Positions 1-64,000 of a DNA stretch of 64,000 nucleotides are shown in pieces. The position numbers were made by a program, and so were the translations under genes. Under the pieces are notes generated by a model. That model did not search any database and was not told the DNA's origin. It saw only the letters and a list, made by a program, of their open reading frames with translations. The stretch lies in the NCBI GenBank assembly GCA_022538095.1, contig JAKYXN010000028.1, positions 1-64,000 on the forward strand. Direction: 5' to 3'. Each line of letters starts with the position of its first letter. Positions within the stretch are counted from its first letter, which is position 1. Source of the stretch: Puniceicoccaceae bacterium K14. Its GTDB lineage: Bacteria; Verrucomicrobiota; Verrucomicrobiia; Opitutales; Opitutaceae.

Positions 1-212
1 CGCGACGGCATCTGATTCCACATTGCCCCAGTGCACAGAATCCACCAAATACCGTTAAGCATCGAATCGAGGTCTTTATAGGGCCGACCTCGGCGGCCGC
101 TCACTGACTCGCGGTGCTCGTTGTTAATTTTTTTAGCTCCTCGCGAATATCCGAGGGCATTTCGGCGGCTTTGTGCTTTATCATCGAAAACTTGATATAA
201 ATTCTGCATCAT
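1..212 (-). mobile_element. IS5-type transposase, N-terminal part (runs off left edge)
   Basis: An open frame begins at ATG 212 (or 209) on the minus strand and is still open at base 1, giving about 70 residues. It contains GRPYKDLDSMLNGIWWIL followed by CTGAMWNQMP, which matches the N-terminal DUF4096 region of IS5/IS4-like transposases (family pattern: GRP..D.R.VLNGILW.LRTGA.WRDLP). The catalytic DDE domain would lie outside the window, so intactness cannot be judged. The start lies only 9 bases beyond the stop codon of the decayed transposase to its right, so two different insertion sequences are stacked here. No terminal inverted repeat could be identified. Confidence 0.65.
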
Positions 213-220
213 GTTGCAAT

Positions 221-1012
221 TCAATTACTTGAATATTTAGTGAATTTGTCCGCACGGCCTAGTCGGTCCTGAAAAAGTCTTTCTAAGCCGCCGCTAACAA
301 TTCTTGGCTTTCTCGTTTCGAGCTGAAGATTCTCAACAAGCGAAGCAAAAAAAGAAGGATCGTTCATCCATTTCTTGAAGTTGAAGGCCGCTGCAGCCAT
401 CAGCAGGTTGATCTCGTCGCTGACCAGACCTTTGAGGTAGTTGCGGCCCAGACCGTAGTCGCTTTTGAGATGCCCGCTCGTTTGCGGAAGAGCTTTCGTT
501 TCTTCGACTTTTCGTAAGCGGTGGCCGAAGGGGCGGGCTTGTCGGGAATAAGTATCCGTGTTTCGCCTACAAATTTCTTCCCTCTGTAGCCTCTATCCAC
601 TACGCAGCTCTTCGGCCGCTTGCCGGTGAGCGAACGCACTTGCTCGAGAACCTCGGGCAAGGTGCGTGAATCGTGTCTTGAGTCAGGGAAACTCAGGGCG
701 CCGACGGTAATCCCGCCATCGAGCGTCCTGGCGACCGAAGCTTTCTGTCCAAACTCGTACTTCCTGTGCTCCTTGCCTTTGGAAAGGCAGCTCACCTCAG
801 GTTCGTGAAGACTGTAGACTTTGTTCAAGCCGTATAGGCTTGCCTGGACTGCCTTTGCCCTCCTCGTAGAAGGAACCGAAGGACGCCTCGAATCCTTGCC
901 AATCTATCGCCCGAGCAAGCCTGCAAAGCGGCTGGCGCTGGTCGAGCATGCTGGAAAGGTCCGGCATCAGAAAGTTTGACTGCAAGGAGCCTTCTGCGGG
1001 GCGGTTTTTCAT
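221..1012 (-). pseudogene. Decayed IS5-family transposase with internal deletion
   Basis: Three pieces in different frames together read as one IS5-family transposase. From ATG 1012 the N-terminus reads MLDQRQPLCRLARAIDW...SFYEEGKG.PGKPIRL. Near 835-845 it jumps with a frame change to KVYSLHEPEVSCLSKGKEH, a motif normally some 200 residues further on. Near 480 a second frame change leads into GHLKSDYGLGRNYLKGLV and NLLMAAAAFNFKKW, ending at the TGA at 221-223. The middle of the protein is therefore deleted (about 600 bases by family length), and a short deletion removed the bases just before GHLKSD, possibly between two GGGCATC copies. Not functional. Intact family members are roughly 400-450 residues. 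Confidence 0.75.
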
Positions 1013-1082
1013 CGTTTCGACAAGGTTTTTGGCTTACTTGCCAGACATCTTGTCGAAACGAACGCGGCATGCCAACCATAAC

Positions 1083-1140
1083 TTACTAAAAATCAGCACT
1101 TTGAGAGATCTTCAGGGCCGACTATTTACTAAATCAGCAC
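1083..1140 (+). repeat. Short imperfect direct repeat beside the IS remnant
   Basis: TTACTAAAAATCAGCAC (1083-1099) recurs as TTACTAAATCAGCAC (1126-1140), differing by two A residues. It lies between the 5' end of the decayed transposase and cydB. It could be an IS end or a local duplication. No second IS terminus was found to decide. Confidence 0.4.
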
Positions 1141-1253
1141 AAGTAAGGGCCATGGTGAATGGTTGTAAATTGCACGAATGCTCTCATTTTTTGCGAAATT
1201 GGAGAGCTACCTATTTGGAGCAATTCTTTTTCTGATTGAATGTTGTTACCTCA

Positions 1254-2267
1254 CTAATTGTAAGTGAGGTCTTGTGCTTTGCCATTGAAGATACGGTATG
1301 CAAGGAATGTGTATCCGATTAGGAAAGGGAACACGATGGCGGTTCCTATGAGGATGACGGCCAATGATTCGCCTGCTGAAGCGCCATCGGTAATCTTCAA
1401 ATGGCCTGGTACGATGTAGGGGTAGAAACTATACACGAGCCCTGTGAAGCCAAGGATGAATATGAAGACGGATATAGCAAAGGGCATCCAAGAAAGGCGA
1501 TCGCCCTCAAGTGGAAGAACGCCTAATATGAAATGCATAATCAGTGTTAGCGCCATTGAGGCTAGGGGCATTGCTATTAAAAGAGTGAGTTCAGGGAAGG
1601 AAAACATTCGATCGTAGATTCGGGTATCGACGAAAACAGCGGTCAAGCTACTGAGGATGGCGCCAATTACCATACTCCAAAGAGCTTTCTTGGCCCAGCT
1701 AACCGCCTTTTTCTGTAGTTCGTTTTCGGTTTTCAGGATCAGCCAACAAGAGCCCATAAGTAAGTAGCCAGCGACTACGAGAAAACCGAAGAAAATTGCA
1801 AAGAGTTCACTGTAAACACCTTGTTGGAATCCTGTAATGAAGCGTCCAAGCATGTATCCTTGGGTCAGCGAGATAAGCAGGGAACTCCACGAGAAGGCTC
1901 TGTTCCAGGTGGCTCTATCTTTGGGCGGGGCTTTTTTTCTGAAATCAAATGAAACCCCACGAAAAATGAGGGCGATTATCATGAATGCCACGGGCAAGTA
2001 TAGGCTGGTGAGGACGATGCCGTGAGCGGCGGGAAACGCGACCAAAAGAAGACCTACGCCAAGAACGAGCCAAGTTTCATTGGCATCCCAAAAAGGACCG
2101 ATGGAAGCGATCATTCGTTCGCGCTCATTGTCTTCAACAAATTGAGACAGCATTCCGACGCCTAGATCGTAACCATCCAATATCGCGTAAAGTAGCATGG
2201 AAAGGCCGATTAGGAAGGCGAATGTGTAGGGCAACCAATTACTGTTGTTGGAAAGTTCGGTGAACAT
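1254..2267 (-). CDS. cydB: Cytochrome bd-type quinol oxidase subunit II
   Basis: Integral membrane subunit that supports the haem-bearing subunit I in the bd-type terminal oxidase, which reduces O2 to water with electrons from quinol in the inner membrane. The 337-residue length is usual for the short CydB/CioB form. The N-terminal stretch LLYAILDGYDLGVGML is followed by GPFWDANETWLVLGVG, the family hallmark (GP.WD.NE.WL). About eight to nine hydrophobic segments fill the rest. It follows cydA on the same strand with a 3-base gap, so they form one transcript. No CydX-like small ORF was found after it, and cydCD is not in the window. Confidence 0.95.
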   Translation of the reverse strand: MFTELSNNSNWLPYTFAFLIGLSMLLYAILDGYDLGVGMLSQFVEDNERERMIASIGPFWDANETWLVLGVGLLLVAFPAAHGIVLTSLYLPVAFMIIALIFRGVSFDFRKKAPPKDRATWNRAFSWSSLLISLTQGYMLGRFITGFQQGVYSELFAIFFGFLVVAGYLLMGSCWLILKTENELQKKAVSWAKKALWSMVIGAILSSLTAVFVDTRIYDRMFSFPELTLLIAMPLASMALTLIMHFILGVLPLEGDRLSWMPFAISVFIFILGFTGLVYSFYPYIVPGHLKITDGASAGESLAVILIGTAIVFPFLIGYTFLAYRIFNGKAQDLTYN

Positions 2268-2270
2268 TAT

Positions 2271-3584
2271 TTAAGCTAACTGAAATTGGGTGGAGATTTC
2301 CTTTTTGGACAGATAATAGAGTGCTCCTATGTAGGCGATAAGGAGGGTCGCGTAAGTCGCGCAATATACGAAAAGCGTTAGTCCGACATGAGAAGGGGGA
2401 AGTTCTGCGACTGCATCTTTGGAAAGTAGAATGCCTTGCACGAGCCATGGTTGGCGACCAATTTCAGTAACGTACCAACCAGCGATTGTTGCGACCCACC
2501 CAGAGAAAGTCATGGCGACCAGAATCTTAAGAGTTAGTTTGGGGTAAGTCCTTTTCAGAACAACGAGATAGCCTGCCGCGAAACTGACAGCGATCATGAG
2601 AAAACCAACCCCGACCATTATGCGGAAGCTCCAAAAAACAGGGGCTACAGGCGGGTGATTGCCTTCAAATTCTTCTAGGCCGCGGATGTGTCCATTGAGA
2701 TCACGCGTGGCAATCAAGCTCGCGAGCTTAGGGATGGCTATTTCAAACTTGTTTTCCTTCGCTTCTTCGTCGGGCAAGGCGAACAAAACCATTGGAGCGC
2801 CATTTTCGCTTTCCCAGAGGGCTTCCATTGCTGCTAGCTTTTGAGGCTGGTGTTCTCGAGTGTTAACTCCGTGCAGATCTCCCAGGAAGGCTTGCAGAGG
2901 TGCAAGGATTACAGCGGCCAGTATGGTGACTCGGAGACCACTAGTCACGGCAAGGCGTCTATCGTTGTTGAGGTATCGGTAGGCTAAAAGACCCGCAGTT
3001 AGAAAGGCGACTGTGAGGCCTGAGCTGGCTAGCGTATGAAGGAGGCGGTAGGGCATTGATGGGTTGAGTATGACCTCCATCCAATTGTCTACGTGAGCGA
3101 CACCGTCGATCATGATATGGCCCGCTGGGGTGTGCATCCAACTGTTGAGCACAAGAATCCAAAACGCAGATAAAGTTGTGCCGATAGCTACGAGAGAAGT
3201 TGCCAAGGTGTGTAGCCAAGCGGGTACTTTCTTGAACCCGTAGAGCATAATTCCTAGAAAGGTGGCTTCTAGAAAAAATGCGGTCAGAACTTCGTAGGCA
3301 AGGAGTGGACCTGCGATGTTGCCAACTGTGTTCATGTAACCAGGCCAGTTTGTGCCAAACTGAAAAGACATGGTCACACCACTGACGACACCTAAGCTAA
3401 AGGTGAGAGCGAATATCTTGGTGAAGAAAAAATAGAGCTCCATCCACTTGCTCTCTCGAGTCGTGTGAAAGCGAATTTTGAAGAAAAGCAGTAGCCAGCC
3501 CAAAGCGATTGTGATCGTTGGGAATAGAATATGAAAGGTGATATTTACCGCGAATTGAATGCGGGAAAGCGCAAATTCATCCAT
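2271..3584 (-). CDS. cydA: Cytochrome bd-type quinol oxidase subunit I
   Basis: Haem-bearing subunit (b558, b595, d) that oxidises quinol. The N-terminus ALSRIQFAVNITFHILFP places a haem-ligand histidine at residue 18, the position expected from E. coli His19. The quinol-binding segment reads EHQPQKLAAMEALWE, and GRQPW occurs near residue 375. At 437 residues, with little sequence between the quinol motif and the next membrane helix, it belongs to the short Q-loop class. That class often behaves as a cyanide-insensitive oxidase, but sensitivity cannot be read from sequence. First gene of the cydAB pair. The 293-base region upstream (3585-3877) is shared with a divergent gene and shows no recognisable regulator site. 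Confidence 0.95.
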   Translation of the reverse strand: MDEFALSRIQFAVNITFHILFPTITIALGWLLLFFKIRFHTTRESKWMELYFFFTKIFALTFSLGVVSGVTMSFQFGTNWPGYMNTVGNIAGPLLAYEVLTAFFLEATFLGIMLYGFKKVPAWLHTLATSLVAIGTTLSAFWILVLNSWMHTPAGHIMIDGVAHVDNWMEVILNPSMPYRLLHTLASSGLTVAFLTAGLLAYRYLNNDRRLAVTSGLRVTILAAVILAPLQAFLGDLHGVNTREHQPQKLAAMEALWESENGAPMVLFALPDEEAKENKFEIAIPKLASLIATRDLNGHIRGLEEFEGNHPPVAPVFWSFRIMVGVGFLMIAVSFAAGYLVVLKRTYPKLTLKILVAMTFSGWVATIAGWYVTEIGRQPWLVQGILLSKDAVAELPPSHVGLTLFVYCATYATLLIAYIGALYYLSKKEISTQFQLA

Positions 3585-3877
3585 ACCGGAAAAGCGTTGT
3601 TCGGTTGATTTTCGACTATTAGAAAATTTTATCGAATGTAACGATACAATTAGCTAGATCGTGAGAAATTATTGCAGTACCTAATCAGGAACATGCTCTT
3701 TGCTAATCTTCGATCTGGGAATTTACTAAGTGCTGTATACCGCGATCCGCGTCCTCGAAAACGCTATATCGATCACTTCGATATTAGATCTTGCGCAGAT
3801 GGATGGATTTGAGAGTGTGTTCACTGGGAGCGCGTAAGCGCTGCTGAATCGATCAATTCTTTTTTATACAACCAATA

Positions 3878-6832
3878 ATGGCAGACGCTGCTACCAAGGA
3901 ACTGGTACTTCAAATTGAAAACGCTCTGAAAGGCGATATCGGAGGTCACGAAGCTGCTAAGCTAGCGTGGTCATACGCCGATGCTGTAGAGAGCGTGAAT
4001 GCCGAATTGATGCAATGCGCTGATCTTTTCGCCGATGGGAATGTGCTGGAGGCTTTCGTAAAGATTCGTTTGAAGCCGAGACTTTTGGAGAGGATGTCTC
4101 AGTTGCGTTTTGATGGTCTCAAGGCTTGGAATGAATGCTGTGCCTTTTTGGGCTGGCGAAAAGCGGAGCCTTTGAAGGAGGATTTGGCCAGATTTTTAAC
4201 TGAATCATTGGAAGATATCGCAGATCCAAAAGAAATCTTGATCAAGGCTTTCAGAGAAGAGCGGAGTTCCTCTGACCCTCTTAAGAGTTTACTGGTTTTG
4301 AAGACACTCTGCTCCGAATATCCAAATGAGAAAGATTACTTAATCGAGCGTGATAGGCTTATTACTCGCTGTCAGGAAGATGCGGAGCGCAAGCTGCAAA
4401 AAATTGGTGATGTGAGCAAAAACCAAAGTGCGGCGAAAGAACTGATCGAGAAATGTCTCTCAAATGGCTTGGCTATTGAGGAGGCGGGTAAGCGTTTTAT
4501 TACCACTGAAGAGTTACTACGTGTGGAGGCCGCAAACGAGTGTGCGCGCGGTTTTATAAGCAAAGCAAAATCATACGACTCAGGAAGCGACTGGCATTCC
4601 CATGAAAGAGAGTTTTTGGCATGTGATTGTTTACTGGACCGACTCGATGCTCACGAAAAAATTGATGCTAAGGACAAAGAATCTTTGGGTGAAGTGAGTA
4701 GCCATTTGTATTCATTGCGTGGGTCTTATGAAGTGAATCTTCAAATCAGGAATACGCTCTCAACAACTTCTGGCAAAAAACGCAAAAAAAAGCTCGAAAG
4801 GCTAATGGCCCACGCAAACGTCATGGGCTATGAAATTGATGAGCAGCTTCGATCAGAGCTATCTTCGGTTGATGTTAATGATGAGGAAAACAGTAGTACT
4901 TTATTGATTACGTTTTTGGGTATTCTTCTTCCAATGCTGGTTGTGGCAGGATGGATTTACAAAGGCGTGGTGTTGGATGTTCCAGAGTATTCAGAAGAAG
5001 TCCCTACCATTGCCGAAATTTCAGATGTCACAGAAGCAAGTGCTCTTGAACAAGCTTCAGAAGAAAATGAAGAGGACGTCTCGAAAATTGATTCGACCAC
5101 TAAGGTTGTGGAAGATCTAGTAAATACGGATGAAGTTGTCGCGAGAGTGGAGCCCGAAATCGTTGAAGAGTTACCAGTTGATCCGGAGTATGTTGAGTTA
5201 TTGGAGCAGTTCAGGGCTTTGGTGGCTGAGGAGTATACTGGCAATAGTGACGAAAAACTTCTGCGTATACGAAACGAAGCGAAGGTCTTTGAGGAAGTAG
5301 ATCAAGAAAATTATCGAGATATAGGTATCGAGTTTGCTGCGCTTTATATCGAATACGAGATGAACAAGGAAAAGTGCATCAAGGAATTGGAAACCTTGGC
5401 AGATTTCTCGATATTGGAAGCTAAGCGATTGTCTGATGAGCTGGAGCTTGCAACGTCCGAACAGCAAATGGACTCGCAAATCGAGTCGGTTGAAGCCGCG
5501 ATTGAAAAAGCGTATAAAGCTACTAATGACGCAAAAGAAGTCCAACCCGGTTATCAGTTCGATGGGTTAGAGGGGGCTGAAGAAAGTCTCTATGGAGCTA
5601 AGCAGTCAGTTGAATTTTTGAGGGCTTTACGCGAGGAGTTGAGGAGTTGTCGTTCTTTGGAAAGTTATTATAGTTTATTGGGTGGCTTGGCAGAATACAG
5701 CTTTGTGTCCAAAGAGGAAAGGGACTTAATTGCCACAGCATTGGCAAATAGGTTGGATATGAAGGAAGCTGTTCAGCGAATGGTCCTGCCTGATCGACCC
5801 GATGATTGGGAACAGCTGAAAAGGCACGATAACTACATGGAGAGCTCTGTAATGCCATCTCCCGATGAATTGTCGGCTATGATGGAACTCGCCCATGAGC
5901 CCTTTTTTACGAGTGTCTACATCTCGACTTTTCAGTATTACCAGGGTGGTTATGAACCACAAGGGGAACGTCTTGTGTATTTGTCTGAGCCAATACAAAA
6001 AATTGGCGAAGAAAAAGACGGATCGGCAAATATAACGTTTAAGGAGTATGGCTTTGATGAAGATGGCAACCCGCACAACAAGCCTCGAAATTTGAACTAC
6101 ATAAAGCGTGAAAGCGGTGAGGTTTTTGGGTTTTATTACGAGCCGTCTGTTTTGTCGCCAGAGTCGCAATACTTTGTTGACGTAGTGCAGGCGACCTTGG
6201 ATGACGCAATGTCAGGTGCGACCAGGTCGGGATTAATTGGGCTGTTGCAAAGCATTGCGAGTCAAACAAACTTGCCCCCAATGCTCAAAGCTTATTGGTC
6301 GCTTTCTCTTTTTGAAATTGTTGACGCAAACAGTTTTAAGTGGGGTACCGAATTTTCTCCAGCCTTGGAACGTTTTTCCAATTTGGCTAAAAAACTCGCA
6401 CGTAACGAGGTAACACGAAACGCGTGGTTGCGTGTGGAAGAACGGCGAAATCCTTCAATTGAGTGGATTAATTATTTTGAGGATTTTCTGGAGGCGGATC
6501 CACTTTCGGAAATGTTAGCTCTCGCAGATGTATTCAATTCTTCTAGCAAAGGAGCTTTTTCTCAGGTTGGCTTTGTGAAGATGGATGGTGAGGCTCATTT
6601 TTGCAATGACTCGGCGAGTGTTGATGATATACTTTGGTCTTTCGATATTGAGACGAGCTCGATTGAGCGATATCGTGATGGTGACCCTTTGCCGGCCTAT
6701 TCGATTTTATTGAGCTTTGAGTATCAGGGCGGTTCGATTGAGACCATCAAGCGCGATATTGAAGCCGAACGTGGAGTAGACGTGGACGATATTCGATTTG
6801 CAGATCGATTACCTCCTTTGTTTGTCCCGTGA
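3878..6832 (+). CDS. Large hypothetical single-pass membrane protein (984 aa)
   Basis: No family was recognised. Residues 1-340 are strongly helical and charged, with no signal peptide. One hydrophobic segment at about 341-361 (TLLITFLGILLPMLVVAGW) is preceded by a Lys-rich stretch (KKRKKKLERL), which suggests a cytoplasmic N-terminus and an outward C-terminus. Residues 370-440 are acidic and Ser/Thr-rich, like a linker. Residues 440-640 are predicted coiled coil with many Glu, Lys and Leu. The last 340 residues are mixed in composition and look globular. The gene is monocistronic, divergent from cydA and convergent with trxB. A scaffold or envelope-spanning role is only a guess. Confidence 0.7.
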   Translation: MADAATKELVLQIENALKGDIGGHEAAKLAWSYADAVESVNAELMQCADLFADGNVLEAFVKIRLKPRLLERMSQLRFDGLKAWNECCAFLGWRKAEPLKEDLARFLTESLEDIADPKEILIKAFREERSSSDPLKSLLVLKTLCSEYPNEKDYLIERDRLITRCQEDAERKLQKIGDVSKNQSAAKELIEKCLSNGLAIEEAGKRFITTEELLRVEAANECARGFISKAKSYDSGSDWHSHEREFLACDCLLDRLDAHEKIDAKDKESLGEVSSHLYSLRGSYEVNLQIRNTLSTTSGKKRKKKLERLMAHANVMGYEIDEQLRSELSSVDVNDEENSSTLLITFLGILLPMLVVAGWIYKGVVLDVPEYSEEVPTIAEISDVTEASALEQASEENEEDVSKIDSTTKVVEDLVNTDEVVARVEPEIVEELPVDPEYVELLEQFRALVAEEYTGNSDEKLLRIRNEAKVFEEVDQENYRDIGIEFAALYIEYEMNKEKCIKELETLADFSILEAKRLSDELELATSEQQMDSQIESVEAAIEKAYKATNDAKEVQPGYQFDGLEGAEESLYGAKQSVEFLRALREELRSCRSLESYYSLLGGLAEYSFVSKEERDLIATALANRLDMKEAVQRMVLPDRPDDWEQLKRHDNYMESSVMPSPDELSAMMELAHEPFFTSVYISTFQYYQGGYEPQGERLVYLSEPIQKIGEEKDGSANITFKEYGFDEDGNPHNKPRNLNYIKRESGEVFGFYYEPSVLSPESQYFVDVVQATLDDAMSGATRSGLIGLLQSIASQTNLPPMLKAYWSLSLFEIVDANSFKWGTEFSPALERFSNLAKKLARNEVTRNAWLRVEERRNPSIEWINYFEDFLEADPLSEMLALADVFNSSSKGAFSQVGFVKMDGEAHFCNDSASVDDILWSFDIETSSIERYRDGDPLPAYSILLSFEYQGGSIETIKRDIEAERGVDVDDIRFADRLPPLFVP

Positions 6833-6860
6833 TTCGAGGCTTACGTTCGCCCAGCAAAAA

Positions 6861-6885
6861 GCCGCGAGGCTGAGAGTCCCGCGGC
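6861..6885. terminator. Hairpin between convergent genes
   Basis: GCCGCG (6861-6866) pairs with CGCGGC (6880-6885) around a 13-base loop. It is preceded by CAAAAA and followed by an AT-rich run. It sits between the 984-residue gene and trxB, which converge, so it could stop transcription from both sides. Confidence 0.5.
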
Positions 6886-6917
6886 AATACAAAATAACTA
6901 TTTAATACAATATAGTG

Positions 6918-7856
6918 TTACTGTTCCGCTAGCCAGCGTTCTGCTTCGATTGCCGACTGACATCCAAGTCCCGCTGCTGTGATCGCCTGGCGATAGACGT
7001 GGTCGGCGCAGTCGCCTGCAACGTACACACCGGGTACTGACGTTTGAACAGCTGAGCCGGACTTCGGTATAAAATATCCGTTCTCGTCGGTTTCTAGAGC
7101 TTCGGCGAATGGAGCCGTATTTGGAATATGTCCGATTGCAACAAATACTCCCTTGCAAGGAAGTTCGGAAGACTCACCAGTTTTCAAATTCTTTATTTTA
7201 ACCCCGCGAGCAAAGCCTTCTTCGTCGGCTAGAACTTCTTCTGTAGCAGTATCCCAAAGCACCTCAATTTTTTCGTGCTCAAGGGTACGGTCGGCCATGA
7301 TTTTGGAAGCTCTCAGTGTATCACGACGATGGATAAGTGTTACCTTGCTGCAAAAACGAGTGAGGAAAAGAGCTTCTTCACATGCAGAATCACCGCCGCC
7401 GATAACAGTTACATCCATGTTTCGGTAGAAGGCTCCATCGCATGTTGCGCAAGTAGTGACCCCTTTGCCGCCAAACATTTCTTTTTCGCCTGGAATACCG
7501 AGTAGGCGTGGCGAAGCTCCGGTTGATATAATAACGGACTTCGCTTTATATTCCTTACTCGCTGTTTTCAATGTGTAGGGTGATTGTGAAAAATCGACGC
7601 TTTCGATAAGCCCTTGCTCGAAACGTGTACCGAATTTGGTCGCTTGCTTACGTAGGTTATCCATGAGCATAAAACCATCTATGCCTTCCGGGAAGCCGGG
7701 GAAATTTTCCACTTCGCTTGTCTGTGTGAGTTGTCCGCCAGGAAGAGAGCCCTCTATAATCAATGGTTCCAGGTTCGCCCGACCTGTATAAATGGCTGCA
7801 GTAAGGCCTGAGCAACCTGTTCCTATGATAATGACGTTTTCGATAGCGGAAGACAT
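6918..7856 (-). CDS. trxB: Thioredoxin reductase (NADPH)
   Basis: FAD enzyme that reduces thioredoxin with NADPH in the cytoplasm. It has 312 residues, the normal length for the low-Mr bacterial type. The FAD-binding start reads [20 protein letters not shown]; the usual GSGPAG is GTGCSG here, with the three glycines kept. The redox-active pair is in [10 protein letters not shown] (cysteines near 136 and 139). The NADPH site is [10 protein letters not shown] followed by HRRDTLRAS. The end has [21 protein letters not shown], which closes the FAD site. Monocistronic. It could act on a different small thiol protein, but the motif set is standard. Confidence 0.93.
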
Positions 7857-7942
7857 GATACTATAATTTTATTTGTAGAGGTTAATCTAGCTGGAAATGG
7901 CGCAAGTGCCTTGGTTTTGCAACGTGAGATTAAAGGAAAAGA

Positions 7943-8788
7943 TTGCTTTATATTTTCCGAAGTGTCGGTTTATCTCCGAAATCTGTGAAGGGCATAATCG
8001 ATACACATACGCACCTAGAGAGTTTTATACTTAAAGGGGTTCTTGATGAAACTCTGAAAAGTGCTGCAAGTTCAGGCCTTGAAAGACTTATAACGGTAGG
8101 AACGGCAGAAGATGATTGGGATCTTTATCGAGAGGTGTCAGCAAAGCATCCACATTTGATCGATTTCACGGTTGGGATCCACCCTTGCTCTGTTGAGGAA
8201 GGGTGGGAGAAACAGGCGGAAAAAATTGAAGGTTATTTTTCTGGCGAAGTGTTGCCGGTGGCTCTGGGAGAAATTGGTTTGGATCGTTTTCATTTGCCTA
8301 AGTCGGACGAAGTATTGGCTGAGGAAGTTTTTGAGAGGCAAAAGGCGGCATTTAGGAGTCAATTAGCGATTGCGAGGCGACTAGATTGTCCTGTGGTTAT
8401 TCATTCTAGAGGGGCGTTTGATGAATCGGTAGAAGTAATAGATGCTTCCGGAATCGACTGGAAAAAGGTCGTTTTCCATTGCTTTTCAGAAGGGCCGGGT
8501 GAAATGCAAAAGCTGCTCGACCGCGGTGGCTATGGGAGTTTTACAGGTGTAATCACTTTCAAGAATGCTGAGGGGGTACGCGAAGCCGCCAAGCTTCAGG
8601 GGCTTGATCGGTTGATGGTCGAAACGGATGCTCCCTATCTAGCGCCGATGCCTCATCGCGGGAAACGAAACGAACCAGCGTTTCTAGCTCACACGGCAGC
8701 TTTTTGCTCCGAGTTGTTTGCAGTGACCGAGAGTGAGTTTTCGGAAAAAGTAGGCGATACATCACAGGCCTTTTATGGCCTGAGGTAA
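7943..8788 (+). CDS. TatD-family metal-dependent DNase/hydrolase
   Basis: TIM-barrel amidohydrolase-type enzyme; TatD relatives are 3'-5' exonucleases or deacylase-like hydrolases. It has 281 residues. Metal-binding motifs appear in order: IDTHTHLE near residue 19, VGIHPCS, GEIGLDRFH, PVVIHSRGA, VVFHCFS, and METDAPYLAP-like VETDAPYLAPMPHRGKRNEP. The proposed start is TTG 7943, supported by AAAGGA at 7932-7937. An internal GTG just before KGIIDTHTH would match family starts but has no ribosome site. Its stop lies 4 bases from the stop of the convergent HPr gene. Confidence 0.9.
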   Translation: MLYIFRSVGLSPKSVKGIIDTHTHLESFILKGVLDETLKSAASSGLERLITVGTAEDDWDLYREVSAKHPHLIDFTVGIHPCSVEEGWEKQAEKIEGYFSGEVLPVALGEIGLDRFHLPKSDEVLAEEVFERQKAAFRSQLAIARRLDCPVVIHSRGAFDESVEVIDASGIDWKKVVFHCFSEGPGEMQKLLDRGGYGSFTGVITFKNAEGVREAAKLQGLDRLMVETDAPYLAPMPHRGKRNEPAFLAHTAAFCSELFAVTESEFSEKVGDTSQAFYGLR

Positions 8789-8792
8789 TTTG

Positions 8793-9092
8793 TTACTTTT
8801 CGTCAAATTTGCTAGCGAAGAGGTTTGCCAATTCTTCGAGTACGTCATTGGCGTCTGAGCCAGTAGCAATCGCTTTGATTTGAGAGCCTTTGCCTGCTGC
8901 TAGCATCATTAGGCCCATGATCGATTTGCCGTTTACTTGCTCTTCATCTTTTTCGAAGAAAATATCGCTGTCGAATTTGTTGGTCACGCGAACAATCATA
9001 GCTGCTGGGCGAGCATGAATACCCATTTGGTTTTCTACCTTGAGAAGGCGTTCTACCGTTTGTCCGTCTGATTGGGTGTTCGTGGAGTCCAT
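8793..9092 (-). CDS. ptsH: HPr-family phosphocarrier protein
   Basis: Small phosphorelay protein of the PTS type. It carries the phosphorylated histidine in GIHARPA and the regulatory-serine region in NGKSIMGLMMLAAGKGS, the site used by HPr kinase in relatives that have one. At 99 residues it is slightly longer than the usual 85-90 because of a polar N-terminal extension (MDSTNTQSDGQTVERLL). No enzyme I, EIIA or HPr kinase gene is in the window, so a transport or a purely regulatory role cannot be separated. Monocistronic, with its 3' end abutting the tatD-like gene. Confidence 0.9.
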   Translation of the reverse strand: MDSTNTQSDGQTVERLLKVENQMGIHARPAAMIVRVTNKFDSDIFFEKDEEQVNGKSIMGLMMLAAGKGSQIKAIATGSDANDVLEELANLFASKFDEK

Positions 9093-9287
9093 GATTTCTG
9101 TTTCGATTTGTGCCCTGTTAAGTGGGATATGTACTGATAAGTGAAGAAAACTCCAATAAAAATTTCGATATTAAAGATTTTCGCCTTGGACCAAGATCGT
9201 GAAAGCCATTGATAGACAATATACTCCTTGATCTATCTAGCCGCATGACTAGACCATAGCCGCCAAATTTCACCTCACAAATTTACT

Positions 9288-10034
9288 ATGATAGCCATAA
9301 TTGTTCCTGCTCGCTTAGCCTCGTCTCGATTTCCACAAAAGCTATTGCATCGCATTAAAGGCAAGCCGCTTGTCATTTGGGTCGCGGAACGGTTGAAATC
9401 GATTGCCCCAGAAATTCCTACTTATTTTGCTGTGGACGATTTGAGTTTAGACGCAGTGCTGCGTGAAAAAGGGTTCAAGACCATAATGACGCGGAAGGAC
9501 CATCAAAGCGGAACCGACCGATTGGCGGAAGCTAATGAATCCATTGGGGCAGACATCGTAATCAATGCTCAAGCGGATGAGCCTTTGGTTGCCAAGGAGC
9601 AAATTGCAGCACTCGGTCGTATGATCCAATCCGGAGCGAATATGGCCACGCTGGCTACGAAATTTGAGAAACGTAGCGATTTTCTCGACCCGAATCAGGT
9701 GAAGGTGGTTATAAACGAGAAAGGGAAGGCTCTTTATTTTTCTCGTTCGCCAATTCCGTACAACCGAGATGACTTCGACCAATTCGACGATACTTGGGTC
9801 TCTGTTTCGCCGATTTATCGGCACATCGGTTTGTATGCCTACAGTGCGGACTTCTTGAAAATGTTCTGCTCATTGCCTCAAAGTAAGCTAGAGTCGATCG
9901 AGAAACTTGAGCAATTGCGAGCGATGGAAAATGGCTATGAGATTTCAATCGAGACTACGGATAACGTTTCTATCGGAATCGATACTCCCGAAGATGCTAA
10001 AGTATTTGGGGCCTACTTAGAAAATAACTCTTAA
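9288..10034 (+). CDS. kdsB: 3-deoxy-manno-octulosonate cytidylyltransferase
   Basis: Activates Kdo with CTP to CMP-Kdo for the LPS inner core, in the cytoplasm. It has 248 residues, the normal length. The N-terminal nucleotide loop reads IIVPARLASSRFPQKLLHRI.GKP. Then come SGTDRLAEA and NAQADEPLV, where the family usually has NVQGDEP; the Gly to Ala change is mild. YFSRSPIPYNRD and HIGLYAYSADFL are further family blocks, and IGIDTPEDAK closes the protein. The start ATG is clear, with MIAIIVPAR directly at the N-terminus. With lpxA it shows the cell makes an LPS-type outer membrane. Confidence 0.93.
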   Translation: MIAIIVPARLASSRFPQKLLHRIKGKPLVIWVAERLKSIAPEIPTYFAVDDLSLDAVLREKGFKTIMTRKDHQSGTDRLAEANESIGADIVINAQADEPLVAKEQIAALGRMIQSGANMATLATKFEKRSDFLDPNQVKVVINEKGKALYFSRSPIPYNRDDFDQFDDTWVSVSPIYRHIGLYAYSADFLKMFCSLPQSKLESIEKLEQLRAMENGYEISIETTDNVSIGIDTPEDAKVFGAYLENNS

Positions 10035-10084
10035 TTTTTTGTTTCTGCCGACTCGATTGCCATTTGCGTGGCGTATTGAGAGGT

Positions 10085-10750
10085 ATGACGACGTCAAAAT
10101 TAATACTTAAATCCCTTTTGTTGTTGGGGATTTTTTTAACAGCCCTGGCCTTGCAAAAGGTGAGAGCTCATGAGCCGATCGCGCGTAGTGATTTGTACGT
10201 CACAGCTTCGATAGGCGAAGCGACTTTAGATCGCTATGATCGAGAAGTCGGCAACGGGTTAAGGCGCTATGAGTATGGCCTAGGAATACAGTTTTTGGAG
10301 TGGTTCTCAGTTGAGTTAACTCGCTTTGATACTGACTCTGCTAGGATTGATGAATACTCATACATATACCTCCCTAGGTTGGCAGATGTTATCGATACAT
10401 ATCAGTACCCATATTATGGATCTTATAACACTCTAGAGATCGATGGGTATGCGCTGGTTGCTAAGTTGAGATATGAAATTAACGAATTCGTTTCTTTTTA
10501 CACAAAGCAAGGAGTTGCCCGAAATTCTGTAACGACGCGATATGGCTATGGTTGGAGCGATGCTTATAATCCAACTTATCCAGTGACGTCAGAACACGTG
10601 GAGACGGATTTACGTTATCGAGTGTCAATTGGGGCGAGTTTTCGAATTGAAAGAATCGAAGGGGTAGAAGCTTTTCTGGAGTGGACACGCGACGACGGAG
10701 AATATGTTGTGGGTGAATCTGTTAATGCGGGAATGACCTATAGGTTTTAA
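10085..10750 (+). CDS. Predicted small outer-membrane beta-barrel protein
   Basis: About 221 residues from ATG 10085; a TTG at 10064 would add seven residues. A signal peptide is visible (KSLLLLGIFLTALALQKVRA, cleavage near AHA/AHE). The mature part has alternating aromatic/polar strands, many Tyr, and ends in YRF, the C-terminal aromatic typical of proteins inserted by the BAM machinery. Repeated blocks such as YEYGLGIQFLEWFSVEL and LRYRVSIGASFRIE look like adjacent strands of an 8-stranded barrel of OmpA/OmpW size. The specific function is unknown. It lies 25 bases upstream of an ECF sigma factor gene, so it may be a target or sensor partner. Confidence 0.65.
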   Translation: MTTSKLILKSLLLLGIFLTALALQKVRAHEPIARSDLYVTASIGEATLDRYDREVGNGLRRYEYGLGIQFLEWFSVELTRFDTDSARIDEYSYIYLPRLADVIDTYQYPYYGSYNTLEIDGYALVAKLRYEINEFVSFYTKQGVARNSVTTRYGYGWSDAYNPTYPVTSEHVETDLRYRVSIGASFRIERIEGVEAFLEWTRDDGEYVVGESVNAGMTYRF

Positions 10751-10775
10751 GGATCCTCCTTTTCGCACATCTTCA

Positions 10776-11366
10776 GTGAAAGAACTTCAGAAAGCTAATC
10801 TTCCTTCCAGCGAAGCAATCGACGAAGTCGCAATTGTTGATGAAATTGTGGGCGGATCTCAATCGGCATTGCGTAGGTTGTACATGTTTTACGGAGGTTT
10901 GGTTTACTCGATCGCTTATAAAATAGTAGACGATACGCAGGAAGCGGAAGAGGTATCGCAAGATGTGTTCGTGAAAATTTGGAGATTGGCCGATACATTT
11001 GATCCGAAAAAATGCTCTTTGAAAGGGTGGATTTCGTTGATCGCTCGATCTTCGAGTTTGGATCGTTTAAGGAAGCGAAATCGTCGACCGGATCGAGTTC
11101 TTAAAAAAATGGTTAACGTTGGGATAGCTGAGATCCAAACATTAAATACAAATGAAAAGAGTGAGAGGAATCGCGAGGCGGAGTCTGTTTTGTTCGAAGG
11201 CTTAGCTACTCTTCGAGAGGAGTATAGGCAGTGTTTAGAGCTGGCTTACTTCAAAGGGTACACGCAGAAAGAAATTGGACGCACTCTAAAAATACCTGAG
11301 GGAACGGCAAAGACATACTTGCGCCGAGGTTTGATGAAGCTAAGGGAGCTTTTTGAAGCGAAATGA
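10776..11366 (+). CDS. ECF-type RNA polymerase sigma factor
   Basis: Sigma70-family factor of the extracytoplasmic class with only regions 2 and 4 (196 residues). Region 2 reads LYMFYGGLVYSIAYKIV, then EAEEVSQDVFVKIWRLADTF and GWISLIARSSSLDRLRKR. Region 4 reads YRQCLELAYFKGYTQKEIG and IPEGTAKTYLRRGLMKLRE, the DNA-binding helix-turn-helix. The start is GTG 10776. Its stop overlaps the next gene by four bases (ATGA), and that gene encodes a membrane protein fitting an anti-sigma factor, so the two are translationally coupled. The signal and the target promoters are unknown. Confidence 0.92.
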   Translation: MKELQKANLPSSEAIDEVAIVDEIVGGSQSALRRLYMFYGGLVYSIAYKIVDDTQEAEEVSQDVFVKIWRLADTFDPKKCSLKGWISLIARSSSLDRLRKRNRRPDRVLKKMVNVGIAEIQTLNTNEKSERNREAESVLFEGLATLREEYRQCLELAYFKGYTQKEIGRTLKIPEGTAKTYLRRGLMKLRELFEAK

Positions 11367-12655
11367 AAGAATCACTACAAAGAGAAAAGTGCTTTGCATA
11401 TTTGTTGGGTGACCTGGGTAAGGAGGATATGCTGCGTTTTGAGGGCCGCTTGGATAAGGAAGAAGCTCTTTCCACAGAATTGAGAAAATGTTCTAACGAT
11501 TTGGCTGATTTTGCAGATGAAGCAAGTGATGATTTGAGACCAAGCGCTTATGTGTGGGCTGGGGTGGAAGAAAAATTATTTGGTGAGCAAAACGATGATC
11601 CCATATTAGTGGTCTGGTGGCGGCGTTCTCCATTCTGGTTAGTTGCTGCCTGCATCTTGATGCTCCTTAACTTGAGTTTGTCGATATGGCAGTTGAATAA
11701 TAGAAATAATAGCTCTGTTGTCGCGACTGAATCGAATAATTCTATCAAGGAACGGATATCCCCTAGAGTCAGTCAATCAGTTTTGAATACGGGGATTTTA
11801 GCGAGTGAAATTGAAACGATGAACGAAAGATTGGTTGAATTGAAGGAGCAGCTTGTCGTTCAATACCAATTACGAGAAGTCGAGCAAATACGAGTCAGGG
11901 AATTAGAAGAAGATAGAAGGGTATTGGCGGCACAAATGGATTCGCTAGAAAGGGATTATTTGGAAATAGTTGGAATTCGATCTCGATCGATATCTGAGGA
12001 GACGGAAGACAGCGAAGTTGAGGAGGATGTAATTGAAGAAGGAAGCTCTCCGAAGATTCTGATTGGAAGTGATTCTTCAAATACAGGTCAAGCAGTTGCT
12101 GCTAACGATATTTGGGAACGCCTTAAGCACGCATTGCCTGAAGCTGGTTTAGCTATCCTCGATTTTCAGAAGACGATTTTGGTGGAGGTTGAAAATTCGG
12201 CAAATCCTAATCGAGATGAAGAAGGGTACACCTTGAATGCCAATGACTACAATGGCGAAGGTTTAGTTTTCGGGATTAATGATCTGCCAGTAAGGTACGC
12301 TTTACCGCCTGTGCCTGGGACGGATGTTTCTATTCCTCAGCCCGTTTATGAGGAAGAAGTTGTTCCTGTTCCTTATGTTGTTTCATTGATAAACGATGAC
12401 TCGAGCCAGGCTGTCTTGTCGCTTGGAAACCTTCCAGAACTAGCGGAGGGTGAAGAATTTCGAATTTGGAATAGGCCAGAAGGAATGGATTCCTTTATCG
12501 ACTTAGGGGCAATTGGTGAGATCAACGACAACTCGAATCTCAATGTAGCAATAAGATTGCCTGAGGAAGATATGCTGGGTGAGGACTTTATGGTATCAAT
12601 TGAGGCCAAAGACCAGGAAATCGAGCAACCAAGTCAGATAATAATACGCCCCTGA
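11363..12655 (+). CDS. Putative membrane anti-sigma factor (RskA-like)
   Basis: 430 residues encoded directly after, and overlapping, the ECF sigma gene. The cytoplasmic N-terminus (1-90) is short and acidic and lacks the His/Cys zinc signature of ZAS anti-sigma factors. One membrane helix lies at about 91-112 (FWLVAACILMLLNLSLSIW). Residues 145-200 form a coiled coil (EIETMNERLVELKEQL and LEEDRRVLAAQMDSLERDY). The C-terminal portion (about 330-430) resembles the extracytoplasmic domain of RskA-type proteins (LPELAEGEEFRIW and LGAIGEI.D). The assignment rests on context and topology more than on motifs. The coding end lies inside a strong hairpin. Confidence 0.65.
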   Translation: MKESLQREKCFAYLLGDLGKEDMLRFEGRLDKEEALSTELRKCSNDLADFADEASDDLRPSAYVWAGVEEKLFGEQNDDPILVVWWRRSPFWLVAACILMLLNLSLSIWQLNNRNNSSVVATESNNSIKERISPRVSQSVLNTGILASEIETMNERLVELKEQLVVQYQLREVEQIRVRELEEDRRVLAAQMDSLERDYLEIVGIRSRSISEETEDSEVEEDVIEEGSSPKILIGSDSSNTGQAVAANDIWERLKHALPEAGLAILDFQKTILVEVENSANPNRDEEGYTLNANDYNGEGLVFGINDLPVRYALPPVPGTDVSIPQPVYEEEVVPVPYVVSLINDDSSQAVLSLGNLPELAEGEEFRIWNRPEGMDSFIDLGAIGEINDNSNLNVAIRLPEEDMLGEDFMVSIEAKDQEIEQPSQIIIRP

Positions 12656-12673
12656 CAAGATTTGTCAGAGGCG
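12647..12673. terminator. Strong hairpin at the end of the anti-sigma gene
   Basis: CGCC-c-CTGACAA (12647-12658) pairs with TTGTCAG-a-GGCG (12662-12673) around a GAT loop, an 11-pair stem with one mismatch. The TGA stop of the anti-sigma gene is inside the stem. It separates that gene from convergent carA. No clear T-run follows, so it may be Rho-assisted or an RNA 3'-end stabiliser. Confidence 0.5.
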
Positions 12674-12705
12674 CTTGCAGCAAAAAACTGGTTTTAAAGA
12701 AAAGG

Positions 12706-13860
12706 CTAGGCCTTTGATTCAGCAACAAGCTGATAAAACTTCTCGAAGTTCGGATTCGCGTCGCTTGGTCCAGGCCCCGCTTCCGGGTGGTATTGAACTG
12801 AGAAGACCGGCTTATCTTTCAAGCGTATACCGGCGACTGTTTTGTCGTTTAAGTTAATTTCAGTTACAACCGCCCCGCAGGATTCGAGACTGGATTCTTC
12901 GGTTGCGAAGCCGTGATTGTGAGCCGTGATTGCGACAAAATCGTCTTCAAGGCTCTTAACGGGTTGGTTCCCGCCACGATGACCAAACTTGAGCTTGTAA
13001 GTTTTGGCCCCGATTGCATGAGTGATAATTTGATGCCCGAGGCAGATGCCGAAAATCGGGTAATCATCGATCAAAGCCCTTACAGTGTCGTGAACGTATG
13101 TAACTGGTTCTGGATCTCCTGGACCATTTGATAGGAAAATTCCATCAGGTGAAATGGCTTTGATCTCTTCTGCTGAAGTTGTTGCAGGAAATACGTGAAT
13201 TTCAAAGCCGTGATAGGCGAGTTCGCGGAATATCGATTTCTTTGCGCCCAGATCTAGAGCAGCGATTTTGAAAATCTGTTTCCGTTTGAGTTCGGTTGGG
13301 CGGATGGACGATTCAATCGGATTGTACGGCCAGTTGGTCGCTTCCTCCGGTGAATAAACGAAAGGTTCTTTGCAGGTAACTTCCTTTACGTAGTCGGCTC
13401 CAACTATGCCTACCCATTCGCGAGCGCGTTTGACTGCTTCTTCGTCAGAGATGTCTTCCGTGCTTATGCACGCTTTCATTGCGCCCACTTCGCGAATCTT
13501 CCGAGTGATGGCTCGGGTATCGACTCCTTCAAGTCCCGGAATGTTGTTTTTGAGGAGGTAATCGTGGAGCGTCCCAGTGCTTCTCCAGTTGCTGGCTATC
13601 GGGCTCAATTCGCGAACGACGAACCCGGCTAACATGGGACTATCCGCCTCTAAATCCTCTTCATTGATCCCATAATTGCCAATCATTGGCGCAGTCATGG
13701 TAACGATCTGCCCGTAGTACGAGGGATCGGTAATGATCTCTTGGTAACCAGTCATACTGGTATTAAAGACGACTTCGCCTGCTATTGTTGCAGCAGCTCC
13801 GAAGGCATTGCCTCTAAAAACCGAACCATCTTCTAATGCTAATACACCTGTGCCGTTCAT
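12706..13860 (-). CDS. carA: Carbamoyl-phosphate synthase small subunit (glutaminase)
   Basis: Hydrolyses glutamine and passes ammonia to CarB for carbamoyl phosphate, used in arginine and pyrimidine synthesis. The N-terminal domain begins GTGVLALEDGSVFRG and contains FNTSMTGYQEIITDPSY. The C-terminal class I amidotransferase domain has SNGPGDPEP, the nucleophile in FGICLGHQ, and the His-Glu pair in VQYHPEAGPGP. I chose ATG 13860 because family members start just before this block. A TTG at 13899 would add 13 residues and cannot be excluded. carB is not adjacent, so the two subunits are encoded apart. argH at 57 kb belongs to the same arginine pathway. Confidence 0.94.
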   Translation of the reverse strand: MNGTGVLALEDGSVFRGNAFGAAATIAGEVVFNTSMTGYQEIITDPSYYGQIVTMTAPMIGNYGINEEDLEADSPMLAGFVVRELSPIASNWRSTGTLHDYLLKNNIPGLEGVDTRAITRKIREVGAMKACISTEDISDEEAVKRAREWVGIVGADYVKEVTCKEPFVYSPEEATNWPYNPIESSIRPTELKRKQIFKIAALDLGAKKSIFRELAYHGFEIHVFPATTSAEEIKAISPDGIFLSNGPGDPEPVTYVHDTVRALIDDYPIFGICLGHQIITHAIGAKTYKLKFGHRGGNQPVKSLEDDFVAITAHNHGFATEESSLESCGAVVTEINLNDKTVAGIRLKDKPVFSVQYHPEAGPGPSDANPNFEKFYQLVAESKA

Positions 13861-14013
13861 TAAGTTTGTGAGAAAAGGTAGTTTACTGATTGGCGCCAAT
13901 CCCTTTTTGTAGCGAAAACGTAAAAATAAAGATTTATCTTTGGAAATTAGCTTGAAGAGATACCTGAACCGCTGGGTTTGTTCATTCTAATTTGATGACA
14001 CCGAATATTTTAT

Positions 14014-15201
14014 ATGACCTATATTGAAGATCGAAGAAAGTGGTACTCTGGACAGGGATTTTGGAAAAATGTCCCCGAGTCGAAGTGGAAAGACTGGTCC
14101 TGGCAGCTTCGAAATAGAATTACTAAGCTCGAACAATTGGAAGAACTCATCGATTTGACCGATGAAGAGCGTGATGGATGCAGTCACGCGAACAATAAAC
14201 TGGCCATGGCGATAACGCCGTACTTCTTTAATCTGATTGACCGAGAAGACCCGAACTGCCCTGTGCGCAAGCAAGTCATCCCACGCGCAGGCGAAATGGT
14301 GGTTACGACTGATGAAATGTTGGACCCAGTTGGAGAGGATTCGCATTCACCAGTTCCAGGTCTAGTACACCGTTACCCGGATCGTGTTTTGTTTTTGGTG
14401 ACTGATCGTTGTGCAGCTTATTGTCGTTATTGTACGCGGAGCCGATTGGTCAGTAATGCCCAGGATTACAACTTTAGCCCGAGTCTTGAGCAAGGTCTCG
14501 AGTATATACGAAACCACCCAGAAGTACGTGATGTGCTTTTGAGCGGAGGTGACCCGCTTTTACTATCTGATAATAAATTGGATTATTTATTAGGAGAGCT
14601 TCGAAAAATCGAGCACGTTGAATTTATTAGAATCGGCTCCCGTATTCCTGTTTTTCTGCCTCAACGCATTACGCCGTCGCTTTGTGACGTATTCAAAAAA
14701 CACGGTCCAATTTGGGTAAGCATTCATACGAATCATCCTAAAGAATGCACACAAGAAGTAAAAGATGCCTGTGAGCGTCTTTCATTTGCTGGCGTTCCTT
14801 TGGGTAATCAGTCTGTGCTTTTGAAGGATGTTAACGATGATGCTGATGTCATGAAAGCTCTGGTACATCGTCTTGTGCGAATGCGTGTGCGACCGTACTA
14901 TATCTATCAGTGCGATTTGATTACGGGCAGCTCACACCTGAGAGCTGATTTGCGGAAAGGCATTGAAATTATGCGAGAGCTTCGTGGCCACACGACAGGG
15001 TACGCTGTTCCTCAATTCGTTATAGATGCTCCTAATGGTGGTGGAAAAGTGCCAATAAATCCTGAGTATATCGTAAAGATAGATGATGAGGCAATCCACT
15101 TCAAAAACTTCGAAGGCAAGCTATACCGCTACCCGCTCAAGGCCGGGGCGCCCGTAGAGGAGGCAGAAGCTCAGTTCGGTCCAGAAGAAATTGTTATGTA
15201 G
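14014..15201 (+). CDS. kamA: Lysine 2,3-aminomutase (radical SAM, KamA family)
   Basis: Radical SAM/PLP enzyme converting L-lysine to beta-lysine. It has 395 residues. The 4Fe-4S cysteines are C133, C137 and C140 (TDRCAAYCRYCTRSR). The PLP lysine is K345 in APNGGGKVPINP. Asp301 (YQCDL) and Asp338 (VIDAP) have the same spacing to the PLP lysine as the two substrate-binding aspartates known from clostridial lysine aminomutase (293, 330, 337). This argues for lysine rather than glutamate as substrate. LLSGGDPLLLSDNKL and GVPLGNQSVLLKDVND are further family blocks. No beta-lysine acetyltransferase (AblB) lies beside it, so an osmolyte role is only possible. Confidence 0.88.
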   Translation: MTYIEDRRKWYSGQGFWKNVPESKWKDWSWQLRNRITKLEQLEELIDLTDEERDGCSHANNKLAMAITPYFFNLIDREDPNCPVRKQVIPRAGEMVVTTDEMLDPVGEDSHSPVPGLVHRYPDRVLFLVTDRCAAYCRYCTRSRLVSNAQDYNFSPSLEQGLEYIRNHPEVRDVLLSGGDPLLLSDNKLDYLLGELRKIEHVEFIRIGSRIPVFLPQRITPSLCDVFKKHGPIWVSIHTNHPKECTQEVKDACERLSFAGVPLGNQSVLLKDVNDDADVMKALVHRLVRMRVRPYYIYQCDLITGSSHLRADLRKGIEIMRELRGHTTGYAVPQFVIDAPNGGGKVPINPEYIVKIDDEAIHFKNFEGKLYRYPLKAGAPVEEAEAQFGPEEIVM

Positions 15202-15723
15202 GCTGATACTCAGGATTCATGTATTGGAGTCACCCCGGTTTGGCCCCACTAAAATAGGTGTTGTGCAGGAAGTTGCTAATTTAAGGTTTTTTTGGGGGGG
15301 ACAATTTATTTTTATAAATACTCTGGAGTGTTTTCGAGTGTTATAGATTCAAATGATTTTTGAAATTTGTAGTTACTTTCATGCAAATTGAGGGTGTTTG
15401 GAGGTGGATTAGACTTCGAGATATGGCGTGCTCGCCAACCACACTCCTTTTCAGTGGAACGTATTGGCCATTTGATCCTGCTTTTAGATTTAAAGATGGC
15501 TTGAGATTGATGAATTTCACTTTTATTAGATTAGATGAGAAGTATTGCTGAAACCTGTTATATGGCTGAGAATGAGCTTCGGAGTCGACCGTCTAAGGTT
15601 GTTTTCATAGGGAGTTTACTCGTTGGATTAGAGGAATGTGTTGATTGTTTGGCTTGATTACTTGTATTTACCTCTCCATTTAGATTTTTTTACTAGAAAT
15701 TTAAAAATCCAATTCTTTTATTT
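15202..15723. other. AT-rich intergenic stretch, no gene seen
   Basis: 522 bases between kamA and the next gene. The region is AT-rich, with a G-run (TTTTTTTGGGGGGG) near 15286-15300. A 63-codon frame at 15360-15551 has no ribosome site, no family resemblance and irregular composition, so I do not call it. It probably holds the kamA 3' end and the promoter of the secreted protein that follows. Confidence 0.5.
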
Positions 15724-17238
15724 ATGAAGCTAGCCAAAACCCTAATGCCTCGAGTGGGTAATCTTCGGATTCTCTTTTTGTGTGTAATACAAGCCTATCT
15801 CTTTTCGAATGCCACTGCATCATCCTATGAAGGAATCTATTCTGGAACTTTCAGTGGTTCGAGCGAGGGGCATTTTTTTTCATTGGTTGATGAAAACAAC
15901 TTAATGACAGTTTGGGGTTACGATGAGACGTGGGATGAAGGTTTTGCGAGTGAACTGGAGGTCGGTGATGACGGCAGTTTCTCAGGTATAGTAGGTGAAA
16001 CATTTGTTACTGGGAGCTTTTCGGGGTCAACGGCGTATGGGAGTGGAGTCAGTCAGTATGGAACACTTATTTTTTCGGGAAGTGGTGTTTCACTTGCTGG
16101 AGCTACTTCGAGCTTAGTAGGTCAATATAGTGGGGTTGCAGATACGGTTTTGGGGACTTATGATCTTACAATTTCCGTATCTGGAGCTGGTGAAATTTGG
16201 ATTTATTTTTCTGGAGCATTTTACGAAAATGGAGCACAGGGGGAGATACTGAGTAGTGGCGATTTTACGTTGGTCGATTCGGAAGGCTTTAGGTTTGTGG
16301 GAAATCTTGATCTTGTGGATTTTACGATTGTGGGAGATGTTTTTGGGGGAGATGGCACGCAGTTGGGGACTATTAATTTAGACCAAGTGAACTCTTTTGC
16401 TTTAAGTGATTCTGAGAAGACACCTGAGTTAGTGAACATTGCTACGAGAGGCAGAGTTGGTGTTGAAAATGATATTATGATCGCTGGTTTTGTAATTGAA
16501 GGTAACGAAGACATGGATGTCCTGATACAGGCTGTTGGTGAAGAAATAGATAGTCAATTGCCCGGGCAGACATTGCTGAATCCTGCAATAGTCCTAATCG
16601 ATCCGGAAGGAGATGTCATTGGTGAAAATGATGATTGGGGTGCCTCAGAGGTTTCTTTGAAAAGGGAAGCCATGGGAAATTCTGGATCGTATTCGCTTTT
16701 TGAGGAAAGTAAGTCGAGTGCATTGCTAGAAAGCCTTTCGCCAGGTGCCTATACTGTTCTAGTGTTTGGTGTTGGAGAGGAAGAGGGTATTGCGTTAATC
16801 GAAGTTTATAATGTATCAAATCCTGCAGGGGCAGCGTTGGTCAATATTTCTACTCGTGCTAAGGTTGGTGATGTGGATGACATTGTTATTGGTGGATTTG
16901 TTGTGGCAGGAAATGAGTCTAAGACAGTATTGATTCAGGGGGTGGGTAACGAATTGGCTGCACCTGGGGGAATTGATGGAGAGAGTGTTTTAGGCGACCC
17001 TCATATTGCACTTGTCAATAGTTCCGGCAACGTCATCGAATCTAATGATGATTGGCATTCCGAAGATAAAGCAGCCAAGAAACAAGCAATGGAAGCCGCA
17101 GGATCTTATGTTCTTGAGGATACAGGTAGCTCAGCTGGAATTTTGACTGAGTTGGAACCTGGAGCTTATACTGTTCTACTAAGTGGGGTTAATGGAGAAC
17201 AGGGTATTTCGTTGGTCGAAATTTATGAATTAGACTGA
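15724..17238 (+). CDS. Exported protein with tandem verrucomicrobial surface repeats
   Basis: 504 residues. A signal peptide covers roughly residues 1-32 (ILFLCVIQAYLFSNATA, cleavage after ATA or SSA). Residues 35-220 are Gly/Ser-rich beta sequence built on FSGS..G-type motifs. Two homologous units of about 130 residues follow: LVNIATRGRVGVENDIMIAGF to ALIEVYNV, and LVNISTRAKVGDVDDIVIGGF to SLVEIYEL. Each contains VLIQ.VG, NDDW, SPGAYTVLV/EPGAYTVLL and a closing V/IEVY. This repeat is familiar from many Opitutales secreted proteins, but its function is not known to me. Probably an extracellular or surface structural protein. Confidence 0.75.
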   Translation: MKLAKTLMPRVGNLRILFLCVIQAYLFSNATASSYEGIYSGTFSGSSEGHFFSLVDENNLMTVWGYDETWDEGFASELEVGDDGSFSGIVGETFVTGSFSGSTAYGSGVSQYGTLIFSGSGVSLAGATSSLVGQYSGVADTVLGTYDLTISVSGAGEIWIYFSGAFYENGAQGEILSSGDFTLVDSEGFRFVGNLDLVDFTIVGDVFGGDGTQLGTINLDQVNSFALSDSEKTPELVNIATRGRVGVENDIMIAGFVIEGNEDMDVLIQAVGEEIDSQLPGQTLLNPAIVLIDPEGDVIGENDDWGASEVSLKREAMGNSGSYSLFEESKSSALLESLSPGAYTVLVFGVGEEEGIALIEVYNVSNPAGAALVNISTRAKVGDVDDIVIGGFVVAGNESKTVLIQGVGNELAAPGGIDGESVLGDPHIALVNSSGNVIESNDDWHSEDKAAKKQAMEAAGSYVLEDTGSSAGILTELEPGAYTVLLSGVNGEQGISLVEIYELD

Positions 17239-17266
17239 ATTCTTTATGAGAGTTTTTGGCCTGTTA

Positions 17267-17359
17267 GGTCGCTTAAAATAAGGTGTAATCTTTTTTAATT
17301 ACGCAATGTGCTGTATCGAACGATATAATCGGTATGTTCGGGAGGCACTTTGAGCGACC
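17267..17359. repeat. Long-range inverted repeat with nested hairpin
   Basis: GGTCGCTTAAA (17267-17277) is complementary to TTTGAGCGACC (17349-17359) with one G-T pair, enclosing 71 bases. Inside, CGAAC (17317-17321) pairs with GTTCG (17336-17340). It lies between two convergent genes. It could be a terminator, a structured RNA, or a trace of a small mobile repeat. Confidence 0.4.
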
Positions 17360-17372
17360 AGGAAAGTTAGTC

Positions 17373-18842
17373 TTATTTTAGTTGCGATAGCAGAGTTTGT
17401 TTCCTGTCGTCCTCTAGCTCGGTGTTTGAATGAATCATTTCGATGAGAGTGGACTGAAGCTCGGGAGCATTGGCTCTGTTTTCGTTGTTGGCAACTGCGT
17501 AGGTAACGGATCCTAGAGCATTCGCCAATTGTGCGGGGTCTTCATAATTATTGAGGAGGGCGATGATGCGTTCGCCTTTGTCGCCTTGGTTCATCAGTGA
17601 GTTGGCGATACTCCATGTCGCATTTGCTTGCGCTTTTTCGTCATCGATAGAGTGGTAGTAGTTTTCTGCAGCGTCGATATCGGAAAAAGCCCACATGGCG
17701 AGGGCCCGACCGGTTGTGTCTGAACGGATGGTGGCATCCTCTGTTTTTTCTGCCCAAGAGAGTGCGAGCTCTGGATTTGCTTGCGCGACTGAGTATATAA
17801 CGCTGCGGACGAGCTTGTCGCTATCATCAATGGAAGAGACTTGTGCCATGACATTTTCCATTTCATCGGATGTGACGTTTCGCGCCCAGGCCTTAGAAAC
17901 GGATTCGAGTGCTCCTGCCATGCCGGGGGGGTCTTGATTCATTAGAGCGTAGGCAAAGGCACCAGAACCGTCTACGGCTGCCCAACCTTCCATAAAGCCT
18001 TTCATTGCAGAGGTTGAAGTTTCTTCATCAGCTATTTTAGAAAGGGCTTCAAGGGGAGCGTCCGTCTCGTATCCACCCCAAGTTTTGAAGATTTCAGAGA
18101 TTAAACTTTTACGAGTTTGCGGGTCGTTTTGGGCCATAGACGCTTCGAGCAATGTCCCAAAATCTCCTGTGCGTGTGGCTTCTTCGATTATGCCTCGGAT
18201 CATAAATTGTTTTTGCTGATGCCCTTTGACGTCAGAAAGAAGCTGGGTTGCTAGTTGAATATCGTTTTGGGCAATCGACCGCATGGCGCCGCGAGAATTG
18301 AGAGCCCACATAGAACCATTGTTGCTAGCGACCATAATTGATTCCCAGGCGGCGGTGGGATCTGTTTTGGCCCAACCTTTGGCAGAGAGGGAAATGTAGC
18401 GAAGGCGGTCACGGCCGTTGAAATCCTGAGCGAAGGCGAAGGCTGCAGGGCCGTCGATTTCTCCCCATTTGAGGTAGAAGTTGCGTAGGAAGGCACTTGT
18501 TTGGGAGCTAGGGGGAAGAGCACTGATTTTTTCATAGTACTCGAGCGCGTTTTCTGCGGTCATGCCTTCGAGGTATTTTTGAAATCGGAAATTACGTTCG
18601 TGCTCATTTTCAATTTCAAAAACTGACAAGACATCTAAAGTCGCGGCTTCTGGTTCGGCAATTGATTCTTGATTGAGTGTTTTGTCGGATTTTTCCTTGG
18701 CAGAAAGTTGTTTAGGTTTCACTTGGATTGATTCTGAAGATTTGGGGTGAATCGTTTCGTTTGGGGTAAAGTGAGCACCTAGTTTAAAGCAGGCTATCGC
18801 GATGCATAAGTAGCCGATAATGTGGGCAATTGTTTTTTTCAT
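17373..18842 (-). CDS. Hypothetical exported/anchored repeat protein (WA..DP..A type)
   Basis: 489 residues. The N-terminus MKKTIAHIIGYLCIAIACFKLG is a signal anchor or signal peptide, followed by a Lys/Ser-rich linker to about residue 70. The rest is a series of helical repeats with Trp-Ala/Gly and Asp-Pro/Gly-Ala cores: KWGEIDGPAAFAFAQ, GWAKTDPTAAWESIM, GWAAVDGSGAFAYAL, ANPELALSWAE and WAFSDIDAAENYY. The arrangement is reminiscent of TPR/HEAT solenoids and of a paralogous family common in Verrucomicrobiota, but the function is unknown. Monocistronic. The 301-base region upstream (18843-19143) has no gene and should hold promoters of this gene and of the divergent kinase. Confidence 0.65.
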   Translation of the reverse strand: MKKTIAHIIGYLCIAIACFKLGAHFTPNETIHPKSSESIQVKPKQLSAKEKSDKTLNQESIAEPEAATLDVLSVFEIENEHERNFRFQKYLEGMTAENALEYYEKISALPPSSQTSAFLRNFYLKWGEIDGPAAFAFAQDFNGRDRLRYISLSAKGWAKTDPTAAWESIMVASNNGSMWALNSRGAMRSIAQNDIQLATQLLSDVKGHQQKQFMIRGIIEEATRTGDFGTLLEASMAQNDPQTRKSLISEIFKTWGGYETDAPLEALSKIADEETSTSAMKGFMEGWAAVDGSGAFAYALMNQDPPGMAGALESVSKAWARNVTSDEMENVMAQVSSIDDSDKLVRSVIYSVAQANPELALSWAEKTEDATIRSDTTGRALAMWAFSDIDAAENYYHSIDDEKAQANATWSIANSLMNQGDKGERIIALLNNYEDPAQLANALGSVTYAVANNENRANAPELQSTLIEMIHSNTELEDDRKQTLLSQLK

Positions 18843-19143
18843 AGTTGGATTTTGGGAGAAGGGTAATATTAGTAAACTAATTAAGGACTACGTTTGTAGT
18901 AAATGAATTCAGCTGTCAATGATCAATGAAGCTAATCTAGGTGTTCTATACTGGGCATCCCCGTATTGTAGTGAATATGAGAAGAAAGTTCCGAGAGTTT
19001 AGTTTTTCTTCCAAAAACTATTTCTAAATCCTTTCTTCTGGTTTGGTAATTCGGGAATAAATTGCTGTGGTTTCGACTCCTTTCACAAAGGTGCGCAAAG
19101 TTTTGCTTTGATAATTAACCTATCACTCTTTGATTAAATCTTA

Positions 19144-20397
19144 ATGTCTTATAGCGTTCTCGATAAAAACAACATTCCTGAATATTTAAGAGGAATTGCA
19201 AAAGTGCTCGAACTATTGGGGGACAGCAGCGACCTTATAGTCGACGAAATTGGAGATGGTAACTTGAATTTTGTTTTTCGTGCGTTTTGCAGGGATGACC
19301 CGAAAAAATCAGTTATCCTGAAGCAGTCGGTGCCCTATTTGAGAGTTGTTGGGGATGGGTGGCCTCTGGATAAGAAGCGTATCCATTTTGAAATGAGAGC
19401 TCTTGCGATTTACGGAAATTTGGTTCCTGGAAACGTGCCTGAAGTGTACCATTCTGACGAGGAAATGTGTACCTTGGTTATGGAGGATTTACGTAGTCAC
19501 AAAGTTTTGCGAAGCGGAATGATTATGAATATCAAGTATCCGAATGTTGGTCGCAGCATCGGAACACTTTTAGCAAAAACCTTGTTTGGCACTTCTTCTT
19601 TTGGAATGGGGAGCCTTGATAGGCATAAGTATATGGAACAGTTCGTTACGAATGATGAATTGTGCAAATTGACTGAAGAATTTGTTTTTACGTATCCTTT
19701 GATGGTTCATTCGTTAAACTATGTGAATCCATTAACGGAAAAATATGCTAACGAACACTTGAGGAAGGACTCAGACTATAAGCTCGGTACTCTGAAATTG
19801 AAAGAAACATTCATTTCGGACAAAAGCGCTTTGTTGCATGGTGACCTTCACACCGGTTCATTGATGGCGAATGGAGTGGATCTTCGTGTTATTGATACTG
19901 AATTTGCCTGTTTCGGTCCGCTCGGTTTTGATGTGGGAAAAATTATAGCAAATTTTCTACTTAGTTACATTTCCCATTATCAATCTCCAAATGATGAGTA
20001 CAAGGAATGGGTACTGGAAGAAACTTTCCAAATATTGAATACTTTCTCCAAAACCTTTTTAGATTTATGGGATAAGACTGAAGAGTCTGCTATGTTTACT
20101 GCCAGTTTGTTAAACAGTGAAGAGACAAAGCGCTTTAAAGAAGATTACATTCTAAAGATCCTTCGCGATTCGATTGGTTTCTGCGCTTGTTTTATAACTA
20201 GAAGAACCTTGGGGACAGCCGGCGTTGCGGACATACGAGAAATAGAGGATGTTGTATTGAGATCAAAGCTCGAAATTGTAAGTCTAAAGCTTGCGCAAAC
20301 GCTTATGAGTTCTCATGGAGATATCAATTCTATTGAGGAATTCAAAAATCTTGTGAGTGCGTTTTTCGAAAAAACAAAAAGAGAAAACAATTTTTGA
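19144..20397 (+). CDS. mtnK: 5-methylthioribose kinase-like protein (MtnK family)
   Basis: 417 residues, full length for MtnK. Family blocks appear in order: EIGDGNLNFVFRAF, ILKQSVPYLRVVGDGWPL, TLVMEDLRSHKVLRSG, the catalytic loop LLHGDLHTGSL (His232, Asp234) and the metal-binding segment VIDTEFACFGPLGFDVG (Asp251, Glu253; B. subtilis has DPEF). GFCACFITRRTLGTAGVADI follows. In methionine salvage the enzyme phosphorylates 5-methylthioribose at C1. No mtnA, mtnN or other salvage gene is in the window. Instead the gene faces arsM-arsS. Because the arsenosugar intermediate is also a 5-deoxy-5-substituted ribose made from SAM, an arsenosugar substrate is a reasonable hypothesis (inference). Confidence 0.85.
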   Translation: MSYSVLDKNNIPEYLRGIAKVLELLGDSSDLIVDEIGDGNLNFVFRAFCRDDPKKSVILKQSVPYLRVVGDGWPLDKKRIHFEMRALAIYGNLVPGNVPEVYHSDEEMCTLVMEDLRSHKVLRSGMIMNIKYPNVGRSIGTLLAKTLFGTSSFGMGSLDRHKYMEQFVTNDELCKLTEEFVFTYPLMVHSLNYVNPLTEKYANEHLRKDSDYKLGTLKLKETFISDKSALLHGDLHTGSLMANGVDLRVIDTEFACFGPLGFDVGKIIANFLLSYISHYQSPNDEYKEWVLEETFQILNTFSKTFLDLWDKTEESAMFTASLLNSEETKRFKEDYILKILRDSIGFCACFITRRTLGTAGVADIREIEDVVLRSKLEIVSLKLAQTLMSSHGDINSIEEFKNLVSAFFEKTKRENNF

Positions 20398-20406
20398 ATA
20401 CGAAAA

Positions 20407-20435
20407 GACTGCATGCTCTAATTTGCCATGCAGTC
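20407..20435. terminator. Bidirectional hairpin between mtnK and arsM
   Basis: GACTGCATG (20407-20415) pairs perfectly with CATGCAGTC (20427-20435) around an 11-base loop. It follows mtnK by 10 bases and follows the arsM stop on the other strand by 26. GAAAA lies on the left side, giving a short T-run for the minus strand. Confidence 0.6.
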
Positions 20436-20460
20436 GTGATTTGACTTACGCGTGTTCTGT

Positions 20461-21510
20461 CTAGCAACAACTCCCTGACTCGCTTTGCTCGGAGGATTGA
20501 GGCGCGCAGTCGAATAGGCCAAAATGTTCATTCCGGTCGCCTACGACCTTAAAATGCTTGGCGAATCGTGTTTCTTGGATCATGGCGGCTGAGTTCCCAC
20601 AGACCCTGTCCGGCCTTCCTTTTTCAAAGCGATGCGAAGGATCGAGTTCGAAGATGCGAGGAGCAGAAGGAACAGAACCGCCATAGATTACAGTTTGGCC
20701 GTAGTCTTCGCACCTGTCTTCGAGCGAGTCTAGTTTGAACGCGCGGATAGTCACGGACTCAAATTGGACGCCGTCGCTGCGACGAGCCATTTCTTCGTCT
20801 TCTATATCGAGTGGACTACGGCTCATTATTCGGTAATCAGGTATATTGAGCCCAGCTAGGTGTCGTCGAAAATCTTCCCAGTACCAAGCGCCTCCGAGAC
20901 ACTCACCATGAAAGATTGGATCTTCACGCAGTTCTGTAGAAAGTCGTCGGTTTGCGAATACGTCGGAAAAATAGAGTTCCCCTCCTGGCTTGAGGACTCG
21001 AATTATCTCAGCAAGAACCTTGGACTTGTCTGGGCAGAGGTTGAGCACGCAATTTGAAATGACGATATCCACGGATTCATCTTCAATATCGAATGCTGCT
21101 AAATTTTCGAGCGGCCCTTTGGCGAAACGAATCGCAGATTCCGGTAGATCGAACTCTTTTGTTAGTTGAGGCGCGTACCGCTTTGCGACGTCTAGTTGAG
21201 AGTCAAGGAGGTCGACACCAATTACTTTTCCGTTTGGGCCAACAAACTGAGCGGCAGTAAAGACATCGCGTCCAGTCCCGCAACCGAGATCGAGTACAGT
21301 TGTGCCTTCTAGGTCTAGAGGTAGCGGAGAACCGCAGCCATAGAATTTAGCCAAAATTTCGTCTGGCAAACGAGCGTAGGCATTTTTTAGCCAATTCGGT
21401 GGAGCTTTCGCGGGACAGCAAGCCGACGTTTTGAGATCGGAACTTTGTTCGAGTACGTCACCGTAGTATTGACGAGAGTTTTCGTGATAGTCGAGGTTTT
21501 GACCTTTCAT
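20461..21510 (-). CDS. arsM: Arsenite S-adenosylmethionine methyltransferase
   Basis: Methylates As(III) with SAM and reducing thiols. From ATG 21510 the protein has 349 residues. The longer open frame overlaps arsS and lacks family sequence upstream, so I reject it. The SAM site is VLDLGCGTGRD (74-82). Arsenic-type cysteines are present: SACC (31-32), FYGCGSPLP (59) and GECLGGAWYW near 200. The extended C-terminus (VIYGGSVP, FELD..HRFEKG, VCGNSA) ending SGSCC is seen in ArsM proteins of arsenosugar clusters. In this setting the expected product is dimethylarsenic for ArsS. It lies 35 bases downstream of arsS on the same strand. Confidence 0.92.
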   Translation of the reverse strand: MKGQNLDYHENSRQYYGDVLEQSSDLKTSACCPAKAPPNWLKNAYARLPDEILAKFYGCGSPLPLDLEGTTVLDLGCGTGRDVFTAAQFVGPNGKVIGVDLLDSQLDVAKRYAPQLTKEFDLPESAIRFAKGPLENLAAFDIEDESVDIVISNCVLNLCPDKSKVLAEIIRVLKPGGELYFSDVFANRRLSTELREDPIFHGECLGGAWYWEDFRRHLAGLNIPDYRIMSRSPLDIEDEEMARRSDGVQFESVTIRAFKLDSLEDRCEDYGQTVIYGGSVPSAPRIFELDPSHRFEKGRPDRVCGNSAAMIQETRFAKHFKVVGDRNEHFGLFDCAPQSSEQSESGSCC

Positions 21511-21545
21511 GAGATTGTAGAGTGATACGCGTGATAAAATTCTAT

Positions 21546-22532
21546 TTAGGCAAGGGTGCCTCCGCAGCTTGAACCACAACCTGCGGTGCAACCAAAGCAA
21601 TGCTGGGCGGTTTGAATCGCTCGTTCTGCCAAGTCCTCTGGAGTGATACCCCAAAGGGAGAGCTTTTCGGTTCCGTCTTTGATGTGGAGTCGAAGCATTT
21701 GATTGAAGTCGCAGTCGTAGATTTGTCCGGTCCAATCAACACTCAGAGTGTTACGGCACATCAATCCATTGACCGTAGAGGGGTTGAACGCATTTACTAA
21801 GAGTTCCATGTATTCGTCATATTCGCCGTTGCGTCTTAGATAGGATGCGAAGCGTGAGACGGGCAGATTGGTTAGGGCGTAGAGGCGGTCGAAGCTAATA
21901 TCAAAATGCTTTTTTAATTCTCGTTTGTAGTCCTGTTCGAGCTTGCTTTGTTCTGGCGGCAACCAAGCTCCTCCGGGATTGTAGACGAGGTGCAGGGGGT
22001 GTCTGGGGTCATCGAGACCGAACCCCAGTTGATTGAGCTCTTGCAGAGCTGATATACTACGGTCGAAGACTCCATTGCCGCGTTGGGCGTTTACATTGTC
22101 TTCCGTGTAGCAGGGCATTGACGCAACGACTTCCAAGTTGCGGCTAGCTAAAAACTCGCCGACCCATTCATAACCAGGCTCATTAAGAATGACGAGGTTG
22201 CAACGGTCGATGATTTTAACCTCGGAATTGAGGCTGATTAAGCCATCTACCAGTGTTCGAAAGTGAGGGTTCATTTCTGGAGCGCCTCCAGTAAGATCGA
22301 CTATTTTGGTAGGGTGTTTCGTGAACCAATCGAGGATTTTGTAGACAGTGCTCTCTGTCATGATCTCTTTTCTCTTCGGACCTGCGTTCACGTGGCAGTG
22401 GGAACAAGTCAAATTGCAGAGTTTCCCAAGGTTGATTTGGAGTGTATCGAGAGTTTCGCGACTTAGCTCTATTTTGTGCCGAGAAAGTGTTTCGGTGAAG
22501 TCTACCTGAGCTTGGCTTTGGAAAGTTTGCAT
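21546..22532 (-). CDS. arsS: Arsenosugar biosynthesis radical SAM protein ArsS
   Basis: Radical SAM enzyme known to join the 5'-deoxyadenosyl group of SAM to dimethylarsinous acid, giving the nucleoside precursor of arsenosugars. It has 328 residues. The cluster-binding cysteines are 39, 43 and 46 (GKLCNLTCSHCHVNAGP). VDLTGGAPEMNPHF is the glycine-rich SAM loop. The C-terminal DUF3641-type region has YNPGGAWLPP and MCRNTLSVDWTG.IYDCDFNQM, and ends in a Cys-rich tail (C312, C315, C319, C323). First gene of the arsS-arsM transcript. No arsR regulator lies in the intergenic region to the divergent oxidoreductase. Confidence 0.93.
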   Translation of the reverse strand: MQTFQSQAQVDFTETLSRHKIELSRETLDTLQINLGKLCNLTCSHCHVNAGPKRKEIMTESTVYKILDWFTKHPTKIVDLTGGAPEMNPHFRTLVDGLISLNSEVKIIDRCNLVILNEPGYEWVGEFLASRNLEVVASMPCYTEDNVNAQRGNGVFDRSISALQELNQLGFGLDDPRHPLHLVYNPGGAWLPPEQSKLEQDYKRELKKHFDISFDRLYALTNLPVSRFASYLRRNGEYDEYMELLVNAFNPSTVNGLMCRNTLSVDWTGQIYDCDFNQMLRLHIKDGTEKLSLWGITPEDLAERAIQTAQHCFGCTAGCGSSCGGTLA

Positions 22533-22771
22533 TTGTAATTTGTATTCGGAAGAACGGGCAAAAGTAGATCAGGTTCAGATATGACAGCTTTTGTCCGAGG
22601 TCTTGATTGTAGAGAGCGGAGCAGGACTATTTTATTCCAGAAGAACTTACTCGGAGGATAAATTTATTACAAGTTTGGGAATAAGGAATCGCATCATAGC
22701 TCTTGTCTTCAAGACGTGTTAATGTAATCTTTTTTTTGACCGATTCAAAACGACCAGACCATTTCCCAAAT

Positions 22772-25024
22772 ATGTTACGATTGATTTCGAAATACACTCG
22801 CTGGCTACATACTGCATGGCCAGCAGGAACTGTTGAGAAGGCTCCCAAAGTCAATGATGATGGTACGACACGAGTACCCGGATTGCGAGTTGTGGGCGAT
22901 TTAACCGGCGTACCGCTGCTAAAATTTTCGGCCGACTCTGGGGCTCGATCGGTGGAGTCTATACTTCAGGAGGCAGATTTTGAGAAAGGAAAGGCCGGTT
23001 TTGACTTTGACCTTGTTATAGTAGGCGGAGGAGTCTCTGGTTTGTCAGCTGCGATTGAAGCTAAGAAGGCTGGGCTGAATTTCGTGGTGTACGAAACCTC
23101 CGCAGTTCTCTCGACAATTCGAAATTTTCCACGCGGTAAGCCCATTTTCACTTATCCGTCAGATATGACTCCGGCTGGCGAGCTTCGGTTTAACAGCTCT
23201 GTGAAGGAGGATTTGATTGATGAATTGGAAGAACAGCGGTCGTCTCACGGGATCGAGTCTGTTGAAGCAAATGTCGAAAGGGTATCCCGTGAAGGAGGTG
23301 GACTAGTCATACACCTAGCATCCGGAGACCACAAAAAAGCTCAACGAGTGATTATTGCGATCGGTAAGAGTGGAAACTACCGTAAGCTGGGCGTACCGGG
23401 CGAAGAAATGGATAAAGTGATGAATCGCTTGATCGATCCTCGCGAATTTGCTGGGCGCAAAGTTTTGGTTGCTGGCGGGGGTGATTCTGCCTTGGAAGCC
23501 GCTGTTTCCATTGCAGAAAACGGAGCATCCGTAGACCTAATCCACCGAAGGGATGCTTTTTCTCGACCGAAGCCAGATAATATCGAAGCGGTTGAAAAAC
23601 TAGCGGAAGAGGGGAAACTTAAGCTGCGCATGAGTACCTCTGTGAAGGAGATCGTTGAGAACAAGGTTCGCATAGCCAAGAAGGGCGAGGAAGATGTTGA
23701 ACTTGAGAATGATTTTGTACTCACTTTTTTAGGACGTGAGGCTCCTCTGGAATTTTTCCGCAAGTCAAATATTAGCATTACAGGGGAATTTACTGGAAAA
23801 ACGTGGAGTACTTTGGTCGGTTTCTTCATAGCCTTTACATTATTCTACCATTGGCAAAAAGGGCTCTGGTTTAGTAATATTAGCCCTGGTCATTTATCTT
23901 GGATGGTGTCGTCGGTTGGCGGGTTATTTCAGAGTGCGGTCGATAGCCCGAAAAATTTGCTCCACCATATTCGAATTGGAATGAACCAACCGGGGTTCTA
24001 CTATTCTCTAGCCTATTGCGTTTGTGTGGTGATCTTTGGATTGAGGCGTATTAAGCGACGTAAGACACCCTATGTAAAGCTGCAGACCATTACACTCGCA
24101 GTGATCCAGATCGGGCCTCTTTTTCTATTGCCTTGGATTTTGCTTCCTTGGACCGGTGCGCTTGGCTGGTGGGACTCAGGTTTTGGGGCGATGATTGGTG
24201 ATGCGTTGTGGCCGGACGGGTCTTATTGGAGGGCGTTTGGCCTTATTCTAGCATGGCCGCTTTTTGTCTATAATTGGTTTACTGCTGAACCTCTGTGGGG
24301 CTGGTTAATTTTAGGGTTTTTGCAGACTTTTGTGATTATTCCTTTCATCGTTTGGCGTTGGGGCAAGGGTGCTTATTGTGGTTGGATTTGTAGTTGCGGT
24401 GCCCTAGCGGAAACGTTGGGTGACGATCATCGTCATAAGATGCCACATGGCCCCATATGGAATCGGGTGAATATGATCGGGCAGGTATTGCTCGGAATTG
24501 CAGCGATTATGATGATTTTTCGCATAGTCGGTTGGGTGTTGCCAAACGGCAATTGGGCAGAGAATGCACTCAATGCGATGTTGAGCGGAATCCCCGTACT
24601 TAACTGGAAATACGCAGTTGATGTTTGGTTAGCTGGCGTGTTTGGGGTTGCGTTTTATTTCCATTTTTCTGGGAGAATCTGGTGTCGCTTTGCATGTCCA
24701 CTTGCGGCTTTGATGCATATTTACGCACGCTTCACTCGTTTCCGGATATTCTCAGACAAGAAAAAATGTATTTCGTGTAACGTTTGTACATCAGTTTGCC
24801 ATCAAGGTATTGATATTATGAATTTTGCCAACAAGGGGCTTCCGATGGAAGACCCTGAATGTGTGCGTTGTTCGGCTTGTGTCCAATCTTGCCCTACGGG
24901 AGTTCTTAATTTTGGACGGTATGATACTAAGGGAGTGATCAAATTCGATTCAGTTCCTGCGTCTATCGTTCAGATGGCTGAGAATGCGCGTAAAGCAGAC
25001 AATGCTAAGGCTCAAGTGAGGTAA
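22772..25024 (+). CDS. Membrane FAD/NAD(P) oxidoreductase fused to 4Fe-4S (NapH-like) module
   Basis: 751 residues from ATG 22772; a TTG at 22703 adds a poor extension. Residues 25-45 read TTRVPGLRVVGDLTGVPLL. The FAD site is VIVGGGVSGLSAAIEAKKAG (near 87) and the NAD(P) site is VAGGGDSALEAA with HRRDAFSRPKP, as in thioredoxin-reductase-like proteins. From about residue 345 it becomes a multi-pass membrane protein with Cys motifs YCGWICSCGAL and WCRFACPLAAL. It ends with two 4Fe-4S motifs, CISCNVCTSVCH and CVRCSACVQSCPTG. Likely moves electrons from NAD(P)H to a membrane or exported acceptor. Its position beside arsS suggests, but does not prove, arsenic or thiol redox chemistry. Confidence 0.8.
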   Translation: MLRLISKYTRWLHTAWPAGTVEKAPKVNDDGTTRVPGLRVVGDLTGVPLLKFSADSGARSVESILQEADFEKGKAGFDFDLVIVGGGVSGLSAAIEAKKAGLNFVVYETSAVLSTIRNFPRGKPIFTYPSDMTPAGELRFNSSVKEDLIDELEEQRSSHGIESVEANVERVSREGGGLVIHLASGDHKKAQRVIIAIGKSGNYRKLGVPGEEMDKVMNRLIDPREFAGRKVLVAGGGDSALEAAVSIAENGASVDLIHRRDAFSRPKPDNIEAVEKLAEEGKLKLRMSTSVKEIVENKVRIAKKGEEDVELENDFVLTFLGREAPLEFFRKSNISITGEFTGKTWSTLVGFFIAFTLFYHWQKGLWFSNISPGHLSWMVSSVGGLFQSAVDSPKNLLHHIRIGMNQPGFYYSLAYCVCVVIFGLRRIKRRKTPYVKLQTITLAVIQIGPLFLLPWILLPWTGALGWWDSGFGAMIGDALWPDGSYWRAFGLILAWPLFVYNWFTAEPLWGWLILGFLQTFVIIPFIVWRWGKGAYCGWICSCGALAETLGDDHRHKMPHGPIWNRVNMIGQVLLGIAAIMMIFRIVGWVLPNGNWAENALNAMLSGIPVLNWKYAVDVWLAGVFGVAFYFHFSGRIWCRFACPLAALMHIYARFTRFRIFSDKKKCISCNVCTSVCHQGIDIMNFANKGLPMEDPECVRCSACVQSCPTGVLNFGRYDTKGVIKFDSVPASIVQMAENARKADNAKAQVR

Positions 25025-25067
25025 TCTTAAGGTCGCCCAGCGAAGCCTCTCTTCGTTGAATCCGTTT

Positions 25068-27098
25068 CTAACTCTTACCGTAATAGAGTTGGTAGAGTCG
25101 ATGAGAAAGGTTTTGAGCTCGTTCTTCACTGAAGCTTCGTTGTATTAGGTATTTTGCAACGAGGCTTAGAACGAGTAAAATTCGAAGAGGAGCCTGCTTC
25201 TTCCATTTCCCGGGGTTTGTTTGGCTTTCTATCCCAAGGTAGCTAAGGGGACCTATTTCACGCAATCGGAGGCTAAGTTCTATGTCTTCCATTAATGGTT
25301 GGCTCGGAAAGCGTTTGTTCGGGAACTTTGAGCGATCGAAAAACTGACACTGGTCGCCAAAGGAAATGCCCCAAGTAACCGCCCTTATTTCATTCAACCA
25401 TTCTATGAGCCGATAGGGAAAAATGCCATTGGCTGAGAAGGCTTGTCCCAGCGAACCGCCGACTACGTTCGGATTTTGCTGCAAGTGCCCGATCATGGTT
25501 TGAATACTTTGAGGGCGAAGGCGGCTATCGGCGTGCACAATCAAGGCGAAACGGCTGGGCGATGCTAACAGGCCATTAAAAATTTGGGTTCCTCTGCCGC
25601 GTGGTGATGATACATTGGATACGCCTAACTTTTGAGCAATTGCGATTGTCGAATCCGTAGAGTCAGCGTCGCTCAGGATGATTTTATCATGTAGGCGTAG
25701 TTGCGGCAAGATACTTGTTAGACAGGATTTAATTGTGCTTGCAGCGTTTAGCGTGGGGACGACTACAAGAACAGAATCATCATTAGGGCAATGGTTCGAT
25801 GCTTGGCCGCTATCGCTTGGCCTTGGCTTTATAAGCCTAAGAGCGTATGGAATAGCGAATACGAAGACAGGCGTCCAGATGAGAAACGAGTGTCGGTCTA
25901 ATAAATCCCATGTTCCAGTTTCGGCGTAGTCTTTCCAAACTAAAAAGTAGAAGGCTTGAGTTAAGCAAAGTGATATCCAAAACAAAGAGGGTGCAAAGAC
26001 CAATGAAATAGCGATCCAACTCAAATACCAGAAATGTACAGTGGGCGAAAGTATAAGTAGGCTCCCGCAAATCCAAAGCCAGTGACTGTGCCAGTCGTCT
26101 CGACCTTTATGGCGTAACCAAATCCAAGCGAAACTAAACATGAAGAGGACTTGTAAAGGGCGACGAAGGTTTTCCCTGGTTAGGTCGAACAAATTGCCAA
26201 AGAGGTTGGGTAGTCCGTTGAAATCTCTTAAAGCTCCGAATTGATAAAGGCCATCGAATAGTTGGGGCAAACCAGCTGCGAACGGAAGGCACATCACGGT
26301 TGTGGTTAGAACGAAGCCAATGGCAGCTTTGATACGACCATTCCAAATTATAAATGGGAGGCCTAATAGAGCCATAAATTTCATCTGAGTTGCGATAGCA
26401 AGGCAGCAACCGACCCATAGCCACGCTTTTCGATCGATAAACACTGCAGTCGCTGCAAGTCCTACTAGCATTAATACATCGAGGTGGCCTTCGCCAGCAA
26501 TTGCTACGAGTATGACTGGATTGAACGCATAAAGAGAGACGTTTCGAAGAGGCAATCGTCGTTTCTTTAATAAGTAGAGTATTAAACAAATGACTACTAA
26601 ATCTAGAAGGGCGAAAACAATCTTAAAGGCCAACGGGGTGTATGCAATTTTTCCGATAGTCGCAAATACAAGTAACGAACCCGGTGGATAAGCGGTTAGC
26701 TTATCTTTGTTGTTCATCTTGGCCCATTGCTCATCTCGATACTGAGACAGGTCTGGGTGATCGCCTCTAAGGCTATAAGGGCTTATGCCTTCGGTGACTA
26801 ACTTGCCCTCCCAAAGATAGCGATGAATGTCATCTGAAGGTGGCGTGGGAAGCAAAGCCAGTCGCAACAACGCCGCTAAGCACAGAAGATATATGAATTC
26901 CCTATGATTCGATTTCCACTGAGGGCTAACAAAAAGGACTCCCATCATTCCTAGCCCCATGGTTCCAAAGAAAATGGTCCTTAGAAAAGTCCAATCGTCG
27001 AAATTTGGGAAGCTGAGCGCATACCCCAAAGCGCTTAGAAAACTTATCCCAGCAAAGGTACACCAGAGCGCTTGACGGCTAGAATTGACCAAGGTCAT
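25068..27098 (-). CDS. Membrane glycosyltransferase fused to TIGR04283-like arsenosugar glycosyltransferase
   Basis: 676 residues in two parts. Residues 1-430 are hydrophobic with about ten membrane segments and resemble polyprenol-linked mannosyl/hexosyltransferases (LLRLALLPTPPSDDIHRYLWEGK, YPPGSLL, NPVILVAIAGEGHLDVLMLVG). Residues 445-676 are a GT2 domain: VLVVVPTLNAASTIKSCL, LSDADSTDST, HADSRLRPQSI, WGISFGDQCQFFDR and PLMEDIELSLRLREIG. The last blocks match the family annotated as arsenosugar biosynthesis glycosyltransferase TIGR04283. The fusion suggests sugar transfer at the membrane. It follows the next gene on the same strand with a 7-base gap. Family names are from memory, not searched. 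Confidence 0.82.
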   Translation of the reverse strand: MTLVNSSRQALWCTFAGISFLSALGYALSFPNFDDWTFLRTIFFGTMGLGMMGVLFVSPQWKSNHREFIYLLCLAALLRLALLPTPPSDDIHRYLWEGKLVTEGISPYSLRGDHPDLSQYRDEQWAKMNNKDKLTAYPPGSLLVFATIGKIAYTPLAFKIVFALLDLVVICLILYLLKKRRLPLRNVSLYAFNPVILVAIAGEGHLDVLMLVGLAATAVFIDRKAWLWVGCCLAIATQMKFMALLGLPFIIWNGRIKAAIGFVLTTTVMCLPFAAGLPQLFDGLYQFGALRDFNGLPNLFGNLFDLTRENLRRPLQVLFMFSFAWIWLRHKGRDDWHSHWLWICGSLLILSPTVHFWYLSWIAISLVFAPSLFWISLCLTQAFYFLVWKDYAETGTWDLLDRHSFLIWTPVFVFAIPYALRLIKPRPSDSGQASNHCPNDDSVLVVVPTLNAASTIKSCLTSILPQLRLHDKIILSDADSTDSTIAIAQKLGVSNVSSPRGRGTQIFNGLLASPSRFALIVHADSRLRPQSIQTMIGHLQQNPNVVGGSLGQAFSANGIFPYRLIEWLNEIRAVTWGISFGDQCQFFDRSKFPNKRFPSQPLMEDIELSLRLREIGPLSYLGIESQTNPGKWKKQAPLRILLVLSLVAKYLIQRSFSEERAQNLSHRLYQLYYGKS

Positions 27099-27105
27099 CC
27101 GCTAT

Positions 27106-28599
27106 TTATGCGTTCGGACGGCGGCGTTCTTGTAATGAAGATAGGCCTACCGTGAAAAAGCCCAATGAGTAAAGAAAGAGATAAGGCGCTAGGAAAATTT
27201 TTGCAGTTGCTAGAGCGAGAATTAAACTGCCAAACGTATAAACTCCCATCGCTGATTCAATCCAAGGTAGGTTGTTCCGTTTCACGCTGTAAGATTTTTT
27301 CTGTGCCTGCCCTTTCTTAGGAGTACGTACGAAAGGTGAGTTTATACCTCTGATGGCATCTATTACAGCATGCGTGTTAGATATACTGATACCAAAGCCG
27401 GTAATCATCAAAAAAGGAAGCATTTTAAGGTTTTGCCAAACCGAACGCCCCTGCGCTGCTTGACTCACCATATAGAGACGGCTTGGGCCGATTGACGCCG
27501 TTATTAGAGGGAATAGGGCAATGAGCCACCAAAGACTTAGATTTGCTTGAGCTTGTGAGAGGCCGATAAGGATTGGCACCGACAACAGAGCAACAAGTAA
27601 CATGCAGACATGCATGCTGTATTGGGTTAGGTGAAGAGCTGCATTGAATTTGACGGCAAAGGGAAGCTTAGCCTTCAAAACTCTTGGCAGTGTCAACAAA
27701 GCCGTTTGGATTGAACCTTTAGCCCAACGAAATTGTTGGCTCTTGAAGGCTTCGTAGGTTGCAGGAATTTCAGCGGGTACGACCAGATCGTGATGAAAAT
27801 AGATTGACCAGCCTTTTAATTGTGCGCGGTAGGAAAGTTCGAGGTCTTCTGTCAGTGTAACCGCTCTCCAGCCACCGGCATCTTCGATTGTTTCTCGCCT
27901 CCAAAGGCCGGCAGTGCCATTGAAGTTCAAGAAAAGTCCATTCCACGAGCGAGCGGGTTGTTCAATAACAAAGTGGCCATCGATTCCTACTGCGACTGCC
28001 TTTGTGAGCATATTCTCGTTTCGATTTAAGTGTCCCCAGCGAGCTTGAACGAGACCGCGTTCAGGATGGTTTCTAAATTGAGCGAGGCAACGCCACAAAA
28101 AATCTTTTGGCGGTACGAAATCGGCGTCGAAGATAGCGATAAACTCGCCCTTTACTGTTTTCATACCTTCTTTCAACGCACCGGCTTTAAATCCAGATTG
28201 GTTGTCCCGGCGTAAGACTTCGACGTCGTACCCATCCTTGTGCAGTTCGTGGCAAACACGATCCACGATTGTAACGGTCTCGTCGTCGGAGTCGTCTAGT
28301 ACCTGTATGTGGTGACGGTCTTTGGGGTAGTCCATTGCGGCGACCGTCCTAATTATCCTCTCTGCAACATTAAATTCGTTGTAGATCGGGATTTGTGTGG
28401 TGATAACTGGTAGGTCTATCGCTCTATGGCCGATTTGCTTTCGAAGCCGCTTTTCGTTGAGGAGGCATTTCCAGCGTTCACTTGGCGACCTTATGCGAAA
28501 GGCTCTAACCATGTAATAGGTTTTAAACCCCCAAGACATCATCGCGATGCTGCAAATGATGTAGAGTGCAATCGATGGATAGAGAATGTAATCGCTCAT
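27106..28599 (-). CDS. Cellulose-synthase-like family 2 glycosyltransferase
   Basis: 497 residues from ATG 28599 (MSDYILYPSIALY); the upstream extension to 28677 is not family-like. N-terminal membrane segments are followed by the GT2 catalytic core: TTQIPIYNEFNVAERIIR, VLDDSDDETVTIV, KAGALKEGMK, AIFDADFVPP, the acceptor-site TEDLELSYRAQLKG and QQFRWAKGS (Q..RW). At least four membrane helices follow. This combination fits processive mannan/glucan synthase-like enzymes of the CslA or BcsA type, without a PilZ domain. It is first in a two-gene unit with the fusion protein downstream. A link to arsenosugar or arsenolipid glycosylation comes from context only. Confidence 0.82.
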   Translation of the reverse strand: MSDYILYPSIALYIICSIAMMSWGFKTYYMVRAFRIRSPSERWKCLLNEKRLRKQIGHRAIDLPVITTQIPIYNEFNVAERIIRTVAAMDYPKDRHHIQVLDDSDDETVTIVDRVCHELHKDGYDVEVLRRDNQSGFKAGALKEGMKTVKGEFIAIFDADFVPPKDFLWRCLAQFRNHPERGLVQARWGHLNRNENMLTKAVAVGIDGHFVIEQPARSWNGLFLNFNGTAGLWRRETIEDAGGWRAVTLTEDLELSYRAQLKGWSIYFHHDLVVPAEIPATYEAFKSQQFRWAKGSIQTALLTLPRVLKAKLPFAVKFNAALHLTQYSMHVCMLLVALLSVPILIGLSQAQANLSLWWLIALFPLITASIGPSRLYMVSQAAQGRSVWQNLKMLPFLMITGFGISISNTHAVIDAIRGINSPFVRTPKKGQAQKKSYSVKRNNLPWIESAMGVYTFGSLILALATAKIFLAPYLFLYSLGFFTVGLSSLQERRRPNA

Positions 28600-28649
28600 A
28601 TGGAAAGTGGAAGTTGTATGATTTCCTGCGACGTATAAACGCAAAAGTA

Positions 28650-28674
28650 CCCTCCGGTGAAATTCACAGGAGGG
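28650..28674 (-). terminator. Hairpin terminator after the outer-membrane barrel gene
   Basis: CCCTCC-g-GTGA (28650-28660) pairs with TCAC-a-GGAGGG (28664-28674) around AAT. It lies 24 bases past the stop of the minus-strand gene at 28698 and is followed, in that direction, by TACTTTTGC. A good intrinsic terminator. Confidence 0.7.
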
Positions 28675-28697
28675 CAATGGCTTGAAATTTAGTCAAT

Positions 28698-29525
28698 CTA
28701 GAAGCTAAAAGACGCGAAAATTCCGCTGGTCAATTCTTCACCAATATTGCGTCCATCTAAGATTTGGGAAACGGATATCCGGTAATAACCGTAGTTAGTT
28801 GCAACGGAAAGCCCGATTTCGCCGGCAGTTCCACTCTCTTCAACTTTTGGTAAGTCTGCGAGTCCTGAGAACCCAGGGCCTCCGATATCGATGCCATCGA
28901 TCCCGCTGAAGTAAATTCCACTGACGTCAAAAGCGAAACCTCCTCCTAGGGGGATGCTAGAGCCCGCTTTGAGTCGGTAACTATCTGGAACGTCTCCTCC
29001 ATCGCTTAGAGTGTATCCAACTTCTACGTCGCCTCTGATGCCATTTTCCGTAAAGCTGCGACCAAACTTAGTCATCAAGTCAAAGCTGTTTTCTCCATCT
29101 CCAGGGGCACTGAGGACTCCAACTTCATAAGAATCTGCTATACTTATTCCCGCACGGACCATCCAATCAAGACTCGAGTCTTCTTCGTGAGCTAGTTGCC
29201 AACTCAACCCTAATGCATAATCAGTCAGAGATCCATCGGTGGAAAGGACGCTACTCGTGTCTGCATAGCCGAATGAGAAGTCCAAAGCCAAATCTTCTTG
29301 GATTCCATAAAAAATATAGGATCGATAGCTAGTTCTCTCGATTTCGCCTCCTCCAGGAACGCCCGGCTGTTTGGCGCTACCAGCCCAAAATTCGTCGAAA
29401 CTTGTATGGCTTATACTTTGACCGAGAGCAATTTTGCCAGGGGCAATGAGGTAATCGCTTGCTGAAACACCTGCTGCGAAAACGATGGAGAGAAAGGATA
29501 GGGAGATATAATTTGCAATCTTCAT
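28698..29525 (-). CDS. Predicted outer-membrane beta-barrel protein
   Basis: 275 residues. A signal peptide is clear (ISLSFLSIVFAAGVSA, cleavage before SDYL). The mature part has regular amphipathic strands (LALDFSFGYADTS, YALGLSWQLAH, IRGDVEVGYTLSDGG, YRLKAGSSIPLGGGFAFDVSGIYF) and ends in FASFSF, a terminal aromatic of BAM substrates. It resembles transporter-type or meta-pathway phenol-degradation-like barrels but has no diagnostic motif. It is its own transcription unit, bounded by two hairpin terminators, inside the arsenic-associated region. It could be a porin for a substrate or product of the cluster (speculative). Confidence 0.6.
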   Translation of the reverse strand: MKIANYISLSFLSIVFAAGVSASDYLIAPGKIALGQSISHTSFDEFWAGSAKQPGVPGGGEIERTSYRSYIFYGIQEDLALDFSFGYADTSSVLSTDGSLTDYALGLSWQLAHEEDSSLDWMVRAGISIADSYEVGVLSAPGDGENSFDLMTKFGRSFTENGIRGDVEVGYTLSDGGDVPDSYRLKAGSSIPLGGGFAFDVSGIYFSGIDGIDIGGPGFSGLADLPKVEESGTAGEIGLSVATNYGYYRISVSQILDGRNIGEELTSGIFASFSF

Positions 29526-29854
29526 TTTGGATTTTTTAAGTTCTGATTTCGTTGAATTGTTTCCAACGCAAATAAGAGCGAGGGCAGAACTTTATATTCC
29601 AAAAAAATAAAGAAAATTCATTGGGAGCCTCAAAATAGGTTTTTAAAAGATGGGTTTTGTATTTATAATCCAATTTATAAATACAGAAATTCTTTAATGT
29701 TTTGCGAAACCTATTACATAAAAAAAAGAATGCAGTATCCATTGATACCACATTCTTCTCTTAAAACTCTCTGAACTGCCTGCAATGACAGTCAGTCAAC
29801 TCAATTGAACTATGAACGCCAATTAGATTTCTTTACGATTACGCAATCAGTTGA
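29526..29854. other. AT-rich intergenic region with terminator, no gene
   Basis: 329 bases between the barrel gene and the DUF547 gene, both on the minus strand. It holds the terminator at 29720-29757 and, to its left, the probable promoter of the barrel gene. A 71-codon minus-strand frame (29536-29751) runs through the terminator and is rejected as a gene. Confidence 0.5.
29720..29757 (-). terminator. Intrinsic terminator after the DUF547 operon
   Basis: On the minus strand AAGAATG-tg-GTATC pairs with GATAC-tg-CATTCTT (29757 to 29726) and is followed by a run of T's (AAAAAAA at 29721-29727 on the plus strand). This classic intrinsic terminator ends the TPR/TIGR04282/DUF547 unit. Confidence 0.8.
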
Positions 29855-30622
29855 CTATTGCGTATTGAGTTTCCAATCATAAAAGAGGTAATTTACGGTC
29901 CAATCTTGGACACTTGTTTCTAAAGATGTCGCGGTTTGCCTGTTAACGTAGGGAATTGCGAATTTGAGTACCGCTTCCTTGGATCCGCCGAAGTCTGCTT
30001 CGAACCATTCTAGGATCTTGGATAACTGGGCTATCTTATTTTTAGGATCGAAGAAGTTTCGTTTACTGAAGAACCACCGTCCTTGGGATTCGAGTTGATG
30101 CTCGAGCTTATCAGCCGTGTATGCCTCATTGCGGAGAACGGGGCATGAAATGGCAGCACAAACAATTGCAAAGTGGATTCGCGGCTCATTGAATTCTTTT
30201 CGAAGAATTTCGTGTTCGATATGGTCGAGACTGTAAACATTACCTCCCAGGTCGGCGAATTCAATTTTCCATGGTTTGCCGTCATCTATAGACTTTGCCA
30301 CTTTACCGAGACCGTCGATAAGACGGATACTTTGAGTAGGATAGGCTAAGGCTACCAGTTTCAAGGTATAGGCGTTATAAGCGTTTATGTAGAAGGCTAG
30401 TTTTTCTTGTTCGCTACCGAGGTTGTCTAGGTCGGCAGCGGCAAGGGAGTCGAGGTATGTGTCGATTCGGCTGTCCTTGGCTATTGCGGCATAATCCGCC
30501 AAGCCTTGCTTAACATGGTCGCTTAGTACGGCGTCGAATAGGCTATGATCGAAAGAAGCACTGACTAAAGTAGACGCGTATGCAGCAAGTAGTAAGGTGA
30601 GTTTTTTGATGGTTTTTATCAT
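29855..30622 (-). CDS. DUF547-domain exported protein
   Basis: 255 residues with a signal peptide (KLTLLLAAYASTLVSA). The family blocks of DUF547 are present: KLAFYINAYNAYTLKLV, GGNVYSLDHIEHEILR, EPRIHFAIVCAAISCPVLRNEAYTA and LEWFEADFGG. The family is thought to be papain/transglutaminase-like, and the conserved Cys-containing stretch (CAAISCP) and His (RIHFAIV, LDHIEHE) fit a hydrolase or thiol enzyme, but no activity is established to my knowledge. It is the last gene of a unit with the TIGR04282-like transferase and ends at a terminator. DUF547 genes often sit near arsS-type clusters (my recollection, unverified). Confidence 0.85.
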   Translation of the reverse strand: MIKTIKKLTLLLAAYASTLVSASFDHSLFDAVLSDHVKQGLADYAAIAKDSRIDTYLDSLAAADLDNLGSEQEKLAFYINAYNAYTLKLVALAYPTQSIRLIDGLGKVAKSIDDGKPWKIEFADLGGNVYSLDHIEHEILRKEFNEPRIHFAIVCAAISCPVLRNEAYTADKLEHQLESQGRWFFSKRNFFDPKNKIAQLSKILEWFEADFGGSKEAVLKFAIPYVNRQTATSLETSVQDWTVNYLFYDWKLNTQ

Positions 30623-30730
30623 GGGTCGTAGGTCTCCTAATTTAAAAGTGAGCGAAATAGAGGGAAACTCTAAAAAAATGAGCTGAAATGAATTTAGTTA
30701 TCGGCTTCAACCAGGGTAAACTTAGCCGAG

Positions 30731-31447
30731 CTATTTAGAATCTAGACCTGAAAACTGTTTTCGGGCTAATTCCCATTCGGTGGAAGTATCGACATCGTGC
30801 ATCTCAGGAAGCTTTTCGACACTAAGGTTTAGAGTATCCGCTTTTTCCAACGTTTGCGTTAGGACTAGGTCGGTACTCCAAGAAATGTTTTCAAAGAGTG
30901 TGCGGTGCCAATTTTTGATTCCAAGAAGGTAGTACCCTCCGTCGTAGGTTGGGCCGACAACCATATCGGATGACTCAAGTCCTTTTACTGCTAATTCAAA
31001 AATTTCGTGATTGAGCCAGGGGCAGTCAGCCCCGAGAAGAAACAATTGAGATTCTGAATCTTCGAAATGCGTTTTTACCGCAGCTGACAAACGTGCGCCT
31101 AAGTCACCCTCGGCTTGTGGGCGGAACGTGTGTTGCTTACCTAACCAGGCTTGCATTTCTGTTAAAGCATCACGCGGAGTAAAATAGATCTCGGTTGCCC
31201 AATTGGATGGAATCTCTATTAGCTGGCGCTCAGCCATTTTGCGATAGGCGTCCAAGGCCTTTTCTTCTCCGATCGTTTTTGCTAGTCGCGTTTTTATCGT
31301 TCCTTTTCGAGGTGCTTTAAGGAATGCAATCGCGGTAATTGTGGAGATCTTTTTTAATGAATGACCCATCGGTAATGATTCTTGCCGTAAGGGTGACCCA
31401 TTGGCTCCTCCAGCTTCTATAGTCGGATTTGAAGAGACTGATTTCAT
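30731..31447 (-). CDS. TIGR04282-like arsenosugar biosynthesis glycosyltransferase
   Basis: 238 residues with a GT-A/nucleotidyltransferase-type fold. Motifs are IAFLKAPRKGTIKTRLAK, LLGADCPWLNHEIFELA, VVGPTYDGGYYLLGIKNW, ISWSTDLVLTQTLEKA and MHDVDTSTEWELA. They match the family annotated as arsenosugar biosynthesis glycosyltransferase TIGR04282 (related to DUF2064/CofC-like proteins). About 30 residues before the core are low-conservation, and a later ATG (MGHSLKK) is an alternative start. The annotated start overlaps the TPR gene stop by ATGA, so coupled translation from 31447 is preferred. With the TIGR04283 fusion it provides the usual pair of transferases of arsenosugar clusters. Confidence 0.85.
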   Translation of the reverse strand: MKSVSSNPTIEAGGANGSPLRQESLPMGHSLKKISTITAIAFLKAPRKGTIKTRLAKTIGEEKALDAYRKMAERQLIEIPSNWATEIYFTPRDALTEMQAWLGKQHTFRPQAEGDLGARLSAAVKTHFEDSESQLFLLGADCPWLNHEIFELAVKGLESSDMVVGPTYDGGYYLLGIKNWHRTLFENISWSTDLVLTQTLEKADTLNLSVEKLPEMHDVDTSTEWELARKQFSGLDSK

Positions 31448-32697
31448 CTGGCAATGGGTCTAGACAATTTTTCGTCTAGCTGACTTTGAGCTCTTCGGTA
31501 GGCATCTTTATGGATCGTTGGGATACTTTGCCATCGGTTCGTCGCTTTATTTTGGAAACCGAGGGCATGTAAAGACTCTGCTTCCGCCAATTTGGCCCAT
31601 GATACGGTTGCTTCTAACTCCGGGTAAGAGCTTGCTATCTTCTGTAACCGTAAAGCTGACTCTAAACAGAGTTCGTACTCGTTTATTTCATAAGCGCTCC
31701 ACATTAGGTGGTTTAGCGCTTGTACTTGTATTCCTGGAAATTGCGTGATCCTTTCATCGGACAATACGGTTTGGGTATTGAAACAACATGATAGGAAATC
31801 CTCTGTGGAGCGCTCAAGACCCGCTAGAACTGTCCTGTAGTGCAAATTACGTGGATACCTATTCAGTAGTTCAGCAAGGATTGCTTTGGCTTGCTCTTCT
31901 TCAGACAACTCTTCTCGGAGTATTTTTGCGTAGTAGTACTGAGCGTCTGCTTTGCAAAAGGAACTATTTTCACTTGCTTCTAAAATTAAAGAGAGCCCGT
32001 GTTCCAATTGCGACTGTTTCGTTTTGGGTGAAAGCAGACTCTTCAGCATTGAAGTTTGATCGAAGTTGTAACAGTGTGCGAGCCCAACGCTAAGTTTTGC
32101 TTCTGGAAAATCATTCCGAAGTTTTAGCAGACGTTTAAAGCCTCGTATCGAGGCCGATGCTGTTCGTAGTGCCTCTCGTTTCCTTCCTCTTTCTAAGTAG
32201 AATGTTCCTAATAGGCCCTTTGCGTATGCGACTGAAAATCTAGTCGCTAGCGGGGTTTCTTCTACATGGGTATATCGACTTAATCGCAGTAGAGTATCAC
32301 GGGCTGTTTTCTCAAATTGCCCGACTAGGTCCACCTCGTAGGATACGTAGTGTTGTTTCCAATAAAGGTAATTTAACTCCAAAATCAACGGTAATGGAGA
32401 TTCTGGATACTCTTTTTCTAACAGGTGAATTTCGAAATGAGCTTGCGGATCAAAATTTGCTGCGAGAGATGCAATTCGTTCAAGTCGCGACTTTGGGACG
32501 TCAAGAAATAGCTCTTCATCAGTGAGTGAAGCAATGGAGTTGGAAGTAAGCAAAATCGCAAAAATGGAAAGGCACAACTGGAACTCCAATGCCTTTCGGA
32601 CTAACTTGGAGGCTAGCTGGAGCCTATCAGGAAAAGAAAATTGCGTAAGAGATTCGCGTTTCATAGCAGAGTCCATCATCTGAGGTGTCTCTGCCAA
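31444..32697 (-). CDS. Hypothetical TPR-like exported protein
   Basis: 417 residues. A hydrophobic segment near 37-56 (LCLSIFAILLTSNSIASL) may be a signal peptide if translation starts at an internal Met, otherwise a membrane anchor. The rest is helical with TPR-like repeats (AYAKGLLGTFYLERGRKREAL, LSVGLAHCYN, ADAQYYYAKILREELSEEEQA, AILAELLNRYPRNLHYR). No catalytic motif is seen. It overlaps the TIGR04282-like gene by four bases and is the first gene of that unit, so it probably works with it as a scaffold or assembly factor (inference). Confidence 0.65.
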   Translation of the reverse strand: MAETPQMMDSAMKRESLTQFSFPDRLQLASKLVRKALEFQLCLSIFAILLTSNSIASLTDEELFLDVPKSRLERIASLAANFDPQAHFEIHLLEKEYPESPLPLILELNYLYWKQHYVSYEVDLVGQFEKTARDTLLRLSRYTHVEETPLATRFSVAYAKGLLGTFYLERGRKREALRTASASIRGFKRLLKLRNDFPEAKLSVGLAHCYNFDQTSMLKSLLSPKTKQSQLEHGLSLILEASENSSFCKADAQYYYAKILREELSEEEQAKAILAELLNRYPRNLHYRTVLAGLERSTEDFLSCCFNTQTVLSDERITQFPGIQVQALNHLMWSAYEINEYELCLESALRLQKIASSYPELEATVSWAKLAEAESLHALGFQNKATNRWQSIPTIHKDAYRRAQSQLDEKLSRPIAR

Positions 32698-32881
32698 ATT
32701 TTATTCCCCAAAATCGTAAGTAAATTAAATGCCCGTCAGCTCGAGTTTGTAGGACTGGAGTGAAGCATGCATTGTTTTTGAGCTCGAGAGAGTTAGCAGA
32801 ATTTCTTGAAATGCGTTATGTCGTAAGAAGAGGCATTACCTCTGGATTCTATCTGGGTGGGGGCAGTTGGGCCTTTCTTTT

Positions 32882-32914
32882 ACGAAAAAGCCTCATGCTG
32901 ATGCATGAGGCTTT
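32882..32914 (-). terminator. Intrinsic terminator of enolase
   Basis: AAAGCCTCATGC (32887-32898) pairs perfectly with GCATGAGGCTTT (32903-32914) around a four-base loop. In the minus direction it is followed by TTTTTCG. It lies 31 bases past the eno stop. A perfect 12-pair stem. Confidence 0.85.
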
Positions 32915-32945
32915 GTATCTAAATTTAGAATACGTTTCCTTTTTT

Positions 32946-34325
<1,380 letters not shown>

Positions 34326-34415
34326 CTACAAAAATAATTACAAACTTGGCAGTAGTTATTAGCCCTTCTGTTACAAATTGAAGACCTTTTGCGAAAATAA
34401 GCTTTAACGCTCTAT

Positions 34416-34835
34416 TTAAGGGAGGAAGAGTTCGCCTTCCTCTGGGGTGAGCAATCGGCACTGCATTTTTTTTGATAGAGAAAATCGATTTTTTGCTATG
34501 ATGTCGTAAAACCAATCTCGAATGGGCGTTGGTAAAACTTTGAAGGCATAAAGGACTTTGTAAGGCCAACCGAGGTCCTTGAAAATCGCTAGGATTGCGT
34601 CTGACCGAGTGTAATTATCATCGTCTACGTTTAAGTACACTATTGTTGAAAGGTCTTCTTGGTCGGCGAGCTTGGGGTCAAGAAAAGCTTGTGCCGTTTC
34701 TCCTTGAAGTGGGGTATAGGAAAGGAGGCGTTTTCGATCAATCTTTAGTAAGAGACGTATACTCGTGCTGCATATCCCGCAGCTTCCATCGAAAAACACG
34801 ATTTTGTTCGCTGAATTGCTTTTGTGAAGACTCAT
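34416..34835 (-). CDS. DCC-family thiol-disulfide oxidoreductase (DUF393)
   Basis: 139 residues. N-terminal IVFFDGSCGICSTSIRLLL carries the DGxCxxC motif of the DCC/DUF393 family (YuxK-like), a thioredoxin-related group. LLSYTPLQGETAQAFL, SDAILAIFKDLG.PYKVLYAFKVLP and IRDWFYDIIAKNR are typical later blocks; the usual end motif with Arg (NRY..FG) is NRFSLSKK here. Cytoplasmic; the physiological substrate is unknown for the family. Divergent from the moxR operon, with a 162-base spacer, so both promoters lie in 34836-34997. Confidence 0.88.
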   Translation of the reverse strand: MSLHKSNSANKIVFFDGSCGICSTSIRLLLKIDRKRLLSYTPLQGETAQAFLDPKLADQEDLSTIVYLNVDDDNYTRSDAILAIFKDLGWPYKVLYAFKVLPTPIRDWFYDIIAKNRFSLSKKMQCRLLTPEEGELFLP

Positions 34836-34997
34836 GTGGCAAAGGAGACTTGCTCGGAGGGGGAACTCGTCAAAAAAATGAGAATCTACAGTAATTTGTC
34901 GATCAAGATAGCCGATTTCAAATTTGTTTCTGTAAATAGCTCATTACATATGTCGATGATTGAAGGGGTTGTCTCGTTTAATTGATACCTAATACTG

Positions 34998-35969
34998 ATG
35001 ACTGAATTTATACCAACTGTCGAATTTAACCAATCTCAGGAAGTTTTGCAGCGAATGAAGGCTTTGATAAGCAGTCGAATTCGCGGCAAAGACGATGTAA
35101 TTGATCAAGTATTGATATGTGTGGCCGCTGGCGGACACGTCTTGATCGAGGATTTGCCTGGTGTTGGTAAGACAACACTCGCGTATTGTCTGTCCAAAAC
35201 GATGGATGCGTCGTTTAAGAGGATTCAGTTCACGAGCGATTTACTGCCGGCGGATGTTACCGGTGTGTCAGTTTATGATGAGCGTGAGCGTGAGTTCGTT
35301 TTTAAGCCTGGCCCTATATTTTCTAATATCGTTTTGGCGGATGAAATTAACCGAGCCACGCCAAAAACGCAGTCGAGTCTTTTAGAAGTAATGGATCATG
35401 GCAAGGTCACCGTTGATGGCATCACTCATGAAGTGGGGTCGCCTTTTATTGTTTTAGCGACCCAGAACCCGGTTGATTACGAAGGGACTTTTCAGCTTCC
35501 GGAAAGCCAAATGGACCGATTTTTGATGCGCTTACAGATGGGGTATCCAAATGAGGAGAATGAGCTCGATATTTTATCAGGAGATCAAGGAAGTTATGAC
35601 GATCTTGAATTTGAGGGCACTGTATCGGTAAGGGACATACTCGATCTTAAGCGCTTAGTGCGTCAGGTTTTTGTAGAGAAAAGTGTACTTGAATACATTT
35701 TACGAGTTATACAAGCGACGCGTACAGAGAGTGAATTTAAGTCAGGCATTAGTGTTAGAGGCAGTTTAGCTATTAAAGCGGCGGCCCAGGCCCGGGCTCT
35801 TTATATGGGGAGAGATTTTGTATTGCCAGACGACGTACTTGAGATTATCACGAACGTGTGTTGCCATCGTTTAACCTTAAGGCGACCCTCATCTGATGCC
35901 CCGGAAGAGCGCCGTATGGTTGAAGGGATTTTTAATCGTATACTGGCGTCGATACCCTTGCCACGTTGA
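34998..35969 (+). CDS. MoxR-family AAA+ ATPase
   Basis: 323 residues. Walker A is [17 protein letters not shown] and Walker B is [20 protein letters not shown]. The sensor-1 region is [25 protein letters not shown], followed by [18 protein letters not shown]. MoxR ATPases act as chaperone-like factors with DUF58 partners, as here: the DUF58 gene follows immediately, then a membrane transglutaminase. The operon order moxR-DUF58-tgpA is widespread. The target process (envelope or protein maturation) is not known. Confidence 0.94.
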
Positions 35970-35986
35970 AGGCATGCTTGGAGCCG

Positions 35987-37105
35987 ATGAGTGTAGAGTC
36001 GATAGATAGTAAAGACAATTGGTCAGGAATTTCCGGTAATGCGGGCAGATTCAGGCTAAAAGATCTCTTCATCCCTCCGCAGGGTCAAAAGGTTGTGCCA
36101 ACATCGGCGGGAATTATATTAATCTTGATTGGTCTTTGCCTTGGGCTCGCGGCGTACAATACGGAGAACAATATTCTTTTCGCGGCTTTTTCGGTTCTAC
36201 TTTCTGCAATTATCATTAGCGGAGTTATTTGCTGGGCGAATTTCAAAAATTTGAGATGGCGAATTGAGACAGGGAAAACTTATCGCGTTGGCGAGGAAGG
36301 CGAGATTAGTCTATGCCTACGCAACGAGAGCAATAAATTTTCGGTAATGTGCTTCCGGTTTGATGTTGAACTTGAAGAGCAGGGAATTGTGAAACCATTG
36401 TATCTCGCCGGTCGCCTAGGGAATGGAGAAGAAGAGAATCTGATTTGCCGCTTCACACCGAGGCAAAGGAGCGTAACTCAAGTGAAATTGGATGATGTTG
36501 TATCCAGTTTTCCATTTGGTTTTTTAAGTAAACACGCTTCAGGAAATTGCACCAAAGAAATTACAGTGTGGCCTGCTCGGGTAGATTACACCAAATTATC
36601 CTCAGAGGGAGGTGGTATTTACTGGCAAGGTTCTAGTTCGAGTGAAAAAGGGGTTACAGGTGAACTTTTGAATCATAGGCAATACGAGCGAGGTGATGCT
36701 CCAAAAATGATCAATTGGAAAGCGTCTGCTCGCCAAGGGAAATTGATAGTGAAGCAAAATGCCCTAGAAAAACAAAACTTGTATGCCATTCACGTGGATC
36801 CGTCTAGTTTCCTTTGGGGTGGAAACGAAATATTCGAACGTATGTGTTCATTTGCCGCGAGTTTTGCTGAAGACCTTTTTCGCTTGGGTAGGCTAGAGAA
36901 TTGTTCGGTTGAAGGTGTTGCTTCAATTAAAATTAGGCGCGTTGTCGATCTAGAATCCTTTTTTGATGTGGTATCGCGATTGCAAATAAATCGTTCGATT
37001 AATCCGATTGGAGATAGGCGTATTCACAACTCGATAACATTTGCTCCCTTGGAAGCAGGAAGTGTAGGAGCATTTCTCAATGGAAAACAAGTCGCCCAAG
37101 CTTAG
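35987..37105 (+). CDS. DUF58 domain membrane protein
   Basis: About 372 residues from ATG 35987, which follows TTGGAG; a TTG at 35966 overlaps the moxR stop and would add seven residues. Two membrane helices occupy roughly residues 35-85 (AGIILILIGLCLGLAAYN and LFAAFSVLLSAIIISGVICW). The cytoplasmic DUF58 core near residues 225-255 reads YERGDAPKMINWKASARQGKLIVKQ, split here as the conserved D..K.INWKASAR block. The function is linked to MoxR by conserved neighbourhood. The 3' end overlaps the transglutaminase gene by 26 bases, so translation is probably coupled. Confidence 0.88.
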   Translation: MSVESIDSKDNWSGISGNAGRFRLKDLFIPPQGQKVVPTSAGIILILIGLCLGLAAYNTENNILFAAFSVLLSAIIISGVICWANFKNLRWRIETGKTYRVGEEGEISLCLRNESNKFSVMCFRFDVELEEQGIVKPLYLAGRLGNGEEENLICRFTPRQRSVTQVKLDDVVSSFPFGFLSKHASGNCTKEITVWPARVDYTKLSSEGGGIYWQGSSSSEKGVTGELLNHRQYERGDAPKMINWKASARQGKLIVKQNALEKQNLYAIHVDPSSFLWGGNEIFERMCSFAASFAEDLFRLGRLENCSVEGVASIKIRRVVDLESFFDVVSRLQINRSINPIGDRRIHNSITFAPLEAGSVGAFLNGKQVAQA

Positions 37106-39284
37106 TTTAAAACAGTATGCTCTACTCAAATGGATGCTAGGAGCCGGCATGGGGCTGGTGTCTGTATCGACGGTGTTCAATTTGAGTGGCTACTCGTACA
37201 TTCCCGCGATTATTGCCTTCACATGTATATCCGTGAGCTTGTTTTGGCCTGCAGGATTTGCAAGGCTTCCGAATATTGTTTGGCGGGTGTATGCAATCGG
37301 GATAATTCCGCTAATGGCTATGGATGTAATAGCTCGGGATACAGTAGCGGCTCTTCTCAATTTGAATACATGGCTTATTATTTATCGAGCGTTGAACCAT
37401 CAGAAGCGACGGGAAGAATTGCAGTTAGTTTTATTGTGTCTGTTTTTGCTTATTATGACAGGTATTCTAACAGCATCTTTGCTTTTTGGAGTACAAATGT
37501 TTGTATTCTTTGGATTGGCGATAAGTTTTCTAGTCGTTAGCTCGATAACCCAATGCTCGTCAGAGTTGGACGGCGAAAGCGATAAAAAGGACGGTTGGAA
37601 TGCGGCTTTAGTATTATCAACTTTCAGAATACTATTTCGTAGTCGGTATTTGTTTACAGGCACATTGATATATTGCTTTTTGATAGGACTTTCTTCTCTA
37701 GTGTTTTTGGTGGTTCCTCGAGTAGAGGTGGAAAATAAAGTAACTCTGTTTGAGCTGAAATCAAACGAATCCTTGTCCGGGTTCAGTGACAACATTCGTC
37801 TAGGTGATGTGACAAGTATTAAGAATGATGCAAGCATCGCGTTGCGAGTAGATGTGAATTCCAGCAAAGGGGTTCCGGTTGATCCCTATTGGAGAATGCT
37901 TGTATTGGATACGTATCAGAACGGTTCATTTAGTGTATCCAATGGTCTACAAGACAAACTTAGGAACACAATGGCTTCCCCATTTAATACGGTTCGATAC
38001 TGGCCCGATAAGCGATTTTCCCAAGTTCCGAGTAGAGAAGATAGGGACCGATGGACTGTATTCGTTGAACCGGGTGCAAGCCGTTACTTGCCTATCGTGG
38101 GAACGTTCGAGCATTTGACTTTCAGCCAATTGGACAAATTGTTTATGGCAGCTGACATTCATAGTTTCGCCTTGAGTAAGGTGAGCTCGAAGATGTTTTC
38201 CTTTCAGTTAGAAGGGGTCGATTTTTCAGGCAAAATTGAAGACTATGGTCTGATGAGTTCGGTGTTGTATAATTCTGCGGAAAGGCGGAAATTACTTCGG
38301 AGCGAGGAACTTACTTATCCGGTTACGCTGCTTCAATTACCTGCAGATAAGAAGGCGAGAAAGATTTTTTCGAATACGGCGAAAAGCATCATCGGGGGTG
38401 ATTCTCTTAACGCTTTGGAGTTTGCTAGACGTGCCGTTGAGTTTTTGGGAGAGAAGCACGATTACTCTATGGATATTGAACTGCCATCCTTGGAAGAGGC
38501 TGGGGTTGAGGACCCTGTTGCTCGATGGTTGAATTCTGATTTAGATGGGCATTGCGAATTCTTTGCGTCTTCCCTTGTTTTGATGGCTCGTTCTGCAGGA
38601 TTTCCTGCCCGTGTGGCAGTTGGTTATAGAGGAGGCGAGTGGAACTCTTACGAGAATTACTTTATGGTACGAAATGCAGATGCCCACGCATGGTGTGAAA
38701 TCTATGATGGCGAGGGGAATTGGGTGCGTGTCGATCCGACTCCTGGTTCATCAAGTGTAAGTGATGTCAGGTCAGTACAGCAACAGGCGGCGTTAGGTGT
38801 TACCGGTTCGAAAGCATATTTGGACAGCTTGAAAATGCTTTGGTATCGGAGGGTCGTAAATTTCGACGAACAGGCACAACGTGAGGCAGCATTGCAGTTA
38901 AAAGACTTTCTTTTAGCCTACATTGAAACGGCGGAATCTTGGCTGACGAATGCGGTAGAGTATTTTTATCGATGGATTCGAGAACCTTGGGGGATTGGGC
39001 GAATTATCTATTTTACTTTTCTAGCTGTATTACTCGTTGTGGCTATATGTATCCAAAATAGACTGACGTTGAATTATAAAGAACTGATTTTTGCAACATT
39101 TAGGAGAGGGGATCCTATTCGTAGAAAGGCAGGTCGAATATTATCACGCTTGGATGCAGTTGATAAAAAGGATTGGAGCGACGCCAAAAGAAAAATTCTT
39201 CTCGATTTACAAACCCTACGTTATGGAGCGAAAGAGCGTTGGCCAAACGCTCGAATGACATTTAAAGGTTCGAAGCAGTTGTAG
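37080..39284 (+). CDS. TgpA-type membrane transglutaminase (DUF3488 + transglutaminase)
   Basis: 734 residues. The N-terminal part has about six to seven membrane helices (DUF3488). The extracytoplasmic transglutaminase core has a Cys492 (DGHCEFFASSLV), His536 (NADAHAWCEIY) and Asp552 (VRVDPTPGS) triad with normal order and spacing. One more helix lies near residue 645 (IIYFTFLAVLLVVAICIQ), followed by a short cytoplasmic tail. The family (P. aeruginosa TgpA) is membrane-bound with an outward catalytic domain; the physiological substrate is not settled. Start ATG 37080 lies inside the DUF58 gene. The 3' end overlaps the convergent mrdA gene by 23 bases. Confidence 0.88.
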   Translation: MENKSPKLSLKQYALLKWMLGAGMGLVSVSTVFNLSGYSYIPAIIAFTCISVSLFWPAGFARLPNIVWRVYAIGIIPLMAMDVIARDTVAALLNLNTWLIIYRALNHQKRREELQLVLLCLFLLIMTGILTASLLFGVQMFVFFGLAISFLVVSSITQCSSELDGESDKKDGWNAALVLSTFRILFRSRYLFTGTLIYCFLIGLSSLVFLVVPRVEVENKVTLFELKSNESLSGFSDNIRLGDVTSIKNDASIALRVDVNSSKGVPVDPYWRMLVLDTYQNGSFSVSNGLQDKLRNTMASPFNTVRYWPDKRFSQVPSREDRDRWTVFVEPGASRYLPIVGTFEHLTFSQLDKLFMAADIHSFALSKVSSKMFSFQLEGVDFSGKIEDYGLMSSVLYNSAERRKLLRSEELTYPVTLLQLPADKKARKIFSNTAKSIIGGDSLNALEFARRAVEFLGEKHDYSMDIELPSLEEAGVEDPVARWLNSDLDGHCEFFASSLVLMARSAGFPARVAVGYRGGEWNSYENYFMVRNADAHAWCEIYDGEGNWVRVDPTPGSSSVSDVRSVQQQAALGVTGSKAYLDSLKMLWYRRVVNFDEQAQREAALQLKDFLLAYIETAESWLTNAVEYFYRWIREPWGIGRIIYFTFLAVLLVVAICIQNRLTLNYKELIFATFRRGDPIRRKAGRILSRLDAVDKKDWSDAKRKILLDLQTLRYGAKERWPNARMTFKGSKQL

Positions 39285-41208
39285 GAGCAGCTTGTTCTTC
39301 AACAGCGGGGAGCAGTTCTGGGTGTTTATTAAAATATTCCTGAAAAAATGGTTTAGCCATTGGTGCCGCAACTGATCCCCCTCCATGACTGGCTCCCACT
39401 TCCTCACCTTCTACGACAATTGCAATAGCTACTTTGGGATCGTCGATGGGAGCGAGTGCAACAATCCAAGCCATTTCAAGGGTACCACCTTTCACGCGTA
39501 CTTGGGCTGTGCCCGTTTTTCCTCCAAGTGGGAGTTTCTCTCCCTTGAGCTCCTGCAGAAATCTGGCGGATCCGGATGTTGCGGCCAGTTTCATACCATC
39601 GAGTATCAGTTGATGATCTTCTTCTGGTAGGCCTAAAGACCGTGGTATCGGCAACTTGTCTAAATCTTCGGAAGTTCGCTTTAAAACGCTCGGATAACTA
39701 AGAACTTGGTTTGTGCCAATTGATGCGGCCATTACAGCCATTTGCAACGGGCTAAATAAGAGAAAGCCTTGTCCGATCGCCGTATTGGCAGTATCTCCCT
39801 GGTACCAACTCTGGCCTTTTCTTTCCTGTTTCCATTGCTTCGTGGGAACCAGCATGCCGTTGGTTTCGAAAGGGAGGTCAATTTTCGTCGGTTGGTCCAT
39901 TCCTAGAAAAATGGCTTCGCTGCTAAGATTATCGATTCCAATTTGCAAAGCGACTGTATAGAAAAACACATTACAGCTTGAACTTAATGCATGTTCCAGG
40001 TCCATGTCTCCATGTCCGGCTCGATTGTGGCAGGGGAAATTTCTTCTACCGACTCGCAAAAAACCTGGGCAATTAATCACTGTGTCGTCGTCGATCACAC
40101 CTGCTTTCAACCCCGCAACCGCTGTGAGTAATTTGAAAGGTGAGCCAGGAGCAAAAAGGCCCTGCATTGCTTTGTTTTGCCAAGCCCCGCGTTCCCCAAT
40201 GTCCTTGGCAGTTGTAAAGGACAGGAATGGGGCTGTGTCATTTAAATCGTAGTCTGGCTTACTCACCATGGCTAGTACTTCCATCGTTTCTATATCAATA
40301 GCTACGAATGCGCCCTTTGAGTCATAAACCTCGAACTGTTGCTCGACGATTCGTTGGAGGTCCATATCGATTGAAAGGTGTAGGTCTTTGCCTGTTACGG
40401 GTGGCTGTTTTTGGACTCGCTCTACTTGAAACCCTGCTGGATCGACCACCCAGATTTCCATACCAGTTTTACCTTGTAGAAGGTGATCATATTCTTTTTC
40501 GATTCCGTTGTCACCGAATGTACCCTTCGTGGAAAATGTTCTCAGGTCTCCTCCCTTTAGGTCTTTTTCGGGCTCAAGAAGACTGGAGCGTACGTACCCG
40601 AGAAGGTGAGCCGCGGAGTTTTCGTAGGGATAATGCCGTGTGTGAGAAGCGTAGATTTGGATTGGATGCTCGATGGGCAAAAGCTCAAGTAAGACCGCTA
40701 ATTCTTCTCTGTTTAAATCATCTATCAGAGGATAGGGCAAAAGTGGGTTCATATTGAAATGCTGGGAGACCCTTGAGGCATTGATTGAAGTCTCTCTGCC
40801 GAGCATTCGGTTCACATCGTCAAGATAACTCTGGATAACGTTCCCACGTGCCTCTATTTGTAGTCTATTACTGTCAAATTTTTCTCCCCGCTCTTGGAAC
40901 TCGTTTTTCATTCCGTAGTATTCTTGACGGAATGATCTTCTAACGGATGCGTCTGCCAGAAAAACGACAGCAGAGAACTTAGACTTATTTGATACGATTA
41001 GTCTTCCTTCACGATCATAGATATTCCCGCGAGGACCCGGCGTTAGAATGCGGCGATGGTTCTGTATTTTGCCGCGTTCGAAGTAGACATCGTTTTGGAG
41101 AATTTGCCTGTATGCAAGCCCACTGAGAAGTATCATCACCAAAACTACAACTAGGGCGTAAAACAGCCATATACGCGATTGGTACCTGAGTTTTTCTTCA
41201 GGATTCAT
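39262..41208 (-). CDS. mrdA: Penicillin-binding protein 2 (peptidoglycan transpeptidase, elongasome)
   Basis: 648 residues. The N-terminal membrane anchor is YALVVVLVMILLSGLAYRQIL. The pedestal region has RILTPGPRGNIYDREGRLI. The catalytic Ser356-x-x-Lys359 is in APGSPFKLL, where family members often have GSTFK. The SxN motif is SSSCNVFFY and the KTG motif is GGKTGTAQV. Cross-links peptidoglycan during cell elongation, with MreBCD and RodA; rodA is absent here. Last gene of mreB-mreC-mreD-mrdA, 2 bases after mreD. Its 3' end overlaps the transglutaminase gene on the other strand. Confidence 0.94.
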   Translation of the reverse strand: MNPEEKLRYQSRIWLFYALVVVLVMILLSGLAYRQILQNDVYFERGKIQNHRRILTPGPRGNIYDREGRLIVSNKSKFSAVVFLADASVRRSFRQEYYGMKNEFQERGEKFDSNRLQIEARGNVIQSYLDDVNRMLGRETSINASRVSQHFNMNPLLPYPLIDDLNREELAVLLELLPIEHPIQIYASHTRHYPYENSAAHLLGYVRSSLLEPEKDLKGGDLRTFSTKGTFGDNGIEKEYDHLLQGKTGMEIWVVDPAGFQVERVQKQPPVTGKDLHLSIDMDLQRIVEQQFEVYDSKGAFVAIDIETMEVLAMVSKPDYDLNDTAPFLSFTTAKDIGERGAWQNKAMQGLFAPGSPFKLLTAVAGLKAGVIDDDTVINCPGFLRVGRRNFPCHNRAGHGDMDLEHALSSSCNVFFYTVALQIGIDNLSSEAIFLGMDQPTKIDLPFETNGMLVPTKQWKQERKGQSWYQGDTANTAIGQGFLLFSPLQMAVMAASIGTNQVLSYPSVLKRTSEDLDKLPIPRSLGLPEEDHQLILDGMKLAATSGSARFLQELKGEKLPLGGKTGTAQVRVKGGTLEMAWIVALAPIDDPKVAIAIVVEGEEVGASHGGGSVAAPMAKPFFQEYFNKHPELLPAVEEQAAPTTASNL

Positions 41209-41210
41209 TT

Positions 41211-41744
41211 CTAGGTTTCACGTTGTTCCTCGGTTATTCGAATGCCAATGAATTCGAGCATCATTATCTGAAGATCGAAATATATTGGGTGCAAAATGGC
41301 AATGACAAGTGAACTCCAGAAAAGATTCCAGAATGTCATAGCAATATTAATTTGATCCCAACCCATATGCTTAACCGAGTAAAATGTGTAAGCGCTAAAT
41401 ACTGATAAGTTGATCGCCAATGAAATCGGAATACTTGTCCTCGCTTGTTCTCTACGAAAGCGGGAGCGAAGCATGTAAATTGCTGTGCTTAGGCTCAAAA
41501 TCACTATAAAGCTCGTTCCAAAGACTAGGGGAGATTTGGCGTCTATGAAGAAGGCAATCGGGACGAGTGAAAGAAAGCTCTGTCTAAAATTTAATTCCAA
41601 AGAGCTAAAAGCAATGACGAGCCCCGTAATCGTTAGGTGAATATGAAAATAGGTTAATTGGTGATTAAGTTGCCCTACTAGAAATAGAAGCAAGTAATGG
41701 CCAAAGCTAACGAATATCCAACGATTGTTTGATAGGGTATTCAT
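41211..41744 (-). CDS. mreD: Rod shape-determining protein MreD
   Basis: 177 residues, hydrophobic throughout with five to six predicted membrane helices (HYLLLFLVGQLNHQLTYF, LTITGLVIAFSSLELNF, FIVILSLSTAIYML). MreD sequences are poorly conserved, so the call rests on topology and position between mreC and mrdA. The ATG overlaps the mreC stop by four bases, and mrdA starts 2 bases after its stop. The hydrophilic C-terminus (GIRITEEQRET) is consistent. Confidence 0.78.
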   Translation of the reverse strand: MNTLSNNRWIFVSFGHYLLLFLVGQLNHQLTYFHIHLTITGLVIAFSSLELNFRQSFLSLVPIAFFIDAKSPLVFGTSFIVILSLSTAIYMLRSRFRREQARTSIPISLAINLSVFSAYTFYSVKHMGWDQINIAMTFWNLFWSSLVIAILHPIYFDLQIMMLEFIGIRITEEQRET

Positions 41745-42580
41745 TCGTTACGTGGATTTAGCGGAATCAAAACTGCGACTTCACTAATCCCCATTAAGCG
41801 GTTGTCCAATTGGATATCAGCATCATTGAACATCCCATTTGCTCCCGGGGTGAGCTTTGTGATGTAGCCAATATGGAGCCCTGGAGGAAAAATCCCGCCC
41901 ATACCCGAAGTAATCAGGCGCGGAGGGCGTTCGGGATCGGTAATCTTAACGTCCGAGGGGACAAACTCCGCGAATCCGTTTGGCGAGGCAAAGGTCTTGG
42001 CACCGGCTCCCCGAAAGCTCATCGGTCGGTTGTCACCTTCGATTATAGCTGCCATGCGGAGGCGGCCATTACTGAGTAAATCAATGATTGCTGTACTGCG
42101 TCCCACTTCGCTCACTCGGCCGACTACGCCTCCGGTAAAAACAACTGCATCACCGCGGCGGATTCCATGGATGCTGCCCTTGCGTATCTCGATGCGCTGC
42201 CACCAAGAATTGAAGTCTCTCGAAACAACGCGTGCAATTTCGTATCGATAGTTTGGGCGCGAGGGCAATTGCAACAAATTCTCCAAGCGGGTGATTTCCC
42301 CTTTGAGAGCATTATTTTCTACTATAGCCAATTCATAGCCGGCATTTAAGCGCGCCAAATTCTGCCCAGCTTCAAATAGGTCCTTTTTCGAATGTGTTTT
42401 TGAGGCCCAATAGTCTTGAAGATTCCCCATATAGGAAGCCCCAACTGAAACAGGCGCTTGGAATTCATAAAAACTTGTCTTTAGCAATGATTTTATGAAT
42501 ACCGGTAAAATCAGCCATGCGAATAATGTGGCGGAAAGTATAAGCAGAGGCCGATAATAGAATAGGCGCTTCTTTGCCAA
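41741..42580 (-). CDS. mreC: Rod shape-determining protein MreC
   Basis: 279 residues. A single N-terminal membrane helix (RPLLILSATLFAWLILPVFI) is followed by a coiled coil (AGYELAIVENNALKGEITRLENLL) and a two-barrel periplasmic domain (ARVVSRDFNSWWQRIEIRKG, GDAVVFTGGVVGRVSEVG). These are the expected MreC features. It links cytoplasmic MreB with periplasmic PBP2. Gene order mreB-mreC-mreD, with 25 bases separating it from mreB and a 4-base overlap with mreD. Confidence 0.9.
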   Translation of the reverse strand: MAKKRLFYYRPLLILSATLFAWLILPVFIKSLLKTSFYEFQAPVSVGASYMGNLQDYWASKTHSKKDLFEAGQNLARLNAGYELAIVENNALKGEITRLENLLQLPSRPNYRYEIARVVSRDFNSWWQRIEIRKGSIHGIRRGDAVVFTGGVVGRVSEVGRSTAIIDLLSNGRLRMAAIIEGDNRPMSFRGAGAKTFASPNGFAEFVPSDVKITDPERPPRLITSGMGGIFPPGLHIGYITKLTPGANGMFNDADIQLDNRLMGISEVAVLIPLNPRNE

Positions 42581-42605
42581 GGTTGGTTCGGTCGGATTTA
42601 AATGA

Positions 42606-43637
42606 TCAGGTCTTGCTGTTGTTCGTCACGTATGGCAAGAGCTCGTTTAGCTCAGCGAGCACAGCTCCTGTTCCGTTTGCAACGGCACTTAATGGATCTT
42701 CTGCAATCGTAACGGGGAGGCCCGTACGTTCGCAAAGAAGACGATCGATCCCGCGGAGAAGGGCACCGCCTCCTGCGAGTACAAATCCTCTGTCAACCAA
42801 ATCAGCTGAAAGTTCTGGAGGGCAGCGTTCGAGAGCGTTTCTAACAGACTCAACAATCGCGTTTACAGTGTCGCTTAGAGCTTCTCGAATTTCTTGGGAT
42901 GATACGTGGATTGTTTTCGGGAGGCCGGCCACGGAATCGCGTCCCTTAACCTCGATGGTCATCTCGTCATCCAAAGTGTATGCAGAGCCGATTCGAAGTT
43001 TTATCTCTTCCCCAGTACGTTCACCGATTAAGAGGTTATAGGCACGTTTCATGTAGTTGATGATCGCAGCGTCGAGTTCGTCTCCGCCTACACGGATACT
43101 GCGTGCATACACAACGCCAGCGAGAGAGATGATCGCAACTTCTGTTGTACCACCTCCAATATCAACAATCATGTTTGCCGCAGGTTCTTCGACAGGAAGT
43201 CCTACACCGATCGCTGCTGCCATGGGTTCTTCCAAAAGCATTACGTCTCGAGCTCCTGCGTGGGTTGCAGATTCCTTAACAGCTCGTTTTTCAACTTCGG
43301 TGATACCAGAAGGTATCGCTATGACAACGCGCGGTGGAATGACCTTGGCGGTCTGTACCTTCTTGATGAAGTACCGCAGCATGGCTTCGGTTATGTCGAA
43401 GTCAGCAATCACACCATCTTTCATGGGTCGAATTGCTGTAATGTTGCCGGGAGTACGCCCAAGCATCTTCTTCGCGTCGTTACCTACAGCAAGAACGCGT
43501 CCGCTTGCTGCATGGGTTGCCACCACACTCGGTTCTCGCAAAACAATACCCTTGTCCTTAGCGTACACAAGGGTATTGGCAGTACCCAAGTCGATGCCGA
43601 TGTCGTTAGAGAATAAGCCGAGAAATTTACGCCACAT
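42606..43637 (-). CDS. mreB: Rod shape-determining protein MreB (actin homologue)
   Basis: 343 residues, the usual length. Actin-type phosphate 1 motif [19 protein letters not shown], then [60 protein letters not shown], and [17 protein letters not shown] (phosphate 2). [15 protein letters not shown] is the adenosine motif. Forms cytoskeletal filaments that guide lateral wall synthesis, so the organism is expected to be rod- or curved-shaped, or to have a controlled coccoid shape. First gene of the operon. The upstream region (43638-43780) contains a T-run next to an A-run. Confidence 0.96.
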
Positions 43638-43780
43638 ATATTTTATAAAATGCTCAATGAAAGGACGTTTCGAATCAAGCGTTTAAACAGGCTAATGGTT
43701 AAATGCAATTATCTGTGAAACATTTCGAGACTAATATCCAAAAAACAACGATCTTTTTTTTAAAAAAATGTTATTTATCC

Positions 43781-43817
43781 AAAAAAAGAGCTGCCACTCG
43801 ATGATGAATGGCAGCTC
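43781..43817 (-). terminator. Intrinsic terminator after tatA
   Basis: GAGCTGCCA (43788-43796) pairs perfectly with TGGCAGCTC (43809-43817). In the minus direction it is followed by seven T's (AAAAAAA 43781-43787). It lies 37 bases past the tatA stop and insulates mreB. Confidence 0.82.
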
Positions 43818-43853
43818 GCTTAAAAGAGTCTCGTTTGAGTCCGCTGAGTTTGC

Positions 43854-44105
43854 TTATTTGTTGGAAGCTTCCTTTTCTTTTGGATCAATCTTCTTTTCGC
43901 TGACGTCTTCGTCCATCGCGGAGCGAATATCGTCTTCGATCGAACTCGTTGCCTTTTTGAATTCTTTAATGGACTTCCCCATGCTACGTGCCAGTTCAGG
44001 CAATTTTTTTGCACCGAAGAGCAAAATGAATACACCAAAGATGAGCATGATCTCAGGCCATCCAAGAGTAGTGAGAAATGCGAGCGATGTGATTGCTGGT
44101 GTCAT
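43854..44105 (-). CDS. tatA: Sec-independent translocase TatA/E family protein
   Basis: 83 residues. A hydrophobic segment (LGWPEIMLIFGVFILLFG) is followed by the hinge and amphipathic helix AKKLPELARSMGKSIKEFK, and then an acidic charged tail. The FG-AKKLPELAR block is the family signature. It forms the membrane pore for folded proteins with TatC. tatB and tatC are not in the window. It is 61 bases downstream of sigA on the same strand and ends at a strong terminator, so it may be co-transcribed with dnaG and sigA. Confidence 0.93.
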   Translation of the reverse strand: MTPAITSLAFLTTLGWPEIMLIFGVFILLFGAKKLPELARSMGKSIKEFKKATSSIEDDIRSAMDEDVSEKKIDPKEKEASNK

Positions 44106-44166
44106 ATCCGACTGGGTTTAGTGTTCCTAATTCTTTGTGAAGGGGAATAGGTAAAACAAGTGGTTC

Positions 44167-45894
44167 CTATTCTTTTCCTTTTTCTTCGTCTTCGCCGCCG
44201 TTTAAGAAAGTATTTGGCCCATCGAATTGTTCGTTTTCGAAGAAACCGTGCAACTGGCGAATACGGGTAGGGTGACGCATTTTTCTAAGAGCTTTTGCCT
44301 CGATCTGTCGAATACGTTCACGTGTTACTTTAAATTGCTTGCCGACTTCTTCCAATGTGCGGCTGTATCCATCAACAAGTCCAAAACGGAGAGACAGTAC
44401 GCGGCGCTCACGTTCGGTAAGACTGTCTAATACGTCGATGATCTTTTCGCGTAGGAGGCTGAATGCGGTTTGGTCGTATGGGTTATCCGCTGACTTATCT
44501 TCGATAAAGTCTCCAAAGTTTGTATCGTCGCCATCGCCAACTGGGCTTTGAAGACTGATCGGCTGTTGCGCCATCTTCATGATGGTTTGCACGCGTTCAA
44601 CGGGAAGTGCCATTTCTTCTGCAACTTCTTCTGGAGTTGGCTCGTGGCCAAACTCTTGTAAAAGTTGCTTCTGCACCTGCATGACCTTGTTTAAGGTCTC
44701 GATCATGTGCACTGGAATACGGATTGTGCGCGCTTGGTCTGCGATAGAGCGAGTGATCGCTTGGCGAATCCACCATGTTGCGTATGTAGAGAATTTATAC
44801 CCGCGACGATATTCGAATTTCTCTACTGCCTTCATCAAGCCCATGTTGCCCTCTTGGATAAGGTCCAAGAAAGAGAGGCCACGATTGGTGTACTTTTTAG
44901 CAATGGAAATTACGAGACGCAAGTTGGCCTCGACCATCTCAGTTTTCGCCTTGTGAGCCAACTTGATATACTTGCGAACTTCTCCGATAACCTTGGCAAG
45001 CTTGTCTGGCTCTATACGATATGTGTTTTGGTAGGTATCCAACTCAAATTGCAACGCTTCCACATTGATGAGTGTATCACGTTGCGTCTTTGGTTTTTTG
45101 GCCGCCGCGAGGTCGCGTTCAATTTTGCTGATGCGCGTGAGGTCCTTGCTGATAAACTCGTCTAGGTGCTCCTCGAAGACTTTCAACTTGAAAAAGAACT
45201 TAGGGAAGTTCGCCCGCAAAGAGTTCTCTTGCTTGCGGAATTTTGCCCGAATCTTCTTGGCCTTTTCTGCATCTTCTTCTTCGCGAAGCTCATCCCAAGT
45301 AAGCTCAAGGCGCTCAAAGGCCTTTTCAGTCTTCTTGATTAATACAGGCAACTCTTGAAAGTAGGTTTCGCGATTTTCGATCTTCTTATCGATTACAATG
45401 CGATCGAAGCGTTCGTCTCTGTTTAGGAGCTTGCTCGCGAGATCGATAATAAATTCTGCGACGAGACCGACGGAAAATAGAGCTTCTTGCGATTGAAGCT
45501 CCGCTTTTTCAATTCTCTTAGAGATCTCAACTTCTTGCTCGCGTGTCAGCAATGGGACTTGTCCCATTTGCTTGAGGTACATTCGAACAGGATCATCCAA
45601 GATATCACTTTGTGTGGCCTTGGTCTGCTCTTCTTCCTTCTCTTCTTGCTTTTGCTTGAAGTTGTCTACCTCCTGCGGATCGAGAATGTCGATGTCGAGG
45701 TTCTGTAAAATCGAGATGACATTTTCGATTTCGTCTTGGCTATCAACGTTTTCAGGAAGCGCTTCGTTGATATCGCTGTGCGTAAGGTAGCCTTGCTCCT
45801 TTGATTGTCTTATCAGGTAGCGGATACGCTCGTTTATCTGATGCTTGGTCAGACCTTGGGATTGGACATTGTCGCTTTTCTTAGTGCGTGGCAT
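44167..45894 (-). CDS. rpoD: RNA polymerase primary sigma factor
   Basis: 575 residues with all regions of a housekeeping sigma70. Region 1.1 spans about 15-75 ([20 protein letters not shown]). Region 1.2 has [20 protein letters not shown]. Region 2 contains [39 protein letters not shown] and [19 protein letters not shown]. Region 3 follows [16 protein letters not shown]. Region 4 ends RILSLRFGL-like [38 protein letters not shown]. It lies 24 bases after dnaG, the classic dnaG-rpoD neighbourhood, without rpsU. Confidence 0.96.
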
Positions 45895-45918
45895 ATGTAA
45901 ATCGAAGTGAAAATAAGA

Positions 45919-47760
45919 TCAATCTGAAGATTTCCCTAACTGAGGTGGATTAGCTTTAATTTTTTGTAAAGCAGAAGATTGCTGTAGCAGGGATTTCGTC
46001 TCATCGTCAAAGTTTGACCCTTTGCGCGCTATTTCAAGATTTATCTGCTTAATCTTTTGATCTGCGTGTTTTCTGGCTAAGCTTTTGATAGCTTCGTTAA
46101 TGATTTTATCAGGAAATTCGAAATTAGTTTCTTCAAAAAGTAAATTAGCGGTTAGTTGGCTTAGTTCGTCTCTATCTAAGCTTTCATTAAGGTTTTCAGC
46201 GCCATCCCACATGTCGTGAAGGAATTCATTCAGTACGTGATTGAGCAGTTCGCCTTCCAGTGTGCGTGTTTCGAGCCATTCTGGATCGATTATTTGAGCG
46301 GCTTCCGCTCCAAATTCATCGTAATGCAAAAGGGTGATTAGTAAATCACGTTCTACTGAATGGACAGTACTTGTCGGCTTTGGTTCGGTTTTTTGTTCAA
46401 GCTTGGGCTGTTGTGGAGCTTTGTCTCCTGATTTTAGATAGCGTTTGTAATCAGCTACGGCGGCATGCGAGTCGAAGTTGAGATACTCTGCGGTTTGTTT
46501 AACAAATTCAATCTGCTCGGCAGATGACTCTGCGGTCTTAATGATCGCGAAAACTTCTCTAGCAGCTTTGGCTTTTGCTTGAGGGCTAAGCGCGTTGGGA
46601 TCGGGAGCGATAGAGAGGCAGGCAAATGTGATGGAGTCGAATTGCTGTTCTTGCAGCGTGTTAAATGCTTCGATGCCGTGCTCGCGAAATAAATCGTCAG
46701 GGTCTTCGCCCTCTTTCAATGGAATGAAAGTCGTTTCGACCTCTTGGGCGAAGGCTAGGGGAAGCATCCGCAGTGCGGCTTTTTGACCTGCTTTGTCGCC
46801 GTCGAGCAAGCAAATGAGTCTTGGTTCGTAGCGTTTCAACAATCTCAGTTGCCTTTCCGTGATTCCGGTTCCCTGTGGGGCAACTGCGCCGAGGAGGCCT
46901 TCGCTCCAACAGCGAATCGCATCGAGCTGACCTTCAACCATAACAAATGGGATGTCAGGACCAACTTTCATTCGAGCCCGATCGAGGTTAAAGAGGAGGC
47001 TGCCTTTATTGAAAATGGGAGTTTCGGGTGAATTTACGTATTTCGCTTCGCGACTTGGGTCGTCTTGCGGAGTGACTTCAAGCTGACGAGCAGTGAATGC
47101 GACAACGCGTCCTTGATAATCACGAATTGGTATCATCAAGCGACCTCGAAAGCGATAGCCCATTTGTTCAGGACGGGTGCCTCGTCGGGTGTAGAAAAGC
47201 CCGCTTTGTTCTAAGCATTCACGAGAAAATCCTTTTTTGGCAACAGCTCTTCCGAGATCGATGCCATTGACCGGGGCGTATCCGATTTTAAAATCTTCAC
47301 CCACGTCCATGGAGAACTTTCGGTTCTCAGTCCAATAGTCACGTATCCAGCTTCCCTCGTCATTACTTGCAAGAAATTGGTTGCGATAAAATTCGGTGGC
47401 AAAGTCGTGAAGTTCGAACAATTCTTGGCGAAGGGTTCTGTCTTCTTGCGGCATTCCTCCTTCCTCGTATTCGAGTTCGATGCTGTGCCTTTTGGAAAGC
47501 TCTTGAATTGCTTCGTAGAAATTCAAGCGCTCCGTCTCCATAACAAACTTGATTACATCGCCTGCCTGGCCAGTGCTAAAGCATTTGTATAGTCCTTTAT
47601 CGGGCGAGACGTAGAAAGAGGGCGTCTTTTCGTTTGTGAACGGACTGAGTCCCTTAAAACTAGAGCCAGATCGCTTCAATGAAACGACGCGTGCGACCAC
47701 GTCGTGGATGTTAATACGATCCTTAAGATCTCGAATGCTGGAAGGTTTGATAGCAGGCAT
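45919..47760 (-). CDS. dnaG: DNA primase with degenerate zinc-finger motif
   Basis: 613 residues. Makes RNA primers at the replication fork. N-terminal region SIRDLKDRINIHDVVARVV leads into GLSPFTNEKTPSFYVSPDKG and LYKCFSTGQAGD. The canonical zinc ligands CPFHxEK...KCFxCG are here Ser, Thr, Cys and Thr, so three of four are lost although the flanking residues are conserved. The primase core is intact: FRGRLMIPIRDYQGRVVAF, Toprim VMVEGQLDAIRCW and CLLDGDKAGQKAALRML. The C-terminal helicase-binding part is present but diverged. It precedes rpoD by 24 bases. Confidence 0.93.
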   Translation of the reverse strand: MPAIKPSSIRDLKDRINIHDVVARVVSLKRSGSSFKGLSPFTNEKTPSFYVSPDKGLYKCFSTGQAGDVIKFVMETERLNFYEAIQELSKRHSIELEYEEGGMPQEDRTLRQELFELHDFATEFYRNQFLASNDEGSWIRDYWTENRKFSMDVGEDFKIGYAPVNGIDLGRAVAKKGFSRECLEQSGLFYTRRGTRPEQMGYRFRGRLMIPIRDYQGRVVAFTARQLEVTPQDDPSREAKYVNSPETPIFNKGSLLFNLDRARMKVGPDIPFVMVEGQLDAIRCWSEGLLGAVAPQGTGITERQLRLLKRYEPRLICLLDGDKAGQKAALRMLPLAFAQEVETTFIPLKEGEDPDDLFREHGIEAFNTLQEQQFDSITFACLSIAPDPNALSPQAKAKAAREVFAIIKTAESSAEQIEFVKQTAEYLNFDSHAAVADYKRYLKSGDKAPQQPKLEQKTEPKPTSTVHSVERDLLITLLHYDEFGAEAAQIIDPEWLETRTLEGELLNHVLNEFLHDMWDGAENLNESLDRDELSQLTANLLFEETNFEFPDKIINEAIKSLARKHADQKIKQINLEIARKGSNFDDETKSLLQQSSALQKIKANPPQLGKSSD

Positions 47761-47820
47761 AGCAATCGTCGAAGAGAACGCGATTGGGAAGAAGTAACTA
47801 GTTTATGCGCGAACGAATGA

Positions 47821-49287
47821 TCAATTACCAGTTGTTATGTATTTGGTCGCTTCCTCGTAGCCTTCGCTTCGGGTGGTAGCCAAATTCAAGTAATCATTAT
47901 ACGCCCGACTAATTCTTCTGGGAGCTGCATTGGAAGCCCTTAATTGACGAGCAATGATGAGGGCAATGTCCTCATTTCGAGGAAACAATTCACGTATCTT
48001 CAATGCTTCGGAAAGAACTTTTTGTTTCGGCTGGGTTTTACTAATGATCTCCAGATAGCGTGCCGAAATTTCCTCAGAAAGGGGTTCACGTCGCTTGGCT
48101 TCGAGGATGCAATTTTCTGCGTCATACCATTCACCGGTTTCTGAATACTTCGCTGCAAGAGCATGCCAGATGGCTGCATTTTCAGGATCGTTGCCGAGCT
48201 TATCCCACAAAGTCTCAACCGAATCCGCTTCGGAAGCTACTGGCGTTGGAGCTGGGGCAACAGGTTGAGTTTCTGTAGTTGGTTCGCTGTTGCCTGTCTC
48301 GGTCGCAATGTTCTCTTGAAAAAGAGGCGTTGGAGCACGGTCGTTGTTTGCTATTTGAAGGTCGCTGGTTTGTTGCTGGGCGAGCCGTTCCGCTTCTTTT
48401 TCCTCTTCCTCAGCTTTTCTTTTGGCATCCTCCTCTTGCTTCAACATAGCGATCCGTTTCGCCTCAAGTTCACGCCGCTGGGTTTCGAGTTCTTCCCCAG
48501 CTCTAGCCAGCTCTGCTTGGGCTTCACGCCACCGAGCAATTAACTCCTTCGCTTCAGCGATTTCTTCAGGAGCGTTCAAAGCGCCGTAACGGCTTTCATA
48601 TTCTTTGAGTCGTGCTTCGGCTTGTAAGTATTGTTTAGTGTCTGCTTCGAGTTGTACCAGTTGGGCGAGACCTTGTTGAGCTTGGTTTTCGTCAATGTAA
48701 GCGGCTGCCTGAGCATACCATGACCGTGCCTGAGCGGTATTATTACTTTCTTGGAAAAGTTCGCCTAAGATGAGGGCGGGCCTTGCGGATGGGCGCAAAT
48801 TGTTCCAAGTCAGAGCAGCTTCGATGGCGCCTTCGCTATCTCCCGTGTCGGCTTTGAGAGTCGCCAAGTTTTTCCAGGCCAGAAAATCGCCGGATTCTAC
48901 GAGCACGTATTGTCCAAGAGCTTCGATCGCTTTGGGGGTGTTACCTGCTAGTTCGCTATATTCACCGACGTTAACCCAAAGGTTTGCTAATTCAGGATCG
49001 AGGGTGATTGCACGCTCTAGGGCTTCGGCCGCATCGGCATATTTTCCATCATCTGCCAAGGCCTGACCATAAGCTCTGTGGAGACTTGCACTATTTTTGT
49101 GTTTTTTGATTCCTTTGGAAAGCAGGTCGATTGCTTCACCAATGTCGCCATCGAAGAGAGCGTTTTCTGCATTACGTTCGATATTGGCGATTTTTTCCTC
49201 CTTGTTGGCGCAACCAGTCAGAAAAAGAGCTGCGACGACGATCGAAAATAGGGAGATGGCTTGTAGCGATGAATGTGGAATTCGCAT
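47821..49287 (-). CDS. TPR-repeat lipoprotein
   Basis: 488 residues. The lipoprotein signal ends in LFLTGCANKEEK (lipidated Cys near 26). TPR repeats run from about 35 to 200 (FDGDIGEAIDLLSKGIKKH, AYGQALADDGKYADAAEALE, VGEYSELAGNTPKAIEALG). A charged coiled coil at 235-300 is rich in Glu, Lys and Arg (ELARAGEELETQRREL, KRKAEEEEKEAERL). A Pro/Thr/Ala linker follows, then a second TPR block to the end (ALAAKYSETGEWYDAENCI). Probably an envelope scaffold; the partner is unknown. The 254 bases upstream (49288-49541) are gene-free. Confidence 0.72.
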   Translation of the reverse strand: MRIPHSSLQAISLFSIVVAALFLTGCANKEEKIANIERNAENALFDGDIGEAIDLLSKGIKKHKNSASLHRAYGQALADDGKYADAAEALERAITLDPELANLWVNVGEYSELAGNTPKAIEALGQYVLVESGDFLAWKNLATLKADTGDSEGAIEAALTWNNLRPSARPALILGELFQESNNTAQARSWYAQAAAYIDENQAQQGLAQLVQLEADTKQYLQAEARLKEYESRYGALNAPEEIAEAKELIARWREAQAELARAGEELETQRRELEAKRIAMLKQEEDAKRKAEEEEKEAERLAQQQTSDLQIANNDRAPTPLFQENIATETGNSEPTTETQPVAPAPTPVASEADSVETLWDKLGNDPENAAIWHALAAKYSETGEWYDAENCILEAKRREPLSEEISARYLEIISKTQPKQKVLSEALKIRELFPRNEDIALIIARQLRASNAAPRRISRAYNDYLNLATTRSEGYEEATKYITTGN

Positions 49288-49577
49288 TTAATAAATATAG
49301 AGCTAAATTATGCGCGTTTGGGTAATTTGTAAGAGTGAATTGCGAATTTAGATATGACAATCCTGTTGTATAATTGAGGAGATGCAATTAATTCGTAGCG
49401 TGAGGAGTATTTCACAAGTAGAAATCTTTAAACTTTTTAATTTATTCGCTGTCTTCCCGTGACAAAGTCGCTGGGCTCTCTACTAATAGAAGCTGCGTGA
49501 TTTGTGTTTTGCCTGAAGATCCCAATTTAACATCGTCCTAATTGATTACCTTATTAAACGGGTGTTTGTTTCATTTT

Positions 49578-50654
49578 ATGTTATTCCGACTTCCTCTTTT
49601 CCGCTTTTGTTTTCGACTGATGGCTTTAGGCCAATCTCTTTTCGCGTCCAACTATTTGTCGGCTCAAGAAACTTACAGTGTGCCTCAGCCGCCAACAAAT
49701 GAGGTGATTTCCTATGAGGTTGAAAATTTTTCCCTCGAAGAATACACCAAAGCAGCAGAAAACGTGATTAGCGCCTATGAGGAATCTAAACAGACTAGCT
49801 TCAGTCCGGGGGATTTAGGGAAGGTCGGCTTAAAAGTTTATAGTCACTCTGGGGCGGGACTGAGCACGCCGGAAAATTTGGTCGAAGGAGTAGTCCAAAC
49901 TCTCCTCAAGCGTGGCTACGAGCGGACGGACATTTTTATTCTCGGCTTACATAGCCGAACTCTTCGTGATGCGGGTTTTTTGCCGCCGCTGAGTCATCGA
50001 TCGTACGAGTTTAATCAAGTTTTTGTGCGTTCTTTGGACACGGGGGATTACTACAACGAAAGTTGGTTTTACGACAGCCCCTTGCCCGCGCAGACGACTG
50101 AATATTGGATCAATATCGATGAAGAGAATTCGGTAGCATCCATCGAAGATAAAGAGGTAGAGCGTAAGAGTTATTTACCGATGCCTTTGATGCACGAAGT
50201 TGATTTTTGGATAAACCTTCCCTGCTACTCGGATCATCCCTCCTTGGGGATAAACGGAGCTTTACTCAACGCGACCCTTTGGAATGCCAGTAATACAGTT
50301 CGTTTCTTAAAAAACCCCGCTTCGGCAAGCGTTGCGGTCGCTGAGATGGGAGCAATTCCTGAGTTGCGTGAGAAGTGGGCGCTTAATATCGTAAGTTTGC
50401 AGCACTACCAATTTGTTGGCGGGCCAATCTTCAATTCTCTCTATACGGCTTCCGAGCCGCTTGTCTTATTGAGTGAAAACCCAGTTATGCTAGATTCGAT
50501 GATGAAAGATCGGATCAACAACCAACGCAAAAAAAATGGGTTTGCCCCGTTGGACGAAGAGACGCTAAAGATTATTGCTTACTCAGAACAAATGGGTCTT
50601 GGGGAGGGAGACACGAGTCGTGTTAACCTTATCGAGGCCAAGAAGAAGCAATAA
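49578..50654 (+). CDS. Exported DUF362-domain protein
   Basis: 358 residues from ATG 49578; the TTG at 49542 gives a 12-residue longer, less signal-like start. The signal peptide (LFRLPLFRFCFRLMALGQSLFA) is followed by a domain with DUF362 features: GKVGLKVYSHSGAGLSTPENLVEGVVQ split around the KV and ST blocks, RTDIFILG, HEVDFWINLPCYSDHPSLGINGAL, and NPVMLDSMM near the end. DUF362 proteins include ferredoxin-linked and uncharacterised members; here no 4Fe-4S cysteines are seen. 15 bases before aroB on the same strand, probably co-transcribed. Function unknown. Confidence 0.72.
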   Translation: MLFRLPLFRFCFRLMALGQSLFASNYLSAQETYSVPQPPTNEVISYEVENFSLEEYTKAAENVISAYEESKQTSFSPGDLGKVGLKVYSHSGAGLSTPENLVEGVVQTLLKRGYERTDIFILGLHSRTLRDAGFLPPLSHRSYEFNQVFVRSLDTGDYYNESWFYDSPLPAQTTEYWINIDEENSVASIEDKEVERKSYLPMPLMHEVDFWINLPCYSDHPSLGINGALLNATLWNASNTVRFLKNPASASVAVAEMGAIPELREKWALNIVSLQHYQFVGGPIFNSLYTASEPLVLLSENPVMLDSMMKDRINNQRKKNGFAPLDEETLKIIAYSEQMGLGEGDTSRVNLIEAKKKQ

Positions 50655-50669
50655 GTAGAAAATCATTCA

Positions 50670-51773
50670 GTGTCGTCAGCGATCAGAATAAACGTGGAAA
50701 CAGCGGCCACCGCTTATCCCATTCATATCGGTTACAATCTTCAATCGACTCTTTCGAGCGAGATCGAAGCAATCACCCAAACGGGCGCACGTGTCGCTGT
50801 GGTAACGGACGAGACTGTTAGGGGAGCTTGCCAGGAATTGTTCAGTAACGTTTTGAGCGAATTTCCATGCTTTGTGGTTTCTGCAGGCGAGCCCAGCAAG
50901 TGTATTGAAAACTTTGGGAAAGTGATCGACTTCCTTGCGGAAGAAAAACTGGACCGTGGCGGCGTTTTGATCGCTGTCGGTGGCGGCGTCGTTGGCGATT
51001 TGGCGGGGTTTGCAGCTTCGTCTTATTTGCGCGGGATTCGCTTTGTTCAGGTGCCAACGACCCTTCTTGCTATGGTTGATAGCTCTGTTGGTGGTAAAAC
51101 GGGGATCAACATATCAGCAGGAAAGAATCTTCTCGGAGCCTTTCATCAGCCGATCTCTGTGTACGCGGATATGCAAGTTTTAGACTCATTGGCTCCACGT
51201 GAATTCGCTGCTGGCATGGCAGAAGTCATAAAGTATGGCTTACTTGCCGACGAAGGCCTGTACCGTGAGCTAGAGGCTAAGCCTTTGGTTTCAAGTAAGG
51301 ATGAGCGTTTGCCAGAAATCGTACGCCGTTGTTGCCAAATTAAGGCAGATGTCGTGAAAGCAGATGAAAAAGAAACAGCGAAACTAGGAGGAAGAGCCCT
51401 CTTAAATCTAGGTCACACATTTGGCCATGCGATCGAGAATATTGCGGGATATGGTGAGTACCTGCATGGCGAGGCTATCGGGATTGGTATGGCTGCTGCG
51501 GCGAGGCTAAGCCGAGAGTTGGGATACATATCTGAGGAGGATGTCGCTTCGGTTGAGAAAACTGTGGAGGCTCACAAATTGCCGATTAGGTTGAGCAAAT
51601 CATTAGAAATTCCAGCGCTTTATGAGGCGATGGGACGAGACAAAAAAATGAAGTCCGGCTTTCTGAAGTTTGTTGCCATGAAATCTTTAGGCGTTGCACT
51701 CACAACGAGTGAAGCAATTGATCGCGCTATTTTGGATCGGGTTTGGACCGAGGTGGGTGCCTCGAATGCTTAG
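50670..51773 (+). CDS. aroB: 3-dehydroquinate synthase
   Basis: 367 residues. Second step of the shikimate pathway, NAD-dependent cyclisation of DAHP in the cytoplasm. NAD-binding GEPSKCIENFGKVIDFL and DRGGVLIAVGGGVVGDLAGF precede PTTLLAMVDSSVGGKTGIN. The metal ligands are Glu in GMAEVIKYG, His in LGHTFGHAIEN and His in YLHGEAIGIGM. GTG 50670 is the start. It is in a plus-strand run with the DUF362 gene before it and an unknown gene, then lpxA, after it. Confidence 0.95.
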   Translation: MSSAIRINVETAATAYPIHIGYNLQSTLSSEIEAITQTGARVAVVTDETVRGACQELFSNVLSEFPCFVVSAGEPSKCIENFGKVIDFLAEEKLDRGGVLIAVGGGVVGDLAGFAASSYLRGIRFVQVPTTLLAMVDSSVGGKTGINISAGKNLLGAFHQPISVYADMQVLDSLAPREFAAGMAEVIKYGLLADEGLYRELEAKPLVSSKDERLPEIVRRCCQIKADVVKADEKETAKLGGRALLNLGHTFGHAIENIAGYGEYLHGEAIGIGMAAAARLSRELGYISEEDVASVEKTVEAHKLPIRLSKSLEIPALYEAMGRDKKMKSGFLKFVAMKSLGVALTTSEAIDRAILDRVWTEVGASNA

Positions 51774-51794
51774 AACGTTTCAAAACGCGTCAGC

Positions 51795-52397
51795 ATGCTG
51801 AAGTTAGACGAAACAATTGTACAAGAGTATTTTGAATACAACGGTTTCCTGGTTAAGGCATTGAGAAAAGCGTGCCCGCAGGCGAAGCGCTCGTTGGCAG
51901 ATGAAGGTGCATCGCTTTATGTAAAAAACTCGAATTTTGTATCTGGTGGGCGAGATCCGGCATTTACTATCTTTTCTAGTGAGCTTCGTTACATGGATTC
52001 TGCGATCATATGCGTTCGCGGTTGGCACGAAGATAAAGCAGCCTTAGCGACTATGACCGACGGTGCGGAAGTCGCTAAATATGTGGAAACGAAAATTTCC
52101 AAGAAGATAAGCAAATGGTTTCCACAGGATGTTTTGGAATCAATTGGCATCAAAGAGGCTCCAATGAAGATTTTGGTGGCTCCCGTATTCCCAATGCACG
52201 AACAGTATCGCCGAGAAATTGAGCGAGTTCTAAGAGAGCATGGAATCGATGCGATTCTTTCCTTTAAATCGCTTCTTGTAGATCTGATAGAGCATGTGAA
52301 TACAAAAGAAGTGTATCCGAAATCGGAATCCTTGCAATTGATTCGGATGCTCAAGACCTTTGACCTCGTAAAGAGCTCGCAGATGAATTTTGGATAA
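51795..52397 (+). CDS. Conserved-looking hypothetical protein (200 aa)
   Basis: No family was recognised. 200 residues, soluble, mixed alpha/beta composition with no signal peptide or membrane segment. It reads cleanly in codon use like its neighbours, starts with an ATG 21 bases after aroB and stops 7 bases before lpxA, so it is a real member of the aroB-lpxA-pdxA run. Blocks such as YMDSAIICVRGWHEDK, KKISKWFPQDVLE and APVFPMHEQYRREIERVLREHG could help searches. The last third (GIDAILSFKSLLVDLIEHV) looks like a Rossmann-type or restriction-like half. Confidence 0.7.
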   Translation: MLKLDETIVQEYFEYNGFLVKALRKACPQAKRSLADEGASLYVKNSNFVSGGRDPAFTIFSSELRYMDSAIICVRGWHEDKAALATMTDGAEVAKYVETKISKKISKWFPQDVLESIGIKEAPMKILVAPVFPMHEQYRREIERVLREHGIDAILSFKSLLVDLIEHVNTKEVYPKSESLQLIRMLKTFDLVKSSQMNFG

Positions 52398-52404
52398 AAT
52401 TTAT

Positions 52405-53199
52405 ATGATACACGAAACAGCAGTAATTTCGCCTCAGGCAAAAATTGGCGAAAACGTAGAGATTTCTGCGTTCGCGTTAATAGAAGGCGATGTTGAAATC
52501 GGTGACGAGACAAAGGTTGGACCGCATGCGGTCTTGAAAAATGGTAGCCGTATTGGCGTTAAAGTTACTATCGATGCCCACGCAGTGATTGCGGGCCTGC
52601 CTCAGGACTTGAGCTTCGACCCTGAAACTGTATCGTATGTTAAGATTGGCGACGAAACCGTGATTCGTGAAGGAGTGACAATTAGTCGAGCAACTCGAAT
52701 TGAAGAAGCGACGACTGTTGGTTCAAATTGTTATTTAATGGCTGGCTCTCATGTCGGGCACGATTCGCAGGTGGGTGATAACGTGATACTTGCGAATATC
52801 GTAATGCTTGCTGGGCATGTGCAGGTCGGTGATCACACATTTATCGGTGGTGGTGCGGGCATTCACCAGTACGGCCGCATAGGAAGAGGAGCCATGGTCA
52901 GTGGTTTAACGGCTGCTTCTCAAGATGTGCCTCCTTTTTCCATGGTGGCGGATCGCAACGATTTAGTTGGCTTGAACTTGGTAGGGTTAAAACGCCGTGG
53001 ACATAGCCGAGAGGCAATTCGCTCGATAAAGCATTGTTTTTCCGAAGTCTTTGGGCGTGTGGGGAATATCAAGAAAATTGCCGAAGAACTCAAAGCTGAA
53101 GAAGAAGCTCAAAGCGATGAAGCACAAGAATTTCTAACATTTATAATAGAGAGTAAGCGCGGCGTCGTGCGTCCGCGAAAGGAAGGACTGAAGCGCTAA
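52405..53199 (+). CDS. lpxA: UDP-N-acetylglucosamine acyltransferase
   Basis: 264 residues from ATG 52405; the TTG at 52390 adds five residues overlapping the preceding gene and is not needed. First step of lipid A synthesis, transfer of 3-hydroxyacyl to UDP-GlcNAc. Left-handed beta-helix hexapeptide repeats run through ETAVISPQAKIGENVEISAF, VTISRATRIEEATTVGSN and VQVGDHTFIGGGAGIHQYGRIG. The catalytic His is in MAGSHVGHDSQVG. The C-terminal helical part includes GLKRRGHSREAIRSIKHCF. Two bases separate it from pdxA. Confidence 0.95.
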   Translation: MIHETAVISPQAKIGENVEISAFALIEGDVEIGDETKVGPHAVLKNGSRIGVKVTIDAHAVIAGLPQDLSFDPETVSYVKIGDETVIREGVTISRATRIEEATTVGSNCYLMAGSHVGHDSQVGDNVILANIVMLAGHVQVGDHTFIGGGAGIHQYGRIGRGAMVSGLTAASQDVPPFSMVADRNDLVGLNLVGLKRRGHSREAIRSIKHCFSEVFGRVGNIKKIAEELKAEEEAQSDEAQEFLTFIIESKRGVVRPRKEGLKR

Positions 53200-53201
53200 A
53201 A

Positions 53202-54155
53202 ATGAGTAGCGAACGCCAGTTGCCAATTGCGATTACCTGCGGAGATCCAGCGAGCGTGAGCTTAGAGATCATCGTAGAATGTTTGAGCAAACCTCTTGAG
53301 ACAGGCAGTCCGTTTGCCGTCATCGGACCGCAAAGTTGGCTGGATGCTTTAAGATGGCATGAATCTAATCACGTCGAACGCATACCCGTTGGAAATCCCG
53401 ATTATTTGCCGAAACCAGGCGTCCCTTGTGATGAGGGAGCGCGCTTAGCTATCGAAGCGATGGAAATTGCAGCCCAAGGCTGTGTTGACGGCCGTTTTTC
53501 TGCGGTCGCGACCGGACCAATTTCAAAGGAGAATTGCAAAGCAGTTGGCTATCGCTACCCAGGGCAAACGGAATTCTTTGCTGCTAAATGGGGCGGAGAA
53601 CCCAGTATGGGATTCGCTGGAGAACAATTGAACGTTGTTCTGGCTACTTGGCATATCCCAGTATCCGAAGTTCCAAGTGCCGTCACGGAGGAGAGTATTT
53701 CTTTGGCTGTTCGTCGTGCGAACCTTTTGGGACAATTGGTTGGGGTGGATGCACCTCGAATTGCCGTTTGTGGGCTGAATCCACACGCAGGGGAAAATGG
53801 AATCTTGGGGACGGAAGAAAGGGATTCGATTGATCCGCTTTTGGATAAGCTACGGAAGGACTTTCCCGGATTGAGTCCCTGCCTTCCTGGAGATACCGTA
53901 TTCGCTCGGGCGATGAAGGGGGAGTTCGATGTGGTCGTAGCGATGTATCACGATCAAGGCTTGGCTCCTATGAAAGCGGTGGAATTTGATTCCGCGGTAA
54001 ACGTCACCTTGGGCTTGAGTTTTGTGCGCACTAGTCCTGACCATGGAACGGCGTTCTCTATAGCTGGCAAAGGGTTGGCTTCGGCAAGCAGTTTTAGGCG
54101 TGCTATTCGCCTAGCGGCTAATTTCAGTAGTCGCTCGGTGCCTACATCTCGCTAA
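53202..54155 (+). CDS. pdxA: 4-hydroxythreonine-4-phosphate dehydrogenase
   Basis: 317 residues. Oxidises 4-phosphohydroxy-threonine in DXP-dependent vitamin B6 synthesis. Metal/NAD motifs: ATGPISKENCKAVGYRYPGQTEFF, AVCGLNPHAGENGILGTEE, VVAMYHDQGLAPMKAVEF and RTSPDHGTAFSIAGKGLAS. The N-terminal motif is ITCGDPASVSLEII, where homologues usually have GDPAGIGPE; the Gly-Ile-Gly-Pro part is replaced. With the rest of the active site present I keep the assignment. 2 bases after lpxA, part of the same unit. Confidence 0.92.
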   Translation: MSSERQLPIAITCGDPASVSLEIIVECLSKPLETGSPFAVIGPQSWLDALRWHESNHVERIPVGNPDYLPKPGVPCDEGARLAIEAMEIAAQGCVDGRFSAVATGPISKENCKAVGYRYPGQTEFFAAKWGGEPSMGFAGEQLNVVLATWHIPVSEVPSAVTEESISLAVRRANLLGQLVGVDAPRIAVCGLNPHAGENGILGTEERDSIDPLLDKLRKDFPGLSPCLPGDTVFARAMKGEFDVVVAMYHDQGLAPMKAVEFDSAVNVTLGLSFVRTSPDHGTAFSIAGKGLASASSFRRAIRLAANFSSRSVPTSR

Positions 54156-54208
54156 AAATAGAGTAGAATGCTTGCGTCCCGTTTTTTCTAAGCGATAGTT
54201 GATGGTTT

Positions 54209-54589
54209 ATGGCAGTTCAAAGTTCCACAGCAATCCCTGAAGGAGTACGACAAGGTGACGAGCGTCTGATCAAATTATCGGACAGCGCGGTTGCGAAAGT
54301 TCGCTCTCTTTTAGAGCGAGAAGGCGAAGACGTTTCGCTTTTGCGTGTCGGTGTTTCAGGTGGTGGATGCAATGGACTTTCATACAAAATGCGTTTTGTT
54401 TCTCAGACGAAGCGGGGTGATATATTGGTCCGTTTCGATGACGTATCTGTGATCGTCGATAGTAAGAGCGCTCTTTATTTGAAGGGATCTCACTTGGATT
54501 ACTCGAATGCTCTGATTTCTGGAGGCTTTAAATTTAGCAACCCCAATGCGACTTCAAGCTGCTCTTGCGGCGAAAGTTTTAGCATTTAA
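54209..54589 (+). CDS. A-type iron-sulfur cluster carrier (ErpA/IscA family)
   Basis: 126 residues. Receives and hands on Fe-S clusters. The three cysteines of the family are in VSGGGCNGLSYK and SSCSCGESF at the C-terminus, with the intervening VIVDSKSALYLKGSHLDYS block. A short N-terminal extension of about 25 residues precedes the domain. Placed after pdxA and before infC. Fits general Fe-S maturation, which would also serve the many 4Fe-4S enzymes here (ArsS, KamA, the ferredoxin-hybrid oxidoreductase). Confidence 0.93.
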   Translation: MAVQSSTAIPEGVRQGDERLIKLSDSAVAKVRSLLEREGEDVSLLRVGVSGGGCNGLSYKMRFVSQTKRGDILVRFDDVSVIVDSKSALYLKGSHLDYSNALISGGFKFSNPNATSSCSCGESFSI

Positions 54590-54727
54590 GTTCAATTTAT
54601 TACCCATAAATGACGAAATAGCTACGCATACGTTCGATTCTTGAGTAGAAAAGAGTTGATAAACGGGCGGAATCATCAGATGAAGCAGTATAAAGCAATG
54701 TTGCACAACGAAGAATAGATCCAGTTA

Positions 54728-55384
54728 ATGCCAAAACCTAGAGGTAGAAGACACGCTAGAAATAACGACCCTTACGCGGGAATCAGACGAAATACGAGAA
54801 TTCGCGTACCCAAAATTCGAGTAGTAGGACCAGACGGCCACCAGTATGGCATCATGGATACTAGAGAGGCTCTTAGTATAGCGCAAGAAGCTGGATTGGA
54901 TTTGGTAGAAGTGGCTGGTCAAGCAAAGCCCCCTGTTTGCCGAATTATGGATTTCGGTAAATACGTCTACGAGCAGCAGAAGAAGACGAAGGATAATAAG
55001 GGCAGTTCTAGCAAAACAAAGGAAGTAAAGTTCCGTCCCCGCGTCGAGACACACGACTACGAAACGAAGCTTCGTCGGGCTGAAGAATTTTTGGACAAAG
55101 GAAACAAGGTTAAACTTTCTTTGTTTTTCCGTGGCCGTGAAATGGCCTATAAGGAACTCGGTTTTGAGACGATCAATCGAGCGATCAAAGACCTTGAGAC
55201 AATGGGGCATTTGGATAACCAACCAAAGCTCGTGGGACGAAACATCAATGCGATGATTTCGCCTCTTCCTGCCAACAAGCGGAAACCCAAGTACTACGTG
55301 AGAAAGGACCAGTCCGAAGAGTCAGAGACTCCGGATGATGCAGACTTCGAAGACGAAGAAGAGGGTGAAGAAGACGAAAGTTAG
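54728..55384 (+). CDS. infC: Translation initiation factor IF-3
   Basis: 218 residues with the normal two-domain plan. Start ATG 54728 gives MPKPRGRRHARNNDPYAGI; other species use AUU or AUC starts, so the start should be read with care. N-domain RVPKIRVVGPDGHQYGIMDT and ALSIAQEAGLDLVEVAGQAKPP; C-domain FRPRVETHDYETKLRRAEEF, KVKLSLFFRGREMAYKELG. An acidic tail (SEETP..DDADFEDEEEGEEDES-like) of about 20 residues is added. rpmI and rplT, which usually follow, are absent. Confidence 0.95.
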   Translation: MPKPRGRRHARNNDPYAGIRRNTRIRVPKIRVVGPDGHQYGIMDTREALSIAQEAGLDLVEVAGQAKPPVCRIMDFGKYVYEQQKKTKDNKGSSSKTKEVKFRPRVETHDYETKLRRAEEFLDKGNKVKLSLFFRGREMAYKELGFETINRAIKDLETMGHLDNQPKLVGRNINAMISPLPANKRKPKYYVRKDQSEESETPDDADFEDEEEGEEDES

Positions 55385-55435
55385 GATACTCGCTAATCGT
55401 TGGAATTGATAGGTCGAAGACGACTCTTACCCCAT

Positions 55436-56545
55436 ATGAATGATTTTATAGCCGGCATAAAGGAAGTGAGAATCTTTCTGATGGCCGGCTTTTTATTTTA
55501 TTTAGCCGGCTGCGTCTCTGTACCTCAAGATCCGGAGACCCCTGAGGAAGGAACGGCTATTCACGAAACCGTTGAATCGTCAGAAGTCGGAATTGAGAAA
55601 AAAGAACCTCCTGTCGTCCAGAAAACTAAGACGCCGGTTACGAGTTCAAAGATTGGCTCGAGTCAGGTGGGCTTAGAAAAGACCCTCAATCGTCTCGGTG
55701 CAAAAATCGTTCCAGGGCTAGAATCTTCTCAGTGGATCATTAACAAAGGTGGAGTTATTCTTAAGTTCGTCGAAGGAAGTCGCCGAGCGTATTGGAACGA
55801 TCAAATAGTATTTCTTAATAAGCCAATCGTTTTCAATGAAGGCCAGATGGTGATCGAAAAAGCTGACGTGGCCACCTTTCTCAAACCTGCGTTATCAGAT
55901 CTAAAATTCAAACCGAGATCGGATTTGATTGTAATCGATCCCGGTCATGGTGGGAGTGAGGATGGCGCTAAGAACGAGGAAATGGGACTGGCTGAGAAGG
56001 AACTGACGCTGGATGTTTCTAATCGCTTGAAAGATCACTTGGAATCAATGGGGTATCGCACGTTGTTAACGCGTTATGACGATCGACTACTTCCGCTTAA
56101 GGATAGGACGGAAATCGCAAACCGGGAGAATGCCGCCGTTTTTATCAGTATTCATTTCAACGCGACGTTGAATGAAACTGCGGAAGGAATTGAAACTTAC
56201 ATTCTCACGCCCGAAGGCCAAGCTTCGACTGCAGATTCTCAAGGATCCGGAAGCTATGAGAAGTGGGCTGGCAATGATTTTGACGCCCTAAATGCTCGCT
56301 TTGCGTACGAAGCTCAAATCGATATGTTGAGCACTCTTCAACGAAAGGACCGCGGCATCAAAAAGGCTCGGTTTGCTGTTTTGAAGAATCTCGAATGCCC
56401 CGGTGTTTTAGTCGAATGCGGTTTTGTCTCGCACAAAGATGAGGCTTTATTGGTAAGAACTCCTGTTTACCGCGAGAAATTAGCCTTGTCGCTGAGTCGT
56501 TCAATTGACGCCTTTATGGGCGGCGTTGCCAAACAACCAGAGTGA
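55436..56545 (+). CDS. N-acetylmuramoyl-L-alanine amidase (lipoprotein)
   Basis: 369 residues from ATG 55436; the TTG at 55400 would add 12. The signal peptide ends in FYLAGCVSV, a lipobox, so it is probably a lipoprotein. A Ser/Thr/Pro/Glu linker follows. The Amidase_3 catalytic domain starts near residue 165: VIDPGHGGSEDGAK, EKELTLDVSNRLKDHL, SIHFNATLNE, and the Glu in LVECGFVSHKDEALL. These give the zinc ligands (His, Glu, His) and catalytic Glu. Cleaves septal or lateral peptidoglycan. It is in the plus-strand run between infC and crcB. Confidence 0.9.
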   Translation: MNDFIAGIKEVRIFLMAGFLFYLAGCVSVPQDPETPEEGTAIHETVESSEVGIEKKEPPVVQKTKTPVTSSKIGSSQVGLEKTLNRLGAKIVPGLESSQWIINKGGVILKFVEGSRRAYWNDQIVFLNKPIVFNEGQMVIEKADVATFLKPALSDLKFKPRSDLIVIDPGHGGSEDGAKNEEMGLAEKELTLDVSNRLKDHLESMGYRTLLTRYDDRLLPLKDRTEIANRENAAVFISIHFNATLNETAEGIETYILTPEGQASTADSQGSGSYEKWAGNDFDALNARFAYEAQIDMLSTLQRKDRGIKKARFAVLKNLECPGVLVECGFVSHKDEALLVRTPVYREKLALSLSRSIDAFMGGVAKQPE

Positions 56546-56573
56546 TCGTAGGCTAGATAGGCCGTAGGAAAAT

Positions 56574-56960
56574 ATGGATCTGAAATCGATAGTATTTGTA
56601 GGCCTTGGAAGTTTTTTTGGGGGCAGTTTTCGTTATGTACTTTCGTACGTGATCGACCACAAGCTAGAGTCCTCATTTCCGTGGAGCATATTGGCAATCA
56701 ATGCTTTGGGCTCATTTTTAATTGGCTTCGCGACTGCGCTCTTCACTGTTTTTGCCTGGGGAAGGGGGGAGCCCATTTCTTTGTTTGTCACAGTAGGGAT
56801 GCTCGGAGGCTTTACTACGTTTTCCACTTTCAGCTTACAAACGCTCAAATTGCTACAAGCCGGACAAATTGCGGCTGCTGGGCTGAATGTGACCCTCAGT
56901 ATTTTGGTCTGCCTTTTATTTGTTTTTCTGGGAATGAAACTTGGCCAAAGTATGGCGTAA
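56574..56960 (+). CDS. crcB: Fluoride channel CrcB/Fluc family
   Basis: 128 residues, four membrane helices. Family blocks: FVGLGSFFGGSFRYVLSYVI, ILAINALGSFLIGFATALF, and VTVGMLGGFTTFSTFSLQT containing the conserved GGFTTFSTF. Exports fluoride as a dimeric channel. I looked for a fluoride riboswitch upstream (56546-56573) and there is no room for one, so regulation is not evident. Small gap to the amidase gene. Confidence 0.92.
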   Translation: MDLKSIVFVGLGSFFGGSFRYVLSYVIDHKLESSFPWSILAINALGSFLIGFATALFTVFAWGRGEPISLFVTVGMLGGFTTFSTFSLQTLKLLQAGQIAAAGLNVTLSILVCLLFVFLGMKLGQSMA

Positions 56961-57048
56961 TTCCATCTCCTTGAAGAGAAGCACGTTTCGTAGGTCCTAT
57001 TAATTGTTTTTGTATTGCTAATCTTTTTCTCATTAGGAGCCTTCCTGC

Positions 57049-58452
57049 ATGACAGATAAAGCTCAAGCAACCTGGGGCGGAAGATTTTCGCAGGGTCCCG
57101 CCAAACTCATGCAAACGTTTAGCGAATCAGTTTCGTTCGACAAGCGCTTGGCTCCATACGACATAGCCGTGAATCGGGCGCACACTGCTATGCTGCACAG
57201 CATCGATTTACTTACCAAGGCGGAGCTGGATTCTATACATACCGGATTGGATACGATCGAAAAACGTTTGAAAGAGGGAGCGGTTGAGTGGGACGAAGCA
57301 TTGGAAGATGTTCACATGAACATCGAGCAAGCTCTTACTAAGATTGCTCCCGCGGCAGCCAAAATGCACACAGCGAGAAGTCGTAACGACCAAGTAGCTA
57401 CGGATGTACGATTGTTTTTCAAAGACGCTTGTTCCCATTTGAGCTCGTTGCTTACTAAAGTGATTGATAGCCTACTTTCTGTGGCTGATGCCAACAAGGG
57501 TATACACATCCCTGGATACACTCATTTGCAGAGAGCTCAGCCTGTATCTGTCGCTCACCATTTGCTTGCATACGTCGAGATGTTTTACCGCGATATCGGT
57601 CGCTTCGAGAAAGTAGGTCAAGATGCTAATTGGTGCCCGCTTGGGTCTGGCGCTATCGCGGGTACGACTTTGCCGATCGACCGAGAATTTACCGCAAGGG
57701 AGCTAGGGTTTGTTGACGCAGAAGGACATCCTCAAGTAACTCGAAACAGTATGGACTCTGTTTCGGATAGAGATTTATTTCTCGATTTCGCTCACGCCTG
57801 TGCCAGTTGCGGTGTGCATATTTCTCGCTTGTCGGAAGATATGATAATTTGGAATAGTTCAGAGTTTGGATACGTTGAACTTCCTGACGCTTTTTGCACT
57901 GGCTCTAGCTTAATGCCGCAAAAGAAGAACCCAGATTCATTGGAGCTTCTCCGGGGGAAGTCGGGGCGCTTGGTCGGGAACGGCCAAGCTTTGTATACCA
58001 TGGTTAAAGGTTTGCCACTTACGTACAATCGAGATTTGCAAGAAGATAAAGTCCAGGTATTCGATAGCTTTGATCAATTGAGCATATGCTTAGAGGTGCT
58101 AGCGGGTACAATTGAAGGAGCAGCCTTTAAGCCAGATAATTGCGCTAAGGCCGTTTCGGATGTCGCTTTGTTGGCGACGGATCTCGCAGATTTTCTCGTG
58201 ATAAACGGAGTGGCCTTCAGGGATGCTCACCACGCTGTTGGTGGACTAGTTGCGGCCGCTGAAAAATTGGGCGTACCGCTTAATGAGGTGCCAGACGAAG
58301 AGGCAGCCGCAGTTCATCCTGGCATCAGCGGAGAGTGGAGAAGTGTTTTCGAATTGAATCGAGCGATGATTGCTCGAGAGGGAATTGGAATGCCAGGCCC
58401 CAATAGGATAAAGAGCGAATTGGCGGCGTGGCGTAAAAGACTTAGCTTATAG
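57049..58452 (+). CDS. argH: Argininosuccinate lyase
   Basis: 467 residues, normal length. Last step of arginine synthesis. Motifs [50 protein letters not shown], and the signature [19 protein letters not shown] with the mobile catalytic-serine loop. Start ATG 57049 is preceded by TAGGAGCC. Together with carA this is the second arginine gene in the window, but not in an arginine operon. Confidence 0.97.
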
Positions 58453-58477
58453 GCAACTTGCCAAAAGAATTCTTACC

Positions 58478-60394
58478 ATGGGACGAATAGAGGTACTTTC
58501 TGATCAGGTTGCCAATCAGATCGCCGCGGGCGAGGTAATTGAGCGCCCTGCGTCCGTGGTCAAAGAGCTAGTGGAAAACTGTATTGATGCTGGCGCTACT
58601 CAGATTGAAGTGGAGTTTAAAAGTGGTGGAAAAAACTACCTTCGAATAGAAGACAATGGTTGTGGGATGAGCCGTGAGGATGCGCTTTTGTCTTTGCAGC
58701 GTCATGCCACGAGTAAAATTCGATCTGCTGATGATTTAGATCATGTACTCACAATGGGATTTCGCGGAGAGGCTTTGCCTTCGATCGCGTCGGTTTCCAA
58801 ATTTCTATTACAGACAAAGGAAAAGGGGAGTGAATCCGGTACGGAAATTTTGATAGACGGAGGAGAGCGCTCGCACGTGCGTGATTGCGGAATGCCGACT
58901 GGAACGCGAATCACTATTTCGAATTTGTTTAATACCGTTCCCGCTCGTCGTAAATTCCTGAAGACAGTCGCTACTGAGGGTGCCCATATTGTGCAGCACA
59001 CGCGGTTGTACGCTCTTGCTCATCCTGAGGTAGCCTTCACCTTGATCGATGATGGACGAATCGTTTTTAAGACTCCTGCATGTAATAAGCTTAAGGATCG
59101 TATTGGGGAAATCTTTGGCAAGCAAGCGAGCAAGAATCTCCTAGATCTTGAAGGGAAAGAGGGTGATTTGTCGATATCTGGTTTAATTGGAAAACCAGGA
59201 TATTCGAAATCGAGCCGCCATGAGATGTTCATGTTTGTCAACAACCGGCCAGTTGACAGTAAGACTTTGGCCTACGCGCTTATCGAATCTTACCACGGAC
59301 ATATCCCTAAGGGGCGATATCCGTTTGCCTTTGTGTTTTTGAACATTCCGCCGGCGAAGCTGGATGTGAATGTGCATCCGGCAAAACGGGAGATTCGCTT
59401 TCGCAACGAAACACAAGTGCGTGGATTAGCAGTGAAGGCGATTTTGGATACATTGCGAAAATCGCTTGCGGATCAGCAAAAGCGAATCTCGATTGACGTC
59501 GCAAGTGTGCCCGGAGAAAAACCAACCCCTTCGAAAATCAAGAATCTGGAACCGGTCGCTTCAGTGGTTTCAGTGAAAAAGAAGGAGGGTACAACAGAAG
59601 AAGCTGTGGAATCGAAGACCATTGCTCGAAAACGCATTGCGGTGGTGCCAGCAGCGGTTGCGACTATTCCGGGAAAGAAACTCAGTTCGAAGCCGTCGAA
59701 AAGCCTGCCAGAAGTTTCTTCGGATAAAGCGAAACTGGAAACAGATCGGAAGTCAGGGGAACCTGAAAAAAGCAAAACAGAGTTCCAGGCGGTCAATTGG
59801 CGTCATATTGGGTGGGCTCATTCGGAGTACGCATTGTTTGAGACGAAAGCAGGGCTGGTGGTTTTGTCCGTAAACGCAGCTCAACGGCGAGTCATGTACG
59901 AGAAGCTCTGCAAACAGTTTTCAGATAAGTCTCCGGAAACACAAAAGCTGCTCTTACCTGTTTCCATGGAGTTTGACCCAATTTCGTCATCAATCCTTGG
60001 AGACAATCTCCAGTTTCTGAAAGATCATGGTTTTGATGTGGAACCCTTTGGGCGAAATTTCTATAGAGTTGAGAGCTCGCCTGTTTGGCTACCGGAGAAC
60101 GACCTGGAAGATTTTGTGCGCGAACTTGTAGGATTGATGCGACAGGGGAAGCTTTCGAGCAGTAAATTGGAGATGGCGGATCGAGTGATCGCTGAGCACG
60201 CTGTGCTGCGATCTGTACAAATGGAGTCAAATCTTCCTTCGATTGCGTTGACGCGTTTACTGGAAGACCTATTCGCCTGTTCGAATCCCTTAGCGGATAT
60301 CGATGGCTGCCCGACGTTTTTCGAATTGAGCAAAGGAGAGATTAAGAAGCGTTTTCACAAAAGTAAGGGTGGAAATACGCAGAGTTTCTTCTGA
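58478..60394 (+). CDS. mutL: DNA mismatch repair protein MutL (endonuclease motif absent)
   Basis: 638 residues. The GHKL ATPase domain is intact: SDQVANQIAAGEVIERPASV, KELVENCIDAGA (catalytic Glu), DNGCGM, ATSKI and GFRGEALPSIASVSK. A Lys/Glu/Ser/Pro-rich linker occupies about 345-430. The C-terminal dimerisation domain has VLSVNAAQRRVMYEK where nuclease-competent MutL has DQHAAHER; Asp, His and Glu of the metal motif are gone, and CPHGRP near the end is reduced to DGCPTFFELS. No mutS or mutH is in the window. The start ATG 58478 is 25 bases after argH. Confidence 0.93.
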   Translation: MGRIEVLSDQVANQIAAGEVIERPASVVKELVENCIDAGATQIEVEFKSGGKNYLRIEDNGCGMSREDALLSLQRHATSKIRSADDLDHVLTMGFRGEALPSIASVSKFLLQTKEKGSESGTEILIDGGERSHVRDCGMPTGTRITISNLFNTVPARRKFLKTVATEGAHIVQHTRLYALAHPEVAFTLIDDGRIVFKTPACNKLKDRIGEIFGKQASKNLLDLEGKEGDLSISGLIGKPGYSKSSRHEMFMFVNNRPVDSKTLAYALIESYHGHIPKGRYPFAFVFLNIPPAKLDVNVHPAKREIRFRNETQVRGLAVKAILDTLRKSLADQQKRISIDVASVPGEKPTPSKIKNLEPVASVVSVKKKEGTTEEAVESKTIARKRIAVVPAAVATIPGKKLSSKPSKSLPEVSSDKAKLETDRKSGEPEKSKTEFQAVNWRHIGWAHSEYALFETKAGLVVLSVNAAQRRVMYEKLCKQFSDKSPETQKLLLPVSMEFDPISSSILGDNLQFLKDHGFDVEPFGRNFYRVESSPVWLPENDLEDFVRELVGLMRQGKLSSSKLEMADRVIAEHAVLRSVQMESNLPSIALTRLLEDLFACSNPLADIDGCPTFFELSKGEIKKRFHKSKGGNTQSFF

Positions 60395-60623
60395 TTTGTA
60401 AACGAAATGTTAATACGCTAGCTTTGCGGCAAAAATCACCTGTGACGATTTAGTAAATCACAGATAGCCGATTGACAGGCGTGGGCATGAAGCCTGCTTT
60501 GTAAGCGGTTTGTTTGCTGCATTTAACCTTAAGAAACTTTAATGGAAGCTTTGCCTAAAAATCCAGAATACTTGGATTGATTTGTAGGACGAACTGTATA
60601 TTAATCGCTACAACTCACATTAT

Positions 60624-63110
60624 ATGACAACCTTAGCAAAAAAAACGGTTAAGAAGGCTGCGAAGAAGGCAGCGAAAAAGAAGCCAGTTGGGATGAAACA
60701 AGCGATCTTGGATCACTTGAAATTCACCTTGGCTCATGACGAGTCCTCGGCGACTTTGCGCGATTGGTGGCTATGCCTCTCTTTGGCTGTGCGCGATCGA
60801 TTGGTAGACAACATGATAGCGACGCAAACCAAGCATCATGAGACCAACACTCGTCGCCTTTATTATTTATCTCTCGAGTATCTAATGGGACGTATGTTGG
60901 TGGACAATATGCACAACTCGGGGATCTACGAAGAAGCGAAATCTGCTATCAGCGACCTTGGTCTTGAATGGGACGAAGTAACTGAAGAAGAAGTAGATAT
61001 GGGCTTGGGTAACGGTGGATTGGGCCGCTTGGCCGCTTGTTTCCTCGACTCCTTGGCAACACTTGATTTACCGGCGATCGGCTATGGAATTTATTACGAG
61101 TTCGGTCTTTTTAAGCAGGAGTTTAAAAACGGGCATCAAATTGAGCATCCGGATAGTTGGAAGAAATTTGGCACACCCTGGGAAATCGTTCGTCCCGAGC
61201 TCGCCCGCGAAGTCCATATTTATGGTCGTGTAGAGAAAGTTTATGATTCGACTGGAGGCTCCAAGTACTTGTGGAAGGACACGCGTACTATCGAAGGCGT
61301 CCCTTATGATATTCCGATAGCCGGTTATGATACAAAGAGTGTCAATTTCTTGAGACTCTGGTCATCTAGAGCTTCTGAAGATTTCGATTTGGAAGAATTC
61401 AACCGCGGGGGGTACGTAGAAGCCGTCCGTGAAAAGGCGATTGGCGAGACAATTTCCAAGGTTCTTTATCCGAACGATGCTACCGAAAACGGTAAGGAGC
61501 TTCGTTTGGTTCAGCAATACTTCTTCGTCTCTTGCTCATTGCACGATATTATTCGTCGCTTCCGCAAGCAAAACGATTCTTGGGACCTTTTCCCAGAGAA
61601 GGTGGCTATCCAACTTAATGATACACACCCAGCAATTGCTGTTGTGGAGCTTATGCGTATTTTCCTCGACGAGGAAGGCTTAGACTTCGATTACGCATGG
61701 TCTCTCATCGGTAAGACCTTTGCGTATACCAACCACACATTGCTCCCTGAAGCATTGGAAAAATGGAGTGTGCCATTATTTGAAAAAGTTCTCCCACGTC
61801 ACCTGCAAATCATTTTCGAAATCAATAGTTTGGTTATGGATATGGTCGAAGAGAAGTGGCCGGGCGACGATTCCATGAAACGCGAGATTTCATTGATCGA
61901 AGAAGGTCATACAAAGATGGTTCGCATGGCACATCTAGCTGTAGTGGGTAGCCATACGGTTAACGGGGTCGCCGCCATCCATTCTCAATTGCTTAAAACG
62001 GTTCTTTTTCCGCATTTTGATGCGATGTATCCAAATAAATTTACCAATATGACGAATGGCATTACGCCACGTCGTTGGTTACTGGCTTGTAATCAAGAGC
62101 TCTCTTCGTTGATCGATGACACAATCGGTGGAGGTTGGGCCAAGGATCTGGATAAGTTACAAGCTCTTTCCAAGGAAGCAGACAAACCGGCGTTCCAGAA
62201 GAAATTCATGGACATCAAGTATGCGAACAAGGAAAACCTCGCAAAGATTATCAAAGATCTTTGCGGTGTAGACGTTGACCCGGGCGCTCTTTTCGACGTG
62301 CAAATTAAGCGTTTGCACGAATACAAGCGTCAACATTTGAACTTATTGCATATATTGGCTTTGTACCGCCGCTTACTACAAGATCCTGATCTAGACGTCG
62401 TACCACGCGTATTCGTTTTTGGCGCTAAAGCGGCTCCTGGGTATCAGTTGGCAAAAACGATTATCAAAGCAATTAACGCAGTCGGTGAGCGCGTCAACAA
62501 CGACGAGCGAATTAAAGGAAAACTCAAAGTCGTTTTCTTGCCAAATTACCGCGTATCGCTTGCGGCTCACATTATTCCGGCGGCTGATCTTTCCGAGCAA
62601 ATTTCAACTGCTGGTAAGGAGGCTTCGGGTACAGGAAACATGAAGTTAGCTCTCAACGGAGCGTTGACTATCGGTACGCTGGATGGAGCGAATATCGAAA
62701 TTGGTGAAGAGGTTGGAGACGATAATATATTCATCTTTGGTCTCACCGTAGAAGAAGTTCAGAAGTTGGACAGCGAAGGCTACAATCCTTGGGATTACTA
62801 CAACTCCAATGAAGAACTGCGAGCAATCATTGATTGGTTGAGTTCCGATTTCTTCACGCCTGAAGAAGGCGCTATTTTGGCTCCGATCCGCCACAGTCTC
62901 CTGGAAAATGGCGATCCGTTCAAAGTATTGGCTGATTATGACTCGTACAGCGAGTGCCAAAAGAAAGTCGATGAAGCCTTCCGCGATAAGAAACGCTGGG
63001 CACGTATGGCAATAATGAATACTGCTCGCGTCGGAAAATTCTCATCGGATCGAACGATCAGCGAGTACGCAGAGCAAATTTGGGACCTCGATCCTGTAAA
63101 AGTAGACTAG
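60624..63110 (+). CDS. glgP: Glycogen/starch phosphorylase with Lys/Ala-rich N-terminus
   Basis: 828 residues. Phosphorolyses alpha-1,4-glucan to glucose-1-phosphate. Family blocks: [53 protein letters not shown], and the PLP-lysine segment [18 protein letters not shown] with [15 protein letters not shown] 23-residue head, [21 protein letters not shown], precedes the usual start and is unusual. Monocistronic with a terminator at 63135-63170. The 229-base upstream region contains a weak hairpin at 60440-60463. Confidence 0.96.
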
Positions 63111-63134
63111 GTTTTTGAATCTATTCAGTTTTTC

Positions 63135-63170
63135 AAAGGTCGACTAGCATCTAGCTGAGTCGACCTTTTT
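63135..63170 (+). terminator. Intrinsic terminator after glgP
   Basis: AAAGGTCGACT (63135-63145) pairs perfectly with AGTCGACCTTT (63158-63168), followed by TT, a five-T run in all. In the reverse direction the sequence could also stop the convergent kinase gene, whose stop is at 63198. Confidence 0.85.
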
Positions 63171-63197
63171 CGTGGGTACGTAGTTGAATCGATAGTT

Positions 63198-63701
63198 TCA
63201 ATGTGAGAAATTCTCGATCTTTTCGAGAATCGCCTTCGCGCACTTATCAGTGCCGTTTTCTGAAGTATCGAACTCCAAGTCATATTTTTTGTTGAAGTGA
63301 ACCCTATCGAATTGAGCTTTTGCTAAGCCGATCCTGCGATCACCACGTGTACGTTCTCTTTCTTCGAGAATCGCAAGAGGGCAATGAATACCAACAAAAA
63401 GGGTTTTCCGCTTTCCGAGGGATCTAAAACAGTCGTCAAACCACTCCATTCGTTCGAATACGTGATCAATGATAATCGGGAAGCAGCTAGACGCTAAGGT
63501 CGGCAAGCACTGATGAAAATTCGATACTCCAATTTTATGGCATTCTTTTAAACTGTCTCCTGGAATTGACGGCCAATTAAACATATCCGTAAATGTATCG
63601 AGTGACGCATGCAAAATGGGTGTATCCGACAATTCTTGAATACGTTTTGCTATACTCGTTTTGCCCGAGCTGGACGTTCCATTGAGCACAATTGCAGCCA
63701 T
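63198..63701 (-). CDS. Chloramphenicol phosphotransferase-like (CPT) P-loop kinase
   Basis: 167 residues. The N-terminal Walker A is LNGTSSSGKTSIAKRIQEL, followed by LHASLDTFTDMFNWPS, the substrate region. FVGIHCPLAILEERERTRGDRRIGLAKAQFDRVH contains the RERxRGDR lid of CPT-type and related small kinases, and YDLEFDTSEN follows. The family includes the chloramphenicol-resistance kinase of Streptomyces, but most members have unknown substrates, so resistance must not be assumed. Monocistronic. Confidence 0.85.
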   Translation of the reverse strand: MAAIVLNGTSSSGKTSIAKRIQELSDTPILHASLDTFTDMFNWPSIPGDSLKECHKIGVSNFHQCLPTLASSCFPIIIDHVFERMEWFDDCFRSLGKRKTLFVGIHCPLAILEERERTRGDRRIGLAKAQFDRVHFNKKYDLEFDTSENGTDKCAKAILEKIENFSH

Positions 63702-64000
63702 TTGATTTTAGTTACGATCGAGTTGTTATTAGCGATCACTTCGGTTAATAGTAAGCTCAACGATATGAGGATTGTTCCTAGGGATAGCACTATTTCCGGG
63801 GGTAGAGAAGTCACTTCAATTTTTTTGGCGAGTGTAGAAATAAATCGTGAAGCAAAGGTTCGCTTTTATCGCCATTATAAAAACAGCTTAGTTTCGCTGC
63901 TATTCTTCAAAGCATGGGCCTTGGCCTATAAAAACGGCTTTCGCGGCAGAGCAAGACCGAGCTGACGCCGCCCTGCGACGCGAGAACCTTTCAAGCCCTC
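63702..64000. repeat. Repeat-like, GC-shifting intergenic sequence at right edge
   Basis: No gene is supported in these 299 bases; a 118-codon plus-strand frame starting at 63609 crosses the kinase gene and is rejected. TATAAAAACAGCTTAGTTTCGCTGC (near 63876) and TATAAAAACGGCTTTCGCGGCAG (near 63927) are related. GCGGC pairs with GCCGC a few bases later. The last 60 bases are much more GC-rich than the rest, which suggests a dispersed repeat or the edge of another element. Confidence 0.35.

Follow-up and report, generated by a model that had tools for sequence, protein, structure and literature searches.

An MtnK-like kinase beside arsenosugar genes in Puniceicoccaceae bacterium K14 belongs to a derived clade with a probable role outside methionine salvage

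To our knowledge, the steps that lead from the product of the radical SAM protein ArsS to arsenosugars are not established, and no paper on the arsenosugar pathway was recognised in the literature searched, which was judged partly from titles. For the kinase family considered here, the portions of one report used by us describe contacts of 5-methylthioribose (MTR) with D238, F258 and R365 of A. thaliana MtnK, a role for the W-loop, and a lysine or glutamate three residues before the RR motif (the RR-3 position) in all MTR kinases then known; it also lists numerous MTR analogues, bulky at the 5-position, as MtnK substrates and/or inhibitors (PMC2194712). A related kinase, DrdK, acts on both 5-deoxyribose and MTR, and the part of its description available to us draws a phosphorylase and a nucleosidase-plus-kinase pair as alternatives in 5'-deoxyadenosine salvage (PMC6079011). 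Here we compare these systems with an MtnK-like kinase from Puniceicoccaceae bacterium K14, for which the original prediction had proposed 5-deoxy-5-dimethylarsinoyl-ribose as a substrate. The window is the whole stretch of DNA that was analysed, 64,000 nucleotides long.

The kinase gene (P0001; 19144..20397, + strand) is an open frame of 417 aa without internal stop, and the reverse strand of the same interval has many stops. Its product scores 427.4 bits with TIGR01767 (S-methyl-5-thioribose kinase; curated cut-off 275) over positions 1–400 of the 401-position profile, and its PDB relatives are 2pyw (1.8e-79) and the methylthioribose kinase 2olc (5.5e-70). The catalytic set consists of HGDLHTGS (H232, G233, D234), D251-T-E253-F254, K60, W73 in the W-loop and the RR pair R353–R354, in agreement with the full MtnK motif set first claimed for the protein. 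A search of the genome with P0001 found one copy. An AlphaFold model made from a seven-sequence clade alignment had a pLDDT of 66.7, with values below 50 at residues 219–255 and 357–366 around the active site, and was left unused; promoter and terminator scans returned fewer sites than in shuffled sequence.

The genome (5.72 Mb, 97.4% complete) gave no match to mtnA (TIGR00512), and the same search, run as a control, gave matches in 9 of 14 genomes, 8 of them above the cut-off. The idea that this kinase works apart from an MtnA pathway thus survived the search of the rest of the genome. The accompanying statement that no salvage gene lies nearby also held, in that MtnK itself was the sole salvage family among the 19 window proteins scanned (spanning ~11.4 to 41.2 kb); for the other neighbours in this interval, beyond the arsenosugar genes described below, neither a salvage family nor an arsenic family was recognised. 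MtnK above the cut-off was present in 2 of 288 genomes of a phylum sample, this one (G000) and G008. The G008 locus has an MtnA homologue ~1.2 kb downstream of MtnK (an ORF that matches MtnA stretches of other loci), with an ORF read as RuBisCO-like beyond it. Besides G000, five genomes of an order sample of 372 had a strong kinase match (38–42% identical), and mtnA lay next door in all three whose neighbourhood was read. Other sampled genomes of the same family yielded no strong MtnK match. Ordinary methionine salvage was discounted for P0001 on the absent mtnA match together with its position in the MtnK tree.

A scan of genome contigs with P0001 alone as query gave no match; with a seven-sequence MtnK alignment, the best 80 of 578 confirmed relatives were taken for analysis. 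The resulting tree holds 86 proteins. A C-terminal MtnK fragment with a 168-aa frame (L004, G235:C132:36202-36615), whose genome has ArsS on another contig and is one of the 45 ArsS genomes surveyed below, was left out. In the tree, P0001 and six relatives (L040–L045) form a clade with UFboot 100 and SH-aLRT 100, nested in a group of 19 rows (100/100); the remaining 12 of these, 11 from Campylobacterota and 1 from Verrucomicrobia, all lie beside mtnA. The 23 unlabelled rows are those in which mtnA was not found in the stretch examined, in some because contigs end. Branching inside the seven-member clade is weakly supported (P0001 with L040, 95/36). The relatives, 49–51% identical to P0001 in the best segment, were found in MAGs assigned to Thiotrichales, Acidimicrobiales (four) and Roseovarius. 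Among 395 genomes of the class to which one relative belongs, 2 reached clade-level scores (764–778 bits), and nine others scored 250–299 bits and were provisionally taken for ordinary MtnKs.

Within the best 80 of 578 MtnK loci, mtnA occurred in the stretch examined in 53 of the 74 loci outside the clade and in none of the six clade relatives. The genomes of two relatives (completeness not given) have mtnA elsewhere, and for these a salvage role is possible. ArsS was absent from the examined stretch of all of the best 80 of 578 loci, and no ArsS above the cut-off was found in the six relatives' genomes (completeness again not given). The phylogenetic part of the original prediction was therefore supported in one half only: the kinase belongs to a fully supported clade apart from mtnA-adjacent MtnKs rather than grouping with ordinary ones, but arsS does not define this clade, ArsS having been found neither near the kinase in the six relatives nor above the cut-off in their genomes. 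A clade of arsS-linked MtnKs was set aside, since no member was seen among the best 80 of 578 MtnK loci, 45 ArsS loci and the six relatives' genomes.

The six relatives share a gene order of phosphatase, MtnK-like kinase and nucleotidyltransferase (for example L044:9059-11955), in MAGs of Pseudomonadota and Actinomycetota. By Pfam, the partner genes of L040 and L044 encode Inositol_P (PF00459) and NTP_transferase (PF00483) proteins. When the L044 partners were used as queries, they matched 6 of the best 80 MtnK loci, L044 included, and these were exactly L040–L045, with 63–67% identity for the phosphatase and 59–76% for the nucleotidyltransferase over the aligned pieces (two pieces in L041). 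Glycosyltransferases lie near the operon in L040, L041, L044 and L045 by Pfam, and in L042 and L043 by similarity to these. Beside the kinases of the six relatives, neither an isomerase nor an aldolase was recognised. The operon thus appears to be specific to the clade, on the evidence of six loci, and no publication linking a branch of MtnK to such partner genes was recognised among the titles searched. P0001 shares the kinase clade and lacks the flanking genes: neither L044 query matched in the window, and the homologues elsewhere in the genome are distant (nucleotidyltransferase 34% identical over 123 residues, phosphatase 32%).

Active-site residues were compared across the 86 sequences, namely P0001, its six relatives and 79 other MtnKs, 56 of these mtnA-adjacent. 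The equivalents of A. thaliana D238, F258 and R365 are kept as D234, F254 and R353, and the W-loop tryptophan W73 is kept too, so that P0001 retains the residues for ATP, metal and the sugar hydroxyls, as far as their roles are assigned in the portions of the MtnK report used here (PMC2194712). The RR-3 position has changed. It is K or E in 76 of the 79 other MtnKs (the remainder being V twice and S once, all three mtnA-adjacent), S in all six clade relatives and F350 in P0001. The position capping the methylthio group holds V370 in the A. thaliana enzyme, L345 in that of B. subtilis and I or L in the six relatives; in P0001 it holds T358, and threonine at this position is found in P0001 alone among the 86 sequences. 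By contrast, the DTEF segment, read in the original prediction as a hint of changed substrate use because MtnK has DPEF, proved uninformative alone. A DxE segment without proline is common to the seven-member clade and is also seen in 7 of the 56 mtnA-adjacent MtnKs (T, A or S), two of them with T, and DTEF was dropped as a lone sign of altered substrate. Loss of K/E before the RR motif is the clearer mark.

The kinase is real, intact and other than a standard salvage MtnK. Taken together, the clade, the operon of the relatives and the residue changes lead us to favour, with somewhat better than even confidence, the view that P0001 uses ATP to phosphorylate a sugar at the anomeric (C1) position and comes from a derived MtnK clade with a probable role outside salvage, the product in this clade likely feeding a nucleotidyltransferase. 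Because the residues for O1, O2 and O3 of MTR and the ATP/metal site are kept, the sugar bound is likely still a 5-substituted or 5-modified alpha-ribofuranose, of which the enzyme would make the 1-phosphate. In the clade, the sugar 1-phosphate would most likely pass to the adjacent NTP_transferase and give an NDP-sugar for a glycosyltransferase, and the Inositol_P phosphatase may supply the free sugar or take off a second phosphate. The present copy, probably a horizontal acquisition, lies without its clade partners and adjoins arsenosugar genes. Counting against this explanation, the genome has only distant homologues of the partners and the P0001 gene lies outside a polysaccharide locus, although glycosyltransferases of the arsenosugar set are 5 kb off. 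The clade also comprises just seven sequences, and at RR-3 one of the 56 mtnA-adjacent MtnKs likewise has S and two have V. Given the phosphatase and the nucleotidyltransferase that accompany this branch of MtnK, 'methionine salvage' may be the wrong label where its genes have been annotated automatically.

The arsenosugar genes begin 63 bp beyond the kinase. An arsM-like arsenite methyltransferase gene (20461..21510, − strand, start chosen at an internal ATG) converges with it, as had been claimed, the kinase having its last base at 20397 and the arsM frame ending at 20461 on the opposite strand. The best matches of the arsM-like protein are NF008823 (166 bits) and the arsenosugar ArsM family NF038099 (117 bits), both below cut-offs. 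Next comes arsS, the arsenosugar biosynthesis radical SAM gene (21546..22532, −; TIGR04167, 440.5 bits, cut-off 300). Further along are a GT87-type domain fused to a TIGR04283-like glycosyltransferase domain (25068..27098, −; TIGR04283 at 130 bits, below the cut-off of 182), a GT2-family glycosyltransferase (27106..28677, −; similar genes in 6 of 45 ArsS loci elsewhere), a 275-aa protein without Pfam match, a DUF547 protein (29855..30622, −; PF04784, 16 of 45 loci) and a TIGR04282/DUF2064 (CofC-like) protein, a candidate nucleotidyl- or glycosyltransferase (30731..31447, −; 182 bits, cut-off 134, 20 of 45 loci). A fusion of a thioredoxin-reductase-like flavoprotein with a NapH-like ferredoxin domain (22703..25024, +; 9 of 45 loci) is possibly also a member of the cluster.

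ArsS neighbourhoods elsewhere were then surveyed. ArsS was above the cut-off in 18 of 288 genomes of the phylum sample and reached E 1e-60 in 35 of 372 of the order sample, G000 belonging to both sets; without it the two sets combine to 45 genomes, all of whose neighbourhoods were examined, some cut by contig ends. Cluster genes were counted by tblastn (1e-10) with window proteins as queries and the L025 protein as phosphorylase query, counts that miss divergent copies such as the DUF2064 protein of L022. An MTAP-type phosphorylase was found in 7 of the 45 loci (L019, L023, L025, L133, L134, L140 and L164), and in all seven it adjoins TIGR04282 on the same strand with 3–45 bp between match ends. 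The L025 phosphorylase belongs to PF01048, for the L025 and L023 copies TIGR01694 is the nearest family, with scores under its cut-off, and the other five were recognised by similarity to the L025 copy. Of 51 plasmid records with ArsS, 46 of them from Burkholderia, six were read, and three of these six have MTAP together with TIGR04282 and TIGR04283. On the B. glumae plasmid NZ_CP023207 an annotated MTAP adjoins TIGR04283, with TIGR04282 also there; on the A. portensis plasmid mtnP lies ~2 kb away from TIGR04282 and on the opposite strand; and an unannotated Cupriavidus plasmid has an MTAP-like match adjoining TIGR04282. The plasmid and chromosomal phosphorylases are ~27–29% identical, which therefore looks like repeated recruitment. 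During the survey we also noted an ArsS homologue with one in-frame TGA (G493:C39:6412-7371), consistent with a selenoprotein form.

This comparison suggests a testable order of steps, in which base removal to a ribose 1-phosphate (by a phosphorylase, or by a nucleosidase plus kinase) is followed by TIGR04282 and a glycosyltransferase. The best of the alternatives is that the kinase has been recruited to arsenosugar synthesis in place of an MTAP-type phosphorylase and, after base removal from the ArsS nucleoside, makes 5-deoxy-5-dimethylarsinoyl-ribose 1-phosphate for the TIGR04282 protein and the TIGR04283-like transferase. TIGR04282 and MtnK both occur in the cluster described here, the L025 phosphorylase query matched nothing in the window, and phosphorylase and MtnK would yield the same kind of product, a 5-substituted ribose 1-phosphate; the bulky 5-groups of analogues reported as MtnK substrates and/or inhibitors, the phosphorylase and kinase alternatives of 5'-deoxyadenosine salvage and T358 at the methylthio cap are all in keeping with such a role. 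Against it, MtnK is not a recurrent neighbour of arsS, being present in 0 of 45 other ArsS neighbourhoods and 0 of 6 plasmid loci, and the similar clusters L014, L150, L151 and L157–L159 have neither MtnK nor a phosphorylase in the stretch read. The genome's three PNP_UDP_1 proteins are a DeoD, an AMP nucleosidase and a divergent MTAP-like protein, with no MtnN-type nucleosidase among them; the free sugar would therefore be without an obvious source, and the 1-phosphate could arise without the kinase. The convergent arrangement places the kinase outside a single operon with arsM, and a convergent neighbour is weak evidence for shared function. The kinase gene also has a GC content of 39.1%, against 49–50% in arsM and arsS and a mean of 45.8% (sd 2.2) for 1254-bp windows, which suggests an arrival separate from arsM-arsS, and the gene was probably acquired horizontally. 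The original prediction is, as a whole, supported in part: arsenosugar use is plausible but unproven, fits the chemistry of neighbouring clusters, draws on a single genome and in our judgement is unlikely to be the role of the kinase. The fuller scenario, in which a kinase of a nucleotide-sugar clade replaced the phosphorylase and arsenoribose 1-phosphate passes through TIGR04282 to NDP-arsenoribose and a glycosyltransferase, we hold to be distinctly doubtful; if true, it would account for the activation step that is missing on the way from the ArsS product to arsenosugars. Separately, the divergent MTAP-like gene of this genome (L155:9365-10384, contig C110; TIGR01694 at 69 bits, cut-off 275) adjoins a gene read as epimerase-like and may encode a base-removing enzyme.

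Another role for P0001 would be detoxification, or a dead-end reaction, in which it phosphorylates the MTR or 5-deoxyribose that polyamine synthesis and radical SAM enzymes leave as by-products. It would sit well with the full MtnK score, with the activity of DrdK on both sugars in the portion of its description seen (PMC6079011), and with two radical SAM genes nearby, arsS and a lysine 2,3-aminomutase homologue (14014-15201; 510.9 bits, just under the equivalog cut-off of 525.4). This role is nonetheless improbable, given that an MtnA-type isomerase to use the product was not found in the genome, that the RR-3 residue is changed and that the relatives sit with a nucleotidyltransferase instead. 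That P0001 is a recently acquired passenger with no settled role, beside arsM by chance, would agree with a GC content in the lowest 0.6% of same-length windows (the gene's own windows included) and with the lack of strong MtnK matches in other sampled genomes of its family, but is very unlikely, as the frame is intact, the catalytic residues are conserved and the terminal branch, at 0.68, resembles that of L040 (0.55) and that of L044 (0.65).

P0001 compares with the closest known systems as follows. It shares with MtnK (TIGR01767; B. subtilis 2olc, A. thaliana 2pyw) a full-length match, the ATP/Mg site, HGD, DxEF, RR and the W-loop, and differs in the absence of an mtnA match in the genome, F rather than K/E at RR-3, a non-proline DxE, T358 and membership of a derived clade. 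Like DrdK, it is an MtnK relative, in its case probably one outside methionine salvage, for which phosphorylase and kinase are alternatives; DrdK clusters, as far as the consulted text of PMC6079011 describes them, have an isomerase and an aldolase, neither of which was recognised among the 19 window proteins, and no mtnA-type isomerase was found in the P0001 genome. With the L040–L045 operon it shares a kinase of one fully supported clade, 48–51% identical, whereas the two partner genes are missing beside P0001. Finally, the arsenosugar clusters with an MTAP-type phosphorylase and TIGR04282 (for example NZ_CP023207) have arsS, TIGR04282, a TIGR04283-type protein and DUF547 in common with the window; they carry the phosphorylase, whereas the window cluster is without it and has an MtnK-like kinase adjoining arsM.
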